From the NCBI GenBank assembly GCA_019689555.1, contig JADGHE010000009.1, forward strand, positions 1 to 64,000: a stretch of 64,000 bases of DNA, read 5' to 3'. The notes beneath the pieces were generated by a model. That model saw only the letters and a program-made list of their open reading frames with translations. It was not told where the DNA came from and did not search any database. The DNA is from Variibacter sp. (GTDB lineage Bacteria > Pseudomonadota > Alphaproteobacteria > Rhizobiales > Xanthobacteraceae). The translations under genes were made by a program, and so were the position numbers. Of the stretch, positions 1 to 64,000 are shown piece after piece; the stretch's first letter is position 1; each line of letters opens with the position of its first letter.

Positions 1-29
1 GGGGGGGGGGGGGGGGGGGGGGGGGGGGG
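1..29. other. poly-G run, probable assembly or sequencing artefact
   Basis: The first 29 bases are an uninterrupted G run followed by further G/C-only sequence up to the fhs stop codon. A run of this kind at the very end of a contig is typical of no-signal G calls in two-colour sequencing chemistry. No biological role is supported. Confidence 0.8.
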
Positions 30-63
30 TGCGCCGGGGGGCGCCCCCGCGGCCGCGGACGGC

Positions 64-1761
64 TCAGAACAAGCCGACGATCCGGCCCTCGGCATCCACG
101 TCGATGGAATCGGCGGCGGGAACTTTCGGCAGCCCCGGCATGGTCATGATCTCGCCGCAGATGGCGACGACGAATTCGGCCCCCGCGGAGAGCCGCACTT
201 CCCGGATCGGAATGATGTGGTCGACCGGCGCGCCCTTGAGGTCGGGATCGGTCGAAAAGCTGTACTGCGTCTTGGCGATGCAGATGGGCAGCTTTCCGTA
301 GCCCATGTCTTCCCACGCCTTGAGCTGGTCGCGGATCGACTTGTCGGCGGCGACGCCGCGTGCGCGATAGATCTCGCGCGCGATGGTCTCGATCTTCTCG
401 AACAGCGGCATGTCGTCGGGGTAGAGAAACTTGAGCTTGCTCTTGCCGCTGTCGCAGATCTTCACCACGGCACGGGCGACATCGGCCGCGCCTGCGCCGC
501 CCATGGCCCAGTGATCGGCCATGAACGCCTCGACGCCGAGCTTCCGGCAGGACTCCTGCACGAGCTTGATTTCGGTCTCCGTGTCCGAGGAAAAGCGATT
601 GATCGAGACCACGGCCTCAAGGCCGAACTTCCGCACGTTCTCGACATGGCGCTGCAGATTCGCCATGCCGGCCTCGAGCGCCTTGAGGTTCTCGGCCTTG
701 AGGTCTTCGCGCTTGACGCCGCCGTGCATCTTGAGCGCGCGAATGGTGGCGACGAGCACGACGCAGTCGGGCGCGAGCCCGGTCTTGCGGCACTTGATGT
801 TGATGAATTTCTCGGCACCGAGATCGGCGCCGAAGCCCGCCTCGGTGACCACGTAATCGGCGAGCTTGAGCGCGGTGGTGGTCGCGACAACCGAGTTGCA
901 GCCGTGGGCGATGTTGGCGAAGGGGCCGCCGTGGACGAAGGCGGGCGTGCCCTCGAGCGTCTGCACGAGATTGGGCGCGAGCGCGTCCTTGAGCAGCGCC
1001 GTCATGGCGCCGTGCGCCTTGAGATCGCGGGCGCGGACCGGCTTCCGGTCGCGCGTATAGGCGACGATGACGTTGCCGAGCCGCTCCTTGAGATCGTCGA
1101 GATCCCGGGCGAGGCAGAAGATCGCCATCACCTCGGAAGCGACCGTGATGTCGAACCCCGCCTCGCGCGGAAAGCCGTTGGCGACGCCGCCGAGCGAGCA
1201 GACGATCTGGCGCAAGGCGCGGTCGTTCATGTCCATGACGCGCCGCCAGGCGATGCGGCGGCTGTCGATGCCGAGCGCATTGCCCCAGTAGATGTGATTG
1301 TCGATCAGCGCCGCGAGCAGGTTGTGCGCCGCGGTGATGGCGTGGAAGTCGCCGGTGAAATGGAGATTGATGTCCTCCATCGGCACGACCTGCGCATAGC
1401 CGCCGCCCGCCGCGCCGCCCTTCATCCCGAAGGAGGGCCCGAGCGACGGCTCGCGCAGGCAGAGCATCGCCTTCTTGCCGATGTGGTTCAGCGCGTCGGT
1501 GAGGCCGACCGTCGTCGTCGTCTTGCCCTCGCCCGCAGGGGTGGGCGAAATCGCCGAGACGAGGATGAGCTTGCCGTTCGGCCGGTCCTTGAGCGTCTTG
1601 ATGTAGTCCATCGAGATCTTGGCCTTGTAGTGGCCGTAGGGCTCGAGGTTCTCGGGCGCGATGCCGAGCTTCTCGCGCGCGATCTCGACGATCGGCCGCT
1701 TCGCCGCGGCCTGGGAGATCTCGATGTCGGATTTCGGGTTCAGATGCTGTGAGGCGGGCAT
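64..1761 (-). CDS. fhs: formate--tetrahydrofolate ligase
   Basis: Catalyses ATP-dependent formylation of tetrahydrofolate by formate to 10-formyl-THF in the cytosol. The 565-residue product has the family's usual length (about 555-560 residues). The signature [14 protein letters not shown] (P-loop) lies near residue 75 and the glycine-rich [17 protein letters not shown] segment around 114-130. The stop is 64 bases from the window start, so the gene appears complete. It is the last gene of a leftward series (lyase, formyl-CoA transferase, formyltransferase, fhs), 143 bp behind the formyltransferase. Here it would capture formate released by the formyl-CoA transferase or produced by formyl-CoA hydrolysis. 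Identification is very secure; co-transcription with the upstream genes is inferred from orientation only. Confidence 0.97.
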
Positions 1762-1904
1762 GGGGCGCGGTCCACTGTGCTGGGGCTAGGGTCCAAATTG
1801 CGAAAACGGGAACTCGTCTTTCGCCGTCGCGCCGGCGCCCGCGGATCATGGCTTGCAGGTCCGCGCGGCGCGCGCACGACCGAGCGAGGGCGTCGGGCGG
1901 GCCT

Positions 1905-2831
1905 TCAGGTGAAGCGCGCGCCCGGCGCGAGCTGCGCGCTCGCCGCCCACTCGCCGGCGGGGATCTTCGGGCCGTCCGCCTGCACGCGCGTGACCTTGAA
2001 GCGGCCGTCGGCGCACACGACGGTGAAGCCGTCCGCCTCCACGGCGACGACCTCTCCCATCTTACCGCCGATGCCCTTCGGGTCCTTCGCGGGCAGCGGG
2101 GTTGCGTCGAAGATCCGCAGCCGCAGGCCGTCGAGGTTCGACCAGGCGCCCGGCGACGGATTGCAGCCGCGGATCAGCCGGTCGATCTGCTGCCACGGTT
2201 TGCCCCAGTCGATGTGGGCGTTCTCGGGACCGCAGCGGCCTTCGTAGGTGGCCTTGGATTCGTCCTGCTTGATGCGCGGCGCCTTGCCCGCCTTCACGAG
2301 GTCCACGGCTTCGAGCATCGCCTCGACGCCCATGGGGAAGAGGCGGTCGAAATAGACGGAGCCGACTGTGTCTTTCGGGCCGATCGGCGTCCTCTTCTGC
2401 AGCAGGACGTCGCCCGTATCGAGCCCGTTGTCGGGCCAGAAGATCGACAGCCCGGTCTCGGTCTCGCCCTTGATGATCGCCCAGTTGATCGCGCTCGGGC
2501 CCCGGTAGGCGGGGAGCAGGGACGGGTGATACTGGATCGAGCCGTGGGTCGGAATGTTGAGAAACTCCTCCGGCACGAACAGCGTGACGAAGGCCATGAC
2601 CTGTAGGTCGGGCTTCAGCGCGCGAAACTCCTCCCACACCTCGGGATTGCGGTAGGAGGTCGGCTGATAGACCGGCAAGCCTGCGGCGAGCGCCGCCTCC
2701 TTGAGCGCGTCGGGCTTCTGCCCGGGCTTCTCGGGCGCGACGTAAACCGCCACGACGTTTTCGCCGCGCTGGAGCAGCGCCTCCAGCACGGCTTTGCCGA
2801 ACGCCTGCTGCCCGTGGACCACGATACGCAT
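1905..2831 (-). CDS. stand-alone 10-formyl-THF hydrolase/formyltransferase (ALDH1L1 N-domain type)
   Basis: A 308-residue formyltransferase-fold protein. An N-terminal formyl_transf_N domain (about 1-200) is followed by a C-terminal formyl_transf_C domain (about 205-300). The segment SIQYHPSLLPAYRGPSAINW near residue 98, and WPDNGLDTGDVLLQKR about 35 residues later, closely match the hydrolase domain of animal 10-formyl-THF dehydrogenase (ALDH1L1). They match methionyl-tRNA formyltransferase less well: the Asn of the NxH motif is Gln here, while the catalytic His and Asp are kept. Family members hydrolyse 10-formyl-THF or move formyl groups between folate and another acceptor. It lies between a formyl-CoA transferase and formate-THF ligase, so a role in handling formyl groups from formyl-CoA is likely. 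The exact reaction is not shown by the sequence. It is not the house-keeping fmt by context: there is no def neighbour. Confidence 0.85.
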   Translation of the reverse strand: MRIVVHGQQAFGKAVLEALLQRGENVVAVYVAPEKPGQKPDALKEAALAAGLPVYQPTSYRNPEVWEEFRALKPDLQVMAFVTLFVPEEFLNIPTHGSIQYHPSLLPAYRGPSAINWAIIKGETETGLSIFWPDNGLDTGDVLLQKRTPIGPKDTVGSVYFDRLFPMGVEAMLEAVDLVKAGKAPRIKQDESKATYEGRCGPENAHIDWGKPWQQIDRLIRGCNPSPGAWSNLDGLRLRIFDATPLPAKDPKGIGGKMGEVVAVEADGFTVVCADGRFKVTRVQADGPKIPAGEWAASAQLAPGARFT

Positions 2832-2932
2832 TCAGTATCCTCCCAACCCGCCTGGGGCGCCCGCGGGCCGCGGGCCTCCGCCAGGCATCGACGTCATGTG
2901 TTGCGTCCCCGCCGGCGCGGGGACGGTTTCTG

Positions 2933-4504
2933 CTACGCCGCAGCGGCCGCGGGCTTCTCCGGCGCCGTCACGGCACCCGAGCCCATGATCTCGCTGATCT
3001 CCTTCGGCGAGTAGCCGAGGAGCTTCAAAATCTCCTCCGTGTGCTCGCCGAGCAGAGGCGCGCGCTTCACTTCGGTGATCGAGTCCGACATCTTCACCGG
3101 ATTGCCGACCGTCAGGTACTTGCCGCGCACCGGATGGTCGACCTCGACCACCGTGCCGGTCGCCCGCAGCGACGGCTCCTCGGCGATCTCCTTCATCGAC
3201 AGGATCGGCCCCACGGGGATGTCGTATTTGTTGCAGATCTCCATGACCTCGAACTTCGTCTTGGTCATGGTCCACTGCTCGATCGTGTCGAAGATCTTGC
3301 GCAGGCGCGGCAGCCGAGCGTTCGGCGTCGCGTAGTCGGGATCGGTCTTCCACTCCGGCTTGCCGATCAGGTCGCAGATCGCCCCCCACACCGGCGCCTG
3401 TGTGATGAAGTAGACATAGGCGTTGGGATCGGTCTCCCAACCCTTGCACTTGAGGATCCATCCCGGCTGCCCGCCGCCCGAGTCGTTGCCGGCGCGCGGC
3501 ACGGCGTCGCCGAACGGGATGCCCTCGCCGTACTGGCTGTACTCCTTGAGCGGGCCGTGCTTGAGGCGCTGCTGGTCGCGCAGCTTGACACGGCAGAGAT
3601 TGAGCACGCCGTCCTGCATGGCGGCGAGCACCTTCTGGCCGCGGCCGGTGCGCATGCGCTGATAGAGCGCGCAGACGATGCCGAAGGCGAGATGCAGGCC
3701 GGTGCCGGAATCGCCGATCTGCGCCCCCGTCACCAGCGGCGGCCCGTCACGAAAGCCCGTGGTGGAGGCGGCGCCGCCGGCGCACTGGGCGATGTTCTCG
3801 TAGACCTTGCAGTCCTCGTAGGGACCCGGACCGAAGCCCTTCACCGACGCCACGATCATGCGCGGGTTGAGCTTATGGATGTGCTCCCAGGTGAAGCCCA
3901 TGCGGTCGAGCGTGCCGGGGGCGAAATTCTCCACGAGCACGTCACAGTACTTGATCAGGCGCTCCAGGATCTCCTTGCCCTTCGGATGTTTGGAATCGAC
4001 GGTGATCGACCGCTTGTTGCCGTTGAGCATCGTGAAGTAGAGGCTGTCGGCGTTCGGCACGTCGCGCAGCTGGACGCGCGTGATGTCGCCAGTGCCCGGC
4101 CGCTCCACCTTGATGACGTCGGCGCCCATATAGGCCAGAAGCTGCGTGCAGGTCGGGCCCGACTGCACGTGCGTGAAATCGAGGACGCGCACGCCCTCGA
4201 GCGCCTTGCCGGCCTGGCCCCAGGGCTTCGTCGACGGCTTGGGGAGCCTGATCGTCGCCGCCCGCGCGGGGGACTTTGCGGTGCGCCGGGCGGCCGCTTT
4301 GGCGGTGGCGCGCTTCGCCGCGGCCGCAGGCCGCGCAGCCGTGCGCTTCGTCGTGGCGGCGGCGCGCTTGGCGGCGGGCGTGGCCGCGCGCCGTTCCGCC
4401 GGCCTCTTCGCGGCAACCGCGGCGGATGTCCGCTTGGGCTTCGTCAGCGCCTTTTTTCGCGAGGCCGCAGCGGCCGTCTTCCTCGGTTTCTTGCGCGTGG
4501 CCAT
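2933..4504 (-). CDS. frc: formyl-CoA:carboxylate CoA-transferase with H1-like basic N-terminal tail
   Basis: Class III CoA-transferase (CaiB/BaiF family) that moves CoA from formyl-CoA to a carboxylate, releasing formate. From about residue 100 it aligns from memory with Oxalobacter Frc: [20 protein letters not shown] with the conserved Arg, the catalytic Asp in AMQDGVLNL, the SGGGQPGW loop and [11 protein letters not shown] near the end. The position of Oxalobacter Trp48 is Gln, as in E. coli YfdW. Residues 2-85 form a Lys/Arg/Ala/Pro/Thr tail with almost no acidic residues, absent from ordinary Frc (about 425-430 residues); this product is 523. The ATG at 4504 is chosen because AGGAGA lies 7 bases upstream, and no ATG, GTG or TTG in the tail's distal part would give a normal-length enzyme. 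A low-complexity Ala/Pro run ends the protein. The neighbouring lyase and folate genes support formyl-CoA metabolism. Enzyme family very secure, acid substrate open. Confidence 0.9.
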
Positions 4505-4691
4505 TGAGCTTTCTCCTGAAATCTCCGTTCCGTGTCTCGCGCGCAGCGTATCTTCCGCGAGGCGAAAGGGTGCGCTGCAGGATTTCCGTCTCGAGCGATC
4601 GCCGTTTGCAGGAACCGGAGCCCGACGCGAAGCGAAGGCCGCGCGTGCCGCGTCGCGCGCGGCACGGCCGTTTCCGCCCCGGGCCGTCGCC

Positions 4692-6449
4692 TCACTTGTA
4701 CATGGTCTGGTTCTTGGTGCCGGGCGCATACTCGTTGGGATCGACCCAGATGTTGACGACGGCCGACTTGCCGGTCTTCGCGACCATCTCGCGCGCCTTC
4801 CTCAGCGCCGGCGCGATCTCGGATGCGGCGCGCACCTCCGTTCCCCAGCCGCCCCACATCTTCGGGAAGTGGGAGAACTCCATGTCGCCGAGCTTGTTGC
4901 CGACATTGCCGCGCTGCGGACCGTACTTGGCGATCTGGCCGTAGCGGATCTGGTTCATCGCCGAGTTGTTGCCGATCACGGCGATGTAGGGGGCGCCGAA
5001 GCGGTCGGCGGTCTCCATGTCGAAGGCCGTCATCCCGAACGATCCGTCGCCGTAGTAGCAGAGCACCTCCTTGTTCGGATGCGCGAGCTTCGCGGCGAGG
5101 GCGAAGCCCGTGCCGACGCCGAGCGAGCCGAGCGCGCCCGGGTCCATCCAATGCCCCGGCTTGCGCGGGCGCACGGCCTGCGCCGAGATCGTCACGACGT
5201 CCCCGCCGTCGCCGATGTAGATCGTGTCCTCGGTGAGGAACTCGTTGATCTCGTAGGCGACGCGATAGGGGTGGATCGGCGTCTGCTCGGACTTGAACAT
5301 CGGCATCAGCTTCTCGAGCGCCGCCTCTTCGGCCGCCTGCAACTCCTTCATCCACTGCCGGCGCGCCTGCCGCTTGTCGTTCTTGATCCGGCTGTTGGCG
5401 GCGTTGAGCACCGCCTCAAGCACGGCGCCGGGATGCCCGACGATGCCGAGCGTGATGTCGCGGTTCTTGCCGACCGTGCGGTAGTCCATATCGATCTGCA
5501 CGAGCGTCGGCACGTTGATGCGCTTGCCGTAGCCCATGCGGAAGTCGAACGGCGTGCCGACGATGACGATGACGTCGGCCTTCCCGAAGGCGAGCGAGCG
5601 GGTGCGGTCGAAATGGTGCGGGTCGCCGGGCGGCAGCAGGCCGCGGCTTGCGCCGTTGAAATAGCCCGGAATGTCGAGGCCGCGCAGCAGCGCGATCGCC
5701 TCCTCGTGTCCGCGCGCGGTCCATACCTGCTGGCCGAACAGAATGGCGGGCCGCTCGGAGTTCACCAGAATGTCGGCGAGCCGCTCGATGTCGCGCGGAT
5801 CGCCGAGGGCGCGGACCGATGCGCGGTAGTGCCCCGGCTTCGGCACGACCGCCTTGGAGACGTCGATCTCGCGGTCGAGCACGTCGCGCGGGATTTCGAG
5901 ATAGCTCGGGCCGTAGGCGCCCGCGAAACATTCCCGCGCCGCCATGGCGATCATGTCGGCGACGCGCTCGGTCGACATCACCGTGGACGCGAATTTGGTG
6001 ATCGGCTTCATCATGTCGACGTGCGGAAGGTCCTGCAGGCCGCCCATCTTCCACTGGGTGAGGGCGCTTTGGCCACCGATGTGCAGAACCGGGCTCTCCG
6101 AGCGGAAAGCCGTGGCGATGCCGGTGACCGCGTTGGTGCAGCCGGGGCCGGCGGTGGTGACGACGCAGCCGAGTTTGCCGGTCTGGCGCGCATAGCCGTC
6201 GGCGGCGTGCGCCGCGGTCTGCTCGTGGCGCACGTCGACGATGCGGATGCCCTCGTCCAGGCAGCCGTCGTAGATGTCGATGATGTGGCCGCCGCACAGC
6301 GTGAAGATTGTGTCGACGCCTTCCGCCTTGAGCGCCTTGGCGACCAGGTGGCCGCCCGAAATGACGTTGGGGTCGGTGCTCTTGCGCTTCAGCGTGTCTT
6401 CAGCGGTCGTCGGTTCCGGCTTCTGTGCCTTCAATGTTGCTTCAGCCAT
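4692..6449 (-). CDS. thiamine-diphosphate enzyme, 2-hydroxyacyl-CoA lyase type
   Basis: 585-residue ThDP enzyme of the acetolactate synthase/oxalyl-CoA decarboxylase superfamily. The N-terminal PYR domain carries the activating Glu in [16 protein letters not shown] (about residue 75); a central domain follows. The C-terminal PP domain has the metal/ThDP motif GDGSFGM...NN near 450-475. Annotation pipelines may call it acetolactate synthase or oxalyl-CoA decarboxylase. The Tyr-Glu pair of Oxalobacter Oxc (GDYEEMDQ) is GGLQDLPH here, and the Oxc NNGGIYKG segment is [12 protein letters not shown]. By eye it is closer to ILVBL/HACL2 and the actinobacterial 2-hydroxyacyl-CoA lyases, which split 2-hydroxyacyl-CoA into formyl-CoA and an aldehyde or ketone. 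The adjacent formyl-CoA transferase supports a formyl-CoA product. ATG at 6449 follows GGAGGA by 6 bases. Superfamily certain; lyase versus decarboxylase is inference. Confidence 0.8.
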
Positions 6450-6777
6450 GGAAGTCCTCCGGGGCGTTCATTGGGAAGCGACGCCGTCGCGCGTCACCGC
6501 CTGCGTGAAGTGGATCTCGAATTGCGCCGCGACCGGCCCCGCCGACTGGGTCCGGGCGCGACATGCACGGGCATCGACTGGTCGGGACGCTCCGCCCGGC
6601 GCGGCCGCGCCACGGCCCGGCCGGATCGGCGCCGGCGCGAACATGGCAGCCGCGGTCCGATCGGGCAGCGCGCGCCGGCCGGCGACATGCCCGTCCGTCG
6701 GGGTCCGCTCGCCGTCCGTCCGGCCCGTGGCGAACGTCCGGCGCGGCGGAATGGGCTCGAGAACCGAGGGCTGCATC
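6450..6777. other. intergenic gap between lyase and GntR genes
   Basis: 328 bp of very GC-rich sequence between two leftward genes. It holds the lyase Shine-Dalgarno sequence at its left edge and presumably a promoter or operator for the lyase-frc genes, but I see no convincing -35/-10 pair or dyad. The open frames across it have no recognisable protein character. Confidence 0.6.
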
Positions 6778-7512
6778 TCAGTCCAGATAATCGGCGTAGC
6801 GCCGCACGTGCTCGGCGAGGCCGAGCGCATGGTCGCGCACGAGAGCCTCGGCGCGCTCCGTGTCGCGCAGCTCGAGCGCCTCGATGATGTTCATGTGGTC
6901 GCGAATCGAGCGGTCCGCGCGATCCTGCTCGCCGATGGTCTTGCGGCGGATCATGCGCATATGGGTGAAGAGGTTCTCGGCGAGATTCACGAGCACGCGA
7001 TTATGGCTCATGCCGATGATCGCCTGGTGGAACTGGATGTTCACCTCGGAGTACTCGTCGAGCTTTGCGTGCAGCTTGCCGTCCTCGAAGGTCGTGAACA
7101 TCGCCCGCAAGGTCGCGATCTCCGCGTCGGAGGCGTTCTGCGTGATCAGCCGCGCGGCCATGCTCTCCAGGGCGGCCCAGGCGGTGATGAGCTCGATGAC
7201 CTCGGCCTTGGTCTTGCGGACCACGTAGACGCCGCGCCGCGGCACGGAGCGCACGAAGCCTTCGCGCTCGAGCTGCGCCATCGCCTCGCGCACCGGCGTG
7301 CGGCTGATGCCGAGGTCGCTCGCGAGCTGGCGCTCGTCGAGCCGCACCTCGGAGGGCTGGTCGTACACGTTGAGGGAGACGATGACGTCCTTCAGCGCCG
7401 CATAGGCGCGGTCCGCGAAGGTCGAGGTGTCTTCGAGCGGCGCTAGGGCCACACGGGGCGGCGCTGCCGGCTCGCGGCCTGCGCGCTGAAGCGTGACGGT
7501 CCGATCCTGCAT
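6778..7512 (-). CDS. GntR-family transcriptional regulator, FCD (FadR) subfamily
   Basis: Predicted DNA-binding repressor or activator whose C-terminal domain senses an organic acid or acyl-CoA. The winged helix-turn-helix occupies about residues 35-100 (LGISRTPVREAMAQLEREGFV is the recognition segment). The FCD all-helical ligand domain follows, with the typical metal-site pattern: Asp in LDEYSEVNIQFHQAI, then His in MSHNR and RDHMNI. I chose the ATG at 7512 (244 residues), the usual family length; an upstream start at 7674 would add 54 residues of non-family sequence. It lies directly upstream of the lyase-frc-formyltransferase-fhs genes and downstream of tctCBA, all leftward, so it probably regulates one or both sets in response to the imported acid. 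Confidence 0.92.
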   Translation of the reverse strand: MQDRTVTLQRAGREPAAPPRVALAPLEDTSTFADRAYAALKDVIVSLNVYDQPSEVRLDERQLASDLGISRTPVREAMAQLEREGFVRSVPRRGVYVVRKTKAEVIELITAWAALESMAARLITQNASDAEIATLRAMFTTFEDGKLHAKLDEYSEVNIQFHQAIIGMSHNRVLVNLAENLFTHMRMIRRKTIGEQDRADRSIRDHMNIIEALELRDTERAEALVRDHALGLAEHVRRYADYLD

Positions 7513-7654
7513 GTTTGTTGCGCCGTGACGCCCTTCGGTGAGGTGGACGGCTCCGCGTTCCGTCTTCCTGCCTCGCGCGACCCCCGCCGCATCGGCGCCT
7601 TGCGCAAGGACGCCCGAGGCGGCGGAGGGCTCGAATCCCGGAGCTGTGGCATAC

Positions 7655-7683
7655 ATTATACCGAGAGCCGGCATCCGGCAACC
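7655..7683 (-). promoter_or_regulatory. candidate promoter of the GntR gene
   Basis: On the minus strand a perfect TATAAT (7655-7660) is preceded by TTGCCG-like hexamers at suboptimal spacing (15 or 21 bases). It stands out in a GC-rich background and lies about 140 bp upstream of the chosen GntR start. Immediately downstream, TGTATGCCACA has TGT/ACA arms that could bind a GntR-type protein. Sequence pattern only. Confidence 0.4.
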
Positions 7684-7711
7684 GGCAACCGCGGCTCATC
7701 GGCGCCGCGGC

Positions 7712-9214
7712 TCAGGCGGCGGCGGGGCGAAAGACGCGGCTCCACCCGGACTGGATCAGCGGCCACAGCAGCACGATCAACCCGAGCGCCATGATTGTGC
7801 CGACAAGGCCGTTCGACCAGAAGATGCTGAGACTGCCCTGGGAGGTGAGCAGCGACTGCCGGAACGCCTCCTCGGCCTTGTCGCCCAGCACGATGGCCAG
7901 GACCATGGGCGCCATGGGGTAGTTGCACTTCTTCATCAGATAGCCGAGCACCCCGAACACCAGCATCAGCATCACGTCGAAGGTCGAGTTGTGCACCGTG
8001 TAGGCGCCGATGGCACAGAACACGAGAATGATCGGCGCGATGATGCTGAACGGAATGCGCAGGATGGCCGCGAACAGCGGCACGCAGGTGAGCACGACCA
8101 GGAGCCCCGCCACATTGCCGAGATACATGCTGGCGATCAGGCCCCAGACGAACTCCTTCTGCTCGACGAACAACATGGGGCCCGGCTGCAGACCCCAGAT
8201 CAGAAGGCCGCCGAGCAGCACGGCCGCGGTCGGCGAGCCGGGCACGCCGAGCGACAGCATGGGTAGCAGGGCGGAGGTGCCGGCCGCGTGGGCGGCCGTC
8301 TCGGGCGCGACCACGCCCTCGATCTCGCCGGTGCCGAACTTGTGGCCGGTCTTCGACATGCGCTTGGCAAGCCCGTAGCTCATGAAGGAGGCCGGCGTGG
8401 CGCCCGCGGGGGTGACGCCCATCCAGCAGCCGATGATGCAGGACCGCAGCGAGGTGATCCAGTAGCGCGGCAGCTCGGCCCAGGTCTCGAGCACCACGCG
8501 CGGACTGATGACCGCGGTGCGGCCCTTGAAGCTCAGACCCTCCTCCATGGTCAGCAGGATCTCGCCGATGCCGAAGAGGCCGATGACGGCGATCAGGAAG
8601 TCGAAGCCCGTGAGCAGGTACTCCGAGCCGAAGGTCAGCCGCAGTTGGCCGGTCATCTGGTCGAGCCCCACGGCGGCGAGCGCGAAACCGATCATCATTG
8701 CGGCGACCGTCTTGAAGGCCGGCTCCTTGCTCATGCCGATGAAGCTGCAGAAGGCGAGAAAGTACACGCCGAATTTTTCCGCCGGCCCGAAGCGCAGAGC
8801 GAAGGCCGCCACAAGTGGCGCCACCAGCGTGATCATGATCACGGCGAACAGCGCGCCGACGAAGGAGGAGGTGAAGGCGGCGGTCAGCGCCTCGCCCGCG
8901 CGGCCTTTCTGCGCCATCGGGTGGCCGTCGAAGGTGGTCGCGACAGACCACGGCTCGCCCGGAATGTTGAACAGAATCGAGGTGATGGCGCCGCCGAACA
9001 AGGCTCCCCAGTAGATGCAGGAGAGCATGATGATGGCCGACGTCGGCGACATCGAGAATGTGAGCGGCAGCAGGATGGCGACGCCGTTCGCGCCCCCGAG
9101 CCCGGGCAGCACCCCGATGATGACTCCGAGCAGAATGCCCACGAGCATCAGCATCAAGTTGAACGGCTCGATGACGACGGCGAAGCCGTGAAAAAGATTG
9201 GCGATCTCTTCCAT
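7712..9214 (-). CDS. tctA: tripartite tricarboxylate transporter, large membrane subunit TctA
   Basis: 500-residue integral membrane protein, the main permease of a TTT system, with about 12 hydrophobic segments. Recognisable TctA features include the N-terminal LLGVIIGVLPGLGGANGVAILLPLTF stretch (residues about 28-55) and the conserved repeat-like GVPGSPTAAVLLGGLLIWGLQPGP around 325. Length is standard for the family (about 500). It is the last gene of tctC-tctB-tctA, 51 bp after tctB. Together with the periplasmic binding protein it would import a carboxylic acid using an ion gradient. The neighbouring CoA-transferase/lyase genes suggest the imported acid is their substrate, which is inference. 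Confidence 0.96.
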   Translation of the reverse strand: MEEIANLFHGFAVVIEPFNLMLMLVGILLGVIIGVLPGLGGANGVAILLPLTFSMSPTSAIIMLSCIYWGALFGGAITSILFNIPGEPWSVATTFDGHPMAQKGRAGEALTAAFTSSFVGALFAVIMITLVAPLVAAFALRFGPAEKFGVYFLAFCSFIGMSKEPAFKTVAAMMIGFALAAVGLDQMTGQLRLTFGSEYLLTGFDFLIAVIGLFGIGEILLTMEEGLSFKGRTAVISPRVVLETWAELPRYWITSLRSCIIGCWMGVTPAGATPASFMSYGLAKRMSKTGHKFGTGEIEGVVAPETAAHAAGTSALLPMLSLGVPGSPTAAVLLGGLLIWGLQPGPMLFVEQKEFVWGLIASMYLGNVAGLLVVLTCVPLFAAILRIPFSIIAPIILVFCAIGAYTVHNSTFDVMLMLVFGVLGYLMKKCNYPMAPMVLAIVLGDKAEEAFRQSLLTSQGSLSIFWSNGLVGTIMALGLIVLLWPLIQSGWSRVFRPAAA

Positions 9215-9265
9215 GTCGGATTGCGCGGACCGGGCGTACGCCCTCGATCCTCCCCCTAAAGCCCC

Positions 9266-9772
9266 TCAGAACCCCAGAAAGTACTCGATCGGCCCCTTCG
9301 GCAAGGGCACGAGGAACCAACGCTCGAACACGACGAAGGTCACGAGCGGCACTCCGATCGCGATGAGGAGCACCCGGGACCAGTTGTAGCGTCCGTGCCA
9401 TTTCATGAAGGCGCCGATCAGGAGCGCCGAGGCGGTGTAGATCCCGATCCAGGGCACCAGGGCGACATAAACCGCGGTCGGAAGCACGACGGAACTCACG
9501 CGACCGAGCTGGTCCCAGGTCGCGAAGCGCCGCTCATCGGCCCGGTCTCTCCAAGCCTGCACGAGATTGACCAGGCTCGCACCGAGAATGAACAGTCCGA
9601 CGTAGAACGGAATGAAGCCCGCCCGTGGCCCGTCCTCGGCCCAGTCGCGGCCGACCCGCATGCTGCCGATGATGACGATTAGGGCGAACACGGCCGTGAA
9701 GACGGCCATGCCGACCTCCACCCGCCGGTGGGAAGGGCCGGCCGCCGTCATCCCTTCGATCTCCTTGCGCAT
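9266..9772 (-). CDS. tctB: tripartite tricarboxylate transporter, small membrane subunit TctB
   Basis: 168-residue membrane protein with four predicted transmembrane segments (about residues 20-40, 55-75, 95-115 and 125-160), the TctB pattern. The C-terminal half, ending in a hydrophobic VVFERWFLVPLPKG motif, is typical of this subunit. The ATG at 9772 is preceded by AGGGAG at 8 bases; an ATG 57 bases further upstream has no ribosome-binding site. It sits between tctC (75 bp upstream) and tctA (51 bp downstream). TctB is the poorly conserved partner of TctA, so the call rests on topology and on gene order. Confidence 0.9.
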   Translation of the reverse strand: MRKEIEGMTAAGPSHRRVEVGMAVFTAVFALIVIIGSMRVGRDWAEDGPRAGFIPFYVGLFILGASLVNLVQAWRDRADERRFATWDQLGRVSSVVLPTAVYVALVPWIGIYTASALLIGAFMKWHGRYNWSRVLLIAIGVPLVTFVVFERWFLVPLPKGPIEYFLGF

Positions 9773-9847
9773 TGGAATGGCTCCCTCTGCGGCCGGCCGG
9801 TTACCCCCACCGAAGCCGGCCACATCCACTGGCTGTTGCTCGGTCTC

Positions 9848-10870
9848 TCACTTCTTCTCGAGGAAGCCCGCCGCCTTCATGAGCTCTTCGTGGCGCTTCT
9901 CCTCCTTGGCGATCCAGTCCTTGAATTGATCGCCCGACATGAAGGTCGTGTTGAAGGCGCCGCTCCTCATGAAATCCTTCCACTCCGGCGTCTCGCGCAC
10001 CTTCTTGAACAGGTCCACGTAGTACTGAACCTGATCGTTGCTCGCGCCGCCGGGCATGAAGACGCCGCGCAGCATGAGGTACTCGACGTTGAGCCCCTGC
10101 GCCTTGCAGGCCGGCACGTCGGCCCAAGTCTGGCCGTCCGGCGTGATCTTCTCGTGATACTCGACGGGCTTCGAGTCGAAGACGCACAACGGCCGCAGCT
10201 TGCCGCCGCGCCAATGGGACACGGCCTCGATCGGATTGTTCACGGTCGCGTCCACGTGATTGCCGACGAGCTGGACCGCGACCGCGCCGCCGCCGCCCTG
10301 CGGGATGTAGATGAATTTGGCGCCGGTCGCCTTCTGGATCGCTTCGGTGATGATCTGATCTTCCTGCTTGGAGCCGGTGCCCGCGATCTTGAAGCTGCCG
10401 TTCGCCTGCTTGGCGGCCTCGATGAAGTCTTTCGCCGTCTTGTAGGGCTTCTCGGCGTTTACCCAGAGGATGAACTCGTCAAGCGCCAGCATCGCGACAG
10501 GGGTGAGGTCCTTCCAGTTGAAGGGAATGCCGGTCGCGAGCGGCGTCGTGAACAGGTTCGACAGCGTGATGATGATCTTCTGAGGATTGCCCTTCGAATT
10601 CTTGACGTCGAGAAAGCCCTCGCCGCCGGCCCCGCCCGCCTTGTTGATCACCACCATCGGCTGCTTCATCAGGTTGTGCTTGCTGATGATGCCCTGGATC
10701 GTGCGCGCCATCTGGTCGGCGCCGCCGCCGGTGCCGGCGGGTACGATGAACTCGACCGGCCGGGTGGGCTCCCACGCGGCCTGCGCGGCGCTCGGCATGC
10801 TCGCCATAAAGGCGGCCGCAAGGCCGAGCGCCGCCACTCTTGAGCACGAACGGAGATCGAGATGCGTCAC
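9848..10870 (-). CDS. tctC: tripartite tricarboxylate transporter substrate-binding protein TctC/Bug
   Basis: 340-residue periplasmic solute receptor. An N-terminal signal peptide ends at about residue 31 (ASMPSAAQAA). The Bug-fold hallmark WEPTRPVEFIVPAGTGGGADQMAR follows. The protein starts at a GTG at 10870, with AGGGAGGA 6 bases upstream. First gene of tctC-tctB-tctA. Bug proteins bind a range of carboxylates and related molecules; the ligand cannot be read from the sequence. The coupling to a formyl-CoA transferase module suggests a short carboxylic or hydroxy acid. Confidence 0.94.
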   Translation of the reverse strand: MTHLDLRSCSRVAALGLAAAFMASMPSAAQAAWEPTRPVEFIVPAGTGGGADQMARTIQGIISKHNLMKQPMVVINKAGGAGGEGFLDVKNSKGNPQKIIITLSNLFTTPLATGIPFNWKDLTPVAMLALDEFILWVNAEKPYKTAKDFIEAAKQANGSFKIAGTGSKQEDQIITEAIQKATGAKFIYIPQGGGGAVAVQLVGNHVDATVNNPIEAVSHWRGGKLRPLCVFDSKPVEYHEKITPDGQTWADVPACKAQGLNVEYLMLRGVFMPGGASNDQVQYYVDLFKKVRETPEWKDFMRSGAFNTTFMSGDQFKDWIAKEEKRHEELMKAAGFLEKK

Positions 10871-11178
10871 TGTCTTCCTCCCTTGGGTTCTTTACTTTTT
10901 TGACTTTTCGCCCGCCGATGGAAGCGCCGTGACCCGCCTGCATCAATTCGACATTCGACGCAGACGCGTGCTGCCCGCCGGCAAGATCCTCGGGCGCGCC
11001 CTTCGGCAGCGCTAGAGAGAGCATTCACCCAAAACCGCCGTCAATGCAACGGCAGGGCCGGAGTCACAATTCCGTGTAAAGCTGCCATGCGCGAGACGAT
11101 GGGCGCCGGGCGCGGGGCGGTGGCGGCGCTGTGCAGTGCAATATCGGCCGGCTGCGGGGGCCGGCCCTGTCGTTCGCG
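10871..11178. other. intergenic gap upstream of tctC
   Basis: 308 bp between two leftward genes. It should carry the tctC promoter; an A/T-rich patch near 10885-10905 is the only composition change, and I find no clear -35/-10 pair, dyad or small gene. Confidence 0.5.
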
Positions 11179-12327
11179 TCAAGCGCGGTTTCTGCCGAGA
11201 AGGTGGTCGGAAATGATCCGCATCTGAATTTCCGACGTGCCTTCGAAGATCTTGGTCAGCCGGGCGTCGCGCCAGTAACGTTCGACCGCGTGAAGCGTCG
11301 TGTATCCGGCGCCGCCGTGGATCTGCAGCGCTTCGCTGGTGACGCGCTCGGCCATCTCGGTCGCCTGAAGCTTGGCCATCGCGGCCTCCTTGTCGCACCG
11401 CTCGCCGGTGTCGATCAGGCGGCAGACGAAGTAGAGGAGCTGGCGCGCCGCCTCGATCTCCGTCGCCATGCGGGCAAGCTTGAAGCGGATGGCCTGAAAC
11501 TCGCTGAGGGAGTGGCCGAACTGAACCCGTTCGCGGGCATAGGCCGTGGCGTCCTCGAGCGCGCCGCGCGCCAGGCCGATGGCGCGGGCGGCCGTGTGGG
11601 CGCGCGCGACCTCGAGCCCGCTGGTCGCCACGTAGAACCCCTTGCCCTCCTCGCCCACCATGTTGGCGGCCGGAACCCGACAGCCGTCGAAGGCGAGCTC
11701 CCAGGTCTTCCATCCGAAATAGCCGATCTTCGGAATCGGGGCGCCGCTCACCCCGGGCGGCAGGCTGCCGCGCGGCTTGTCGACGATGAAGGCGGAGATG
11801 CCGCGATGGCGCTGGGCGGACGGATCGGTGCGCGCGAGCACGAGAATGTAGTCGGCGCCGTCCGCGAAGGTGCACCAGTATTTGTTGCCGGTGATGACCC
11901 ATTCGTCGCCCTCGCGGCGCGCGCGGCACTGGATGTTGGAGAGGTCCGAGCCCGCATTGGGCTCCGAAAAGGCGAAGGCGCCGAGCGCTTCGCCCCGCGC
12001 CATGCGCGGCAGATAGCGCTGCCGCTGCTCCGGCGACAGGGCCTGCATGCCGATCATGGGGCGGATGATCGAGCCCATGCTCATCCAGGCGCGGCTCAGC
12101 TCCTCGGTGACGAGGCAGTATTCCAGGCAGCCGAGGCCGAGGCCGCCATATTCCTCCGGAATGAGAAGTCCGAAGAAGCCGAGCTCGGCGGCGCGCTGAA
12201 TGAGCGAGAGCGGAATGTCCTTGCGCTCGGGATCAAGCGCGTTCGCCGCCGGGAGCACCTCCCGCATCGCGAAATCGCGCGCCGTTTGCTGAATGAGTTT
12301 CTGCTCTTCGGTCAGGACGGCGCTCAT
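11179..12327 (-). CDS. acyl-CoA dehydrogenase
   Basis: FAD-dependent acyl-CoA alpha,beta-dehydrogenase of 382 residues, the standard length. The N-terminal helical domain (1-120) is followed by the beta domain with the FAD motif AFAFSEPNAGSDLSNIQ (about 115-131) and WCTF. The C-terminal domain contains VQFGHSLSEFQAIRFKLA, QIHGGAGYTT and the family ending DARLTKIFEGTSEIQ, with the catalytic Glu of short/medium-chain enzymes in EGTSE. It lies upstream of tctC in the same direction, separated by 308 bp. It might oxidise the acyl-CoA made by the downstream CoA-transferase, but chain length and pathway cannot be decided. Confidence 0.95.
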   Translation of the reverse strand: MSAVLTEEQKLIQQTARDFAMREVLPAANALDPERKDIPLSLIQRAAELGFFGLLIPEEYGGLGLGCLEYCLVTEELSRAWMSMGSIIRPMIGMQALSPEQRQRYLPRMARGEALGAFAFSEPNAGSDLSNIQCRARREGDEWVITGNKYWCTFADGADYILVLARTDPSAQRHRGISAFIVDKPRGSLPPGVSGAPIPKIGYFGWKTWELAFDGCRVPAANMVGEEGKGFYVATSGLEVARAHTAARAIGLARGALEDATAYARERVQFGHSLSEFQAIRFKLARMATEIEAARQLLYFVCRLIDTGERCDKEAAMAKLQATEMAERVTSEALQIHGGAGYTTLHAVERYWRDARLTKIFEGTSEIQMRIISDHLLGRNRA

Positions 12328-12535
12328 TCGTTACGTCTCGCCAAGGACACGTCGCAAAGGACAAGGACCGCGCCGGGGCCGCGGCCCGGGCGCGCCCCGT
12401 GTGTAGAGCGCGGAGTGCGGATTGGAAAGATCTGGATTGGAGCTCGGCCGGATTGCCGGGCAAGGGGATCACGGGAACGTCCCCGCTCCCCGGCCGTTAA
12501 GGATGGCGGGCGAGACCGCGCCGGGAGCAAGGCCG

Positions 12536-12709
12536 ATGCTGAAGTGGGCTGTCATTTTTTTGGTGATCTCGCTCGTGGCGGGCGCCTTCGGACTCAGCAA
12601 CATTTCGGCCGGGGCGGCCATGATCGCCAAGGTCCTGTTCGCGGTCTTCTTCGTGATCTTTCTGCTGTTCGTCGGTGTCGCGCTGTTGGCCGGCGAACTG
12701 CTGTTTTAG
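12536..12709 (+). CDS. DUF1328 small membrane protein
   Basis: A 57-residue protein made almost entirely of two transmembrane helices, beginning MLKWAVIFLVISLVAGAFG and including GLSNISAGAAMIAK. This is the DUF1328 (YtjA) pattern, a widespread family of unknown function often linked to envelope stress. The ATG at 12536 is chosen because it gives the family N terminus; an upstream in-frame extension has no family character. It is a lone rightward gene divergent from the acyl-CoA dehydrogenase. Confidence 0.9.
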   Translation: MLKWAVIFLVISLVAGAFGLSNISAGAAMIAKVLFAVFFVIFLLFVGVALLAGELLF

Positions 12710-13000
12710 TGCGGTTTCTGCCCGAGCGGAGACGACGTGCTGCGGCGCAGGGCAGCACGCGAGCGCAAGCAGCGCAAGCGGAGCGGCGCGCCGCCGATGC
12801 GGGACCCGGCTTCAACAGCCGCGCCAACAGCCGCGCCGCAACCGAGGCCTCAATTCAGCCGATGGTCCGGCGGCGTACCGCCGTGGCGGCCGAGGAGCAC
12901 GCCGTCGCGCGCCGCGCTCCGTGCTGCGCCGCATCCGGGCCTTCAATCGCGCGCAATCGCGCGACTGCGTTCGTGTGAGTTCGCGCAAGGCCACGGCGGC

Positions 13001-13693
13001 TCAGGCCGCGACGCGCGGCGCCTCGCGGAACCGTTCGAACAGCATTCGCCGCTCGAAGACGGTGGACCGGAAGAAGGGATAGCGCTCGTGCACGCGGTCC
13101 CGCATCGCGGGGTAGTCGAGAACCATGAGCGTGATCGGTTTGATCAAGGTCGGGTAGGCGCGCCCCGCGCAGACGGGACGATGGCCGAAAATGCGACGGT
13201 AGAAGGCCTGATGCTCGGCGCGGCAGGCGGACAGGATGACGTCCGCATTGAAGAACTCTCCCGCCAGCCAGCCGAGACGGGCCGTGAGATAGGCGAGCGC
13301 CGGATACTCGCGGGAGGCCGCGTAATCGGCGACGAAACGGGTGGGGTCGACGATCGTCTTGCCGGCTTCGAACAGCGGCGTCAAGTGATCCGCGAAAACC
13401 TGCATGCCGGGTATCTCGCGGTTGTCCTTGCTGCCGACGTTGATGCGCAGGGAACTCGCGAGCTTTCCGTCGATGAAAAGCCCGAATATCCAGGCCGTCG
13501 CGTCATACTTGTCCGTCACGCGCCGGGACGGATTGGGCGCGACCATGCCTTCGCGCAGATAGGCGTCATACCGGAGGCGGTAAATGGCCTCCTTTTCTTC
13601 CGGTGTATCTGCGCGGCGATAGTCAATCCGCTCCAACAACGCGAGCACGTGTTGGAAAAACTTCGAATTATACCCTGCCGGCACGCTAGTCAT
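13001..13693 (-). CDS. FeeM-type N-acyltransferase (autoinducer-synthase/GNAT fold)
   Basis: 230 residues. The pattern YRLRYDAYLREGM (about 43-55), FGLFIDGKLASSLRINV (about 70-86), GKTIVDPTRFV (about 109-119) and SACRAEHQAFYRRIFGHRP fits the FeeM N-acyl amino acid synthase family, related in fold to acyl-homoserine-lactone synthases. Such enzymes join an acyl-ACP chain to an amino acid or amine. The product may be a signal or a lipid, which cannot be told here. The ATG at 13693 is preceded by GAGGAGGAG at 6 bases. It stands alone, leftward, downstream of dnaX, behind an unusually AT-rich upstream region carrying CtrA-like boxes, so cell-cycle-linked or conditional expression is possible. Confidence 0.8.
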   Translation of the reverse strand: MTSVPAGYNSKFFQHVLALLERIDYRRADTPEEKEAIYRLRYDAYLREGMVAPNPSRRVTDKYDATAWIFGLFIDGKLASSLRINVGSKDNREIPGMQVFADHLTPLFEAGKTIVDPTRFVADYAASREYPALAYLTARLGWLAGEFFNADVILSACRAEHQAFYRRIFGHRPVCAGRAYPTLIKPITLMVLDYPAMRDRVHERYPFFRSTVFERRMLFERFREAPRVAA

Positions 13694-14176
13694 GATTGCT
13701 CCTCCTCACCGCCGCATTCAGGTTAACTTTGCGGTAAGGATTGTAAACGAGGACGTGACAATTCTAATGACATTTAATGAAACATTTACCGAAATGGTTA
13801 ACCGCCCGACAGGGGGAGTCATCTCCGGCGCGGCGGAAAACCTTTTGCGCGCAGAACGATGGCCGAATGCGCCGGGTGCCCGCCTTGCGGGCTTTGAATG
13901 GCTGAGGTCAGCGTTTCGCAGAGCTTTCTCCGCGACGTCCGAACTGCTTTTCAGACCCGCCGCGACCTTGATGACGCGGAAAGCGCGGATACGAGAGGCC
14001 GGGAGAGACCGGCCGGGCCCGGAAAGTCGGCGAAAACACCTTGCCGTCCCATTCCCTCGGACGGGGGTAAGCGACGGCGGGGCGCCGCGCGCGGCCGCAG
14101 CGCCCGCGGCGGAGGTCCGCTTGCAGGCTGAAAAACGTCCGCCTGCAACCGGAAACGGAAATGCGCTCGTGCGAGG
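13694..14176. other. intergenic region, AT-rich near the FeeM-type gene
   Basis: 483 bp between dnaX and the FeeM-type gene. The part next to FeeM (about 13720-13805) is clearly AT-rich. It contains TTAACC boxes (minus strand, near 13725 and at 13796-13801) and a tandem TAAATG-CATTA repeat at 13765-13788. The remaining 370 bp is ordinary GC-rich sequence; rightward open frames through it show no family character. Confidence 0.55.
13794..13801 (-). promoter_or_regulatory. CtrA-like box TTAACCAT
   Basis: An exact TTAACCAT on the minus strand, 101 bp upstream of the FeeM-type ATG, with a second TTAACC about 70 bp nearer the gene. TTAACCAT is a known half-type CtrA recognition sequence in alphaproteobacteria. 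The downstream half of the full TTAA-N7-TTAA site is not conserved here. Confidence 0.35.
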
Positions 14177-16039
14177 CTAGCGATCGTCCTCGTCCTGATC
14201 GTCCGGCGACCAGGACGCGTCCGCGTCGAAATCGAGCATTTCGTCCGGCGGGCGATGGAACGCGGCGTCGTCCGCGTCCTCGCGTGGCGTGACGCGCGTG
14301 ATTTCAGCGCCGGGAAAGCGCGCCAGTACCGCCTGGACCAGGGGATGCGCCTGAACGCCCCGGGTCAGCTCCACGCGCCGGCTTTCCGCCTGCGCCTTGA
14401 GCGTCGGCGCGCCCGGTTCGGCCGAGACGACGACCATCCAGCGGCGGCCGGTCCACTCGGTGAGCTTGCGCGCAAGCTCGTTCACCAGGTTCTTCGAGGC
14501 GCCGGGCTCGAGGCCGATTTCCAGCCGTCCGTCCTCCATGCGCACCGGCCGCACGTCGCGTTCGAGCGCGGCGCGCAGCAGCAGGTCGCGGTGCTCGGTG
14601 GCGAGCGCGACGATGTCTTCGAAGCGCGACAGGCTGCGCGGCGCGGCGGCCTCGCTTGCGGCGGGCGGGCTCGAAGGACGGGGCAGCGGGTCGCGGCGCA
14701 GCGCCGGCTGGGCGCTGCCGCGAGCCGTCTGCGCGCCTTGGGGCCAGGGCGCGGGCGACGGGGCGGCCGGCGCGGCCGGGGCTCCGCCCACAGAGAACGG
14801 ACCCGCCGTTGCGGCATCCCCGGTCACGAGGGAGCGGACGAGGTCCTCGGGCGCGGGCAGGTCGGCGGCATAGGCGATCCGCACCAGAACCATTTCGGCG
14901 GCGGCGAGCGGCTTCGGCGCGCTCTGGACCTCGGCGATGCCCTTGAGCAGCATCTGCCACGTTCGCGAGAGCACGCGCAGCGAGAGGGACGCCGCGAAGG
15001 CGCGCCCGCGCACGCGCTCGGCCTCGGCGAAGGAGGGATCGTCCGCCAGCGACGGCACGATCTTGATGCGGGTGACGAAGTGGGTGAAGTCGGCGAGGTC
15101 GGTCAGCGCCACGGCGGGGTCGGCGCCGGCGTCGTACTGGTCGCGCAGGTCGGCGAGCGCGGCGGCGGCGTCGCCCCGCATCAGGGCCTCGAACAGCTCG
15201 ATGATGCGGGCGCGATCGGCGAGGCCGAGCATGCGCCGCACGTCCTCGGCGCCGACGCGGCCGGCCGCGTGGGCGATGGCTTGGTCGAGCAGCGACAGCG
15301 CGTCGCGCACGGAGCCTTCGGCGGCCCGCGCGATCAGCGCGAGAGCCTCCGGCTCGACCTCGACCCCTTCCTTCGCGCAGATGCCGGCGAGGTGCTTGAC
15401 CAGCACGCCCGCCTCCACGCGGCGCAGGTCGAAGCGCTGGCAGCGCGAAAGCACCGTCACCGGCACCTTGCGGATGTCGGTCGTCGCGAACACGAATTTC
15501 ACGTGCGGGGGCGGCTCTTCGAGCGTCTTCAGGAGCGCGTTGAAGGCCGCCCCGGAGAGCATGTGAACTTCGTCCAGGATGTAGACCTTGTAGCGGGCGC
15601 TCGCCGGCGCGTAGCGCACCGCGTCGTTGATCTGGCGGATGTCGTCGACCCCGTTGTGGGAGGCCGCGTCCATCTCGATCACGTCGACGTGCCGGCTCTC
15701 GATGATAGCCTGGCAGTGCACGCCGAGCGTCGGCATGACGACGGTCGGTCGGCCGGGGGCGCCCGGCGCCTCGTAGTTGAGCGCGCGGGCGAGAATGCGC
15801 GCGGTCGTCGTCTTGCCCACGCCCCGCACGCCCGTGAGAATCCAGGCCTGGGGAATGCGCCCGGTCTCGAACGCATTGGTCAGCGTCCGCACCATGGCGT
15901 CCTGGCCGATCAGGTCCTCGAAGGTCGTCGGGCGGTATTTGCGGGCGAGCACGCGGTAGCTGCCGCCGGGGGGCTGCTCCGGCGCGCCGAGGTCGAGGGC
16001 AGGGGCTGGGCTGTCACCGCGGATTTCGGCGTCGCTCAT
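14177..16039 (-). CDS. dnaX: DNA polymerase III subunits gamma/tau
   Basis: 620-residue clamp-loader ATPase. Walker A is GVRGVGKTTTARILARALN (about residues 69-87), the Walker B region is DEVHMLSGAAFNALLKTLEEP (about 155), and sensor 1/arginine finger FVFATTDIRKVPVTVLSRCQRFD follows. The AAA+ lid and collar domains extend to about 390. A Pro/Ala-rich linker (about 415-480) leads to the tau C-terminal part. The four zinc-ligand cysteines of most DnaX proteins are missing: after ALN the sequence reads YEAPGAPGRP and only one Cys remains, a pattern I associate with alphaproteobacteria. The SRP RNA gene lies 53 bp upstream. The common downstream neighbours ybaB-recR are absent from this window. 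Confidence 0.97.
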   Translation of the reverse strand: MSDAEIRGDSPAPALDLGAPEQPPGGSYRVLARKYRPTTFEDLIGQDAMVRTLTNAFETGRIPQAWILTGVRGVGKTTTARILARALNYEAPGAPGRPTVVMPTLGVHCQAIIESRHVDVIEMDAASHNGVDDIRQINDAVRYAPASARYKVYILDEVHMLSGAAFNALLKTLEEPPPHVKFVFATTDIRKVPVTVLSRCQRFDLRRVEAGVLVKHLAGICAKEGVEVEPEALALIARAAEGSVRDALSLLDQAIAHAAGRVGAEDVRRMLGLADRARIIELFEALMRGDAAAALADLRDQYDAGADPAVALTDLADFTHFVTRIKIVPSLADDPSFAEAERVRGRAFAASLSLRVLSRTWQMLLKGIAEVQSAPKPLAAAEMVLVRIAYAADLPAPEDLVRSLVTGDAATAGPFSVGGAPAAPAAPSPAPWPQGAQTARGSAQPALRRDPLPRPSSPPAASEAAAPRSLSRFEDIVALATEHRDLLLRAALERDVRPVRMEDGRLEIGLEPGASKNLVNELARKLTEWTGRRWMVVVSAEPGAPTLKAQAESRRVELTRGVQAHPLVQAVLARFPGAEITRVTPREDADDAAFHRPPDEMLDFDADASWSPDDQDEDDR

Positions 16040-16092
16040 GAGGCCATCGGTCCGCGGCAGGCGCGTGCGTGCACGAGTTCAGGGGGCGAAGT

Positions 16093-16191
16093 GGGAGGCT
16101 GACGAGCGACCCGAACCGGAGCTCGTTAGGGCTGCTTCCTTCCGGACCTGACCCGGTTGGCGAGTGGCTCGTCCACCGCCAACCTCCCGGC
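16093..16191 (-). ncRNA. ffs: signal recognition particle RNA (4.5S, small bacterial type)
   Basis: The minus strand contains the universal SRP domain IV sequence GTCAGGTCCGGAAGGAAGCAGCC (16131-16153), including the GGAA tetraloop and the asymmetric internal loop. The flanks pair into a hairpin of about 97-99 nt: GGGAGG with CCTCCC and GACGAGC with GCTCGTC. It scaffolds Ffh for co-translational membrane targeting. A TATAGA hexamer 3 bp upstream (16194-16199) could be its -10 box. Position directly upstream of dnaX is common in bacteria. Ends are estimated from the pairing. Confidence 0.95.
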
Positions 16192-16300
16192 CGTCTATAT
16201 CGGCCGTGACGGCCGGGAAAGCAAGTGACCAGCAGGGCCCCTTGGTCGTCGGCCGGCTCCGACCGGCGGCGGCCCCGCCGCGTCCCGCGGGGCGCGCGCC

Positions 16301-16966
16301 TTAGCCGCGGCGGGTCCGCCGATCCAGCCGGCGCGCGATCGTATCGCCGATCGTCTGGGCGGACTGCACCATGACGATGAGAACGGCCACGACCGCCAGC
16401 ATCATCTCCGGCATGAAGCGCTGGTAGCCGTAGCGGATGCCGAGATCGCCGAGCCCGCCGCCGCCCACGGCGCCGACCATGGCCGAGTAGCCCAGCAGGC
16501 TCACCACGGCCAAGGTGAGGCCGAGCGCGATGGAGGGACGGGCCTCGGGCAGGAGAACGTGGCGCACGATCTGGGCGGGGCTCGCGCCCATGGCCCGCGC
16601 GGCCTCGATCAGTCCGGGATCGACCTCGCGGATCGCGCTCTCCACGATGCGCGCAATGAAGGGCGTCGCGGCGATCGTCAAGGGCACGATGGCGGCGTTG
16701 GTCCCGATCGACGTGCCGGCCACGAGGCGCGTGAACGGGACGATCGCCACCACGAGGATGATGAACGGCGTCGACCGCGTCGCGTTCACGATGGCGCCGA
16801 CGATGCGGTTCGTCACGGGCGCCGCGAAGATTTCGCCCCGTCTGCTGGTGGCGAGAAAAATCCCGAGCGGCGCCCCCAGCAGGGTGCCGAGCGAGGCGGC
16901 GACGGCGACCATGTAGAGGGTCTCGCCCGTCGCCATGAGGAGGATCTTGAAGAGTTCAGGCGACAT
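16301..16966 (-). CDS. metI: methionine-type ABC transporter permease MetI
   Basis: 221-residue inner-membrane permease with five predicted transmembrane helices. The binding-protein-dependent permease loop is near residues 125-155 (EVDPGLIEAARAMGASPAQI contains the EAA motif). Size and sequence fit MetI (about 217 residues). Its start overlaps the end of metN by 11 bases, indicating translational coupling. Last gene of the monooxygenase-metQ-metN-metI operon. Confidence 0.95.
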   Translation of the reverse strand: MSPELFKILLMATGETLYMVAVAASLGTLLGAPLGIFLATSRRGEIFAAPVTNRIVGAIVNATRSTPFIILVVAIVPFTRLVAGTSIGTNAAIVPLTIAATPFIARIVESAIREVDPGLIEAARAMGASPAQIVRHVLLPEARPSIALGLTLAVVSLLGYSAMVGAVGGGGLGDLGIRYGYQRFMPEMMLAVVAVLIVMVQSAQTIGDTIARRLDRRTRRG

Positions 16967-18074
16967 AGCCCAGCACCTCCGCCTTGAGTTCGAGCCGCGT
17001 CAGTGCGGCCGTGACGGCCTCGACGGACGCGGAATCGGACGGCACCGCGATGACGAGCGTGCCGAAGCCGCGCCCGCCGACAGTCTCGACCTGCCCCGAC
17101 AGAATGTTGATGTCGATCGCCAGCATGCGCGCGAGGCGCGACAGGACCGGCTGCTCCGCCTGCGGGCCGGTGAACTGAACGCGCACCACCGCTTGGCTCG
17201 CGCCCTTTGCCGACCCGGTGAGCGCGGTGCGGATGTGGTCCGGCAGCTTCGCGCTCGACAGCGTCTGGAGAAAGCTCCGGGTCGTCGGGTGCTTCGGAGC
17301 CGAGAACACCTCGAAGGTCGGGCCTTCTTCGACCACGCGGCCGCTCTCCAGCACCGCGACGCGGTCGGCTATCGCCTTCACCACGCCCATCTCGTGGGTG
17401 ATGAGCACGATGGTGACGCCGAGCTCCCGGCGAATGCGCGCCAGCAGCTCCAGGATCTGCTCCGTGGTTTCGGGGTCGAGCGCGGAGGTCGCTTCGTCGC
17501 ACAGCAGAACCTTCGGCGCCGTGGCCAGCGCGCGCGCAATGCCGACCCGCTGCTTCTGTCCGCCCGAAAGCTCCGCGGGATAGCGATCCCGCTGTTTCGC
17601 CAGGCCCACGAGCTCGAGCAGTTCGTCCACCCGCCGCTTGATCTTGGCCTTGCTTTCTCCGGCGATCTGCAGCGGCAGGGCGACGTTTCCGGCCGCGGTG
17701 CGCGCGGACAGCAGGTTGAAGTGCTGGAACACCATGCCGATGCGGCGCCGGTGTTGCCGGGCCTGGCGCTCCGACAGTTCCGCGAGACGGACGCCGGCGA
17801 CCGTGACCGTGCCGCCGGTGGGCTTTTCGAGCCCGTTGATCAGCCGCACCAGCGTCGACTTGCCGGCGCCGCTGCGGCCGATGATACCGACGATCTCGCC
17901 CGATCGGATAGAGAGCGACACGTCTTCGAGCGCGACCACCGGCGTTCCCTTCGCACGCGGGCGAAACGCCTTCGACACGCGATCGAGGATGATGACCGGG
18001 TCCGCGCCGGCCTGCGCTGGCTGAAAATCGGCGAGCGGCGCGGAAGCGACCGGCGGAAAAGCGATGGCATTCAT
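16956..18074 (-). CDS. metN: methionine-type ABC transporter ATP-binding protein MetN
   Basis: 372-residue ATPase. Walker A is IGRSGAGKSTLVRLINGLE (about 59-77), the Q-loop is in MVFQHFN, the ABC signature is AELSGGQKQRVGIARALA (about 163), Walker B is VLLCDEATSALDP, and the switch His is in LITHEMG. After the ATPase domain, a C-terminal NIL/ACT-like domain (about 285-370) is the methionine-sensing regulatory domain of MetN. The 20-30 residues before the ATPase core are longer than in E. coli MetN. It sits 65 bp downstream of metQ and overlaps metI. Confidence 0.95.
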   Translation of the reverse strand: MNAIAFPPVASAPLADFQPAQAGADPVIILDRVSKAFRPRAKGTPVVALEDVSLSIRSGEIVGIIGRSGAGKSTLVRLINGLEKPTGGTVTVAGVRLAELSERQARQHRRRIGMVFQHFNLLSARTAAGNVALPLQIAGESKAKIKRRVDELLELVGLAKQRDRYPAELSGGQKQRVGIARALATAPKVLLCDEATSALDPETTEQILELLARIRRELGVTIVLITHEMGVVKAIADRVAVLESGRVVEEGPTFEVFSAPKHPTTRSFLQTLSSAKLPDHIRTALTGSAKGASQAVVRVQFTGPQAEQPVLSRLARMLAIDINILSGQVETVGGRGFGTLVIAVPSDSASVEAVTAALTRLELKAEVLGYVA

Positions 18075-18139
18075 GGCGGCTGCTCGTGGATCACATTGAT
18101 TCAGGCAGGCGGCGGTTCAGGCAGGCGGCGCGTCCGGCT

Positions 18140-18982
18140 TCACCACAACGGCACGATGTGTTTGCCGTAGTTCTTGGTGATGTGTTCCTTCACCTCCGGC
18201 GAGCGGAAGAGCTGCACGAATTTCGCGATCTGAGGATCGTCCTTGCGCTCGGCCTTGACGGTGAACTGGAGCGCGTAATGCGCGTCGCCGAATCCGTCGC
18301 TGATGAGCGCGGCGTCCGGATGCATGCCGGCGAGCGGCAGCCAGGCGTAGCTCACCTGCGCCACCGCAACGTCGTCGAGCGCGCGGGGAAGCTGCGCGGC
18401 CTCAAGCTCGAGGAACTTGAGCCGCTTCGGGTTCTCGATCACGTCGAGCACGGTCGCGCCGTCGCCCACGCCCGGCTTGAGCTTGATCAGGCCGGCCTTG
18501 TCGAACAGCCGCAGCCCCCGCGCCCCGTTCACGGGATCGTTGGCGATGGCGACCGTCGCGCCGGTCGGCACTTCGTCGAACGTCTTGATCTTCTTGGAGA
18601 ACAGCCCGACCGGCAGCACGTAGGTGGGCGCGATCGGGACGAGCTTGTAGCCGCGCGCCTTGATGGCCGCATCGAGGAACGGCTTGTGCTGAAACAGGTT
18701 CGTGTCGATGTCGCCGTTGGCCAGCGCTTCGTTCGGCGTGATCCAATCCGAGAACTCGACCACCTGCACGGGAAAGCCCTGCTTGCGGGCGTGTTCTGCG
18801 GCAAACTGCATGATCTCGGCGACCGGTCCGCCGCTGGTGCCCACCTTGAGCGGCGTCTGCGCCGCGGCGCCGGAGAGCGCAGCGAGGGCGAAGGCCAGGC
18901 CCGCCACGATGCCTCGAATGGCGATGCGACGGCGCGGCAGGCCGCCGCGAACATCGGCCGGACGTGAAAGCACAACGGTCAT
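18140..18982 (-). CDS. metQ: MetQ/NlpA-family substrate-binding protein
   Basis: 280-residue periplasmic receptor. A signal peptide covers residues about 20-41 (AGLAFALAALSGAAAQ). The mature part begins PLKVGTSGGPVAEIMQ and contains the family segments NLFQHKPFLDA and VGLFSKKIK. No lipobox cysteine is visible, so it seems soluble rather than lipid-anchored, unlike E. coli MetQ. The start is the ATG at 18982. It follows the FMN monooxygenase gene by 38 bp, so the imported molecule may be an organosulfur compound rather than methionine itself. Confidence 0.93.
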   Translation of the reverse strand: MTVVLSRPADVRGGLPRRRIAIRGIVAGLAFALAALSGAAAQTPLKVGTSGGPVAEIMQFAAEHARKQGFPVQVVEFSDWITPNEALANGDIDTNLFQHKPFLDAAIKARGYKLVPIAPTYVLPVGLFSKKIKTFDEVPTGATVAIANDPVNGARGLRLFDKAGLIKLKPGVGDGATVLDVIENPKRLKFLELEAAQLPRALDDVAVAQVSYAWLPLAGMHPDAALISDGFGDAHYALQFTVKAERKDDPQIAKFVQLFRSPEVKEHITKNYGKHIVPLW

Positions 18983-19020
18983 AGCGAAGGTCCTTGTCTG
19001 GTGGAGCGGGGAAGGCCGGT

Positions 19021-20418
19021 TCACTTGGCGGCCAAGACGAGCGGCCTGTCGGAGGCGCGCGGTCGCACGGCCGCGGCGCAGTGCGTGTCGGGCAGGCGTG
19101 CGCGTCCAGCGCCGAAGAGTTTTTCGCGCAGCGTGCCGGGGGCGTATTCGCGCTTGAAGAGGCCGCGCTCTTGCAGGACGGGCACCACCAGGTCGACGAA
19201 GTCCTCGAGCCCTTCCGGCGTCACCACGCGGCTCAGATTGAATCCGTCGATGTCGGTCTCTTCGACCCAGGACTGCAGCGCGTCGGCGACCTCGTCGGGC
19301 GCGCCCACGATCGGGGCGTTGCGGCTGCCCAAGACCATCCGGTCGATGATCCGCCGCAGCGTCCACGGCTCCTTGCTGCGGATCGTGATCGCCTCCAGCA
19401 TGGAGTTGTTGGCGTTGTTCTTCTCGTAGCGGATCGGCTCGTCCAGCGCGTATTGTCCGAGATCGACGCCGAGCGAGGCCGAAAAGTGCGCGAGCGCGCC
19501 TTCGATGCTGGCGTGCCGACGATATTCGGCGTACTTCTCCTCGGCCTCCTTGCGCGTGCGGCCCACCACGACCGCGCAACCCGCGAAGACCAGGATGTCC
19601 GAGGCCGCGCGCCCGTTGCGGACGGCGCGTTCGCGGAGGTCGGTAACGATTGCGCGCGTCGTCTCCTTGTTCGGGCTGTAGGTGAAGACGCATTCGGCGT
19701 GCCGCGCCGCGAAGGCGCGGCCGCGCGTCGACGCGCCGGCCTGGAAGAGAACCGGCGTGCGCTGGGGCGAAGGCTCGCAGAGGTGGATCGCGTCCAGATG
19801 GTAGTATTTTCCATCGTGGCGCACGGGACGCACCTTCTCGGGCCGTGCATAGAGGCCGGCCTGCCGGTCGCGCAGCACGGCGTCGTCGTCCCAGCTCGCT
19901 TCCCAGAGCTTGTAGACGACGTCCATGTATTCGTCGGCGACGTCGTAGCGTTGGTCGTGCTCGGGCTGGCTCGCGAAGCCCATTCCGCGCGCCGCGCTGT
20001 CGAGATAGCCGGTCACGATGTTCCAGCCGATCCGCCCGTCCGTGAGATGATCGAGCGTCGACATCCGCCGGGCGAAGGTGTAGGGCGGCTCGTAGGTGAG
20101 GTTGCAGGTGACGCCGAAGCCCAGATGCTTCGTCACCGCGGCCATGGCCGGGACGACGAGCAGCGGATCGTTGAGAGGGATTTGAACGGCATTGGCGATC
20201 GCGCTCTCGGGCCCGCCCTTGTAGACGTCGTAGACACCGAGAATGTCCGCCAGGAAGATCCCGTCGAGGAGGCCGCGCTCGGCCACCTGCGCGAGGTGCT
20301 GCCAGTAGGCGAGCGTGCGATACTCGACGGAACGGTCGCGCGGATGGGTCCACATGCCGTGTTGGATGTGTCCGACGCAGTTCATGTCGAAGGCGTTGAT
20401 CCGGATCTGCTTAGGCAT
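19021..20418 (-). CDS. FMN-dependent monooxygenase, NtaA/SnaA/DszA family
   Basis: 465-residue flavin monooxygenase of the bacterial-luciferase superfamily. Family segments are YWQHLAQVAERGLLDGIFLADILGVYD (about 36-62), TCNLTYEPPYTFARRMSTLDHLT, GRIGWNIVTGYLDSAARGMG, and QAGASTRGRAFAARHAE near 240. Relatives oxidise nitrilotriacetate, pristinamycin, dibenzothiophene sulfone and sulfur-containing amino-acid derivatives with reduced flavin supplied by a separate reductase. I start at the ATG at 20418 (MPKQIRINAF); an upstream frame adds 30 residues overlapping the promoter. It heads an operon with metQ-metN-metI, which suggests uptake and desulfurisation of an organosulfur compound. The substrate is unknown. 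Confidence 0.9.
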   Translation of the reverse strand: MPKQIRINAFDMNCVGHIQHGMWTHPRDRSVEYRTLAYWQHLAQVAERGLLDGIFLADILGVYDVYKGGPESAIANAVQIPLNDPLLVVPAMAAVTKHLGFGVTCNLTYEPPYTFARRMSTLDHLTDGRIGWNIVTGYLDSAARGMGFASQPEHDQRYDVADEYMDVVYKLWEASWDDDAVLRDRQAGLYARPEKVRPVRHDGKYYHLDAIHLCEPSPQRTPVLFQAGASTRGRAFAARHAECVFTYSPNKETTRAIVTDLRERAVRNGRAASDILVFAGCAVVVGRTRKEAEEKYAEYRRHASIEGALAHFSASLGVDLGQYALDEPIRYEKNNANNSMLEAITIRSKEPWTLRRIIDRMVLGSRNAPIVGAPDEVADALQSWVEETDIDGFNLSRVVTPEGLEDFVDLVVPVLQERGLFKREYAPGTLREKLFGAGRARLPDTHCAAAVRPRASDRPLVLAAK

Positions 20419-20440
20419 ATGTATCCGCCGCACCATGTGT

Positions 20441-20495
20441 GCGTTCTTAATACCGAACGCAACGTACGTCATACCGAACGATCGTTCTTTGTCAA
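20441..20495 (-). promoter_or_regulatory. promoter with dyads and direct repeats upstream of monooxygenase-metQNI
   Basis: On the minus strand a perfect TTGACA (20490-20495) is followed after 16 bases by TATGAC (20468-20473). Between and beyond these lie a 12-bp perfect palindrome GAACGATCGTTC (20476-20487), two copies of the decamer ATACCGAACG (plus strand, 20450-20459 and 20471-20480) exactly 21 bp apart, and a GCGTTC/GAACGC dyad (20441-20460). Two-turn spacing and overlap with the promoter suggest an operator for a dimeric repressor or activator. Confidence 0.6.
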
Positions 20496-20506
20496 GGCCG
20501 AAAAGC

Positions 20507-20947
20507 ATGGCAATCGGCAGGCCTGTCCGCGCGGGGGAGGATGGCTGGGTCCTCCACGGCCAGCTCGCTCAGGACTGCATCGCGTTGGGCGATCTTCCGC
20601 TCAGCCGCGTCCTCTTGATGAACGACGCCGTCTATCCCTGGCTCATTCTGGTGCCGCGCCGGGCGGGTCTGACCGAGATCATCGAGCTCGATGAAGCGGG
20701 CCGCGCCGCGCTCATGGAAGAAATTGCCTGCGCATCGGGGGCGTTGCAGCGCGTGACGCGCTGCGACAAGCTCAATGTCGCCGCCCTCGGCAATGCCGTG
20801 CCGCAGCTTCATGTTCACGTGATCGCCCGCTTCCGCACCGACCCGGCCTGGCCGCGGCCGGTCTGGGGCCATGCGGCCGCGCGGCCCTATGCGGCCGACG
20901 AGGCGGAGCGGTTCGCCGCGCAGTTGCGCGCCGCGATCGGCCTTTAG
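20507..20947 (+). CDS. HIT-family nucleotide-binding protein
   Basis: 146-residue protein of the histidine triad superfamily. The substrate-binding strand and helix are followed by NVAALGNAVPQLHVHVIARF near residue 95, the HIT active-site region. The first His of the canonical HxHxH triad is Gln here (QLHVH); the catalytic middle His and the third His remain. This variant is seen in a HIT subgroup, so it is probably an active nucleotide hydrolase or transferase, substrate unknown. The ATG at 20507 lies inside the monooxygenase promoter region, so the two divergent genes share about 90 bp of control DNA. Confidence 0.9.
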   Translation: MAIGRPVRAGEDGWVLHGQLAQDCIALGDLPLSRVLLMNDAVYPWLILVPRRAGLTEIIELDEAGRAALMEEIACASGALQRVTRCDKLNVAALGNAVPQLHVHVIARFRTDPAWPRPVWGHAAARPYAADEAERFAAQLRAAIGL

Positions 20948-21037
20948 CCCGCTCGTTCGAGAGCTACCCCGCTGCCGCGATCCATAATAAAAAGTGCGTC
21001 GAAGGCAGTTCGACGGCCGCGACGAGGAGGAAACGCC

Positions 21038-21091
21038 ATGCCCGATACGCTCCGAGCTCGCTTCTCTTTCTCCGGGGAAGCCGTCGCGTGA
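21038..21091 (+). CDS. 17-codon leader frame overlapping nudC
   Basis: ATG at 21038 is preceded by a strong GAGGAGG Shine-Dalgarno at 7 bases and opens a 17-residue frame (MPDTLRARFSFSGEAVA). Its stop codon TGA (21089-21091) overlaps the GTG start of nudC (21088). A hairpin-capable GTCGAA/TTCGAC repeat (20998-21014) lies just upstream of the ribosome-binding site. Layout suggests translational coupling, with the leader driving nudC translation. No homology is recognised, and its expression is inferred. Confidence 0.5.
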   Translation: MPDTLRARFSFSGEAVA

Positions 21092-22083
21092 AGGATCCAG
21101 CGACAGCGGCGCGCGCGGGCGCCGCGCCCGAGCCGGGAGCGGTCGATCTCGGTCCGAAACCTCGCCTCGGCTATGCCGGCAGCGCGCTCGACCGCGCCGC
21201 CGACCGGCGTCTCGACCCGGCGTTCCTGCAGAGCGCGGAGAGCGCTGCGGACGCCGGCGCCTACGCGGTGGCCGGCGACCTCGTGGTCATGCGCAAGGGC
21301 GCCCACGGGCTCGACCCGCTCTTCGCCCCCGCCGAGGCGCGGGCGCTCGCCCCTGTCGACGAGGCGGTCTTTCTGGGCCTGGACGAGGGGCGCGCCCGCT
21401 TCGGCCTGGGGATTGCGGCGGCCGCCGTCGACGGACTGAAGGCGCGCAGCGATCTGCAGCTCGCCGATCTCCGCTCGATCGCCGTGCAGGGGCTGGTCGC
21501 GCCCGAACACCTGCCCCCCTTGGCGGAGGCCAAGGCCATGCTGCAGTGGCACGCGCGGCACCGCTTCTGCGCCAATTGCGGCGCGCCGACTCTGTCGGTC
21601 TGCGCGGGGTGGAAGCGGGACTGCCCGGCCTGCAAGGCCGAGCACTTTCCGCGCACGGACCCGGTGGTGATCATGCTGGCGATCGACGGCGATCTTTGTC
21701 TGCTCGGCCGGCAGACGCGCTTCGTCCCCGGCATGTGGTCGTGCCTCGCAGGGTTCGTCGAGCCCGGAGAAACGATCGAGGAGGCGGCGCGCCGGGAAAT
21801 TCGCGAGGAAGCGGGCGTGATCTGCGGGCGCATCAAATACTTCGCCTCGCAGCCGTGGCCGTTCCCGATGTCGCTGATGATCGGCTGTCACGCGGAGGCG
21901 ATCGCGACGGAGATCACCGTCGACCGTTCCGAGCTCGAGGACGCGCGTTGGTTCTCGCGCCGCGAGGTCGCGCAGATGCTGGCGGGCCGGCATCCGGAAA
22001 AGCTCGCCACGCCGCCGCCCGTCGCCATCGCCCATCACATCATCCGCGCCTGGGTCGAGGTCGGTGCCGACGTCCTGCGCTGA
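21088..22083 (+). CDS. nudC: NAD(+)/NADH pyrophosphatase (deNADding enzyme) NudC
   Basis: 331-residue Nudix hydrolase that splits NADH into NMNH and AMP and can remove NAD caps from RNA. An N-terminal domain (1-150) is followed by the zinc ribbon CANCG...CPAC (about 168-190), the Nudix box GFVEPGETIEEAARREIREEAGV (about 227-249), and the NudC-specific SQPWPFPMSLM motif right after it. E. coli NudC is 257 residues; the longer N-terminal part is usual in alphaproteobacteria. The start is a GTG overlapping the stop of a 17-codon leader frame, with GGGGAAG about 8 bases upstream. The PfkB kinase gene follows within 10 bp. Confidence 0.96.
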   Translation: MKDPATAARAGAAPEPGAVDLGPKPRLGYAGSALDRAADRRLDPAFLQSAESAADAGAYAVAGDLVVMRKGAHGLDPLFAPAEARALAPVDEAVFLGLDEGRARFGLGIAAAAVDGLKARSDLQLADLRSIAVQGLVAPEHLPPLAEAKAMLQWHARHRFCANCGAPTLSVCAGWKRDCPACKAEHFPRTDPVVIMLAIDGDLCLLGRQTRFVPGMWSCLAGFVEPGETIEEAARREIREEAGVICGRIKYFASQPWPFPMSLMIGCHAEAIATEITVDRSELEDARWFSRREVAQMLAGRHPEKLATPPPVAIAHHIIRAWVEVGADVLR

Positions 22084-22090
22084 GGCCGAT

Positions 22091-23095
22091 TTGACTGCCA
22101 CGCGGCCGCGCGTCCTCTGCGCCGGCCTCGCCGTGGAGGATCACGTCTTTCGCCTCGCGCGCTTTCCCGAGCCCGGGACGAAGACTCGCGCGAGCGACTA
22201 TGTCGCGGTCGGCGGCGGGTGCGCGGCCAATGCCGCGGTCGCGATCGTCCGGCTCGGCGGCGCCGCTGCTTTGGTGTCGCCGCTCGGCGGGCCCCGCGGC
22301 GAGGACGCGGCGGGCGACCGCATTCTCGAACGGCTCATCCGCGAGGGGGTCGATTGCGCGCCCGTCGTGCGGGTCGCCGGCGCGCGCTCGCCCGTCTCCG
22401 CCATCCTCGTCGACGCCTCGGGCGAGCGGCTGATCGTGAACGACCGCGACGAAAGGCTGAGCGAGGCCCGCATCGCGGATGCCGAGGCGGAGGCGCTCGT
22501 GCGCGGCTGCGACGCCGTCCTGGTCGACAACCGCTTTGCGCGCTTCGTCCTGCCGCTGTGCCGGGCCGCACGGCGGCGCGGCGTGCCCGCGATCCTCGAC
22601 GGGGACCGGCCCACCACGGCGACGGACGCGCTGCTGACCGCCTGCACCCATGTGGTCTTCGCGGCGGACGGATTGCGCGCCACGGCCGGCCGCGACGATC
22701 TCGAAACCGCGCTGCGCGCGATCGCGAGCCGCACCGGCGCCTTCCTCGCGGTCACGGACGGCGCGCAGGGCGTTTTGTGGCTCGAACACGGCGCGCTCCG
22801 CCGCCTGCCCGCCTTTGCGGTGGAGACGGTCGACACGCTCGGTGCGGGCGACGTCTTTCACGGCGCGTTTGCGCTCGCCCTCGCGGAAGGGCGGAACGAA
22901 GCGGAGGCGTTGCGGTTTGCGTGCGCCGCGGCCGCGATCAAGTGCACGAGGTTCGGCGGCATCGCCGGCGCGCCCGCGCGCCGCGAAGTGGAGGCTTTTC
23001 TCGCCGTGCGGCGCGCGGCGCCGTGCCGCCGTGACGGCGCCCAGAGCCGGGCGGCCGCGGATGCCCCGGCGGGGCCGCTCACGAGCAGACCGTGA
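22091..23095 (+). CDS. PfkB-family carbohydrate kinase
   Basis: Ribokinase-fold sugar kinase, 334 residues. The first family signature is near residue 35-60 (GGGCAANAAVAIVRLGG). The second is DTLGAGDVFHGAFALALAEG (about 255), holding the anion-hole GAGD with the catalytic Asp. It phosphorylates a sugar or nucleoside; ketohexokinase-like and sulfofructose-kinase-like members look similar, so the substrate is open. The TTG at 22091 is chosen for the GAGG 5 bases upstream and closeness to the nudC stop; a GTG at 22064 inside nudC is the alternative. The last 30 residues are low-complexity, and the gene end overlaps the convergent TadE-like gene by 17 bp. Confidence 0.9.
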   Translation: MTATRPRVLCAGLAVEDHVFRLARFPEPGTKTRASDYVAVGGGCAANAAVAIVRLGGAAALVSPLGGPRGEDAAGDRILERLIREGVDCAPVVRVAGARSPVSAILVDASGERLIVNDRDERLSEARIADAEAEALVRGCDAVLVDNRFARFVLPLCRAARRRGVPAILDGDRPTTATDALLTACTHVVFAADGLRATAGRDDLETALRAIASRTGAFLAVTDGAQGVLWLEHGALRRLPAFAVETVDTLGAGDVFHGAFALALAEGRNEAEALRFACAAAAIKCTRFGGIAGAPARREVEAFLAVRRAAPCRRDGAQSRAAADAPAGPLTSRP

Positions 23096-23651
23096 CGCCT
23101 TCGCGACAGACCCGGTCCTGGTTGCGCGGGCGCATGAAGATCTGGTCCGTCAGATTGATCGTGCCGGTGATGACGTAGCCGATGGTGGGCGTGTAGCCGT
23201 ACTGCACCTCCGCCCAGATGATCCAGGTGTTGGGCACGGTGAGTCCGGCCGGAATCGTCACGGTCTGGTCCTTCGGGCGCGGCGCGGTGTTGAGCGCGTC
23301 GCTCCACTCGATCGTGGCCTTCCTGTTCGCGTCAATCTTCACGCTCGAGACCGTGACCTTCAGATTGCTGTCGGGAAACGGGGCGGTCACCGCCTTCGCG
23401 GCGTTGAGAATGTTCGTCATTTCGGCGTTCGAGATGGTGGCGCCCTGCGCCACCAGATCGGCGACCGCGCGCGCCGCGAGCGAGACCTTCCGGTCGACGG
23501 TGACCGCCTGGGAGATCTCCACCCCGCCGAGATAGAGCGTGAGCATCAGCGGCAAGAGCATCGCGAATTCGACGGCCGAGACGCCCCGTTGGTCACGCCG
23601 GAAGGCGCACAGCCACCGGCGCATGGAGGCGAAGGGAGGCATGACGCGCAT
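23079..23651 (-). CDS. TadE/TadG-like minor pilin
   Basis: 190-residue pilus-associated protein. Its N-terminal prepilin-like segment DQRGVSAVEFAMLLPLMLTLYLGGVEISQ (about 20-48) has the Glu of the TadE hydrophobic helix. The remainder is a periplasmic domain with a Cys near each end of the C-terminal part. TadE-family pseudopilins are processed by the prepilin peptidase and help assemble the Flp pilus. It follows the other TadE/G-like gene by 9 bp, leftward, opposite the main cpa genes. Confidence 0.88.
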   Translation of the reverse strand: MRVMPPFASMRRWLCAFRRDQRGVSAVEFAMLLPLMLTLYLGGVEISQAVTVDRKVSLAARAVADLVAQGATISNAEMTNILNAAKAVTAPFPDSNLKVTVSSVKIDANRKATIEWSDALNTAPRPKDQTVTIPAGLTVPNTWIIWAEVQYGYTPTIGYVITGTINLTDQIFMRPRNQDRVCREGVTVCS

Positions 23652-23660
23652 GGCGGAAAC

Positions 23661-24230
23661 TCACTGGTATGGCTCGTTGCGAAACGCGGCCGTGGCCATC
23701 AGCAGCCGCTTTCCCCCGCTCATGTCGGCGAGATTGAAGCCGAGCAGCGACACATAGACCGGCCACTCGTACATGATGCGCACCACGACGATGTCGCCCG
23801 GTCCGCCTGGCTGATAGACGAAGTTGTTGACGAGGTTGCCGTTCGCGTCGACCGGCTTGCCGGTGTTCGCGCTCGAAAAGGAAGAGTATGTGCGCACGTC
23901 GACGAGAATGCCGTTCTTGCAGTCGAACAGCGCGAAGACGCGGGCGCAGACCGCGTCCTTGAATTTGGCCTGGTCGAACGCCTGCTGCTGCGCCTGGCCC
24001 GTCATGATGAGCCGCGCGGCATCGGCCACCGCGGTTTCCAGCGTCTGGCCCGCAAAGAAGACGATCGCCGTCTCGATGATCGCGAACATCAGCGCCAGGA
24101 ACGGCGCGGCCACGATCGCGAACTCCACCGCCGCTCCGCCGCTCTCGTGGCGCACGAAACGGCGCAGGCGCTGCAGCGCGCGATTTTCGCGGCCAAGCCG
24201 CACCAGCCATCGCGCAACGCACACCGACAC
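23661..24230 (-). CDS. TadE/TadG-like minor pilin
   Basis: About 189 residues with the same architecture as the neighbouring gene: a prepilin helix HESGGAAVEFAIVAAPFLALMFAIIETAIVFF (about 29-60) and a periplasmic domain with two Cys near 96-105 and 102-113. I start at the GTG at 24230 because GGAGG lies 8 bases upstream; a TTG at 24278 is the alternative. The two TadE/G-like genes are transcribed together and divergently from the Flp pilin genes. Confidence 0.86.
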   Translation of the reverse strand: MSVCVARWLVRLGRENRALQRLRRFVRHESGGAAVEFAIVAAPFLALMFAIIETAIVFFAGQTLETAVADAARLIMTGQAQQQAFDQAKFKDAVCARVFALFDCKNGILVDVRTYSSFSSANTGKPVDANGNLVNNFVYQPGGPGDIVVVRIMYEWPVYVSLLGFNLADMSGGKRLLMATAAFRNEPYQ

Positions 24231-24361
24231 TGGAAGAACCTCCGCGCAGTCTCGCCCTGCGGAGGCGAAGATTAGCAAACAGGCGTTTGCGAACTCTTGC
24301 GGGAAATGACGAGAACCGGCGGCGGCGCCTTAATTGGCTGGAAAGGATGCGGGGGCGCCCG

Positions 24362-24838
24362 CTATCGCACCTGCTGCGGCTGCTGCCCGAGGGCCTGCGT
24401 GTTGCGGACCGCCGTCTGGCTGATCGTCGTGTTGAAGTAGTCCGGCCCGTCGCCCAAGGTGATGCGCCGCTCGCAATGGGGCTGGCAGCTATAGGTTTCC
24501 CGCTGAACCCCGCGATAGACCACCACGACGTCGTTGCCCGGCCCTTGTACGCGAACGGTTTTGTCGACGAGGACAGCGCCGGTGCGGTCCAGCGCCACGA
24601 CATTGGTGGAGCCGTAGCCCTTGCCGGTCACGACCAGCATTCCGCCGGCTTGCAGCGAGACGTCGGCAATAAGCGGATTGCCGACGACGATGGTCGCCAC
24701 ATGCTCCGGCAGCCTGATGACCGCGGCCTGATCGACGACGACGTCCAGAACATCCTCGGCGGCCGCCGGCCGGCCGAGGGTGAGCGCCGCCGCGAGAGCC
24801 GTGGCGACGATCCCGAATTTGCGGCAGAGGCGGCTCAT
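24362..24838 (-). CDS. pilus assembly protein with CpaC/RcpA N-terminal-like domain
   Basis: 158 residues. A signal peptide (1-27, ending PAAAED) is followed by a domain resembling the N-terminal pilus/SAF-assembly domain of CpaC: VVDQAAVIRLPEHVATIVVGNPLIADVSLQ, with VTGKGYGSTNVVALD after it. The CpaC secretin encoded at 27563 has the same GVGIGQTNVFFFD pattern. It may be an accessory or piloted version of the secretin N-domain. It is leftward, 131 bp upstream of the TadE/G pair, probably in the same transcription unit. Confidence 0.8.
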   Translation of the reverse strand: MSRLCRKFGIVATALAAALTLGRPAAAEDVLDVVVDQAAVIRLPEHVATIVVGNPLIADVSLQAGGMLVVTGKGYGSTNVVALDRTGAVLVDKTVRVQGPGNDVVVVYRGVQRETYSCQPHCERRITLGDGPDYFNTTISQTAVRNTQALGQQPQQVR

Positions 24839-25330
24839 TGAAGAAAACCTCAGCGAGCTGGGGAGGTTAGTTGCGCGGTCGCGGCGCCGGCCACCGCCGA
24901 GCCGCAAAGGCGATTCTCCCTGCCAATTGGTGAACAAACTGCAAACACTGCGATGCGCTCGGGGAGCCTCGCAAGTCGGCGCCGCGCCTGAATCGAGAGC
25001 GCTGTCGGGTCGTTCGCGCCGCGGCGCCTGCGGGCAGACGCATTCTTCGCGCGCGAAGGTGCGTCAGCGAAACGGCGCAACGCCGGAGTGGCGACCGGGC
25101 GCGCGGGGCACAACAGTTCGCGCGAGTTTGTGCAAGTTCGTTTGGGCTTTTACGAAAATATCCAATTAACCGAGATCGTGTTTGCGTCGAAAACACGAAT
25201 GTTCTGCGATGCAATTAACTCCGCTGCAAGAGCTTGCTCGTAAGGTGGCGCCACGATCCGGAACGGACGGGACACAACGACCTCCGGATCCGCTCAGGCA
25301 GTTCAGGTGTGGATCAAGGAGCCCAATCCC
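24839..25330. other. divergent regulatory region of the Flp pilus locus
   Basis: 492 bp between the leftward minor pilin unit and the rightward flp genes. The right half (about 25125-25235) becomes AT-rich and contains an 8-bp inverted repeat (25176-25198) and two CAATTAAC octamers 49 bp apart (25163-25170 and 25212-25219). No gene is supported in it. Confidence 0.6.
25176..25198. promoter_or_regulatory. inverted repeat upstream of the first Flp pilin
   Basis: Perfect 8-bp arms TCGTGTTT and AAACACGA are separated by 7 bases, 133 bp upstream of the pilin start. The dyad lies in the AT-rich part of the divergent region and is a good candidate operator. The protein that would bind is unknown. 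Confidence 0.45.
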
Positions 25331-25495
25331 ATGAAGAACCTGGTTTCGCGTTTCCTCAAGGATGAGTCGGGTGCGACGGCCATCGAGTACGGCCTCATCG
25401 CGGCCGGCATCTCGGTCGCCATCATCGCCGTCGTGCAGGGCCTCGGCTCGAAGCTGAACAGCACCTTCACGCAGGTGCAGAACGCGCTGAAGTGA
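25331..25495 (+). CDS. flp: Flp-family type IVb pilin
   Basis: 54-residue major pilin precursor. A short basic leader (KNLVSRFLKDESG) precedes the hydrophobic Flp helix ATAIEYGLIAAGISVAIIAV, with the conserved Glu-Tyr pair. The prepilin peptidase CpaA would cleave after Gly, before ATAIEYG. AAGGAG lies 9 bases before the ATG at 25331. It is followed by a GC-rich hairpin and then a second, very similar pilin gene. Confidence 0.96.
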   Translation: MKNLVSRFLKDESGATAIEYGLIAAGISVAIIAVVQGLGSKLNSTFTQVQNALK

Positions 25496-25531
25496 GCGCG
25501 GGTCCGGCGGAGGACACGCTGGCAGTAGGAT

Positions 25532-25557
25532 CCGGCCGCGCTGCGGCCGGAACCTTT
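25532..25557 (+). terminator. hairpin terminator or attenuator between the two pilin genes
   Basis: Perfect 8-bp stem CCGGCCGC-GCT-GCGGCCGG is followed by AACCTTTT, 36 bp after the first pilin stop. It could terminate or attenuate transcription to uncouple pilin amounts from the assembly genes, or stabilise the flp mRNA. The T-run is short and offset, so efficiency is uncertain. Confidence 0.5.
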
Positions 25558-25757
25558 TCGCGGCAGAGCCGCGCGGGCGCAACCGATCTGCGGTCCCGCG
25601 CGGGAAGGCCGTTCCCTCCTTCGCAGAACAATCAATCGCCCCGAACAATTTGAACGGACGCGCTTACCTGCCCTTCAGGGCTGCGCGTTACAAGGGGCGC
25701 GCCGCGACCGCCGCGCACGGGGCGCGAGGGGCGGCTTTTCTGCGACAGGAGACCATC

Positions 25758-25919
25758 ATGCAGAGCATCGTTCGATTTGTCCGTGACGAATCCGGCGCGA
25801 CGGCCATCGAATACGGCCTGATCGCCGCGGGCATCGCGGTCGCCATCATCGCCGTCGTGCAAGGGCTCGGCTCGAAGCTGAGCGAGACCTTCACCAAGGT
25901 GCAAAACGCCCTTAACTAA
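25758..25919 (+). CDS. second Flp-family type IVb pilin
   Basis: 53-residue pilin precursor nearly identical to the first over the cleavage site and helix (DESGATAIEYGLIAAGI, VVQGLGSKL). Differences are concentrated in the leader and the last 15 residues. ACAGGAGA lies 7 bases before the ATG at 25758. It looks like a tandem duplicate; which gene encodes the main pilin cannot be told. Confidence 0.95.
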   Translation: MQSIVRFVRDESGATAIEYGLIAAGIAVAIIAVVQGLGSKLSETFTKVQNALN

Positions 25920-26127
25920 GGGGGAACGACCCTCGGGGGCCGGGCGCAGCAGGCTTTGCTTCGACGGGGACGCACGGCCAGGTGAGTGAGGCAGGCCGCA
26001 TTCGGACAATCAACGCGCCACACGCGCGGCCGACTCTCGGCTGCTCTAAACCAAAGAGAAGGAAAGGGCGGGTAAGAATCGCGACCGCCGCCGGGATGGT
26101 TGTCTCAGGTCGGCCGAGGGACGCGTG

Positions 26128-26634
26128 ATGATTTCGGAAACCATCATCCTCCTGCTCTTCCCCGCGCTGATGGCCTTTGCGGCATGCAGCGACCTGGTCA
26201 CGATGACCATCTCGAACCGGGTGGCGCTCGCTCTGGTGATCGGCTTCTTCGTGCTGGCGGTCGTCACGGGCATGAGCGCGGCGGCGATCGCGTCCCACGT
26301 CGGGGCGGGGCTGCTCGTGCTCGTCCTCGCCTTTCTGTGCTTCACCCAGGGGTGGATCGGGGGCGGGGACGCCAAGCTCGCGGCGGCGAGCGTGCTGTGG
26401 CTCGGCCCCGACCACGCGATGGCCTATCTCATCTGGGCCTCGCTTCTGGGCGGGGTCCTTACGGTGATCATCCTCAAATTCCGGCTGATGCCGCTTCCGG
26501 CCGCCCTGGCCCGGCAGGAATGGCTTGCGCGCCTGCACCGCGTCGACGCGGGCGTGCCCTACGGCATCGCGCTCGCGGCCGCGGCGCTCTTGGTCTATCC
26601 CGACACCGCCTTCATGCAGGGGCTGCGCCTCTGA
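26128..26634 (+). CDS. cpaA: prepilin peptidase CpaA/TadV
   Basis: 168-residue inner-membrane aspartic protease that cleaves Flp prepilins and TadE/G pseudopilins. The two catalytic Asp residues lie in ACSDLVTMTISNR (about 20-32) and in GGGDAKLAAA (about 79). Four to six transmembrane helices cover the rest. The short form without a methylase domain is the Tad type. ATG at 26128 is preceded by GAGGGA; a GTG at 26125 is equally possible. Confidence 0.95.
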   Translation: MISETIILLLFPALMAFAACSDLVTMTISNRVALALVIGFFVLAVVTGMSAAAIASHVGAGLLVLVLAFLCFTQGWIGGGDAKLAAASVLWLGPDHAMAYLIWASLLGGVLTVIILKFRLMPLPAALARQEWLARLHRVDAGVPYGIALAAAALLVYPDTAFMQGLRL

Positions 26635-26689
26635 AATACGGCCCTCCGATCAGCGAAATCGTTTCTTGGCGCGCATTGGATACGCCTCA

Positions 26690-26704
26690 TTAACCATGGA
26701 TTGA
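26690..26704 (+). promoter_or_regulatory. CtrA-like site upstream of cpaB
   Basis: TTAACCATGGATTGA matches the full CtrA pattern TTAA-N7-TTAA with one mismatch in the second half and contains an exact TTAACCAT. It lies 62 bp upstream of the cpaB ATG. In Caulobacter the pilus genes are CtrA targets, which supports the reading; binding is not shown. Confidence 0.5.
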
Positions 26705-26765
26705 CGTTTGGCTGGTGAAATCCAGTCGAGATTCGCCGGAGGGCCGGCGGCGCATTCCCTGGACA

Positions 26766-27566
26766 ATGAAGCGTATGAAAGCCGCGCGGATCGTCGTTCT
26801 CCTCATTGCCATTCTGGCAGGCGGCGTCGCCGCGCTGCTCGCCGGGCGATCGGACAATCCCACGCCGGCCGCGCCCCCGCCGGCGGCCAAGATCGAGACC
26901 GTGGACGTGCTGGTCGCCAAAAACGACATCAGCATGGGCCAGGTCGTTTCGGCGCAGGACCTGCAGTGGCAGGCCTGGCCGCAGGCGGCGGCCAATGCGA
27001 GCTTCGTGCGCCGGCCGGACAAGCCCAACGCGATTGAGGATCTCTCGGGCTCGATCGCCCGAACGCCCTTCGTGACGGGCGAGCCGATTCGCGAGGGCAA
27101 GCTCATCAAGTCGAACGGATCGGGCTTCATGGCGGCGATCCTGCCGGCGGGCAAGCGCGCGGTCTCCACCGAAATCTCGCCGGAGACCGGCGCCGGCGGG
27201 TTTATTCTGCCGAACGATCGCGTCGACGTCATTCTCACCCGGCGCGGCCGCGAGCCCGACAGGCGTGCCGAGTCCGTCACGAGCGAGACCATCCTGAGCA
27301 ATGTGAGGGTGCTCGCGATCGACCAGACCGTCGAAGAGAAAAACGGGCAGCGCGTCGTGGTCGGCAAAACCGCGACGTTGGAGCTCACCCCGGGTCAGGC
27401 GGAAACGCTCGCGCTCGCGCGCCAGCTCGGAACGATATCGCTCGCCCTGCGAAGCCTCGTGGACGCCAACGAGGCGACGGCCGAGACCAATTTCAGGAAG
27501 GAGACCGGCCGCCAAGAGGTCAACATGGTGCGCTTCGGCGTCACCACAACGACGGCGCCCCGATGA
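26766..27566 (+). CDS. cpaB: Flp pilus assembly protein CpaB
   Basis: 266-residue protein. One N-terminal transmembrane segment (IVVLLIAILAGGVAALLAG) is followed by an SAF/beta-clip domain (about 40-100: VLVAKNDISMGQVVSAQDLQW) and the CpaB C-terminal domain with FILPNDRVDVILTRR. It works in the periplasm with the CpaC secretin. ATG at 26766 is used; an ATG 9 bases downstream and a GTG at 26715 are alternatives. The stop overlaps the cpaC start by 4 bases (ATGA). Confidence 0.94.
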   Translation: MKRMKAARIVVLLIAILAGGVAALLAGRSDNPTPAAPPPAAKIETVDVLVAKNDISMGQVVSAQDLQWQAWPQAAANASFVRRPDKPNAIEDLSGSIARTPFVTGEPIREGKLIKSNGSGFMAAILPAGKRAVSTEISPETGAGGFILPNDRVDVILTRRGREPDRRAESVTSETILSNVRVLAIDQTVEEKNGQRVVVGKTATLELTPGQAETLALARQLGTISLALRSLVDANEATAETNFRKETGRQEVNMVRFGVTTTTAPR

Positions 27567-29089
27567 GCGCGATTGCAAGCCGCATAACGAACGCCGGATC
27601 GGCCATCGGCGCCTGGACGGTGGCGGCGGCCCTGAGCCTGCTGGCCAGCGCAACCGGGCCGCTGATGGCGGCCGACGCGCACGACGACGTCGGCGCCTAC
27701 GCGGGCGTTCGCGTGAGCGGCGGAGAGCAGGGGACGCAGTTCATCCCCCTCGGCATCGGCAAATCGGTGGTGATCGATCTCCCACGGGACGCGAAGGACG
27801 TGCTCGTCGCCAATCCGGCGATCGCCAACGCCGTCGTCCGATCCGCCCGCCGCGCCTATCTCATCGGCGTCGGCATCGGCCAGACCAACGTGTTCTTCTT
27901 CGACGCCGAGGGCCGACAGATCGCGGCGTTCGACATCGCCGTCACCCGCGATCTCAACGGCATCCGCGCGGCCCTGCGCAAGATCGCGCCGACCGCAGCC
28001 ATTCAAGTGGAAGGCCTGGGGCCTGACAGCGTCGTGCTGAGCGGCGTCGTCAACAGCGCCGCCGAATCCCAGCAGGCGGTGGACCTGGCCGTGCGGCTCG
28101 TGGGCGACCCCGCCAAAGTGGTCAACAGCCTCACGATCCGCGGCCGCGATCAGGTGCTGCTCAAGGTGACCGTCGCCGAGGTTCAGCGCGACGTGATCAA
28201 GCAGCTCGGCATCAACCTCAACGGCAGTCTCGGTTTCGGCAGCCACGTCATCAACTTCAACACCGACAATCCGTTCAACGCCTATGGTCGGGCGCTCAGC
28301 GGCTCGTCCAGCACGGCGGGCTGGGTCAATGGCGTCAACCCCAATCCGCTGCCGGGGGCGTTCACCACGAACGGCGTGTTCAAGAATACGGTGCAGGCGA
28401 CGCTCAACGCCATGGAACAGGCTGGGGTCATCCGCACCCTGGCCGAACCCAATCTGACGGCCATTTCGGGCGAGACCGCGAATTTTCTGGTCGGCGGCGA
28501 GTTTCCGGTTCCCGGCGGATACACCTGCGACACGAGCGTGCCGCCGATCTGCCAGCTTCAGATCCAGTGGAAGAAGTTCGGCGTCGGCCTGAACTTCACG
28601 CCGGTCGTGCTTGCGGACGGACGGATCAGCCTCAAGGTCATGACCGAGGTGTCGGAGCTTTCGCCGGAGAACGCGATCGTGCTGCAGCCGAACGCGCAGG
28701 CGCGTCCGATCAACATCCCGTCGATCAAGGCGCGCCGGGCGGAGACGACGGTCGAGATTCCCTCCGGCGGCTCGCTCGCCATGGCGGGCATGATCCAGGA
28801 GCAGACCAAGCAGGCGATCAGCGGCATCCCCGGACTGATGCAGGTCCCGATCCTCGGAACGCTGTTCAAGAGTCGCGACTACGTCAACCGGCAGACCGAG
28901 CTCATGGTGCTGGTTACGCCTTACGTCGTGCGGGCCGTGGCGCAAAAGGAGCTGTCCCGGCCCGACGACGGGTTCGCCGACGCATCCGATCCGCAAGCCG
29001 TCCTCATGAGCAAGCTCAACCGCATCTATGGAGGGCCGCGAAAAGTGGATCAGCCCTACCATGGGTCGTACGGCTTCATCTTGGATTGA
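27563..29089 (+). CDS. cpaC: Flp pilus outer-membrane secretin CpaC/RcpA
   Basis: 508 residues. A signal peptide ends near residue 36 (ATGPLMAAD). An N-terminal pilus-assembly domain (about 60-135) and a BON-like domain (about 140-205) precede the secretin domain (about 205-470), whose end PILGTLFKSRDYVNRQTELMVLVTPYVV carries the secretin signature. It forms the outer-membrane channel for the Flp pilus. Starts at an ATG overlapping the cpaB stop; cpaD follows after 17 bp. Confidence 0.96.
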   Translation: MSAIASRITNAGSAIGAWTVAAALSLLASATGPLMAADAHDDVGAYAGVRVSGGEQGTQFIPLGIGKSVVIDLPRDAKDVLVANPAIANAVVRSARRAYLIGVGIGQTNVFFFDAEGRQIAAFDIAVTRDLNGIRAALRKIAPTAAIQVEGLGPDSVVLSGVVNSAAESQQAVDLAVRLVGDPAKVVNSLTIRGRDQVLLKVTVAEVQRDVIKQLGINLNGSLGFGSHVINFNTDNPFNAYGRALSGSSSTAGWVNGVNPNPLPGAFTTNGVFKNTVQATLNAMEQAGVIRTLAEPNLTAISGETANFLVGGEFPVPGGYTCDTSVPPICQLQIQWKKFGVGLNFTPVVLADGRISLKVMTEVSELSPENAIVLQPNAQARPINIPSIKARRAETTVEIPSGGSLAMAGMIQEQTKQAISGIPGLMQVPILGTLFKSRDYVNRQTELMVLVTPYVVRAVAQKELSRPDDGFADASDPQAVLMSKLNRIYGGPRKVDQPYHGSYGFILD

Positions 29090-29106
29090 AGCCAGGAGAC
29101 AAGCCG

Positions 29107-29859
29107 ATGATGCGCCCCCGACCGACACTTGCGGCCTTCCGGCGTCGGCCCCCAGCGCTCCCGCGCATTCTGCTGCTCCTCGCCGCTGCGGCGGCGACGT
29201 CGGGCTGCATGATGAGCACCCGGCAGGAAACGACCGGCAGCATTCCGACCGACTACCGGCTGCGCCATCCCATCTCGATCAGGGAGGGCGAGCACACCCT
29301 GGAGGTCTTCGTCGGCGCCCGCCGGGGCGAGCTCACGCCCGTGCAGCGGGCGGAGGTCGCGGCCTTTGCGGGAACGTGGCGACGCGAGGCGACCGGCGGA
29401 ATCGTCGTCGAGGTGCCGACCGCAACGCCGAACGCGCGCGCGGCGGCGGCCGCACTGCGCGAGATCAGAGCGATCCTGGCGAGCGCCGGCGTGCCGGCGC
29501 GCTCGATCGCCACGCGCAAGTACCAGCCCTATGATCCCGGCGTGCTGGCGACGGTGCGGCTGATCTATCCGAAAATGGTCGCCCAAGCCGGGCCGTGCGG
29601 CCTCTGGCCCCACGACCTGGGGCCGACCCTCGACACCCAATACAATCACAACGCCCCTTACTGGAACCTGGGCTGCGCGAACCAGCGCAATCTCGCGGCC
29701 ATGGTCGCCAACCCGGCCGATCTCGTGCAGCCGCGCGCGGAGACCCCCGTTTATGCGGAGCGGCGCACGACGGTGCTCGACAAGTTCCGCAAGGGCGAGA
29801 ACACGGCCACCAACGTTCAGAATGCCGACAACGGCAAGATCAGTGACGTGGGCAAATGA
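29107..29859 (+). CDS. cpaD: Flp pilus assembly lipoprotein CpaD
   Basis: 250-residue predicted outer-membrane lipoprotein. The signal peptide has a lipobox ending SGC at about residue 37. The CpaD domain includes TDYRLRHPISIREGEHTLEVFVG (about 54-76), the segment YQPYDPGVLATVRLIYPKMVAQAGPCGLWPHDLG, and NLGCANQRNLAAMVANPADLVQPR near the end. It probably acts as secretin-associated factor. The second ATG (29110) is an equally possible start. The stop overlaps cpaE by 4 bases. Confidence 0.94.
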   Translation: MMRPRPTLAAFRRRPPALPRILLLLAAAAATSGCMMSTRQETTGSIPTDYRLRHPISIREGEHTLEVFVGARRGELTPVQRAEVAAFAGTWRREATGGIVVEVPTATPNARAAAAALREIRAILASAGVPARSIATRKYQPYDPGVLATVRLIYPKMVAQAGPCGLWPHDLGPTLDTQYNHNAPYWNLGCANQRNLAAMVANPADLVQPRAETPVYAERRTTVLDKFRKGENTATNVQNADNGKISDVGK

Positions 29860-31133
29860 TCAAGTTCGCTCTGCAGGCTGAGACCGTGCCTCATGAGCCT
29901 GAGGATTCGCAGCGCGATCATTTCATCGCGCCGGTGCCGCGCGTCTCCATCCAAGCGTTCTGCGAGTCGGCGGAAACGGCGTCCGTGATCCAGGCCGCCG
30001 CCGCCGACCGGCGCATGATCAAGGCACATGTCAAGGTGCAGATGGGCGGCGTGGCGGCGGCCACCGAGGCCTACCGCAACGCGCCGACGCCGAACGTGAT
30101 CGTCGTCGAATCGGAAAGCCCGAGCGAGGAGCTACTCGCCGCGCTCGACGCGCTCGCCGAGGTCTGCGACGCCGGCACGCGGGTGATCGTGATCGGCCGC
30201 ATCAACGACATTCAGCTCTACCGCGAGCTCATTCGCCGCCAGGTCAGCGACTACCTGGTGGCACCGATCGACGTGCTGGGCGTCATCCGCGCGATCTCGC
30301 AGCTCTTCGGGGCGCCGGACGCGAAGCCCGTCGGGCGCACCCTCGCGGTGATCGGCGCCAAGGGCGGCGTCGGCGCCTCCACCGTCGCCCACAATATCGC
30401 TTGGGCCATCGCGCGCGATCTCAAACTCGATTCCGTCGTCGCCGATCTCGATCTGCCGTTCGGCACGGCCGGCCTTGACTACAACCAGGACCCGCCACAG
30501 GGCATCGCCGACGCGGTGTTCTCGCCCGAGCGCATCGACACGAATTTCGTCGACCGCCTGTTGTCGAAGTGCACCGATCACCTGAGCCTGCTCGCCGCGC
30601 CGGCCACGCTCGAGCGCGTCTACGACTTCGGCGCGGAGGCCTTCGACGCGATCTTCGACGTGCTGAGGGCGACGGTGCCGTGCACGGTGCTCGACGTGCC
30701 GCATGTCTGGACCGGCTGGTCGAAGCGCGTGCTCGTCGGGGCCGACGAGATTCTGATCGTGGCCGCGCCCGATCTCGCCAATCTGCGCAACGTCAAGAAT
30801 TTGCTCGACCTGCTGCGCCAGGCGCGGCCCAACGACCGGCAGCCCTATTACTGCCTCAACCAGGTCGGGGTGCCCAAGCGCCCGGAGATTAAGCCGGCCG
30901 ACTTCGCCAAGGCGCTCGAAGCCGAGCCCGTGGCGCTCATCCCGTTCGACCCGCAGATCTTCGGCACCGCGGCCAACAACGGACAGATGATCGCGGAGGT
31001 GGCGGCGAGCCACCGCGCCGCGGAAACCTTCCGCCAACTCGCCCAGCTCATGACCGGGCGTGGCGAGCAGAAGCGCGCGCGCAACGGTCTGCTGACGGAA
31101 CTCCTCAACAAGCTCAAGGGCCGTCAGGCCTGA
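29856..31133 (+). CDS. cpaE: Flp pilus assembly ATPase/localisation protein CpaE/TadZ
   Basis: 425 residues. The N-terminal receiver-like domain (about 30-145) lacks a clear phosphoacceptor context. A ParA/MinD-type ATPase domain follows, with deviant Walker A AVIGAKGGVGASTVAHNIAW (about 164-183); the signature position has Ala before Ser in place of Lys-Thr. Walker A' DLDLPFGTAGLDYNQDPP and AAPDLANLRNVKNLLDLLR are present. It localises the Tad machinery to a cell pole in Caulobacter. Overlaps cpaD by 4 bases and precedes cpaF by 25 bp. Confidence 0.94.
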   Translation: MIKFALQAETVPHEPEDSQRDHFIAPVPRVSIQAFCESAETASVIQAAAADRRMIKAHVKVQMGGVAAATEAYRNAPTPNVIVVESESPSEELLAALDALAEVCDAGTRVIVIGRINDIQLYRELIRRQVSDYLVAPIDVLGVIRAISQLFGAPDAKPVGRTLAVIGAKGGVGASTVAHNIAWAIARDLKLDSVVADLDLPFGTAGLDYNQDPPQGIADAVFSPERIDTNFVDRLLSKCTDHLSLLAAPATLERVYDFGAEAFDAIFDVLRATVPCTVLDVPHVWTGWSKRVLVGADEILIVAAPDLANLRNVKNLLDLLRQARPNDRQPYYCLNQVGVPKRPEIKPADFAKALEAEPVALIPFDPQIFGTAANNGQMIAEVAASHRAAETFRQLAQLMTGRGEQKRARNGLLTELLNKLKGRQA

Positions 31134-31158
31134 CCGCCGGCCGCAGAGGAGAGCCCCC

Positions 31159-32703
31159 GTGTTTGGCAAGCGCAACTCGACGGTCGCAGGGAGCCGCATT
31201 CAGCCGGCGGCCGCGCCGCCCTTGCAGCCCGAGCCCGCGGCTGCGCCGCGGGGTGCCGCGCCGCCCGCCGCGCCGCTCGTCGACATTCCCCGTATGCCGC
31301 CCGCGGCGCCGGCTGCGCCCGCCGCACCCGCCCTGCGGCCGGAGGCGAACGGCGGCCGGTCCTCTCTCGTCGAGGCGGCGCCCTTGCCGCTCGGCGAGGT
31401 GCGGCGCTCCGACACCTTCTACGAAGTCAAGTCGACGATCTTCAGCGCGCTCATCGAGGCCATCGACCTCACGCAACTCGCGCGGCTAGACGCCGAGTCG
31501 GCGCGGGAAGAGATCCGCGACATCGTCAACGAGATCATCGCGATCAAGAACATCGTGATGTCCATTGCCGAGCAGGAGGAGCTGCTCGAGGACATCTGCA
31601 ACGATGTGCTCGGCTACGGCCCGCTCGAACCGCTGCTCGCGCGCGACGACATCGCCGACATCATGGTGAACGGCGCCTCGACCATTTACGTCGAAATCGG
31701 CGGCAAGATCCAGAAGACCGGAATCCGCTTCCGCGACAACCAGCAGCTCCTCAACGTCTGTCAGCGCATCGTCAGCCAGATCGGGCGGCGCGTCGACGAA
31801 TCCTCGCCGATCTGCGATGCCCGCCTGCCGGACGGTTCGCGCGTCAACGTCATCGTGCCGCCGCTCGCCATCGACGGTCCGGTGCTGACGATCCGCAAGT
31901 TCAAGAAGGACAAGCTGACCCTCGACCAGTTGGTCCGCTTCGGAACCATCACCAAGGAAGGGGCCGAGCTGCTCAGGATCATCGGCCGGTGCCGCGTCAA
32001 CTGCATCATTTCCGGCGGCACGGGCTCCGGCAAGACGACGCTGCTCAACTGCCTCACCCACTACATAGACGAGGGGGAGCGCATCATCACGTGCGAGGAC
32101 GCCGCCGAGCTGCAGCTTCAGCAGCCGCATGTGGTGCGGCTGGAGACGCGGCCGCCCAACCTCGAGGGCGAAGGCCAGGTCACCATGCGCGATCTCGTGC
32201 GCAACTGTCTGCGCATGCGCCCGGAGCGGATCATCGTCGGCGAGGTGCGCGGGCCGGAAGCCTTCGATCTTCTGCAGGCGATGAACACGGGCCACGACGG
32301 CTCGATGGGCACGCTCCACGCCAACAATCCGCGCGAGGCGCTCTCACGGCTCGAATCCATGATCACCATGGGCGGGTTCTCCCTGCCGTCGCGCACCATC
32401 CGGGAGATGATCTGCGCATCCGTCGACGTCATCATCCAGACGGCGCGCCTGCGGGACGGCTCGCGCCGCGTCACCCACATCACGGAAGTGGTGGGTATGG
32501 AAGGCGACGTGATCGTGACGCAGGACATCTTCCTGTTCGACGTCCTCGGGGAAGACCCCAACGGGCGCATCATCGGACGGCATCGTTCCACCGGCATCGG
32601 GCGCCCGCGCTTCTGGGAGCGCGCGCGCTATTTCGGCGAGGAGCAGCGGCTTGCGGCCGCGCTCGACGCCGCCGAGGCCGCGGACGATGTCATAAAGCCG
32701 TAA
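31159..32703 (+). CDS. cpaF: Flp pilus assembly/retraction ATPase CpaF/TadA
   Basis: 514-residue secretion ATPase. A Pro/Ala-rich N-terminal stretch (about 12-75) precedes the helical N-domain. The RecA-like motor carries Walker [18 protein letters not shown] (about 287), the Asp box [23 protein letters not shown], Walker [34 protein letters not shown], and the His box. It starts at a GTG with AGAGGAGAG about 6 bases upstream. The only motor in this Tad locus, as usual, and it sits immediately upstream of its membrane platform genes tadB and tadC. Confidence 0.97.
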
Positions 32704-32713
32704 GGCCGCATCC

Positions 32714-33694
32714 ATGCCGCTGCAAACACTCGCGGTCTTTTTCCTCGCCACCGTTGCGGCGGGCGGCGTCGCCTGGGTGTTCCTTTACCCGATCCTCTCG
32801 GGCGAGCGGCAGGTGGAAAAGCGCAAGGCGAGTGTCGCCAAGCCCGAGCGGACGCCGCGCGCAGACCCGGCGCGCCAGGGGCCGAAGGTGAGGCGCGAGC
32901 AGCTCGAAGAGACGCTCCGCGAACTGGAGCGGCGGCAGCGGAAGGCGAAGAACCCGCCGCTCTCGGTGCGGATCGAGCAGGCGGGGCTCCGCTGGTCGCG
33001 GCAGCAGTTCCTGATCGTCAGCGCCGTTCTCGGCGCCGTCGGCTTCCTGATGGGATTGCTGATGAACGCCGGGCTGCCGGTCGCCGCCGTGCTCGGCGTC
33101 GCGGCGGCCGTGGGCGCGCCGCGATGGCTGCTCGCCTTTCTCAAGAGGCGGCGCGAGCAGCAGTTCCTCGACGTCTTTCCCGATGCGGTGGATGTCGTCG
33201 TGCGCGGCATCAAGGCCGGCTTGCCGCTGCTCGATTGCCTCAAGGTGATCGCGACCGAGGCGCCCGAGCCGGTGCGCAGCGAGTTCAAGGCCATCGTCGA
33301 GACGCAGACGGTCGGCCTTCCGCTCGGCGAGGCCTGCGCCAAGCTCTACGAGCGCGTGCCGCTCGCGGAGGCGAACTTCTTCGGCATCGTGATCGGGATC
33401 CAGCAGAAGACGGGCGGCAACCTGTCCGAGGCGCTCAGCAACCTCTCGCGCGTGCTGCGCGACCGCAAGCGCATGAAGGCGAAGATCAAGGCCATGTCGA
33501 TGGAGGCGAAGGCCTCCGCGATGATCATCGCGGCCTTGCCGGTCGCCGTGATGTTGCTCGTCTATCTCACCAGTCCCAACTACATCGAGCTGCTTTGGAC
33601 CGAGCCGGTCGGGCGCGTGATGCTCGCGGGCTGCGTCATCTGGATGTCGCTGGGCGTGCTGGTGATGAAGAAGATGATCAACTTCGACTTCTAG
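32714..33694 (+). CDS. tadB: Flp pilus platform protein TadB
   Basis: 326-residue inner-membrane protein of the GspF/TadB family. One N-terminal helix, a charged cytoplasmic linker (about 35-90), paired helices (about 97-135), a cytoplasmic T2SSF domain (about 145-265: FPDAVDVVVRGIKAGLPLLDCLKVIA) and two C-terminal helices. It forms the base on which the CpaF motor acts, together with TadC. Follows cpaF by 10 bp. Confidence 0.95.
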   Translation: MPLQTLAVFFLATVAAGGVAWVFLYPILSGERQVEKRKASVAKPERTPRADPARQGPKVRREQLEETLRELERRQRKAKNPPLSVRIEQAGLRWSRQQFLIVSAVLGAVGFLMGLLMNAGLPVAAVLGVAAAVGAPRWLLAFLKRRREQQFLDVFPDAVDVVVRGIKAGLPLLDCLKVIATEAPEPVRSEFKAIVETQTVGLPLGEACAKLYERVPLAEANFFGIVIGIQQKTGGNLSEALSNLSRVLRDRKRMKAKIKAMSMEAKASAMIIAALPVAVMLLVYLTSPNYIELLWTEPVGRVMLAGCVIWMSLGVLVMKKMINFDF

Positions 33695-33702
33695 GGCGCG
33701 CC

Positions 33703-34677
33703 ATGGTCGATCTGATCATCGAAAAGCTGCACGATACGCGGTTCATCGCCATGGTGCTCGCGGCCGTCGCCGCCATGGCGACGGTGATGACGTTCGCCAT
33801 GCCGCTGCTGCCGAGCGACAATCTGAGCCGGCGGCTGAGGAGCGTGGCCATCGAGCGCGAGCGGATCCGCGCGCGCGAACGCGAGCGGCTTGCCCGGGGC
33901 GAGAAGGTGGCGCTCCGCCAGACCCCTCGCCAGTACATGAAGACCATCGTCGAGCGGTTCAATCTGGCGAAATGGGTGGGGCAGGAAGAGGCGCGCGAGA
34001 AGCTCGTTCAGGCCGGCTATCGGGGCTATGCGCCCTACATCACCTTTCTGTTCTTCCGCATGGTGACCCCGATCGCCGCGCTGCTCGCCACCCTCGTCTA
34101 TCTGTTCCTGCTCGTGGATTTCGACCAGCCGCCGCTCATCAAGATCGGGCTCGCCATAGGCGCCGCCTATGTCGGCATGCACCTGCCGTATCTTTTTCTG
34201 AAGAACAAGATCTCGCGCCGCCAGCTGTCGATCAAGCGGGCGTTCCCCGATGCGCTCGACCTCCTGCTCATCTGCGTGGAGGCCGGCATGTCGATCGAGG
34301 CAGCCTTCCGCCGCGTCAGCGAGGAGATCGGCACGCAGTCCGTGCCGCTTGCCGAGGAGTTCATGCTAACGACGGCGGAGCTGTCCTATCTGCCGGACCG
34401 GCGGCAAGCCTACGAAAACCTCGCCAAGCGCACCGATCTCGAAGGCGTGAAGGCGGTCTGCGTCGCCTTGCAGCAGACCGAGCGCTACGGTACCCCGCTC
34501 GGCCAGACGCTGCGCGTCATGGCCCAGGAAAATCGCGACATGCGCATGGCCGAGGCCGAGAAGAAGGCGGCGGCCTTGCCGCCCAAGCTCACCGTGCCGA
34601 TGATCCTGTTCTTCCTGCCCGTGCTGTTCATCGTCATTCTCGGGCCCGCGGCGATCCGCGTGATGCACATTCAGTAG
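33703..34677 (+). CDS. tadC: Flp pilus platform protein TadC
   Basis: 324-residue GspF-family inner-membrane protein, paralogue of TadB. Hydrophobic segments near 12-40, 115-165 and 295-320 flank a cytoplasmic T2SSF domain (RAFPDALDLLLICVEAGMSIEAAFRRVSEE, about 175-205). Follows tadB by 8 bp. The last rightward gene of the pilus operon; it converges on tadD after 177 bp with no obvious terminator. Confidence 0.95.
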   Translation: MVDLIIEKLHDTRFIAMVLAAVAAMATVMTFAMPLLPSDNLSRRLRSVAIERERIRARERERLARGEKVALRQTPRQYMKTIVERFNLAKWVGQEEAREKLVQAGYRGYAPYITFLFFRMVTPIAALLATLVYLFLLVDFDQPPLIKIGLAIGAAYVGMHLPYLFLKNKISRRQLSIKRAFPDALDLLLICVEAGMSIEAAFRRVSEEIGTQSVPLAEEFMLTTAELSYLPDRRQAYENLAKRTDLEGVKAVCVALQQTERYGTPLGQTLRVMAQENRDMRMAEAEKKAAALPPKLTVPMILFFLPVLFIVILGPAAIRVMHIQ

Positions 34678-34854
34678 ACGGTCGGTGCCGATCGCGCGGC
34701 GTCGCAGGCTCGCGGCTGCGCTGCGTCACGAAGAGGCGCTTTGCGGCGAGGCCGCCCCGGGGGCCGCGGGGGCGCGGCGGTGCCGCCCGCCCTTTACGCC
34801 AAAAGGCCGGGCTGTTCGGGCAGCCGGCGCGAGGGAGGCCGCGTGTTCACGCAT

Positions 34855-35799
34855 TCATCCGCCGGCGCCGAGCGCGAGCGGACGGGAGACCGCCTGCACG
34901 GGAGCGGGCTGCGCGCTCGCTTGCGGCGCAGCGTGCCGGCCGGCGCCGCCTGCGGCCAGGCTCTTCCCGCGCTGGGAGTCGTGCCTCGGTTCGGCGCGGG
35001 CCTCCGCCCGCACTGCGCCCTGCTTCGCCACCATTTCGCGGAGATAGGCGATGTTCTGGGCCGCCTCTTCCGGCGGCAGGTCGGCCCGGACGATCTCTTC
35101 GGCCTCCGGAAAACGACCTTGGAGACCGACGACGAGGGCGAGGTTCTGCCTCACGCGGCGATCCTTGCCGCCGCGCGCGACGGCCTTGCGCAGGGTCTCT
35201 TCGGCCTGCGGGAGCTGTTTGGAGAGGGCGTAGGACAGGCCGAGATTCGACAGCACCGACGGCTCGTCGGGTACGATCTTGAGGGCGGCCGCGTAGTAGC
35301 GGCGCGCCTCCTCGTGCTGCCCCATCTGGTCGAGCACGGCGCCTTGGGCGGAGAGAATGCGCCAGTCCGGCTGATCCGGCGTGTGGGCGCGGCCCAGCAT
35401 CTCGAACGCTTCCTTGAGCTGTCCGGCCTCGGCGAGCGCGCGCCCATAGTCGCCGAGAATCCGCTTGTCATGCGGGTGATGAATCGAGGCCTGCTGCAGC
35501 ACGGCGACGGCCTGCGCGCGCTGGCCCGTCTTGCGCAGGGCCTCGGCGTAGCGAAGCGCCGCGTTGGCGTCGCGCGGGTTCGCGCGATAGCGTTCGCCTG
35601 CGGCGGCTGCCTCGCGCCGCCAGTCGGTGATGCTGTCGGGCTTTGACGAGGGGCCGCCGAAAAGACCGCCGCTCAGCGCGCCGGTCGAACCGGTGATGTC
35701 GCCGAGGCCGGTCTTGCAGCCGGCGACCGCGGTGGCGAGCGCGCCCAGGACGGCCGTCGTGAGGAGCAGATTGCCGCAGCGGCGAGGACGCAGACGCAT
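34855..35799 (-). CDS. tadD: TadD-like tetratricopeptide lipoprotein
   Basis: 314 residues. A signal sequence with lipobox VAGC near residue 28 predicts a lipoprotein. About four to five TPR-like repeats follow (residues 60-240; examples NPRDANAALRYAEALRKTGQ and EPSVLSNLGLSYALSKQLPQAEETLRKAVA). The C-terminal 50 residues are Ala/Gln/Pro-rich. TadD proteins assist Tad secretin or pilus assembly. Leftward and convergent with tadC, so it has its own promoter, perhaps in the TTAA-containing stretch near 35860-35880. Confidence 0.88.
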   Translation of the reverse strand: MRLRPRRCGNLLLTTAVLGALATAVAGCKTGLGDITGSTGALSGGLFGGPSSKPDSITDWRREAAAAGERYRANPRDANAALRYAEALRKTGQRAQAVAVLQQASIHHPHDKRILGDYGRALAEAGQLKEAFEMLGRAHTPDQPDWRILSAQGAVLDQMGQHEEARRYYAAALKIVPDEPSVLSNLGLSYALSKQLPQAEETLRKAVARGGKDRRVRQNLALVVGLQGRFPEAEEIVRADLPPEEAAQNIAYLREMVAKQGAVRAEARAEPRHDSQRGKSLAAGGAGRHAAPQASAQPAPVQAVSRPLALGAGG

Positions 35800-36017
35800 G
35801 ATATTCGGCTCCGCTGGCGCAGATGCGCCCGCTCGATATGCGACCCTGAGTCATAGCCCGTTAACGCTAACAGCCGGTTAATCCGCCCCGGCGTCCGCCG
35901 CCTCGCGGCTTCGGCCGCGCGGCCCAGGCTCCGCCCCTCGGCCGCGCCTCGAAGCCTTCACCGCGGTGCGACAACGTGTTAGCAGGCTTCGACCTTTCGT
36001 CACGGATCTTTGCGCTC

Positions 36018-37406
36018 ATGCACGACCCCTTCGTCACGCCCGGCGCGATGTCCGGCGCATGCCCGATCTGGTTCGCCACCCGCGACAGCTACGGCGCGAT
36101 ACGACTGCAGCTCGGCCCGCGCGCCTGCAGCTTCGCGGACGCGGCGGGCTTCGAGCCGAAGGCGGGGCAGCATCTGCTGGTGCCGGGCGACGACGGCGGT
36201 CTGCAGGCCGTCCTGTTCGGGCTCGATCCCGCCGACCGGCCGGGCCACGACCGGTTTCTGCCCGGCCGGCTGCCGGCGCTCCTTCCCCCAGGGGTCTACC
36301 GGTTCGCCAACGCGCCGCACGATGCGCGCCTGGCCGCGCTCGCCTTCGCGCTCGGCGCTTATCGGTTCACCCGCTATCGGGCGGGCGAGGGGAAGGAGGT
36401 GCGGCTCGAGGTGCCCGAAGGCGTGGACGCGGCCGACCTGCGGCGGATCGTCGAGGCCGTGACGCTCGCGCGCGACCTCGTCAACACGCCGGCGAACGAC
36501 ATGGGGCCGGCGGAGCTGGAGGAGGCGGCGCGCCTCCTCGCCGTGCGGCATGGCGCGCGCTTCCGCACGATCGTCGGCGACGAGCTGCTGCGCGAGAACC
36601 TTCCGCTGATCCATGCGGTCGGCCGCGGCTCGACGCGCGCGCCGCGCCTCATCGACTTGACCTTCGGTGACCCCGGCGCGCCGAAGGTGACGCTGGTCGG
36701 CAAGGGCGTGTGCTTCGACTCCGGCGGGCTCGACATCAAGCCGTCCTCGGCGATGCTGCTGATGAAGAAGGACATGGGCGGCGCCGCCAGCATGCTCGCG
36801 GCCGCGCACATGATCATGGACCGCAAGCTCGACGTGCGTCTGCGCGTTCTGATTCCGGCGGTGGAGAACGCCGTGTCCGGCTCCGCCTTCCGTCCGCTCG
36901 ATGTCTACCGTTCGCGCAAGGGCCTCACGGTCGAGATCGGCAACACCGACGCGGAGGGCAGGCTCGTTCTGGCCGACGCGCTGGCGCTGGCGGACGAGGA
37001 GGCGCCCGAGCTCCTCGTCGATGCGGGCACGCTGACAGGCGCCGCGCGCGTCGCGCTCGGGCCCGACGTGCCGCCGTTCTACACCGACGACGAGGCGCTG
37101 GCGGAGGCGGTGTCGAAGCACGCCGCGCGCGAGAACGATCCGCTGTGGCGACTGCCGCTCTGGCGCGCCTACGAATCCATGCTCGACTCCAAGGTGGCGG
37201 ATCTCGGCAACGTCTCGTCGGGAAGCTTTGCGGGCTCGATCACCTGCGCGCTGTTCCTTAACCGCTTCGTCACCGCGGCCAAGAGCTGGCTGCATCTCGA
37301 CATCTACGCCTGGAATCCGAGCGCCAAGCCGGGACGGCCCGAGGGCGGCGAGTGCCAGGGGGCGCGGGCGCTCTACGCGCTGTTGTGCGAGCGCTACGGG
37401 CGATGA
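36018..37406 (+). CDS. M17-family leucyl aminopeptidase
   Basis: 462-residue cytosolic metallo-aminopeptidase. The C-terminal catalytic domain includes VTLVGKGVCFDSGGLDIKPSSAMLLMKKDMGGAA (metal-binding Lys and Asp) and the family signature EIGNTDAEGRLVLADALALAD with the conserved Asp, Glu and Arg. The N-terminal domain is shorter than in E. coli PepA. The ATG at 36018 (MHDPFV) is chosen; a GTG at 35976 would add 14 residues. The following genes encode a MarR regulator and an NlpC/P60 hydrolase in the same direction. Confidence 0.93.
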   Translation: MHDPFVTPGAMSGACPIWFATRDSYGAIRLQLGPRACSFADAAGFEPKAGQHLLVPGDDGGLQAVLFGLDPADRPGHDRFLPGRLPALLPPGVYRFANAPHDARLAALAFALGAYRFTRYRAGEGKEVRLEVPEGVDAADLRRIVEAVTLARDLVNTPANDMGPAELEEAARLLAVRHGARFRTIVGDELLRENLPLIHAVGRGSTRAPRLIDLTFGDPGAPKVTLVGKGVCFDSGGLDIKPSSAMLLMKKDMGGAASMLAAAHMIMDRKLDVRLRVLIPAVENAVSGSAFRPLDVYRSRKGLTVEIGNTDAEGRLVLADALALADEEAPELLVDAGTLTGAARVALGPDVPPFYTDDEALAEAVSKHAARENDPLWRLPLWRAYESMLDSKVADLGNVSSGSFAGSITCALFLNRFVTAAKSWLHLDIYAWNPSAKPGRPEGGECQGARALYALLCERYGR

Positions 37407-37471
37407 GCCGGCTTGCCATGGGCGGCCGTCGACAAAACAATAGGTCGGCGACATGACGTCACGGTGAGCGC

Positions 37472-37822
37472 GTGGGCATCGAATTGCGATCGGCCCAGGC
37501 CCTGCGCCTTTTGCGGGCGTTCGCGGTGGACCTGGTCACGGACGCCGAGCCCGATCTCTCGGCGCGGCAGATCGCCATTCTGCTGACGATCTATCTCGAC
37601 CCGCCGCCGCATACGGTGCGCGGCCTCGCCGCGCGCCTCTCGGTCACGAAGCCGGTCATCACGCGCGCGCTCGACTCGATGGGGAAGCTCGGCCTCGTCA
37701 CGCGCCGCCGTGACGAGACCGATCGCCGCAACGTCGTGATCCAGCGCACCGTCGAGGGCGCGCTCTTCGTCGAGAAGCTTGGGGATCTGCTGTCCGCCAA
37801 GGCAAAGGAACTGCGACCGTGA
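37472..37822 (+). CDS. MarR-family transcriptional regulator
   Basis: 116-residue winged helix-turn-helix protein. The HTH region is HTVRGLAARLSVTKPVITRALDSMGKLGLVTRR (about 50-82), with the wing DETDRRNVVIQRT. It is a compact MarR protein. It starts at GTG 37472. Its stop overlaps the GTG start of the NlpC/P60 gene (GTGA), so the two are translationally coupled. Ligand unknown; it may control the flanking peptidase and cell-wall hydrolase genes. Confidence 0.9.
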   Translation: MGIELRSAQALRLLRAFAVDLVTDAEPDLSARQIAILLTIYLDPPPHTVRGLAARLSVTKPVITRALDSMGKLGLVTRRRDETDRRNVVIQRTVEGALFVEKLGDLLSAKAKELRP

Positions 37823-38664
37823 CGTTCGATCCGCGCACAACGCCTGCTCGGGGCGATCTCGCCGCCCGGCACCTGCAGGGGCAGGTGGCCGCCGCGCGCT
37901 TCGTCGATGGCGAAGGCCGCGTCGTGATCGAACCGCAGACGCCGCTGCGCGCCGCGCCGGCGCCCGATGCGCCCTTCGTGACCGAAGCGCTGATGGGCGA
38001 GCGCGTCACCGTCTACGAGACGACGGAGGAGGGCTGGGCCTGGGTCCAGCTCGAGAGCGACGGCTATGTCGGCTGGCTCGCCGCCGGCGCGCTCGGAACG
38101 GCGGAGGCTCCGCCGACGCACCGCGTCAGCGCCCTGCGCACGCTCGCCTTTCCCGGTCCCTCGATCAAGGCGCCGCCCCTCGGCGCGCTGCCGTTCGGTG
38201 CGCGCGTGACCGTCGTGCGCACGCAGGGGCCGTTCGCCGTGACGGACACGGGCGCCTTTCTGCCGGCGCGCCACCTCGCGCCCGTCGACAGCGTCGAGAC
38301 GGATTTCGTCGCCGTGGCGGAGCGCTTCGTCGGCGCGCCCTATCTGTGGGGCGGCAAGACCGTGCTCGGCATCGACTGTTCCGGACTCGTGCAGGTGGCG
38401 CTGAGCGCCTGCGGCCTCGCCTGCCCGCGCGACAGCGACATGCAGGAGCGCGCGCTGGGCGCCGCGCTCGATCCTGCCGCGTCGAAGGATCTTCGGCGCG
38501 GCGATCTCGTGTTCTGGAAGGGGCATGTCGCCATCGTCCGCGATCCCGAGACCCTGCTGCACGCGAACGCCTTCCATATGGCGGTGGTGGCCGAGCCGCT
38601 CGCGCCGGCCTTGGAGCGCATCGGCGCGGCCGCGGGAGAGCCGACCGCCGTCAAACGGCTTTGA
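37819..38664 (+). CDS. NlpC/P60 cell-wall peptidase with SH3 domains
   Basis: 281 residues. Two bacterial SH3-like domains (about 30-95 and 100-155) precede the NlpC/P60 catalytic domain (about 160-275). The catalytic Cys is in VLGIDCSGLVQVAL (about 190), and the His is in FWKGHVAIVRD, followed by HANAFHMAVV. It hydrolyses gamma-D-Glu-diamino-acid peptide bonds of murein. No signal peptide is visible, so it may act on recycled muropeptides in the cytosol or be exported in another way. Coupled to the MarR gene by GTGA overlap. Confidence 0.92.
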   Translation: MTFDPRTTPARGDLAARHLQGQVAAARFVDGEGRVVIEPQTPLRAAPAPDAPFVTEALMGERVTVYETTEEGWAWVQLESDGYVGWLAAGALGTAEAPPTHRVSALRTLAFPGPSIKAPPLGALPFGARVTVVRTQGPFAVTDTGAFLPARHLAPVDSVETDFVAVAERFVGAPYLWGGKTVLGIDCSGLVQVALSACGLACPRDSDMQERALGAALDPAASKDLRRGDLVFWKGHVAIVRDPETLLHANAFHMAVVAEPLAPALERIGAAAGEPTAVKRL

Positions 38665-38699
38665 GCTAGAATCTGTATTCGAATCTCGGGTGCGAGCGT

Positions 38700-39488
38700 C
38701 TAGGCAACAGCGCGGGCATAGAGCATCCACACGCCCCAGCCGATCATTGCGGCGCCGGCGCCGTAGCTCAGCCATTCGCCGCGACGCAGGGTCTTTTCGG
38801 CGAGGATGAAGACCGCGACGGCCGCTACCCAGACCAGGTTCATCACGCCGCCGACGAACAGCAGCAGCATCAGCATCCAGCAGCAGCCGAGACAGAAGAT
38901 TCCGTGCCGCAATCCGATGCCGAAAGGACCGCGGTTCCAGTCGTGCGTGATGAACTCGAGCGGAGAGCGACAATGGCGCAAGCAGGTCCGCTTCAACGGC
39001 GTGAACTGATAGACGCCGACCGCGATCGACACGGCGGCCGCGAGGAGGGCATTGGTGCCGGCGATCGCCGGCGACAACAGCGCAAGACGATCGAGCTGCC
39101 ATTGCAACAGCGTGGCGGTGACGCTGAAGCCCATCCACACGACGACATAGGCGGCGAGGAACAGCGCGGTCGCGGCAAACGGCGCCGTCGTGCGCCGGCG
39201 CCGTTCGATGGTCGCGAACAGAAGGATCATGGGGGCGGCGCTCGGCAGCATCATCGCCATCATCATCGCCGCCCACATCGCGAGCATCAGCGCGAAATGC
39301 GGCACCGTCCAGCCCGGGGCCATGGGCATGCCCATGGCCGACGCCGGCGCGGCATGCATCTCCATGCCGAGGCCGGACAGAATGTAGGCCCAGGCCGACA
39401 AAGACGCGGCAAGCAGCGCCGTCAACGTCACCGCGCGATCGCGCCGCAACAGCCGTTCGAGCATCGACGTTTCGACCGCAGGATCCAC
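38700..39488 (-). CDS. DUF2182 predicted metal-binding integral membrane protein
   Basis: 262 residues with about seven transmembrane segments. A Met-rich helix (LMLAMWAAMMMAMMLPSAAPM, about 66-86) is the DUF2182 hallmark. Cys residues lie in CLRHCRSP (about 170) and HGIFCLGCCWMLML (about 196-209). Met/Cys-rich membrane segments suggest copper or another soft metal, by inference. The DUF1326 gene 36 bp upstream is its usual partner, so the two probably form one functional unit. Confidence 0.88.
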   Translation of the reverse strand: MDPAVETSMLERLLRRDRAVTLTALLAASLSAWAYILSGLGMEMHAAPASAMGMPMAPGWTVPHFALMLAMWAAMMMAMMLPSAAPMILLFATIERRRRTTAPFAATALFLAAYVVVWMGFSVTATLLQWQLDRLALLSPAIAGTNALLAAAVSIAVGVYQFTPLKRTCLRHCRSPLEFITHDWNRGPFGIGLRHGIFCLGCCWMLMLLLFVGGVMNLVWVAAVAVFILAEKTLRRGEWLSYGAGAAMIGWGVWMLYARAVA

Positions 39489-39524
39489 GGCGCGACCGGC
39501 TCGGTTGAAAGGGGCCCGACCGAT

Positions 39525-40157
39525 CTAGGCCGCCACGCCGGCCGGCGTCTGCTCCACATGGGCGAGCGTGGCATGCCCCTTCGGCACTTCGAACTTGATG
39601 CCGGCCGTGCTGCTGATCGTCGCGTGGGCGACTTCCCCTTCGCGGTGCTCGAAGCCCTCGGGCATGACGACCCGGACGTGGTGTTCCGCCCCGGTCACCG
39701 GATTGCGAATGGGCTCGACATCGGTTTCAAGCACGCCCGGGATCGCGAGCCGTGCCCTTCGTTTCGCGTAATCGAAGGTCAGCTCGATCGGCGCAAAGAC
39801 CGGATCGAGCATCGTGGAAACGATCAGGCTGAAGATGTGAAAGATCGTTCCCTCCGCCGACTGCCGGCCCGACAGGATCTGGAACAGGGCGTCCCGCTGC
39901 TCGGGCGTGGCGCGCGCGTCGATGATCGGCTGGATGGTCCCATTGCCCTCGTGCAGCGGTCCGGGAAAGTCAACCGTGACGAAAAAGCTCAGTCCATCGA
40001 GCACCACGTCGCCGAAATGCCCCTCGGTGACGTGCATGCCGATCAGCCCCTTGCACCATCCGCGCGTCGGGCGCGCATTGAAGTCGCACGGGCAACCGTA
40101 GTCGCAGCTGCACGCCTTGAGCCATTCGCCTTTGATCCGCCAATCCGTATTGGGCAT
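39525..40157 (-). CDS. DUF1326 Cys-motif protein
   Basis: 210-residue cytosolic or periplasmic-side protein without signal peptide. The N-terminal motif WLKACSCDYGCPCDFNARP (about 12-30) holds four cysteines in a CxC-x3-CxC pattern, suited to metal or cofactor binding. The rest is a beta-rich DUF1326 domain. GGGAGGA precedes the ATG at 40157 by 4-5 bases. It is followed by the DUF2182 membrane gene. Function of the pair is unknown; a metal or thiol-cofactor role is inference. Confidence 0.9.
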   Translation of the reverse strand: MPNTDWRIKGEWLKACSCDYGCPCDFNARPTRGWCKGLIGMHVTEGHFGDVVLDGLSFFVTVDFPGPLHEGNGTIQPIIDARATPEQRDALFQILSGRQSAEGTIFHIFSLIVSTMLDPVFAPIELTFDYAKRRARLAIPGVLETDVEPIRNPVTGAEHHVRVVMPEGFEHREGEVAHATISSTAGIKFEVPKGHATLAHVEQTPAGVAA

Positions 40158-40409
40158 GCTGTCCTCCCTTGGGCGCGCGATGTGCTTGTCTGCGGTTGCC
40201 GCCGCTCGTCTCTAAAAAAGACGGCGCCTGCTCGATCTCTTCCAGGAAGGCTAGCATCGGTCCGAGTCCCGGACCAGTCGAAATGTCGATCACGAGAGTG
40301 TGCTCGCAGCCGAAGCGTCATCGCATTCGAAAATGGTCGCGTCGCGCCGCCGTCGGGCCGCCCGCGCAACGTCAAAAGTTCTGTGTGTTCCGGCGCGTCG
40401 GTGCTGCGT

Positions 40410-40856
40410 TCAGCCGGGGACGCCTCGATTGCGGACTTGCCGCCGCAGCGCCTTCAGCTCCTCGAAACGTGTGCTGACGTCGCGCATGACCGCGGCAAGC
40501 CAGAGGATGCGGCCCCGTTCGTCCTTCAGCGGCACGATCGTGAATTCGACGGAGATCTGCGAGCCGTCCTTGCGCAGCGCGGGGACCGACAGGACGCTGC
40601 CGGCGCTGTAGCGGCTTTGGCCGGTGCGCATCACCGCGCAATAGCCTTCCCAGTGGCGTGCGCGCAGCCGTTCCGGAATGATGATGTCGAGCGACCGGCC
40701 GAGCGCCTCCTCCGCGCGATAGCCGAAGATCCGCTCCGCTCCCGCATTCCAAAAACGCACGACGCCGTCGCGGTCGCAGGCAACGATCGCCTCAGCGGCG
40801 CTGCGGAGGATCGCATCGCCCAGTTTCGTCGCTAGAATGGCGGTGGTGTCGGTCAC
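40410..40856 (-). CDS. PAS-domain protein
   Basis: 148-residue single PAS-domain sensor. Family features are ILRSAAEAIVACDRDGVVRFWNAGAERIFGYRAEEALGRSLDIIIPERL (about 17-65) and the PAC segment LRKDGSQISVEFTIVPLKDERG. No kinase, GGDEF or HTH output domain follows. The GTG at 40856 is chosen because AGGGAGGAG lies 6-7 bases upstream. It may sense a ligand or redox state and act by protein contact; partner unknown. It shares a divergent region with the lipoprotein gene. Confidence 0.88.
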   Translation of the reverse strand: MTDTTAILATKLGDAILRSAAEAIVACDRDGVVRFWNAGAERIFGYRAEEALGRSLDIIIPERLRARHWEGYCAVMRTGQSRYSAGSVLSVPALRKDGSQISVEFTIVPLKDERGRILWLAAVMRDVSTRFEELKALRRQVRNRGVPG

Positions 40857-41205
40857 GCCCGCTCCTCCCTTCGCGCGGCACCGATCTATGTTGGATGCGG
40901 CTCCGCCGTGCAATCCGCAAAACGGATAAGGCGCCCCGTCCGCCAAGCCCGCGCGGCGCTGCGCCGGCAAATCCGCACCGCGCGCGCCCTCCGAAAGCGC
41001 CGCAAAACGTCTTTCCGTATGCGGCCGCAAGCGTTTTGCGACGCACGTCCCGGGCCTTGCCGCGCATGGAAACTTTCAAAGTGGACGCTCTTTTGCGCGA
41101 AGTATCGTCCCGTTTTCCGCAGCACTAAGCGCTCTCGGGATTTTTCCATTGTGTTTTCGCGTTTTCTGTCTATGGTCGGGCTCGGTGGGGCGCCGGAGTA
41201 CGCCG
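40857..41205. other. divergent promoter region
   Basis: 349 bp between the leftward PAS gene and the rightward lipoprotein gene. The right 100 bp has several T-runs (41130-41175) and a weak pair TTGTGT-16-TATGGT ending near 41177 that could serve the lipoprotein gene. Nothing else is recognisable. Confidence 0.45.
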
Positions 41206-41787
41206 ATGTTGCGCAGGTTCGCCGCGGCAGGCGCGCTGGCCGTCCTGCTGGCCGGCTGCGCGCAAGCGCCTCCACCCGCGTTCGAACGCGCGGAGGCGTT
41301 GCGGGCGGCCCGCCTTCAGGCACGACTGCCCGACCCGAAACCGCCGACGGTCTCCCCGGTTCGAAGCCGCAGAGCGGTCTCCTCCCCTCGGTCTCCGATG
41401 GACATGGACGAGCCGCCGCCGCGGGGCGCGGCAGGACGCAATGACGCCGCTTCCCGGCCTCGTGCGCATGCGCACCAGCCGACCGCCTTGAGCAAGACCA
41501 CGCCCAAGGTCGGATCGCCGGAATGGGCTCGAGAGCAGGCCGGCGCGGAACGACGCGAACGCGAACTCCAAGATGTCGTCCGCAGCATCTGCGCGACATG
41601 CCTTCCGCGCGAACCGAAGGTCGGCGCGGAGATGGCCGCGCCCCGGGCGGAGGCGAACCGCACGACGGCCGGTCGCAATCACGCGCCGCGCGCGGGAAAA
41701 CCGGCCGCGCTGGTGCCGCTGTCTTTGCTACCGGCGAGCCGGAATCGCCGGGCACCGTCAGCCGCCGCGTCGCCGGAAAGTCCCTGA
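41206..41787 (+). CDS. small Pro/Arg-rich lipoprotein of unknown function
   Basis: 193 residues. MLRRFAAAGALAVLLAGCAQ is a clear lipoprotein signal with the lipobox Cys at 18. The mature protein is mostly disordered (Pro, Arg, Ala). One ordered-looking segment, SPEWAREQAGAERRERELQDVVRSICATC (about 105-133), ends in a CxxC pair. Family known to me only as a hypothetical protein of Hyphomicrobiales. Rightward, 124 bp upstream of epmA. Confidence 0.75.
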   Translation: MLRRFAAAGALAVLLAGCAQAPPPAFERAEALRAARLQARLPDPKPPTVSPVRSRRAVSSPRSPMDMDEPPPRGAAGRNDAASRPRAHAHQPTALSKTTPKVGSPEWAREQAGAERRERELQDVVRSICATCLPREPKVGAEMAAPRAEANRTTAGRNHAPRAGKPAALVPLSLLPASRNRRAPSAAASPESP

Positions 41788-41911
41788 GCGCGGCCCTATT
41801 CCGCACGGACTCCGCAGGCGCCGGCACGGTGGGGCGTATCGGCGATGCGGGCCTTGCGGCCGCGCGGTTTCGATGCAAAAGGCCCTCTGCGCCAGCAAAG
41901 CCATCGAGCCG

Positions 41912-42970
41912 ATGCCCGCCCCCGACAAATCTCCCTGGTGGGAACCCCACGTTCATGCAGACCGGCGCCCCTTTCTATGGGCCCGCGCGCGGATCGCGGC
42001 CGCGCTGCGGTCGTTCTTCGCGGGCCAGGATTTCGTCGAGGTGGAAGCGGCCGCGCTTCAGGTCTCTCCCGGCAACGAGGCGCACCTCCACGCCTTCGCG
42101 ACGGAGCTCGTCGACCCCGCAGGTCGGCGCATGCCTCTCTACCTGCACACGTCGCCCGAGTTCGCCTGCAAGAAGCTTCTCGCCGCCGGCGAGCGGCGCA
42201 TCTTCGATTTCGCCCAGGTTTTCCGGAACCGCGAGCGCGGGCCTCTCCACCATCCGGCCTTCACGCTTCTCGAATGGTACCGGGTGGACGAGCCCTATGA
42301 CGCGCTGATGGCCGACTGCGCCGCCATTCTCGCGATCGCCGCGCGAACGGCGGGAGGCGCGCGCTTCAGCTTCCGCGGGCGCGCCTGCGATCCCTTCGCC
42401 GAGCCGCAGCGGATCACGGTTGCGGAAGCCTTCGACCGGTTCGCCGGCATCGATCTTCTGGCCACCCTGCGCGGGCCTTCGCCGGATCGCGAGCGCCTCG
42501 CGGCTGCCGCGCAGGCCGCCGGCATGCGCGTCGCGCCGGACGACGATTGGAAGGATATCTTCAGCAAGGTGCTGGTCGAGCGCGTCGAGCCGCGTCTCGG
42601 CCACGAACGGCCGACCATTCTGTACGAATATCCGGCCGCCGAGGCCGCGCTGGCGCGCCCCAAGCCGGGCGACCCGCGGGTCGCCGAGCGGTTCGAGCTC
42701 TATGTGTGCGGGGTCGAGCTCGCCAACGGCTTCGGCGAACTCACGGACGCCGCCGAGCAGCGCCGGCGCTTTGCCGCCGAGATGGCCGAGAAGCAGCGCG
42801 TGCACGGCGAGTCCTATCCGATCGACGAGGATTTTCTCGCAGCGCTCGCCGTCATGCCGCAGGCGAGCGGCGTTGCGCTCGGCTTCGACCGCCTGGTGAT
42901 GCTGGCGACCGGCGCACGGCACATCGAGCAGGTGGTCTGGACGCCCGTGGTCGAGCCTGACGGCGTCTGA
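41912..42970 (+). CDS. epmA: EF-P (R)-beta-lysyltransferase EpmA
   Basis: 352-residue class II lysyl-tRNA-synthetase paralogue that attaches beta-lysine to elongation factor P. It has motif 2 FRNRERGPLHHPAFTLLEWYR (about 108-128) and motif 3 ending ASGVALGFDRLVMLATG (about 320-336), but no N-terminal anticodon-binding OB domain. The segment TILYEYPAAEAALARPKPGDPRVAERFELYVCGVELANGFGEL is typical of EpmA. E. coli EpmA is 325 residues. EpmB is encoded next. No efp gene follows in the window. Confidence 0.95.
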   Translation: MPAPDKSPWWEPHVHADRRPFLWARARIAAALRSFFAGQDFVEVEAAALQVSPGNEAHLHAFATELVDPAGRRMPLYLHTSPEFACKKLLAAGERRIFDFAQVFRNRERGPLHHPAFTLLEWYRVDEPYDALMADCAAILAIAARTAGGARFSFRGRACDPFAEPQRITVAEAFDRFAGIDLLATLRGPSPDRERLAAAAQAAGMRVAPDDDWKDIFSKVLVERVEPRLGHERPTILYEYPAAEAALARPKPGDPRVAERFELYVCGVELANGFGELTDAAEQRRRFAAEMAEKQRVHGESYPIDEDFLAALAVMPQASGVALGFDRLVMLATGARHIEQVVWTPVVEPDGV

Positions 42971-43059
42971 CTTGGACGTTGACATTGCACAGGGGGTGAT
43001 GAAGCTCCGCGGACGTGTCTCCCCGCGCGGAGGTCGAGGCTGAGACGCGCTCAGCCCTG

Positions 43060-44226
43060 ATGAGGCGATCGACATTGAGAACGACACCCGCATCAAGGAA
43101 CGGGCGGCGCACCCTGCGCAGCCTGGCCGATCTCGCACAGGCCGGCCTGGTTCCGCCGGGCCGCCTGGCGGCACTCGAGCGTGTCGCGGCGGAATACGCG
43201 GTCGCCATCACGCCGGCGGTCGCCGAGCTGATCGACCCCGCAGACCCTGCCGATCCGATCGCGCGGCAGTTCGTTCCGGCCGCGGCCGAAGGCGACGTCC
43301 GCCCGCGCGAGAGTGCCGATCCGATCGGGGACGACGCTCACAGTCCCGTCGAGGGCATCGTGCACCGCTATCCGGACCGCGTGCTGCTCAAGCTCGTGCA
43401 TGTCTGCGCGGTCTATTGCCGCTTCTGCTTCCGTCGCGCCATGGTCGGTCCCGGCAAACGGCGTGCCCTGCCGCCGGCCGCCATGGCAGCGGCGCTCGAC
43501 TACATCCGGGCCCATCCGGAGATTTGGGAGGTCATTCTCACCGGCGGCGACCCGCTCGTGCTTTCGCCGCGCCGCCTGCGCGAGGTCGTGCGCGGCCTGG
43601 CGGCGGTCGATCACGTCAAGGTCATCCGCACGCATACGCGAATCCCCGTCGTCGATCCCGCCCGCATCACGGCCGAGATGGTGCGCGCCTTGAAGGCCGG
43701 GGGAAAGGCGAGCTACGTCGTGCTCCACGCCAACCATCCGCGCGAACTCACGGCCGAGGCGCGCGCCGCCTGCGCGCGGTTCGTCGACGCCGGCATTCCG
43801 ATGTTGAGCCAGTCGGTGCTGCTGCGCGGCGTCAACGACGACGCCGAGACGCTGGGCGCCTTGATGCGCGCCTTCGTCGAGTGCCGCATCAAGCCCTATT
43901 ATTTGCATCACGGCGATCTTGCGCCCGGCACCGCGCATCTGCGCACGACGATCGCCGAGGGGCAGGAGCTGATGCGGCGCCTGCGCGGCCGCTATTCGGG
44001 GTTGTGCCAGCCGAGTTATGTGCTCGACATTCCGGGCGGCTACGGCAAGGTTCCGATCGGCCCCGGCTACCTCGCGGAGCGGGCCGGCTGCTACGAGATC
44101 ACGGATCATTGCGGCCTTCGGCACGCCTACTGCGACGAGGTGGCATTCGCGCCCGCGGCGCCGCCGGCTGAAACCTCCAACGATATCAAGGGATTGCGCT
44201 CCAGCGGCGAGCGGCCCGGGCCCTGA
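43060..44226 (+). CDS. epmB: EF-P lysine 2,3-aminomutase EpmB (KamA family)
   Basis: Radical SAM enzyme of about 388 residues that converts L-lysine to (R)-beta-lysine for EpmA. The [4Fe-4S]-SAM motif is CAVYCRFC (about 114-121 from this start). EVILTGGDPLVLSPRRL carries the SAM-binding GGDP. PLP is bound by Lys in YGKVPIG near the end. The short C-terminal zinc/dimer region of clostridial KamA is reduced, as in EpmB. Start uncertain: the ATG at 43060 has no good Shine-Dalgarno, and a GTG at 43015 adds 15 residues. Adjacent to epmA. Confidence 0.93.
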   Translation: MRRSTLRTTPASRNGRRTLRSLADLAQAGLVPPGRLAALERVAAEYAVAITPAVAELIDPADPADPIARQFVPAAAEGDVRPRESADPIGDDAHSPVEGIVHRYPDRVLLKLVHVCAVYCRFCFRRAMVGPGKRRALPPAAMAAALDYIRAHPEIWEVILTGGDPLVLSPRRLREVVRGLAAVDHVKVIRTHTRIPVVDPARITAEMVRALKAGGKASYVVLHANHPRELTAEARAACARFVDAGIPMLSQSVLLRGVNDDAETLGALMRAFVECRIKPYYLHHGDLAPGTAHLRTTIAEGQELMRRLRGRYSGLCQPSYVLDIPGGYGKVPIGPGYLAERAGCYEITDHCGLRHAYCDEVAFAPAAPPAETSNDIKGLRSSGERPGP

Positions 44227-44372
44227 TCGCAAACCAATCATGGCGGGCTGGAGCCGATTCCTTGCCATTTTTGCGACACAGCGCGCGCAAATTGTGCCGC
44301 GATGTCGTCAATCTCGGGCCAAGATGGCGAGTCTGCATAACCCTCGGATGTGGCGTATCACGAGGGGTCAGG

Positions 44373-45083
44373 ATGTCTTCCCATCGCATCGCGGCGGCCG
44401 CCGTCGCCTTTGCGCTCGCAAGCCTCGTTCCTCTCGCGCGGGCCGAGGCCTGTGACGAGCGCATCCTCGGGTCCTGCCAGCCCGCGCCGATTTCGAACGA
44501 GAGCGCGGCCGTGCCAGTGGAAGCCGACGCTTACGCCGGGACGCAAGACCAGGCGAGCCGGCCCGCCGTCAAGAAGCGCAGCGCGCGTTACTCCCGCAAG
44601 CGCAGCTATCGCCGCCGCCACGCCGCGGCATCGAAGCCGGCCAGGTCCGGCGAGACAGCGGAGCTGGACCGCAAGGCTTCGGCTCCTTCCGCATTCGGCG
44701 TCGACGGGGCGGAGAGGCAGTCGGAGGAGAAGCGTCGGGATCGCAGGGCGGAGAACTCAGGCAACCCCATCGCCAACGACGGCGAGGAAACGACTCCCGA
44801 CCGCGGCTCCGCCGCGCCGGTGCCGAGCCCCGCAGCTCCGCAGCCGAATCTGCTGGTCGGCACGGGAGCCGACAACAGTCTCATCGCGGCTCCGGTGACG
44901 GCTCCGCCGATCGAGGCGCAGGCGAGCTTCGTGCCCGCCAAAGCGGCGGAAGCGGCGCCGGAACAGTCGGCTCGTTCGCAAGCGGTCCCCGACGACAAGG
45001 CGGAGATGACGACGCTGCGCGCCATGTTCCTCACCTTCGGGGGCCTGCTCGCTTTGGCGACCGCCGTCCGGATGGTCGTGTGA
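44373..45083 (+). CDS. secreted or membrane-anchored basic protein of unknown function
   Basis: 236 residues. The signal peptide ends near residue 24 (LVPLARAEA). The mature part is disordered, with an Arg/Lys/Tyr-rich patch (KKRSARYSRKRSYRRRH, about 68-84) and Pro/Ala stretches. A hydrophobic C-terminal segment (MFLTFGGLLALATAVRMVV, about 218-236) could anchor it to the membrane. GAGGGG precedes the ATG at 44373 by about 7 bases. I recognise no domain; comparable disordered proteins occur in Bradyrhizobium-type genomes. Confidence 0.65.
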   Translation: MSSHRIAAAAVAFALASLVPLARAEACDERILGSCQPAPISNESAAVPVEADAYAGTQDQASRPAVKKRSARYSRKRSYRRRHAAASKPARSGETAELDRKASAPSAFGVDGAERQSEEKRRDRRAENSGNPIANDGEETTPDRGSAAPVPSPAAPQPNLLVGTGADNSLIAAPVTAPPIEAQASFVPAKAAEAAPEQSARSQAVPDDKAEMTTLRAMFLTFGGLLALATAVRMVV

Positions 45084-45120
45084 GGCGGCGGGCGCTCGCG
45101 AAGCGCGGCCGCGCAGCGTT

Positions 45121-45456
45121 TCAACGGTAATGCACGGCGAGCCAGACGGTCGGCTCGTCTGCGTCCGTCCACGCCACGCGATGGCGGACATGGGCGGGGA
45201 TGAGCAGATGGTCGCCGCGCCGCAGCGTCCTCGGCGCCGGCTCGCCCTCGAACAGCAGCCCAGCCGCGCCGGACAGCACCACCACCCATTCCGACCAGTC
45301 CTGGTCGTACCAGAAGCCCGGCGGGCTCGCATGGCCGTGCGAGACGATGCGCTCGATCTTCACCGCGCCGCTCGCGACGATCGTCGTGAAGTCTTCCCCG
45401 CCCTCCGCGCGCGCCGGGGCCACACCGGAGAAAAGATTGCCGCTTGTGATCGTCAC
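45121..45456 (-). CDS. cupin-domain protein
   Basis: 111-residue single cupin. The beta-barrel contains [33 protein letters not shown] (about 44-76) with metal-ligand His and Glu, and the second motif [20 protein letters not shown] (about 82-101). The GTG start at 45456 overlaps the stop codon of the luciferase-like gene (GTGA), so the two are coupled. It could be an enzyme or a small-molecule binding protein; substrate unknown. Confidence 0.88.
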
Positions 45457-46490
45457 TGCGCCGCCTCGGCCGGTGCCGACTGCCGGCTTCGAAGGGCGAA
45501 CTCGGCCGCCATAAGTTCGTAGGAGCGCCTGCGCGCCGCGTGGTCGTAGATCATCGACGTGATCATCACCTCGTCGGCGCCGGTGGCTTCCACGAGCGGG
45601 ATCAGCTTCTCCCGCACGGTGCTCGGGCTTCCGACGAAGAGCCGGGCGCGGTTGTAGCGGATGCGCTCGCGGTCCGCCGGCGTGTAGGGATAGGCGAGCG
45701 CCTCTTCGGGGCTCGCGAGCGGCAGAAATTCGCCTTTGGAGCGGCGGACGAAATTGAGGTCGACGGTCGCGGCGAGGCGCTCCGCCTCCGCATCCGTATC
45801 GGCGCAGACGACGTGCACCGCGAGGATGGCGTAAGGGGTCGCGCGCCACTGCGAAGGGCGGAAGCGCTCGCGGTAGGCACGCATGGCCGCAACCGCATCG
45901 TAGTCGGCGAAATGGTGCGCGAACGCGAAGCCTGCGCCGACCGCGGCGGCGACCTGCGCGCCGTAGCCGCTCGAGCCCAGCAGCCAGATCGGCGGCAGCT
46001 TCACGTCCGTCGGCATCACGCGGATGTTTCGGAACGGATGCCCCTCCGGAAAGTCGCCGGAATCGAACAGCAGGAGCTCCTGGAACCGTTCGAGGAAGTC
46101 GTCGTCGGCGTTGCCGTCCTGCCGGCGGCGCAGGGCGTACGAGGTCACCGGGTCGGTGCCGGGGGCGCGGCCGAGCCCGAGGTCGATGCGGCCCGGAAAC
46201 AGCGCCTCCAGCAACTTGAAGCGCTCGGCGACCATCAGCGGCGCGTGGTTCGGCAGCATCACGCCGCCGGCGCCGACGCGGATATGCTCGGTCACCGCGG
46301 CGATCTGCCCGATCATGATGTCGGGCGCGGCGCTGGCGATGGTCGGAAGGTTGTGATGCTCGGCGACCCAGTAGCGGGTGAAGCCGAGGCGGTCGGCCAG
46401 CCGCGCGAGATCGAGGGTGTTGCGCAGCGCGAGCGGTCCGGAGCCGCCGGACGTCACGGGCGAAAGATCCAGGACGGAGAGGGGCAGCAT
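45453..46490 (-). CDS. LLM-class flavin-dependent oxidoreductase
   Basis: 345-residue luciferase-like monooxygenase of the MsnO8/YhbW type. Signatures: [45 protein letters not shown] (about 4-48), [39 protein letters not shown] (about 74-112), and [13 protein letters not shown] (about 178). The ATG at 46490 follows GAGGGG closely; an ATG 45 bases upstream has no family sequence. Lies 258 bp downstream of the L,D-transpeptidase gene and overlaps the cupin gene. Confidence 0.92.
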
Positions 46491-46748
46491 CCCCTCAGAG
46501 GTACTGCAACCCCGTCCGCTTGGCCACTCCCTCACACGAGGGGCGGAAAGCCGTAGGGCGCCTGCGGCTCGTCGAGGAGAATGCGGTCGAGGACGGCCCG
46601 CGTCCGCCGCTCAGGCGGCGAGGAGATCGAACAGCTCGCAGGCGCGGGCGGCGCCTTCAGCCGGCCGGGGCCGCGCCCGAGGAATGCGGCATGGCGATCG
46701 CAGTACGGGCCCTTGGCCACGACCGCCGGCGCCGCCCGCAAGGGGTCG

Positions 46749-47705
46749 CTATTGCGACTTGGCCGCGGATTGCGGCGGCTTGCCGGGAAGGACGACCACG
46801 CGCGTGCCGACCGTCACCCGCTGATAGAGGTCGATGATGTCCTCGTTGAGCAGGCGGATGCATCCCGACGACACGAACTTGCCGATCGTCGACGGCTGAT
46901 TGGTGCCGTGGATGCGGTAAAGCGTGTTGCCGAGATAGAGCGCGCGCGCGCCGAGCGGATTGCCCGGCCCGCCCGCCATGAAGCGCGGCAGATAGGGTTG
47001 CCGCTCGATCATTTCTTGAGGCGGGTACCAGTCCGGCCACTCGGCCATGCGGCTGATGCGCTCACGGCCGGACCATGTGAAGCCCTCGCGCCCGACGCCG
47101 ATGCCGTAGCGGATGGCCTTGCCGTTGCCGAGCACGAGGTAGAGATAGGTGTTGGCGGTGTCGACGACGATGGTGCCGGGCGGCTCCTTCGTCTGGTAGT
47201 CCACGAGCTGGCGCTTGAACCGCGGCGGCAGTTCCGCAGGCTCGCCGGTCTCCGGCCGAATGTCCGGCGGCAGCGAAGCAAGGGTCTGCCCGCCCCGCGA
47301 TCCGACCTCGACCGGCGGGCGCAGGTCGCGGCTCTCGATGACGTCTTGCGGCGCGTGGCGCGGCGCGTCGTCGAAGCGAGTCGTCGGCGCGCGATACAGC
47401 GGATCGCCGGGCCGCGCACTCAGCGTCTCCCGCCCCTCGTCGCGCCGTGCATAGGGCTCGAGGCCGGGATCGGCCGGCGAGGGGGCAACGGAAGTCGGGC
47501 CGCCATAGGGGTCCGGCGGAGGCCGGTGATAGGTGCCCGGATCGGGTGGCAGGTCATCGTCGTCGTCGAAATCGGGCAGCGGCGCGCGGCTGTAGGGGCC
47601 GGGCTCCGCGTAGGGCCCGCCCCGGTAGTCCTGCGCGATCGCAGGCGCGCTCGCAGCAATGACGACGACGACGGCGAGAGCGTTGGCGATACGCACGAGC
47701 ATCAT
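46749..47705 (-). CDS. L,D-transpeptidase (YkuD domain)
   Basis: 318 residues. A signal peptide (1-24, ending APAIAQ) and a Pro/Asp-rich linker (about 26-150) precede the YkuD domain. The catalytic motif is RIHGTNQPSTIGKFVSSGCIRLLNEDIIDLY (about 258-288), with active-site His and Cys. This ErfK/YbiS-type arrangement makes 3-3 murein cross-links or anchors envelope proteins. Leftward; divergent from the PDZ protein gene. Confidence 0.95.
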   Translation of the reverse strand: MMLVRIANALAVVVVIAASAPAIAQDYRGGPYAEPGPYSRAPLPDFDDDDDLPPDPGTYHRPPPDPYGGPTSVAPSPADPGLEPYARRDEGRETLSARPGDPLYRAPTTRFDDAPRHAPQDVIESRDLRPPVEVGSRGGQTLASLPPDIRPETGEPAELPPRFKRQLVDYQTKEPPGTIVVDTANTYLYLVLGNGKAIRYGIGVGREGFTWSGRERISRMAEWPDWYPPQEMIERQPYLPRFMAGGPGNPLGARALYLGNTLYRIHGTNQPSTIGKFVSSGCIRLLNEDIIDLYQRVTVGTRVVVLPGKPPQSAAKSQ

Positions 47706-48005
47706 GGGATTCCGCTTGGACTGAAGGGTCTTCTGCGAACAAGATGGGGCAGCATGAAGGCAGGCGCAGGACGCCCCTTCAACTCTCGCAACGAATTGTA
47801 TCGCCGGTGAGTTTCAAAAATCGGTTCTCAAGGCCGCAACGATGGCCTGGACCTCGCGATCCGCCTACGATGCCGCCTGCCTGCGGCCGACGGCGCGACG
47901 GGTTGCGGCGGAGGAGCCGGCGCCGCAAGGCGCGGAGCGACCCCGATGCGGGACGCGGGTCTTCGTGACCCCTGGGGACCGCAGGGCGGAGCGAGGGAGT
48001 TCCGG
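47706..48005. other. divergent intergenic region
   Basis: 300 bp between the L,D-transpeptidase and the PDZ protein. A less GC-rich patch at 47795-47835 contains TACAAT on the minus strand that could be part of the transpeptidase promoter, but no matching -35 element is at the right spacing. The right part contains only the Shine-Dalgarno of the PDZ gene. Confidence 0.4.
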
Positions 48006-48980
48006 ATGGCGTCGTTGAGCGATTGGAAGGTGCCGGATGCGGTGCAGCCGAAGCCGGAGAGCTATGAGTACGATCTCGATCGCGCGCTGTCGGCGGTGGT
48101 GGGGCTGCGGTCGATCGTTCCGACCGATGCGTTCACGGCCGAGACGCTGGGCACCGAGCGCGCCGGCAACGGCGTGCTGATTGGCGATGGGCTGGTGCTC
48201 ACCATCGGATATCTGATCACCGAGGCCGAATCGGTCTGGCTCAGCCTGTTCGACGGCCGCGCGGTGCCGGGCCACGTGCTGGGCTATGACCAGGAGACCG
48301 GCTTCGGCCTGGTGCAGGCGCTGGCCCGCCTGAACATCCCGCCGCTGCCGCTCGGACGGTCGGGCGAGGCGGATCTCGGCGCGCGCGTCGTCGTCGGCGG
48401 CGCGGGCGGGCGGCAGCGCTCGGTCGCGGCACGGATCGTCGCGAAACAGGAGTTCGCCGGCTACTGGGAATACGTGCTGGACGAGGCGCTGTTCACGGCG
48501 CCGGCGCATCCGCATTGGGGCGGGACCGCCGTCCTCGGTCCCGGCGGCGACCTCATCGGCATCGGGTCGCTGCAACTCCAGCAGGCCGTCGAGGGCACAG
48601 TGACGCAATATCTCAACATGGTGGTCCCGATCGACCTGCTGACGCCCATCCTCGACGATCTCGTGAAGTTCGGGCGGCGCAGCGGCCCGGTCCGGCCGTG
48701 GCTCGGCCTGTATGCGACCGAGGTCGAGGACAAGGTCGTCATCATCGGCCTCGCCACCCGGGGTCCGGCGCAGCGCGCCAACCTCCAATCGGGCGATATC
48801 GTGCTCGCGGTGGCGGGCGTGGAGGTCCGGAGCCTCGCCGGCTTCTTCCGCCGCGTCTGGTCGCTCGGCGAGGCCGGCGTCGAGGTGCCGCTCCTGATCT
48901 ACCGCGATGGCAGAGCCTTCGAGGTGCGGGTGACGTCCGGCGATCGGGCGAGCTTTCTCAGGACGCCGAGCATGCATTGA
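48006..48980 (+). CDS. trypsin-fold PDZ protein lacking catalytic residues (HtrA-like pseudoprotease)
   Basis: 324 residues: a trypsin-like double barrel (about 30-215) and one PDZ domain (about 230-318, GPVRPWLGLYATEVEDKVVIIGLATRGPAQRANLQSGDIVLAVAG). The His of the HtrA triad (TNHHV) is replaced: the aligned segment is LTIGYLITEA. Around the nucleophile GNSGGP, the sequence is HPHWGGTAVLGPGGDLIGI without Ser. It also has no signal peptide. It is therefore probably a binding or scaffolding protein, not a protease. The ATG at 48006 follows GAGGGAG by 7 bases. Annotated elsewhere as S1C protease or trypsin-like PDZ protein. Confidence 0.85.
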   Translation: MASLSDWKVPDAVQPKPESYEYDLDRALSAVVGLRSIVPTDAFTAETLGTERAGNGVLIGDGLVLTIGYLITEAESVWLSLFDGRAVPGHVLGYDQETGFGLVQALARLNIPPLPLGRSGEADLGARVVVGGAGGRQRSVAARIVAKQEFAGYWEYVLDEALFTAPAHPHWGGTAVLGPGGDLIGIGSLQLQQAVEGTVTQYLNMVVPIDLLTPILDDLVKFGRRSGPVRPWLGLYATEVEDKVVIIGLATRGPAQRANLQSGDIVLAVAGVEVRSLAGFFRRVWSLGEAGVEVPLLIYRDGRAFEVRVTSGDRASFLRTPSMH

Positions 48981-49145
48981 GCCGTCGCGGCGGCGAGTCG
49001 GATCGGCGCGGCGGAGCGATGGTCGGGTGATGCGACGGCTTTGCGCTCATCCGCCGATTCGGGCGACGGAAGCGGGACTTCGACAAAGGTTGCGGAAGGC
49101 GCGCCGCGGGCGGGTGCCGGCCGCGCAAGGCGGCGCGCAGAGGTT
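48981..49145. other. short gap before the cold-shock promoter
   Basis: 165 bp of GC-rich sequence between the PDZ protein stop and the cold-shock gene promoter. No gene or terminator is recognised. Confidence 0.4.
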
Positions 49146-49174
49146 TTGACCTTCGCCGCCGATTTTCGTATATT
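49146..49174 (+). promoter_or_regulatory. sigma70-type promoter of the cold-shock gene
   Basis: TTGACC (49146-49151) and TATATT (49169-49174) are separated by exactly 17 bases, each one mismatch from consensus. A start near 49181 gives a 5' leader of about 127 nt, in line with the long, structured leaders of cold-shock mRNAs. Confidence 0.75.
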
Positions 49175-49307
49175 GCAGTCTGCAACGACGTTTTCGGCCA
49201 GCCTTGCTTCGCTCCCGAGTAGGGTTACGCGTCAAGTTGACCCAGAACTCGGATGTCTCGCGATGGCGGAAGCGAGTTATTCTTCCGCCCCAGTCAAGGA
49301 GGCCGAT

Positions 49308-49511
49308 GTGCCCTCAGGAAAAGTCAAGTGGTTCAACCCGACCAAGGGTTACGGATTCATTCAGCCGCAGGACGGCAGCCGCGACGTGTTCGTGCACATT
49401 TCCGCCGTCGAGCGCGCGGGCTTGTCCACGCTCAATGAGGGGCAGACCGTCGAATACGAGATGGTGACCAATCGCGGCCGGCAGTCTGCGGAGAACCTGA
49501 AGGTTCGCTGA
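49308..49511 (+). CDS. CspA-family cold-shock protein
   Basis: 67-residue OB-fold RNA chaperone. RNP1 is KGYGFIQPQ (about 14-22) and RNP2 is DVFVHISAV (about 29-37). I choose the GTG at 49308 because AAGGAGG ends 5 bases upstream and the length then matches the family exactly. An in-frame ATG at 49263 would add 15 residues. Clear promoter and terminator flank it, so it is a single-gene transcript. Confidence 0.95.
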
Positions 49512-49543
49512 ACCAGGGCTTTTGCCTCTCGAAGAACTTTCGC

Positions 49544-49578
49544 CGCGCGAGACGCCAAGTCCGCGCGGTTTTATTTTG
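49544..49578 (+). terminator. rho-independent terminator of the cold-shock gene
   Basis: A 7-bp perfect stem CCGCGCG/CGCGCGG encloses a 12-nt loop and is followed immediately by TTTTATTTT. It lies 32 bp after the stop codon. Confidence 0.85.
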
Positions 49579-50097
49579 GGCGCGGCCGAACGGCCGCAGG
49601 GGCGCGGCGGCGAGGCGCTGCGAATTGGCTTTTGCGGCGGCCGGCCGCGCCGCCGCGCGGTGGAGCGCTGCGCGACCCGCAGAATGCGGGCGGGCCGGAA
49701 CGCGCCGGGGACGCCCGGCGCAAGCGCTCATGGGGCGCTGCGGGGCCGCGGCGACAGCGAATCGAGCAGCAGTTCACCTCCCTTGCCGGCCGCGGGGGGC
49801 TGAAGAGATCAGCCCTGCACCTCTCCGTGCAGCCCTCGCCGCGGAGCAGCTTGGGCTGCTCGCTCGTCTCCCACGCCTTCCGCGGGGGTTTGCACTTGCG
49901 GCCTGTTAGTTATTTTTTCTAACATCGTAGTTGCATTATTTAATTTATGAGTCATTCTTGTCCCTAATCGAGTCGATGCGGCCGCGGCCAGGGAGCTGAA
50001 ACCACTTCGATGTGAACCCGCCGGTTGATGACCCGAATGCTTCCTCCGCCTTTTGCTGCGCCGATTTCACCAACGACGGCGAAATGAGGATAAACGC
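49579..50097. other. intergenic region with AT-rich patch and dyad
   Basis: 519 bp. The left two thirds is GC-rich and shows nothing. From about 49900 to 49965 it turns strikingly AT-rich and contains a TGTTAG/CTAACA inverted repeat around a T-rich 9-base loop (49902-49922). This patch is a likely promoter or operator for the DUF1428-VOC gene, possibly controlled by an ArsR- or MarR-type protein. No such regulator is adjacent. Confidence 0.55.
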
Positions 50098-51246
50098 ATG
50101 ACTTACATCGACGGTTTCGTGCTTGCGGTGCCGACCGCGAACAAGCAGGCGTTCATCGATCACGCCCGGCGCGCGAACAGCGTGTTCATGGAGCATGGCG
50201 CGGTGCGTATCCTGGAATGCTGGGGCGATGACATACCCGACGGCAAGCTCACGGATTTCCGCCGGGCCGTTCAGGCCAAGCCGGACGAGACGGTGGTCTT
50301 CTCCTGGATCGAGTGGCCCGACAAGGCGACACGCGACGCGGCGATGTCTCGGCTCAAGGAGGTGATGAAGTCGGACGATCGCTTCAATCCCGAGAAGAAC
50401 CCCATGCCCTTCGACGGCAAGCGGATGATCTTCGGCGGCTTTTCGCCCGTCGTGACGTTGGAGAAGCCTCAGGGCAACAAGCCCGGCGACTATATCTGGT
50501 ACGAATTGCTGACCACCGACGTAGAGGCGGCGCAGAAATTCTACGCCGGCGTGCTCGGCTGGACCTTTGCCGACAGCGGACAGGCCGCCGTGGACTATCG
50601 CATCATCAATGCCGGTGAGCACAGCGTCGGCGGCCTGATGGCCATCACCCGGGAAATGGCCGATCATGGCGCAAGGCCGACCTGGCTCGGTTACATCGCG
50701 GTGGACGACGTGGACGCCAGCGTCGCCGCGATCGAGAAGCGCGGCGGGCGCGTGCTGATGCCGGCGATGGACATTCCCATGGTCGGTCGGATCGCAATGG
50801 TCGCCGATCCGCACGGCGCGCCCTTCTACGTCATGCGGCCGATGGGTAAGGGCAAGAGCCTGGCCTTCGCTGACGATTGTCCGCGCCCCGGCCATTGCGC
50901 CTGGAACGAACTGCAGACGCCGGACCAGTCGGCAGCCTGGACATTCTATGGCGAACTGTTCGGTTGGCAGCAGGATGGCGAGATGGATATGGGCCCGATG
51001 GGCAAGTATCAGTTCATCCGCCACGGCACCGTGATTGGCGCGATGATGCCGACCACTGCGGAAATGGGACCGCCCCGCTGGAACCAGTATTTCCGCGTGG
51101 AGAACATCGACGCGGCCAAGGCCGCGGTCGAGGCGGGCGGCGGCAGGATCGTCAATGGTCTGGTCGAGATACCCGGCGGCGATTTCGCAATGAACTGCGT
51201 CGATCCCCAGGGTGCGCCGTTCGGGCTGGTGGGTGGCCGGCGCTGA
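50098..51246 (+). CDS. DUF1428-VOC-VOC fusion protein
   Basis: 382 residues. Residues 1-116 are a complete DUF1428 (YbaA-like) domain: MTYIDGFVLAVPTANKQAF, AVRILECWGDDIPDGK and MPFDGKRMIFGGF. Two vicinal-oxygen-chelate (glyoxalase-like) domains follow, about 131-248 (DYIWYELLTTDVEAAQKFYAGVLGWTF) and 265-382 (HCAWNELQTPDQSAAWTFYGELFGW). DUF1428 is normally a stand-alone protein of about 117 residues. The two VOC units together resemble 27-kDa antigen-type VOC proteins. GAGGAT precedes the ATG at 50098. Function is not shown; a metal-dependent lyase, dioxygenase or resistance role is possible. The SRPBCC gene follows after 100 bp. Confidence 0.88.
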   Translation: MTYIDGFVLAVPTANKQAFIDHARRANSVFMEHGAVRILECWGDDIPDGKLTDFRRAVQAKPDETVVFSWIEWPDKATRDAAMSRLKEVMKSDDRFNPEKNPMPFDGKRMIFGGFSPVVTLEKPQGNKPGDYIWYELLTTDVEAAQKFYAGVLGWTFADSGQAAVDYRIINAGEHSVGGLMAITREMADHGARPTWLGYIAVDDVDASVAAIEKRGGRVLMPAMDIPMVGRIAMVADPHGAPFYVMRPMGKGKSLAFADDCPRPGHCAWNELQTPDQSAAWTFYGELFGWQQDGEMDMGPMGKYQFIRHGTVIGAMMPTTAEMGPPRWNQYFRVENIDAAKAAVEAGGGRIVNGLVEIPGGDFAMNCVDPQGAPFGLVGGRR

Positions 51247-51346
51247 ATTGGTCCCGCGAGAGGACGGCACCTTTCAATGAGCAGGACAACGTTTTGCCTC
51301 TGGCATGATGGCACGGCAGAGGCGGCAGCGCCGAGGAGGATTATTG

Positions 51347-51814
51347 ATGACGGACAGCACGAACGGTTGGGAACTGAGCGTCACACGGTATATCGCGGCG
51401 CCGCCGGCGGTGGTGTGGCAGGCGATGACGGATCGCATGCCCGAATGGTTTTGCCCGAGGCCCTGGCGCTTCGAGGTCGTCGAACAGGATCGCCGGCCGG
51501 GCGGCCGCGCCCTCAGCGTCATGCATGGGCCCAACGGCGAGGAAATGCGCAGCGAGGGTATCTATCTCGCCTATGAACCGGGCCGGCGCTTTGTCGTCAC
51601 GGACGCGCTGACCGCGGATTTCATGCCCCAGGGCCCGTTCATAGTGGGGATCTTCGAGATCGAGCCCGACGGCGAGGGCACCCGCTATACCGCGCGGGCG
51701 CGCCACTGGACGGAGGAGGCCATGAGGCGGCATCAGGAGATGGGCTTCGAGCAGGGCTGGGCGATCTGCGCCGATCAGCTCAAGGGGATTTGCGAAGAGG
51801 CGGCCGTCGCTTGA
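51347..51814 (+). CDS. SRPBCC (AHSA1/START-like) protein
   Basis: 155-residue helix-grip protein: VTRYIAAPPAVVWQAMTDRMPEWFCPRPW (about 11-39), strands through GEEMRSEGIYLAYEPGRRFVVTD, and a long C-terminal helix MRRHQEMGFEQGWAICADQLKGI. GAGGAGG lies about 8 bases before the ATG at 51347. This family binds hydrophobic ligands; relatives are often encoded beside VOC/DUF1428 genes and an ArsR regulator (none here). Probably co-transcribed with the fusion gene. Confidence 0.9.
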   Translation: MTDSTNGWELSVTRYIAAPPAVVWQAMTDRMPEWFCPRPWRFEVVEQDRRPGGRALSVMHGPNGEEMRSEGIYLAYEPGRRFVVTDALTADFMPQGPFIVGIFEIEPDGEGTRYTARARHWTEEAMRRHQEMGFEQGWAICADQLKGICEEAAVA

Positions 51815-52226
51815 TCAGGGCGCGGCGCGCACGACAGCACCGGGCCGGGCTATGACGCGCGGCCAGATGGATGCGAGCTGCTGTATGCGCGCTGCGATTG
51901 GCCGGCACGCGAGCGGAGCGGCCAGGGCGCTCGACGCGCAGGATAGCTGATCCGGCGCGCTCATCTCGTCGCGGCGCGCACAGTCTCCGCCGACCCCGCA
52001 GTTCCGGGCTGCCGTGATGCCAGGTTTCCCCGGCCGGCTGTTGCCACTGGCGGCCGGAGGCCATCCGTGGGCGCTCGCGCAAGCTTGCGTTCCCGCGAAC
52101 GGCAGCTTCGCCGGCTTTTCAACTCAAGAACGGAACGTCGCGTTTCGGCCGGAGTCCGTCGTACGGTTCTCGGCTTGATCGCGGTCGGTGTTTTCAGAAC
52201 CCGTTGATTTCAGCCCGCTTCGAGGA
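51815..52226. other. intergenic region beside tRNA-Arg
   Basis: 412 bp between the SRPBCC gene and the 3' end of the tRNA. I see no gene, no integrase remnant and no copy of the tRNA 3' end that would mark an attachment site. Confidence 0.5.
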
Positions 52227-52303
52227 TGGCGCGCCCGACAGGATTCGAACCTGTGACCTCTGCCTTCGGAGGGCAACGCTCTATCCAGCTGAGCTACGGG
52301 CGC
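52227..52303 (-). tRNA. tRNA-Arg (anticodon CCG)
   Basis: 77-nt cloverleaf on the minus strand. The acceptor GCGCCCG (52297-52303) pairs with CGGGCGC (52231-52237), followed by discriminator G and encoded CCA (52227-52230). The D-arm contains TAGCTCAGCTGGATAGAGC, the anticodon loop is CTCCGAA (anticodon CCG, reads CGG), and the T-arm contains GGTTCGAATCC. Confidence 0.97.
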
Positions 52304-52666
52304 GGGCTGCCGCGTTACATAGACGATCGGTCCCAGGGTGGCAACGCCGTCCGGGGAAGCGCCAGGCCGCCGGCGTTTTCGATCGGGCCCCGGCGGGGCC
52401 GCGGCCCGTGCAAGCGCCCGGCCCCGTGCGCGCTCCCGTCCCTCAGCACTCGCCCAATCCCGTGCGCCTACCCAAAGGCTGCCGCTTTCTTGGTGCACGC
52501 GGAGTCGCAGGCGGCCGGGTCTTTCGCCTTGGGGAGGGAAGGAGTCCGCGGACGACTTCCCCCGGGCGGCGACGGGGCGGCCGGGGCGGCGGATCGCCCG
52601 CTCGCGCGGGCCCGCCTCCCGCCGGAACCGTCAAAGGCCGCAAGCGATTATAGGAGGGGCCGCACA
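52304..52666. other. intergenic region upstream of opgG
   Basis: 363 bp, GC-rich, containing the tRNA 5' flank and presumably the opgGH promoter. Apart from the AGGAGGGG ribosome-binding site at 52652-52659 nothing stands out. An open frame reading in from the tRNA is not a gene. Confidence 0.45.
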
Positions 52667-54250
52667 ATGGGTGCGGAAGGGGGACATCCGTCCCGACATT
52701 GTGCGCATATCGGAGCTCATTTCTTGGACCGCCGACGTTTCATCGCCGGGTCGGCCGCGATGCCGTTCGCGCTTGCGACGCGGTGGGCCCTGGCCGACAG
52801 TACGCCGACTCTCGGGGGCGCTGCTCATGCCTTTGATGCGCAGACGGTGCGGCGGCTCGCGCAATCGCTCGCGGAGAAGCCGTTCCAGCCGCAGGACACC
52901 GCTCTCCCGAAGTCCCTGAGCGAGATCGACTACGACCATTACCGGATGATCCGCTTCAAGCCGGAGCGGTCGCTCTGGCGCGGCGAGGGGCTGCCTTTCG
53001 AAGTCCAGTTCTTCCATCGCGGGTTCATCTTCACGGGCCGCGTCGACATCTACGAGGTCGCGGATGGCGAGGCGCGCGCCATCGCCTACGCCCCCGATCT
53101 GTTCGACTTCGGCAAGGTCGAGCCCCCTCCGGCGAATCTGGACCTCGGCTTTGCGGGCTTTCGTGTGCACGCGCCGATCAACCGGCCCGATTATTACGAC
53201 GAAGTCGGCGTTTTTCTCGGCGCGAGCTATTTTCGCGCGGTCGCCAAGGGGCAGAACTACGGCCTCTCCGCGCGCGGCCTCTCCCTGCGCACCGGCGATC
53301 CGGAAGGCGAGGAGTTTCCCGTCTTCAAGGCGTTCTGGATCGAGAAACCAAGCAAGCAGGCCGACTTCGTCGTCGTGCATGCGCTGCTCGACAGCAGGAG
53401 CGCCGTGGCCGCCTTCCGGTTCACGATCCGGCCGGGAACCACGACGATCTACGACGTCGACATGGCGCTGTACCCGCGGGTCGACATCGACAAGGCCGGC
53501 ATCGGCACGCTGACCAGCATGTTCTTCTTCGATTCGAACGACCGCCTCGGCGTCGACGATTTCAGGCCGGCCGTGCACGACTCCGACGGTCTCGCCATCC
53601 GCAACGGACGCGGGGAGGAGCTGTGGCGGCCTCTCGTCAACCCCCGCGACCTGCAGATCAGCCTCTTCGCGGATGTCAACCCGCGCGGTTTCGGGCTGCT
53701 GCAGCGTCAGAAGGATTTTCAGGCCTACCAGGATCTGGAGTCGCGTTTCGAGAAGCGGCCGAGCGCGTGGGTCGAGCCCCTCGGCGATTTCGGCGAGGGC
53801 GCCGTGCATCTGCTGGAGATTCCGACGAAGGAGGAGATCCACGACAACGTCGTCGCCTTCTGGCGCCCGCGCAAGCCGATGCAGGCAAGGAAGGAGCATC
53901 AGTTCGCCTATCGGCTGCACTGGGGGGGCGACAAGCCCAACAAGCCGGCGCTCGCCGAGATTGCGAAAACCCGCGTCGGCGCCGGCCCCGGCGAGAGCCG
54001 GCTCTTCGTCCTCGACGTCACCGGCGACGCGCTCAAAAACGCCGATCCCGCAAGCGTGCAGGCGGCCGTGAGCGCCGACAAGGGCGAGATCCGCAACGTC
54101 GTCCTTCAGCAGATTCCCATGACGGACGGCTGGCGGCTGAGCTTCGAGCTCGCGACCAAGAAGGAGCCGGTGATCGAGCTGCGCGCGCACCTCGCGCAGC
54201 AGGAGCGGCCGCTGTCGGAGGTCTGGATCTATCGCTGGACACCGGGATGA
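52667..54250 (+). CDS. opgG: periplasmic glucan biosynthesis protein OpgG/OpgD
   Basis: 527-residue periplasmic protein of osmoregulated periplasmic glucan synthesis. A Tat-type signal (DRRRFIAGSAAMPFALATRWALA, about 21-43) is more OpgD-like. The OpgG domain follows: FDAQTVRRLAQSLAEKPFQPQDTALPKSLSEIDYDHYR (about 55-92), FDFGKVEPP, YFRAVAKGQNYGLSARGLSLRTG (about 188), and FFFDSNDRLGVDDFRPAVHDSDGL (about 286-309). AGGAGGGG precedes the ATG by 7 bases. The stop overlaps the opgH start, so the two genes are coupled. Confidence 0.95.
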   Translation: MGAEGGHPSRHCAHIGAHFLDRRRFIAGSAAMPFALATRWALADSTPTLGGAAHAFDAQTVRRLAQSLAEKPFQPQDTALPKSLSEIDYDHYRMIRFKPERSLWRGEGLPFEVQFFHRGFIFTGRVDIYEVADGEARAIAYAPDLFDFGKVEPPPANLDLGFAGFRVHAPINRPDYYDEVGVFLGASYFRAVAKGQNYGLSARGLSLRTGDPEGEEFPVFKAFWIEKPSKQADFVVVHALLDSRSAVAAFRFTIRPGTTTIYDVDMALYPRVDIDKAGIGTLTSMFFFDSNDRLGVDDFRPAVHDSDGLAIRNGRGEELWRPLVNPRDLQISLFADVNPRGFGLLQRQKDFQAYQDLESRFEKRPSAWVEPLGDFGEGAVHLLEIPTKEEIHDNVVAFWRPRKPMQARKEHQFAYRLHWGGDKPNKPALAEIAKTRVGAGPGESRLFVLDVTGDALKNADPASVQAAVSADKGEIRNVVLQQIPMTDGWRLSFELATKKEPVIELRAHLAQQERPLSEVWIYRWTPG

Positions 54251-56454
54251 GCGCATCGGAGGTGAGCTCGGTGCAGTCGGGGCGGCGCATGGCGCATGTG
54301 CCCCCGGAATGTCCGCTCGCGATGCCGGAGCAGCAGTTGTGGAGCCGCCCGGAACGCGCAACCGCGCCGGGGACGGGGCCGTGCGGCATCTCCTGGAGAC
54401 GCCTGCTCGTCGCGTGCACGACGGTGTCGCTGACGGCGGCCGCCGCCCGCGAGATGTATCAGGTGCTCAAGATCGCGGGTCTGACGGTCCTCGAAACGGC
54501 GGTGCTGGTCCTCTTCGTTACGCTCTTCGCCTGGATCGCGTTTTCATTCGTCAATGCCTTCATCGGATTCGTCCTCGCTCTCTCGCGCCGGGCCGGCGGA
54601 TTGGAGATCGACACGCGAGAGCCGCTGCCGAGCCTGTCCTGCAGGAACGCGATTCTTCTCCCCACCTACAATGAGGAGCCGCACCGGGTCATGGCCCGGC
54701 TGCAGGCGATATTCGAGTCGGTCGCGGAGACCGGGCGGCTCGCGCATTTCGACTTCTTCGTTCTCAGCGACACGACGGATCCCGACATCTGGATTCTGGA
54801 AGAGCGGGCGTTTCTCGCGCTGCGGGCAGAGGTCGGCTCCGATCGCGTGTTCTATCGCCATCGGCCGAAGAACATCGGCCGCAAGTCGGGCAACATCGCC
54901 GAGTGGATCACCCGGTTCGGCGGCCGCTACGATCACATGATCGTGCTCGACGCCGACAGCCTGATGACGGGCGACACGCTCGTGCGCCTCGCGGCGGCCA
55001 TGGAAAGGCATCCCCGCGTGGGGCTCATCCAGACGCTGCCCATACTGGTGAACGGGCAGACGCTCTTCGCGCGCGTGCAGCAGTTCGCCGGCCGGATCTA
55101 CGGTCCTCTGATCGCGCGCGGCATCGCCTGGTGGCATGGCTCGGAGGGGAACTATTGGGGCCACAACGCCATCATTCGCGTGCGCGCCTTCGCCGACCAG
55201 GCGGGGCTGCCCCTGCTGGGGGGACCCAAGCCGTTCGGCGGACACATTCTCAGCCACGACTTCGTCGAAGCCGCCTTGATGCGGCGGGCCGGATGGGGCG
55301 TTCACCTCGCGCCCGGCCTCGGCGGCAGCTACGAGGAATGCCCGCCTTCGATCACCGACTACGCGATCCGCGACCGCCGTTGGTGCCAGGGCAATCTCCA
55401 GCACCTCGGCGTGCTGCCGGCGCGCGGTCTCCACTGGGTTTCGCGCCTGCATCTGCTCACGGGGATCGGCTCCTACGTCACCTCCCCGCTGTGGCTTCTG
55501 TTCCTCACGATCGGCATGCTGATTTCGCTGCAGGCGCAGTTCGTGCGGCCCGAATACTTCACGGGCCGGTCGCTGTTTCCGCAGTGGCCCGCGCAGGACC
55601 CGATCCGCGCCGCCTGGGTGTTCGCGGGTACGATGGCGATTCTGCTCATCCCGAAGTTCCTTGGCTATCTCGCGCTCCTGGTGAGACCTCAGGAGCGGCG
55701 CGCCTGCGACGGTGCCCTGCGCGCCTTCGCGAGCGTTCTGCTCGAGATCGTGGTGTCCGGGCTGATGGCGCCCATCATGATGCTGCTGCAATCGCGCGCC
55801 GTGCTCGAAGTGCTGATGGGACGCGACGCGGGATGGAGCGCGCAGCGGCGCGACGACGGCAGCCTGCCGCGCTCGGAGCTCCTGAAACGATACGGATGGC
55901 CCACGCTGTTCGGCCTGTGCCTGGGGGGCGGCGCCTACGCCATCTCGGTGCCCCTGTTCCTGTGGATGATGCCGGTGCTCGCGGGCCTCGTGCTGGCGAT
56001 CCCTATAGTGGCGCTGACCTCGGACCCGGCGCTCGGCGCCGCCGTGCGCGCGCGGGGGCTCCTGCAGACGCCCGAGGAGCATGCGCCGCCCGCCGTGCTG
56101 GCGCGCGCCAATGCCCTGACGCGCGGGGCCGAACGCCCCGATCCGGCAACCGCCATGGAGTTGCTTCTGCGGGAACGGGAGCTCTTGGGCGCGCATATGG
56201 CCATGCTGCCCGAGAGCGGTCCCCGACGTCGCGGAGAGATCGACGTGGACCTCGTTGTCGCTCTCGCCAAGATCGAGGACAGCGTCGCGCTCGCCGAAGC
56301 CCTCGAACTGCTGACCGCCAAGGAGAGGTTCGCGGTCCTGAACAGCCGGGAGGCCTTGAGCCGGCTGTTGAAGAAGAGGGCGGGAAGCGCCCGCGCCGGC
56401 GCCCCGCGGGGCGAAAAGCAGGCAAAGCCACGCGGCATAACGGCCGTCACCTAG
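54247..56454 (+). CDS. opgH: glucans biosynthesis glucosyltransferase OpgH
   Basis: 735-residue inner-membrane family 2 glycosyltransferase that polymerises the beta-1,2-glucan backbone. Two transmembrane helices (about 62-110) precede the catalytic domain: ILLPTYNEEP (about 136), VLSDTTDPD, the DxD motif in MIVLDADSLMTGDT (about 233), SHDFVEAALMRRAGW (catalytic Asp) and RDRRWCQGNLQHL (about 376). Five or six helices follow. E. coli OpgH is 847 residues with longer ends. The start overlaps the opgG stop by 4 bases (ATGA). Glucans may serve in osmoadaptation or host/surface interaction. Confidence 0.96.
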   Translation: MSASEVSSVQSGRRMAHVPPECPLAMPEQQLWSRPERATAPGTGPCGISWRRLLVACTTVSLTAAAAREMYQVLKIAGLTVLETAVLVLFVTLFAWIAFSFVNAFIGFVLALSRRAGGLEIDTREPLPSLSCRNAILLPTYNEEPHRVMARLQAIFESVAETGRLAHFDFFVLSDTTDPDIWILEERAFLALRAEVGSDRVFYRHRPKNIGRKSGNIAEWITRFGGRYDHMIVLDADSLMTGDTLVRLAAAMERHPRVGLIQTLPILVNGQTLFARVQQFAGRIYGPLIARGIAWWHGSEGNYWGHNAIIRVRAFADQAGLPLLGGPKPFGGHILSHDFVEAALMRRAGWGVHLAPGLGGSYEECPPSITDYAIRDRRWCQGNLQHLGVLPARGLHWVSRLHLLTGIGSYVTSPLWLLFLTIGMLISLQAQFVRPEYFTGRSLFPQWPAQDPIRAAWVFAGTMAILLIPKFLGYLALLVRPQERRACDGALRAFASVLLEIVVSGLMAPIMMLLQSRAVLEVLMGRDAGWSAQRRDDGSLPRSELLKRYGWPTLFGLCLGGGAYAISVPLFLWMMPVLAGLVLAIPIVALTSDPALGAAVRARGLLQTPEEHAPPAVLARANALTRGAERPDPATAMELLLRERELLGAHMAMLPESGPRRRGEIDVDLVVALAKIEDSVALAEALELLTAKERFAVLNSREALSRLLKKRAGSARAGAPRGEKQAKPRGITAVT

Positions 56455-56622
56455 TCGGGTCCCGTTTTCCCCTCGTGTCCCTCGGAGGCGTTGCCGCGCA
56501 TGGCGGGCGCGCCGGACGCGGCCTCGGGCGCAACGGCGGCGGGGGAGGGCACCAGGGGGCCCCCCAGGCAGGTCCTTGACCGCCCCGGCAGGGCGGCCCG
56601 GTCGAGAGCGGCGGCGGCGCCT

Positions 56623-57219
56623 CTACGGCGCGAGGAGGCGGGCGGCGGCCGCCATCTCCACTTCGCGGCTGCGGCCGTTGGTGCGCATGTACTCGGCGAT
56701 GTGGGGGTAGCGCTCGAGCTGCATGGCGTAGAGCCGGCCGACGGCGGAAACCAGCGTCCCTTGCCGCCCCAGCAGGCCGTCGGCGGATTCTATGATCCGC
56801 AGGTTCGGCCAGGCTTTCGGCCGGATTTCGACGATCTGGGCGAGAATGTCGTCGGCCGGGCGCTCCGGCGCAAGCTGGGCGAGCAGGGTCGCCATCGCCG
56901 CCGTGGAACGCGAAATGCCGGCGTGGCAGTGAACCAGCAGATGCGCGCCGTTTTCGGCCGCCGTCTCCTTCAGCGAGACGCCGAAGGCCAAGATCTCCTC
57001 CACGTGTTCGCGTTGGGGCAGCACCTGGCCGGGGGTGGGCTCGACGACGTCGTGGAAACGCAGGACCCGGCGGGAATGCGGCGGAAACTCTCCGAAGATC
57101 GGCGGCTCCGGGTATTCCGGGTCGAGGATCGAGAGAATATGGGTGATGGGCCGGCTCGCGTGCTGGTCAAGCTCCTCCAGCCCGCAGATGGTCAGCATCG
57201 AGATATTGAGAGAGTTCAC
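56623..57219 (-). CDS. tyrosine/dual-specificity protein phosphatase
   Basis: 198 residues with the HCX5R active site in LLVHCHAGISRSTAAMATLLAQ (about 94-115; nucleophile Cys in HCHAGISRS). The preceding FHDVVEP may supply the general acid Asp. The fold is that of small cysteine phosphatases annotated as tyrosine phosphatase family protein. Alone and leftward, convergent with opgH. Substrate unknown; similar enzymes act on exopolysaccharide kinases or on phosphoinositides. Confidence 0.92.
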   Translation of the reverse strand: MNSLNISMLTICGLEELDQHASRPITHILSILDPEYPEPPIFGEFPPHSRRVLRFHDVVEPTPGQVLPQREHVEEILAFGVSLKETAAENGAHLLVHCHAGISRSTAAMATLLAQLAPERPADDILAQIVEIRPKAWPNLRIIESADGLLGRQGTLVSAVGRLYAMQLERYPHIAEYMRTNGRSREVEMAAAARLLAP

Positions 57220-57302
57220 GAGCCGGCCTTATCGCGCGGCGCCGGAAATGGCAAGAAGCGCATTATGCGCGCAGCGCCCGCCAGCCAAGAAAGGTGAGCC
57301 GG

Positions 57303-58112
57303 ATGGAACCCGCGGGCAAGACCATTCTGATCACGGGCTCGACCGACGGCCTCGGACGCATGGCGGCGGAGCGGCTGGGCGCCGCGGGCGCAACGGTGCT
57401 GGTTCACGGGCGCGATCGGCGCCGGGGGGAAGCGGTGGTCGAGGCGATCCGGCGCCGCGGGGGCGCGGCCCGCTTCTATCGCGCGGACCTCGCCTCGCTT
57501 TCGCAGGTGCGTGACCTCGCGGCCGCGGTGCTGCGCGATCACCAGCGGCTTCATGGACTGATCAACAATGCCGGAATCGGCAGCGGCGGCCCCCATGGCG
57601 CGCGCGAGGAGAGCGCCGACGGCTTCGAACGGCGCTTTGCGGTCAATTACCTCGCCGGCTTCCTGCTCACACGCCTCCTGCTGCCGACGCTGGTGGCCAG
57701 CACTCCGGCCAGCATCGTCAACGTGTCGTCCCTGGGGCAGCAGGCAATCGACTTCGACGACTTGATGCTCACGCGGGGCTATTCAAGCAGCCGCGCCTAC
57801 GGCCAGAGCAAGCTCGCGCAGGTGATGTTCACCATCGATCTCGCGGAGGAGCTCGAAGGGTCGGGCGTGACGGCGAACAGCGTGCATCCCGCGACCTACA
57901 TGGACACCACAATGGTGCGGCAAGCCGGCGTCGCGCCCATGAGCACGGTGGACGAAGGGTGCGCGGCGATCCTCAACCTCGTGCTCAGCGACGAGCCCGG
58001 TTCGGGGCTCTTCTTCAACGGGCTGAGGCCCACGCGGGCGAACGCCCAGGCTTATGACCGCGGCGCGCGCGAGCGGCTGCGGGTTTCGAGCACGGCGCTG
58101 ACGGGCGCCTGA
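57303..58112 (+). CDS. short-chain dehydrogenase/reductase
   Basis: 269-residue Rossmann oxidoreductase. Coenzyme motif TGSTDGLG (TGxxxGxG, about 12-19), NNAG (about 86), catalytic Ser in NVSSLGQ and YGQSK (Tyr and Lys, about 163-167). Arg residues after the second strand (HGRDRRR) favour NADP. It resembles retinol-dehydrogenase-like SDRs. The ATG at 57303 is chosen; a GTG at 57294 adds three residues. Substrate unknown. Confidence 0.94.
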   Translation: MEPAGKTILITGSTDGLGRMAAERLGAAGATVLVHGRDRRRGEAVVEAIRRRGGAARFYRADLASLSQVRDLAAAVLRDHQRLHGLINNAGIGSGGPHGAREESADGFERRFAVNYLAGFLLTRLLLPTLVASTPASIVNVSSLGQQAIDFDDLMLTRGYSSSRAYGQSKLAQVMFTIDLAEELEGSGVTANSVHPATYMDTTMVRQAGVAPMSTVDEGCAAILNLVLSDEPGSGLFFNGLRPTRANAQAYDRGARERLRVSSTALTGA

Positions 58113-58368
58113 AGCCATTTTCCGGTCCGCGGCTCGTTTCGCCTTGAAACGGACACAGCCGCGCGCCAAAAGAGGGTCGCGGATCACGGGCCTTCCCAAG
58201 GCCATTTGCGGGCCGCGTGAACGAATTCCGACCAGAGCGGAATTCGGCCCGCCATTCAGCGCATTCGCCTTCATCCGGCAGCCCAGACCACGCGGGGTGT
58301 CTTGTGAACAACCCGCGTTCCGCCGCGCGCGTAAAGCGCCGGCAGCGCCGTTTTATGGAACCTCCTGC

Positions 58369-59730
58369 TTGAACTCTTTCAATACTTTCGGCCTCGCCGC
58401 GCCCATCCTGAGAGCGCTCGCCGAGGAGAACTACGTCACCCCGACAGCCATTCAATCCAAGGCGCTCCCGCCGGCGCTCGCCGGCCGCGATCTCATCGGC
58501 ATCGCGCAGACTGGCACCGGCAAGACCGCCGCCTTCGCGCTGCCGATCCTCAACCGGCTGGCCGCCGACCCGCGCTCGCCGGAGAAGAAAAGCTGCCGCG
58601 CCCTCGTGCTCTCGCCGACGCGCGAGCTGTCGGCGCAGATCCACGACAGCTTCCGCACCTATGGCCGGCATCTGCGGCTCGCAAGCGCGCTCGCCATCGG
58701 CGGCGTGCCGATCGGCAGGCAGGTTCGCGCGCTGATGGGCGGCGTCGGCGTGCTGGTCGCGACGCCGGGGCGTCTCATCGATCTCGTCCGCACCAATGCG
58801 CTGCGCCTCAACGGCGTGGAAACGCTGGTTCTGGACGAGGCCGATCGCATGCTCGACATGGGCTTCATTCAAGACATCCGCGCTATCGTCGCCAAGCTGC
58901 CGGTCGCGCGGCAGACGCTCATGTTCTCCGCCACCATGCCGCGCGAGATCGCCGCGCTCGCCGGCGAAATGCTGCGCGAGCCCGCGCAAGTGGCCGCGAC
59001 GCCGGTCGCTACGACGGCCGAGCGCATCGCGCAGCGGGTGATCCATACGGATCGTGCGGCCAAGCCGCGGCTGCTCGTCGAGGTGCTGCGCGCCGAGCCG
59101 ATCGAGCGCGCGCTCGTCTTCACCCGCACCAAACACGGCGCCGACAAGGTGGTGCGCTCTCTCGCCAAGGCCGGGGTCGAGGCAGAGGCGATCCACGGCA
59201 ACAAATCGCAGAGCCAGCGCGAGCGCGTGATGGCGGCGTTTCGCTCCGGGCGCGTGAGGGTCCTGATCGCGACGGACATTGCGGCGCGCGGCATCGACGT
59301 CGACGGCGTGAGCCACGTCATCAATTACGACCTTCCGAACATTCCCGAAAGCTATGTCCACCGCATCGGCCGCACCGCGCGCGCCGGCGCGGAGGGCGTG
59401 GCGATCTCCTTCTGCGACGCGGAGGAAGCGGACTATCTGCGCAACATCGAGAAGCTGATCCGCAAGTCCCTTCCGGCGAGCGGGGAGAGGCGCGGCGCAT
59501 CGACATCGGCGCCGCAGCGTTCTGTGCCGTCGCGGCCGCCGGCCGACGCTTCGGCGCGCGCACCCGCAACCGGGAGGCGCAGGCAGAGGGGCCGGGGGCG
59601 CGACGCGGCCGCAGAGGGCGGTGCATCCGCGGCGGCGGGCGAGGGCCGAAGCGCATGGCCCAGGTTCCTGCGGCGCCCCGGCGCGACACGCCGCGATCCC
59701 GCGGCTCCCACGGGAGCCGCAGAGCGTTGA
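58369..59730 (+). CDS. DEAD-box ATP-dependent RNA helicase (RhlE-like)
   Basis: 453 residues. Q motif FNTFGLAAPILRALAEENYVTPTAIQ, motif I AQTGTGKT (about 46), Ia PTRELSAQ, GG, II LDEADRMLD (about 153), III SATMP, IV-VI including ARGIDV and HRIGRTARAG (about 333). A basic Arg/Ala/Gly/Pro tail (about 370-453) should bind RNA. The start is the TTG at 58369, which gives the family N terminus; upstream sequence is not family-like. It lies 27 bp before an IF-1 gene, suggesting a joint role in translation or ribosome assembly, perhaps in the cold. Confidence 0.95.
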   Translation: MNSFNTFGLAAPILRALAEENYVTPTAIQSKALPPALAGRDLIGIAQTGTGKTAAFALPILNRLAADPRSPEKKSCRALVLSPTRELSAQIHDSFRTYGRHLRLASALAIGGVPIGRQVRALMGGVGVLVATPGRLIDLVRTNALRLNGVETLVLDEADRMLDMGFIQDIRAIVAKLPVARQTLMFSATMPREIAALAGEMLREPAQVAATPVATTAERIAQRVIHTDRAAKPRLLVEVLRAEPIERALVFTRTKHGADKVVRSLAKAGVEAEAIHGNKSQSQRERVMAAFRSGRVRVLIATDIAARGIDVDGVSHVINYDLPNIPESYVHRIGRTARAGAEGVAISFCDAEEADYLRNIEKLIRKSLPASGERRGASTSAPQRSVPSRPPADASARAPATGRRRQRGRGRDAAAEGGASAAAGEGRSAWPRFLRRPGATRRDPAAPTGAAER

Positions 59731-59757
59731 CGCTCATTCGAGGCAAAGGACGAAGAC

Positions 59758-60030
59758 ATGGCGAAAGAGGATCTGCTCGAATTCGAAGGCGTGGTCACCG
59801 AGGTCCTGCCGGACGGCAATTTTCGCGTGAAGCTCGAAAACGGCCACGAGGTGCTCGCCTATACGGCCGGCAAGATGCGCAAGTTCCGCATCCGCACCGG
59901 CGTCGGCGACCGCGTGATCGTCGAAATGTCCCCGTACGACCTCGGGCGCGGGCGCATCAGCTTCCGCCACAAGTCGGACCGGCCGCCCGTGATCGGCTCG
60001 GGCCAGCGCCGGCCGCAGTACCGGCGGTAG
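59758..60030 (+). CDS. infA: translation initiation factor IF-1 with C-terminal tail
   Basis: 90-residue OB-fold protein: [66 protein letters not shown]-1 is normally about 72 residues; this one adds 18 basic, Pro/Arg/Gln-rich residues ([18 protein letters not shown]). It may be a paralogue of a standard infA elsewhere, as seen in other Hyphomicrobiales, or the only copy. Its neighbour is the DEAD-box helicase gene. The convergent MBL gene begins 13 bp after its stop. Confidence 0.93.
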
Positions 60031-60043
60031 CGCCCCGCGCCCG

Positions 60044-60679
60044 TCAGCGCAGAAACGGGTTCGTCAAGCGTTCCTGACCGATCGTGCTGGTCGGCCCGTG
60101 GCCGCAGATGAAAGCCACGTCGTCGCCGAGCGGCAACAGCTTGGTCTTGATGGAGCGCATGAGCGCCTCATGGTCGCCACCGGGGAGGTCGGTGCGGCCG
60201 ACGGAGCCGTTGAACAGCACGTCGCCGACGATCGCGAAACGCTCGGCCGCATTCACGAAGACCACGCTGCCCGGCGAATGGCCCGGGCAATGCAGAACGC
60301 TGAACGACAGCGCGCCGACCGTCACCTCGTCCCCTTCCTCGAGCCAGCGGTCAGGGGTGACGGCGCGCGCACGCATGCCGTAGGCGCGGCCGGTCTCGGC
60401 GAGATGCTGAAGGAGAAAGAGGTCGCCCCGTTGCGGCCCTTCGATCGGCACGCCCAGCCGCTCCTTGAGCTCGGCCGCGCCGCCGGCATGGTCGATGTGG
60501 CCGTGCGTCAGCAAAATCTTTTCGACCGTGACGCCCGCGCTTCGGATCGCCTCCTCGATCCGGTCGAGCTCTCCGCCCGGGTCGATCACGGCGCCGCGCC
60601 CGGTCGAATCGGACCACAGCAGCGTACAGTTCTGCTGGAACGGCGTGACGGGAATGATGGCGGCACGAAAATCAGGCAT
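60044..60679 (-). CDS. MBL-fold metallo-hydrolase
   Basis: 211-residue metallo-beta-lactamase-fold enzyme. The zinc motif is LLTHGHIDHAGGAAEL (about 54-69, HxHxDH). HCPGHSPGS (about 133), the bridging Asp in AIVGDVLF, and the last ligand His in ICGHGPTST complete the site. It resembles the glyoxalase II-like YcbL family. The ATG at 60679 (MPDFRAAIIPV) is chosen; open sequence upstream on this strand is not family-like. Substrate unknown; hydroxyacylglutathione-type thioesters are possible. Confidence 0.92.
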   Translation of the reverse strand: MPDFRAAIIPVTPFQQNCTLLWSDSTGRGAVIDPGGELDRIEEAIRSAGVTVEKILLTHGHIDHAGGAAELKERLGVPIEGPQRGDLFLLQHLAETGRAYGMRARAVTPDRWLEEGDEVTVGALSFSVLHCPGHSPGSVVFVNAAERFAIVGDVLFNGSVGRTDLPGGDHEALMRSIKTKLLPLGDDVAFICGHGPTSTIGQERLTNPFLR

Positions 60680-61091
60680 GATCGACACTCTCGAAAGCGG
60701 GCGGCGCCGCGGCGCATGCCGCCCCGGGGTTCTTGTCTGCGCTTGATCCGTTGGGGGAGCCGGCGGTCGTATCTCCTCGGCTTGGCCGCTGTCGAGTGCT
60801 CGGCCTGACGGTTTGGCCATGCACTCCGCGCGGGCGACGACCTGCCGCTGCGCCGCACGGGGCGGCCGCCGCTCGCGCGGCGGGTTCGGCAATACCGTCG
60901 CGCGAGCACGAAAAACCATACTCCGAGAAGTGCCTGCGCGCGAGGACGCCCCCGGCGCGCGCGAGCCGCCGCAGACGTTGTCAGCAGGGCGGACGCGGAA
61001 AGGGAGGCGACTGACAACCATCGGCGGGATGTGCGATTCAATGCGCGCCGCAGCCCGGCGGCGGGTTCCCTCACGGCGAGAGGTTCGGAGC
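60680..61091. other. divergent region with inverted repeat
   Basis: 412 bp between the MBL gene and the amidohydrolase. It contains a perfect 8-bp inverted repeat GTTGTCAG (60977-60984) and CTGACAAC (61011-61018) separated by 26 bases, 74 bp upstream of the amidohydrolase start, that could bind a regulator. No gene is supported. Confidence 0.5.
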
Positions 61092-62099
61092 ATGGTCAAA
61101 GGCCGCACAGTCGACGTCCACACCCACATTCTCACCATCGAGGCCATGCAGCGCCTCGCCAAGCTCTCCCCGCGCGTCGCGCCGATCCTCAAGGACGTGC
61201 GGGAGCACGAGGCGGCGGTGATGGAGATCAACGGCGAGGTGATGCAGGTCGTGGTGCCGCGCGGCATCTGGGACGTCGACTGGCGCTTGCGCGAGATGGA
61301 CGAGAACGGGGTCGACGTCCACGTCCTCGCGCACGCCACGCAGACCTTCTACTACGAGGAGGAGCCGGCGCTCGCCGCGGAGTGCGCGGCGGTGCAGAAC
61401 GAGGACATCGCCGCCGTCGTCAAGCGGCATCCCGACCGCTTCGTCGGCCTCGCCGCGCTGCCGATGCAGGCGCCGGAGCGCGCCGCCGCGGAGCTGCGCC
61501 GCGCCATGACGGCGCTCGGGCTCAAGGGCGCGCATCTGGGCTCGAACATCGCGGGCCGCAACCTCGACGATCCGGCCCTCGAACCGGTGTGGGAAGCGGC
61601 GGAGGAGCTCGGCGCCTTCTTCCTCGTGCACCCGCAGAACTATGCGTCGCGCGAGCGCATGAGCGCCTACTACCTCGCGAACTTCGTCGGCCTGCCTTTC
61701 GAGACGACGCTCGCCGCGGCCTCGCTCGTCTTCGGCGGGGTGCTCGAGCGCCATCCGAATCTCAAGTTCTGCCTCGCGCACGGGGGCGGCTACGTGCCCT
61801 ATCAGAAGGGGCGCTTCATCCACGGATGGAAGGTGCGGCCGGAGCCCAAGGTTCATCTCAAGGACGGCCCCGAGCGCTCGCTCTCGCGGCTCTACTACGA
61901 TAGCATCGTGCACTCCGCGCACACCTTGAAATTCCTCGTCGAGTCGGCGGGCCACGAGCACGTGCTCATGGGCAGCGACTATCCGTTCGACATGGGCAAT
62001 TTCGACTGCGTCGCGCGCGTGCGCGCGGCCGATCTTCCGGCGGAGCAGCGCGACAGCATCCTCGGCCGGCGGGCGATGGAACTGCTCGGGATGGCGTGA
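61092..62099 (+). CDS. amidohydrolase-2 (ACMSD-like) decarboxylase/hydrolase
   Basis: 335-residue TIM-barrel metalloenzyme. The metal motif VDVHTHI is at residues 7-13; further ligands are His in FFLVHPQNY (about 184), His in [15 protein letters not shown] and Asp in [12 protein letters not shown] (about 297). This pattern fits aminocarboxymuconate-semialdehyde decarboxylase and gamma-resorcylate-type decarboxylases, which act in aromatic or tryptophan catabolism. ATG at 61092. The next gene, glutaryl-CoA dehydrogenase, is also in tryptophan/lysine/aromatic breakdown, which supports a catabolic role by context only. Confidence 0.92.
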
Positions 62100-62332
62100 G
62101 GCGGGGGCTCGCGGTCCCGCGCCTGGCCCTGGGGGCGCCGCCGGCGCCGCGGGCCGGTCCGGTTTGCGGCCGCCGGCCCGCCCCGCGCGGACCGGCCCCA
62201 CGGGGGCGCGGTGCGTCACGAGACACTTTGTCCTTTGCGGCCGTTCGCTCTAAGAAGGGCGGGACCGCGATTGAGGGGAGGCCGCCCGCCTGCGGCGCGC
62301 GGAAATCGCGCTTCTGCCGAGGAGTGAAAGTC

Positions 62333-63553
62333 ATGTCGCACGCTGCGGACACACGCGAGGAGCGGCGCACGGCGCCGCCGAAGGAGGACGCCTTCAACTG
62401 GGAGGACCCCCTCGACCTCGAAGGCGAACTCACCGAGGAAGAACGCATGGTGCGCGACACGGCGCGCGCCTACGCGCAGGAAAAGCTCTTTCCGCGCGTG
62501 CTCACCGCCTATCGGGAGGAGCGCTTCGACCGCGAGATCATGACCGAGATGGGGGCGCTCGGGCTGCTCGGCCCGACGATTCCCGAGGAGTATGGCGGCG
62601 CCGGCCTCAACTACGTCTCCTACGGCCTGATCGCGCGGGAGATCGAGCGCGTCGATTCCGGCTACCGGTCGGCGATGTCGGTGCAATCGTCGCTGGTCAT
62701 GCACCCGATCTACGCCTATGGCAACGAGGAGCAGAAGCGCAAATACCTGCCCAAGCTCGCGACCGGAGAGCTGGTCGGCTGCTTCGGCCTCACCGAGCCG
62801 AACCACGGCTCCGATCCCGGCTCCATGGTGACGCGCGCGCAGAAGGTTCCGGGCGGCTACAGCCTGACGGGGGCGAAGACCTGGATCACGAACGCGCCGG
62901 TCGCCGACATCGCGATCATTTGGGCGAAGCTTGACGACGTCATCCGCGGCTTCATCGTCGAGCGCGGCACGAAGGGCTTCTCCACGCCGAAGATCGAGGG
63001 CAAGCTCAGCCTGCGCGCCTCCGTGACCGGAGAGGTGGTGCTCGACGGCGCCTTCGTGCCGGAGGCGAATATCCTGCCGAACGCCAGGGGGCTTTCCGGA
63101 CCGTTCGGGTGCCTCAACCGCGCGCGCTACGGCATCGCCTGGGGCTCGATGGGAGCGGCCGAGTTCTGCTGGCATCGCGCGCGGCAATACGTGCTGGACA
63201 GGAAGCAGTTCGGCCGACCCCTCGCCGCCAATCAGCTCATTCAGAAGAAGCTCGCCGACATGCAGACGGAGATCGCGCTGGGCCTGTGCGGCGCGCTGCG
63301 GCTCGGCCGGCTGATGGACCAGGGGAAGGCGGCGCCGGCCGCAATCTCGCTGATGAAGCGCAACAACTGCGGCAAGGCCCTCGACATCGCACGCATGGCG
63401 CGCGACATGCACGGCGGCAACGGCATTTCCGACGAGTTCCACGTCATGCGCGTGCTGGCGAACCTCGAGACGGTCAACACCTACGAGGGGACGCACGACA
63501 TCCACGCGCTGATCCTCGGGCGCGCGCAGACGGGCATCCAGGCGTTCTGCTAG
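62333..63553 (+). CDS. gcdH: glutaryl-CoA dehydrogenase
   Basis: 406-residue FAD enzyme that oxidises and decarboxylates glutaryl-CoA to crotonyl-CoA. N-terminal [32 protein letters not shown] is characteristic. The FAD/substrate region is [20 protein letters not shown] (about 148-167) with [31 protein letters not shown]-type sequence lies near 295-315. The catalytic Glu is in [32 protein letters not shown] precedes the ATG at 62333 by 8 bases. It degrades glutaryl-CoA from lysine, tryptophan or benzoyl-CoA pathways. Confidence 0.96.
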
Positions 63554-63757
63554 CATTGAGCTCTCCCTGAAGGGAGAGGCGAGCGCGAAGCGCCGGTGCG
63601 GAAACAGGTGGACAAAAAACGAAGGACAGCCGACCGCCGATCTGGGCGGTTGCGGCGGGAGCGCGCGTTTCCCGCCCGGCGCGCCGCGGGCGAGGTTTGC
63701 GTGCCGTCTTCCGCGCCGGCGCCGGGGTGAAAGGTGCAGGGCGGTGGCGGCGGCGGG

Positions 63758-64000
63758 CTACGCTCTCAGGAATTCATCGGCCGTGAACAACGCGCGGAAG
63801 GGGATGCCCTCAGCCGCGAAGGTCTCGGCCGCGCCTTCCTGGCGGTCGACCATCGTCAGCACGAGCGCGATCTGCGCGCCTTCGTCGCGCACCGCCTTCA
63901 CGGCCTGGATGGCGGAGCCCCCCGTCGTCGCCACGTCCTCCACGATGACGACCCGGCGGCCGCGCAGCGTTTCGCCCTTGGGCAGGCCCTCGACCAGCTT
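63758..64000 (-). CDS. pyrE: orotate phosphoribosyltransferase (5' part beyond the window)
   Basis: Only the C-terminal 80 residues are inside the window; the gene continues past 64000. The PRPP-binding motif [21 protein letters not shown], followed by [26 protein letters not shown] and FTADEFL at the end, identifies PyrE, which makes OMP from orotate in pyrimidine synthesis. Convergent with gcdH after a 204-bp gap without visible features. Confidence 0.93.

Follow-up and report, generated by a model that had tools for sequence, protein, structure and literature searches.

A probable oxalate-catabolic operon of Variibacter sp. with a ThDP-dependent enzyme of an uncharacterised family and two folate enzymes

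Results

The gene cluster and its conservation

The window, the whole stretch of 64,000 nucleotides of Variibacter sp. DNA that was analysed, carries near its start a run of genes for folate, CoA and ThDP enzymes, a regulator and a transporter (Table 1). An earlier note, made from the letters of the DNA, had placed five leftward genes at 64-7512, and profile matches recovered all of them on the minus strand as Fhs, FT, Frc, the ThDP enzyme and a GntR/FCD regulator. The end that it had set at 7512 had to be moved, because the tctABC genes continue on the same strand to 10870. An acyl-CoA dehydrogenase gene at 11179-12327 was rejected as a member, as it occurs in 0/80 related loci. The window starts where its contig (C86) starts, and genes beyond Fhs are cut off.

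Table 1. Genes of the cluster, with positions in the window.
Product	Position	Strand	Basis
Fhs, formate-tetrahydrofolate ligase, 565 aa	64..1761	-	NF010030, PF01268 profile matches
FT, 308 aa, free-standing protein related to the ALDH1L1/FDH hydrolase domain	1905..2831	-	Formyl_trans_N and _C
Frc, formyl-CoA:oxalate CoA-transferase	about 2933..4504	-	TIGR03253
ThDP-dependent decarboxylase (probable), uncharacterised family, 585 aa	4692..6449	-	the full set of three Pfam TPP domains
GntR family regulator with FCD domain	6778..about 7512	-	PF00392 and PF07729; start inferred at ATG near 7512
TctA, large membrane subunit of tripartite tricarboxylate-type transporter	7712..9214	-	PF01970, 502 bits
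TctB, small membrane subunit	9266..9829	-	PF07331; start uncertain
TctC, substrate-binding protein	9848..10870	-	PF03401

The cluster recurs in records whose titles name alpha-, beta- and gammaproteobacteria. Frc was found in 76/80 related loci (any match in the locus was counted, partial ones included), a relative of the regulator in 62/80, and all four enzymes together in 11/80. Filomicrobium insigne (locus L035) shows the order ThDP-Frc-FT-Fhs. Lack of conservation had been named in the earlier note as grounds for giving up the module; since the four enzymes recur in related loci, these grounds fall away.

The ThDP enzyme

The protein had previously been described as a ThDP lyase/decarboxylase. 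This identity did not hold as written, since the enzyme passed neither the oxalyl-CoA decarboxylase (OXC) model TIGR03254 (225.4 bits, cut-off 739.4) nor the 2-hydroxyacyl-CoA lyase (HACL) model NF058623 (351.5 bits, cut-off 600). Among the best 25 of the 51 NCBIfam models matched it stayed below the cut-off of every one; the score with PRK05858 was 435 bits (cut-off 587). Its nearest solved relative is the 2-hydroxyacyl-CoA lyase AcHACL (31% identity, TM about 0.83). In the superfamily tree OXC falls into one clade and the ThDP family into another; long branches meet in this tree, and no further use was made of it.

The active-site residues that we compared, Y120, E121, Y483 and S553 of OXC, with R555 as a weaker case, are those listed in a passage of PMC10192776. 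They align with L138, Q139, I501, N or A at 580, and T582 of the ThDP enzyme. L138, Q139 and I501 are present in 104/104 rows of the ThDP family, T582 in 103/104, and position 580 holds N in 74 rows, A in 28, R in 1 and a gap in 1; the rows of this family, like those of FT, are non-identical strings, though some represent one gene cut at different points. The textbook OXC rows of the same alignment keep Y, E, Y and S in 13/13. The ThDP-activating Glu (E56 of OXC) corresponds to E76 and is kept in 104/104 rows of the ThDP family.

Our literature search found no assay or experiment on any member of this family. An oxc mutant described for Burkholderia phytofirmans PsJN (PMC3886118) was rejected as evidence on the family, because the two primers given in an excerpt of that paper identify the gene as textbook OXC: they match the two ends of the OXC gene in locus L098 with 3 and 2 mismatches, whereas against the eight ThDP-family loci compared the forward primer shows 5-7.

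Exchange with textbook OXC in the same slot

Nine of the 21 FT genomes that lack the ThDP family have the gene order OXC-Frc-FT, with textbook OXC in the slot of the ThDP enzyme. GntR accompanies this order in 8 of the nine, Fhs in 7 and TctA in 5, several of the contigs ending early; a tenth contig ends inside Frc. At least 4 switches of decarboxylase type fall on the FT tree and 3 on the Fhs tree. In 40 Cupriavidus genomes, OXC was present in 27, the ThDP family in 10, both in 0 and neither in 3 (p 3.4e-7, uncorrected for kinship), and Frc-type genes, FAH, PanE2 and OxlT adjoin the genes of both types. C. metallidurans CH34 carries the ThDP family and appears to have no OXC over the cut-off. 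Textbook OXC is missing over its cut-off from 18 of 20 ThDP-family genomes, which include Paraburkholderia, Cupriavidus, Thiomonas and Labrys species. OxlT stands beside the ThDP gene in locus L045 with 554 bits (cut-off 335).

Some observations, among them the missing OXC residues and the nearness to AcHACL described above, count against an equivalent role. The other 2/20 ThDP-family genomes hold both decarboxylases. An acyl-CoA ligase lies by the ThDP gene in 5/5 Burkholderiaceae loci read and beside OXC in 0/8 Cupriavidus loci read, so the surroundings of the two types are not identical, and loci L081, L082 and L087 have the ThDP gene followed directly by FT, without Frc.

The Frc of the cluster scores 728.1 bits against TIGR03253 (cut-off 504.2), with a match that starts at residue 101; its N-terminal tail of about 100 aa is rich in Lys, Arg and Ala. 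A passage of PMC7486775 reports that deletion of frc-oxc abolished growth of C. necator on oxalate and that apbA2, a gene akin to PanE2, lies nearby. Because textbook OXC repeatedly takes the same slot, and OxlT, PanE2 and Frc are neighbours, we read the acid as oxalate. It is likely, with a probability of roughly 0.8 for the joint claim, that the cluster is an oxalate-catabolic operon and that the ThDP enzyme is its decarboxylase. The slot replacement suggests that this enzyme would be a non-orthologous OXC from another branch of the ThDP superfamily. The earlier proposal, in which Frc activates an acid, the ThDP enzyme yields formyl-CoA and the folate enzymes are conserved, thus gains support, and its unnamed acid is sharpened to oxalate.

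Genes around the decarboxylase were counted in 68 of 102 loci, those in which 4.5 kb or more flank it on each side; Frc appears there in 54/63, an under-count because overlapping matches were dropped. TctA accompanies FT in 16/20 FT-bearing full loci, whereas most other loci have the oxalate/formate antiporter OxlT. FT and the acyl-CoA ligase occur together in only 1/68. Kinship accounts for much of both the FT/ligase and the Tct/OxlT contrast: most of the independent pairs listed were not significant, a result that for FT against TctA covers the pairs and the range of p values. TctABC is the probable importer of oxalate.

The folate arm

Fhs scores 944.4 bits against NF010030 (cut-off 652) and 919.6 against PF01268 (cut-off 27), and it is the single PF01268 match in the source genome. 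The description of FT as ALDH1L1-type proved sound: among solved structures, hydrolase domains of ALDH1L1 are its best relatives, and its predicted model (pLDDT 94.4) has 4qpd, the FDH hydrolase domain, as best fold match. FT keeps H102, S104 and D138, has Gln100 at the position of FDH Ile104, and consists only of Formyl_trans_N and _C, without the carrier and ALDH domains of ALDH1L1 (FDH). An assignment as methionyl-tRNA formyltransferase (TIGR00460) was rejected, the score being 170.5 bits against a cut-off of 201.5.

PurU (TIGR00655) gave no match over its cut-off of 285.95 bits in the 34 FT genomes, in which the FT genes that appear against this model score about 20-25 bits; overall, PurU occurs in 88/385 genomes (p 9e-5, uncorrected). 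Since the FT genomes lack PurU, FT probably takes the formyl group off 10-formyl-THF. Neither decarboxylase is found in the stretch around FT in 11/34 FT genomes, and FT lies apart from the ThDP gene in 5 more. FT is therefore not tied to oxalate, and we rejected the idea of an oxalate-only enzyme.

Where the formyl group goes can be read in two ways. In one of them FT, within the same oxalate operon, would hydrolyse 10-formyl-THF as PurU does and release THF once Fhs and plentiful formate have driven the folate pool towards its formyl form, with no link to CoA. We consider such plain hydrolysis a serious candidate whose chances fall somewhat short of even. The mutual exclusion of FT and PurU favours it, as do FT genes with no decarboxylase near and the presence of PurU in G117 and G334, two of the three genomes that have the ThDP family but no FT. 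However, hydrolase catalysis by the N-domain of ALDH1L1 requires high thiol concentrations in vitro, according to a passage of PMC8748788, and FT has no carrier domain; FT also directly follows the ThDP gene in the three loci without Frc, and its near-avoidance of the acyl-CoA ligase, much of it due to kinship, likewise weighs against hydrolysis.

CoA as the acceptor is quite possible, if also a little under an even chance. Tentatively, we propose that FT would be a 10-formyl-THF:CoA formyltransferase. With Fhs it could turn formate into formyl-CoA for one ATP, so that the operon would prime and replenish the Frc/decarboxylase cycle with the formate that it discards; in reverse, folate could be loaded from formyl-CoA without ATP.

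Discussion

In the proposed pathway oxalate would be imported by TctABC, and Frc, judged by its family, would convert formyl-CoA and oxalate to oxalyl-CoA and formate. The ThDP enzyme would turn oxalyl-CoA into formyl-CoA, the job of textbook OXC. Formate would be kept in the cell, to be either oxidised or attached to folate by Fhs. FT would remove the formyl group from 10-formyl-THF, probably onto a thiol and possibly onto CoA, from which formyl-CoA could return to Frc.

The ThDP enzyme might instead be a 2-hydroxyacyl-CoA lyase, so that the cluster would degrade a 2-hydroxyacid of the glycolate, lactate or 2-hydroxyisobutyrate type, with formyl-CoA and a carbonyl compound as products. AcHACL supplies both the nearest solved structures and the best CoA-lyase model, and Gln139 aligns with its Q128. 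Ile501, however, occupies the position of the AcHACL acid/base catalyst E493, an objection that is softened by human HACL2, which also has Ile there (a passage of PMC13327070). We set 2-hydroxyacid degradation aside as improbable, because Frc exceeds the oxalate-Frc cut-off and the OxlT and PanE2 neighbours and repeated OXC swaps point to oxalate. Adjacency by chance or through assembly error can be dismissed, although the window begins at the edge of a contig, because the cluster is conserved across the three proteobacterial groups of record titles and the same genes stand together in independent assemblies (the four enzymes in the 11 loci and in further genomes).

If the oxalate reading is right, surveys of oxalate degraders that look for textbook oxc would miss genomes that use a "thiamine pyrophosphate-binding protein" instead. 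The priming and removal of formyl-CoA in oxalotrophs is a long-standing gap; according to a passage of PMC10192776, neither oxalate CoA-transferase (EC 2.8.3.2) nor formyl-CoA hydrolase (EC 3.1.2.10) has a known gene. FT is a candidate for moving formyl groups between formyl-CoA and folate. If the CoA reading of FT is true, FT and a second oxalyl-CoA decarboxylase of independent origin would make up a CoA-folate formyl loop in oxalate metabolism, which our literature search did not find described.

The enzymes can be compared with known ones. The ThDP enzyme shares with OXC (TIGR03254; PDB 2c31, 2q27) the superfamily, the activating Glu, the operon slot and the Frc partner, but it is only 22% identical to E. 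coli OXC (fold match) and lacks all five active-site residues. With AcHACL it shares the fold and the Gln128 equivalent, whereas the E493 equivalent is missing, the score reaches 351 of 600 bits and the gene partners are others. FT resembles the ALDH1L1/FDH hydrolase domain in its fold and catalytic His/Ser/Asp, and probably shares formyl removal from 10-formyl-THF with it and with PurU. It differs from the former in having no carrier or dehydrogenase domain and Gln100 for Ile104, and from PurU in falling below the cut-off. The N-terminal domain of HypX, for which a passage of PMC6802093 proposes the reaction of 10-formyl-THF and CoA to formyl-CoA, belongs to the fold class of FT and would carry out the chemistry proposed here for FT, but identity is 21-22% (fold match) and FT lacks the CoA-binding C-domain.

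As a whole, the cluster shares with type II oxalate degradation (frc-oxc with OxlT in Oxalobacter, E. coli and C. necator) the Frc family, the formyl-CoA/oxalyl-CoA exchange and a decarboxylase that adjoins Frc. It differs in that the probable decarboxylase belongs to another ThDP branch, TctABC replaces OxlT, and FT and Fhs are part of the operon.

Gene content of the cluster

The five leftward genes that the earlier note had claimed are all present as open frames with family matches, and the genes of a tripartite tricarboxylate-type transporter (TctABC) follow the regulator. Because base 1 of the window is also base 1 of contig C86, any genes past the formate-tetrahydrofolate (THF) ligase (Fhs) are cut off. 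Formate dehydrogenase genes come next after the Fhs position in several relatives (loci L167, L168, L193, L195), and contig C94 of the genome that holds the window carries a close copy (78%) of the relatives' formate dehydrogenase subunit. Fhs is the sole match to PF01268 in the genome. An acyl-CoA dehydrogenase gene after TctC has relatives in 0 of 80 loci of the ThDP family (E 1e-10) and is probably unrelated to the cluster. The catalytic domain of the formyl-CoA transferase (Frc) is preceded by about 100 residues that resemble histone H1 in their high content of Lys, Arg and Ala. Frc of related operons has comparable tails, 54-99 residues long, in L009, L011, L013, L014, L166-L170 and L193, and partly in L172; the tail is missing from most of the 94 Frc examined.

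Features of the cluster in the window and of two related loci
Feature	Sequence	Position	Strand
Five-gene cluster	window	7512 to 64	-
Formate-THF ligase (Fhs)	window	64-1761	-
Two-domain formyltransferase (FT)	window	1905-2831	-
Formyl-CoA transferase (Frc)	window	~2933-4504	-
Histone-H1-like tail of Frc	window	4205-4504	-
ThDP enzyme	window	4692-6449	-
GntR/FCD regulator	window		-
TctA, TctB, TctC	window	after regulator, up to 10870	-
Acyl-CoA dehydrogenase	window	11179-12327	-
Oxalate oxidoreductase-like genes	L192	6763-10179	
ADP-forming acyl-CoA ligase	L045	13038-15230	

Sequence and structure of the ThDP enzyme

Judged by its sequence, the ThDP enzyme falls outside the catalogued oxalyl-CoA decarboxylases (OXC). 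It reaches 225 of the 739 bits required by the OXC model TIGR03254, 351 of the 600 bits required for a 2-hydroxyacyl-CoA lyase and 435 of the 587 bits required by PRK05858. The nearest solved relatives are the entries of the 2-hydroxyacyl-CoA lyase AcHACL, which is also the first fold match of the predicted structure (31% identity; E. coli OXC at 22%); this model has a pLDDT of 79.9 and is poor at residues 128-149. In an alignment of 104 rows, E56 of OXC corresponds to E76, which is conserved in all rows. Y120, E121 and Y483 of OXC are replaced by L138, Q139 and I501, each in 104 of 104 rows, and R555 by T582 (103 rows); S553 corresponds to N580, a position that varies (N in 74 rows, A in 28).

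Replacement of the ThDP gene by textbook OXC

The evidence that we consider decisive for reading the enzyme as a non-orthologous oxalyl-CoA decarboxylase is the replacement of its gene by textbook, TIGR03254-type OXC. Among 385 genomes of the class, FT was found in 34 (E 1e-65 or better) and the ThDP family in 16 (1e-150 or better); 13 genomes contain both, where 1.4 are expected. FT lies less than 10 kb from the ThDP gene in eight of these 13 (G316 and G394 from positions alone) and away from it in five, in one of which (G164) it stands beside Fhs. The surroundings of FT were read in all 21 FT genomes that have no ThDP family member. Nine of them show the order OXC-Frc-FT, with textbook OXC in the place beside Frc (L166-L170, L172, L183, L185, L186); these loci also contain GntR (8/9), Fhs (7/9) and TctA (5/9), and several of the contigs end early. 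A tenth, L171, has Fhs, FT and a Frc that is cut by the contig end, and the other 11 have neither decarboxylase in the stretch around FT.

Identity to the window for the Frc, FT, Fhs and TctA that are shared is 70-86% in six of the nine loci, and 43-75% in L183, L185 and L186. L167 matches the window at 75-84% identity in Fhs, FT, Frc, GntR and TctA, and the decarboxylase alone belongs to the other family. The window gene clusters with both decarboxylase types in the FT tree, where the type changes at least four times; it changes at least three times in the Fhs tree. Both are quick trees with SH-aLRT support alone and many weak branches. Among the matches listed from open-licence PubMed Central papers there was neither a description of the ThDP family as oxalyl-CoA decarboxylase nor one of an operon of this kind with FT and Fhs.

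A second lineage, Cupriavidus, agrees with the replacement. Among 40 genomes, OXC exceeds the cut-off in 27 and the ThDP family is present in 10; three genomes lack both types and no genome combines them (p 3.4e-7 for the missing overlap, assuming independent genomes, which they are not). Eight OXC loci were read side by side with five ThDP loci (four Cupriavidus, one Burkholderiaceae). Frc-type genes are present in all 13; FAH was found in 8/8 OXC versus 4/5 ThDP loci, PanE2 in 5/8 versus 4/5, OxlT (the oxalate/formate antiporter) in 7/8 versus 2/5 and SucCD in 3/8 versus 5/5. The ADP-forming acyl-CoA ligase sets the loci apart (0/8 versus 5/5). As stated in part of PMC7486775, deletion of frc-oxc abolishes growth of C. 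necator on oxalate, oxc there not necessarily being the textbook form, and apbA2 lies close to frc-oxc. The exclusion is not strict, however: textbook OXC also occurs in 2 of 20 ThDP-family genomes, both of which carry it together with Frc in a cluster of its own (L215, L216).

Distribution of the ThDP family and operon styles

The ThDP family is widespread and well conserved. At least 590 relatives came from one scan of a species-genome collection, and the loci of the 80 best, with 77-90% identity, were read. With complete and partial matches counted at any position of a locus, Frc is present in 76 of the 80 loci, GntR in 62, FT in 22, TctA in 17 and Fhs in 13. Conservation of the cluster in related genomes, which the earlier note had named as a check, was borne out, with Frc, FT and Fhs occurring jointly in 11/80. 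Many loci also contain OxlT (in L045 554 bits, cut-off 335), a PanE-type reductase, an ADP-forming acyl-CoA ligase and SucCD-like genes. Two annotated plasmid copies, from Phyllobacterium and Streptomyces, have nearly the same gene set flanking a "thiamine pyrophosphate-binding protein", the PanE-type gene being present in the former and absent from the latter; two further plasmid records are unannotated at that place.

Of the 63 full ThDP loci, 30 have the acyl-CoA ligase, a candidate oxalate- or formate-CoA ligase, next to ThDP-Frc. Between the ThDP gene and Frc, L192 carries genes whose closest resemblance is to the delta, alpha and beta subunits of oxalate oxidoreductase, with sub-threshold scores of 93, 384 and 343 bits. 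In L081, L082 and L087 FT directly follows the ThDP gene and Tct genes are present, with no Frc within the stretch; in L082 only the start of FT is seen before the contig ends.

Two operon styles, a Tct style and an antiporter style, appear in the 68 loci with full flanks. FT and TctA occur together in 16 loci, FT only in 4, TctA only in 3 and neither in 45. FT tends to avoid the acyl-CoA ligase (both 1, FT only 19, ligase only 29, neither 19) and OxlT (both 3, FT only 17, OxlT only 38, neither 10); for TctA and OxlT the counts are both 1, TctA only 18, OxlT only 40 and neither 9. As a control for kinship we used seven independent pairs taken from the tree of the ThDP family. FT and the ligase change together in 0 and oppositely in 2-4 (p 0.125-0.5), FT and TctA in the same direction in 3-6 and contrarily in 0-2 (p 0.031-1 over pairings), and TctA and OxlT oppositely in at most 2; much of the style contrast is therefore explained by kinship. 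We infer that the antiporter style would export formate and that the Tct style, with putative oxalate transport by Tct, would keep it in the cell; this would account for the genes of folate metabolism and formate dehydrogenase. The name of the Tct transporter was absent among the matches listed for oxalate transport by Tct proteins in the open-licence PubMed Central literature.

The formyltransferase and the folate link

Sequence and predicted structure (pLDDT 94.4, best fold match 4qpd) identify FT as a stand-alone protein related to the hydrolase domain of ALDH1L1. His102, Ser104 and Asp138 are conserved in 50 of 50 rows, and Gln100 takes the place of Ile104 of the ALDH1L1-type enzyme in 47. 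In four genomes (L179-L182) FT occurs without oxalate genes and adjoins a 111-residue protein that by eye resembles pterin carbinolamine dehydratase.

PurU is the usual 10-formyl-THF hydrolase. None of the 34 FT genomes has a PurU match over the cut-off, versus 88 of the 385 genomes overall (p 9e-5 uncorrected), and PurU is present in two (G117, G334) of the three ThDP genomes that have no FT; because of this distribution FT probably takes the formyl group off 10-formyl-THF. With CoA as the acceptor, FT would pass the formyl group on to give formyl-CoA, the substrate of Frc itself. This putative step is plausible; plain hydrolysis of 10-formyl-THF is about as likely. For HypX the same formyl transfer to CoA has been proposed, without direct proof (a passage of PMC6802093). 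For ALDH1L1, a section of PMC8748788 states that the hydrolase reaction in vitro requires high thiol concentrations and that in the whole enzyme the formyl group is carried by a phosphopantetheine arm.
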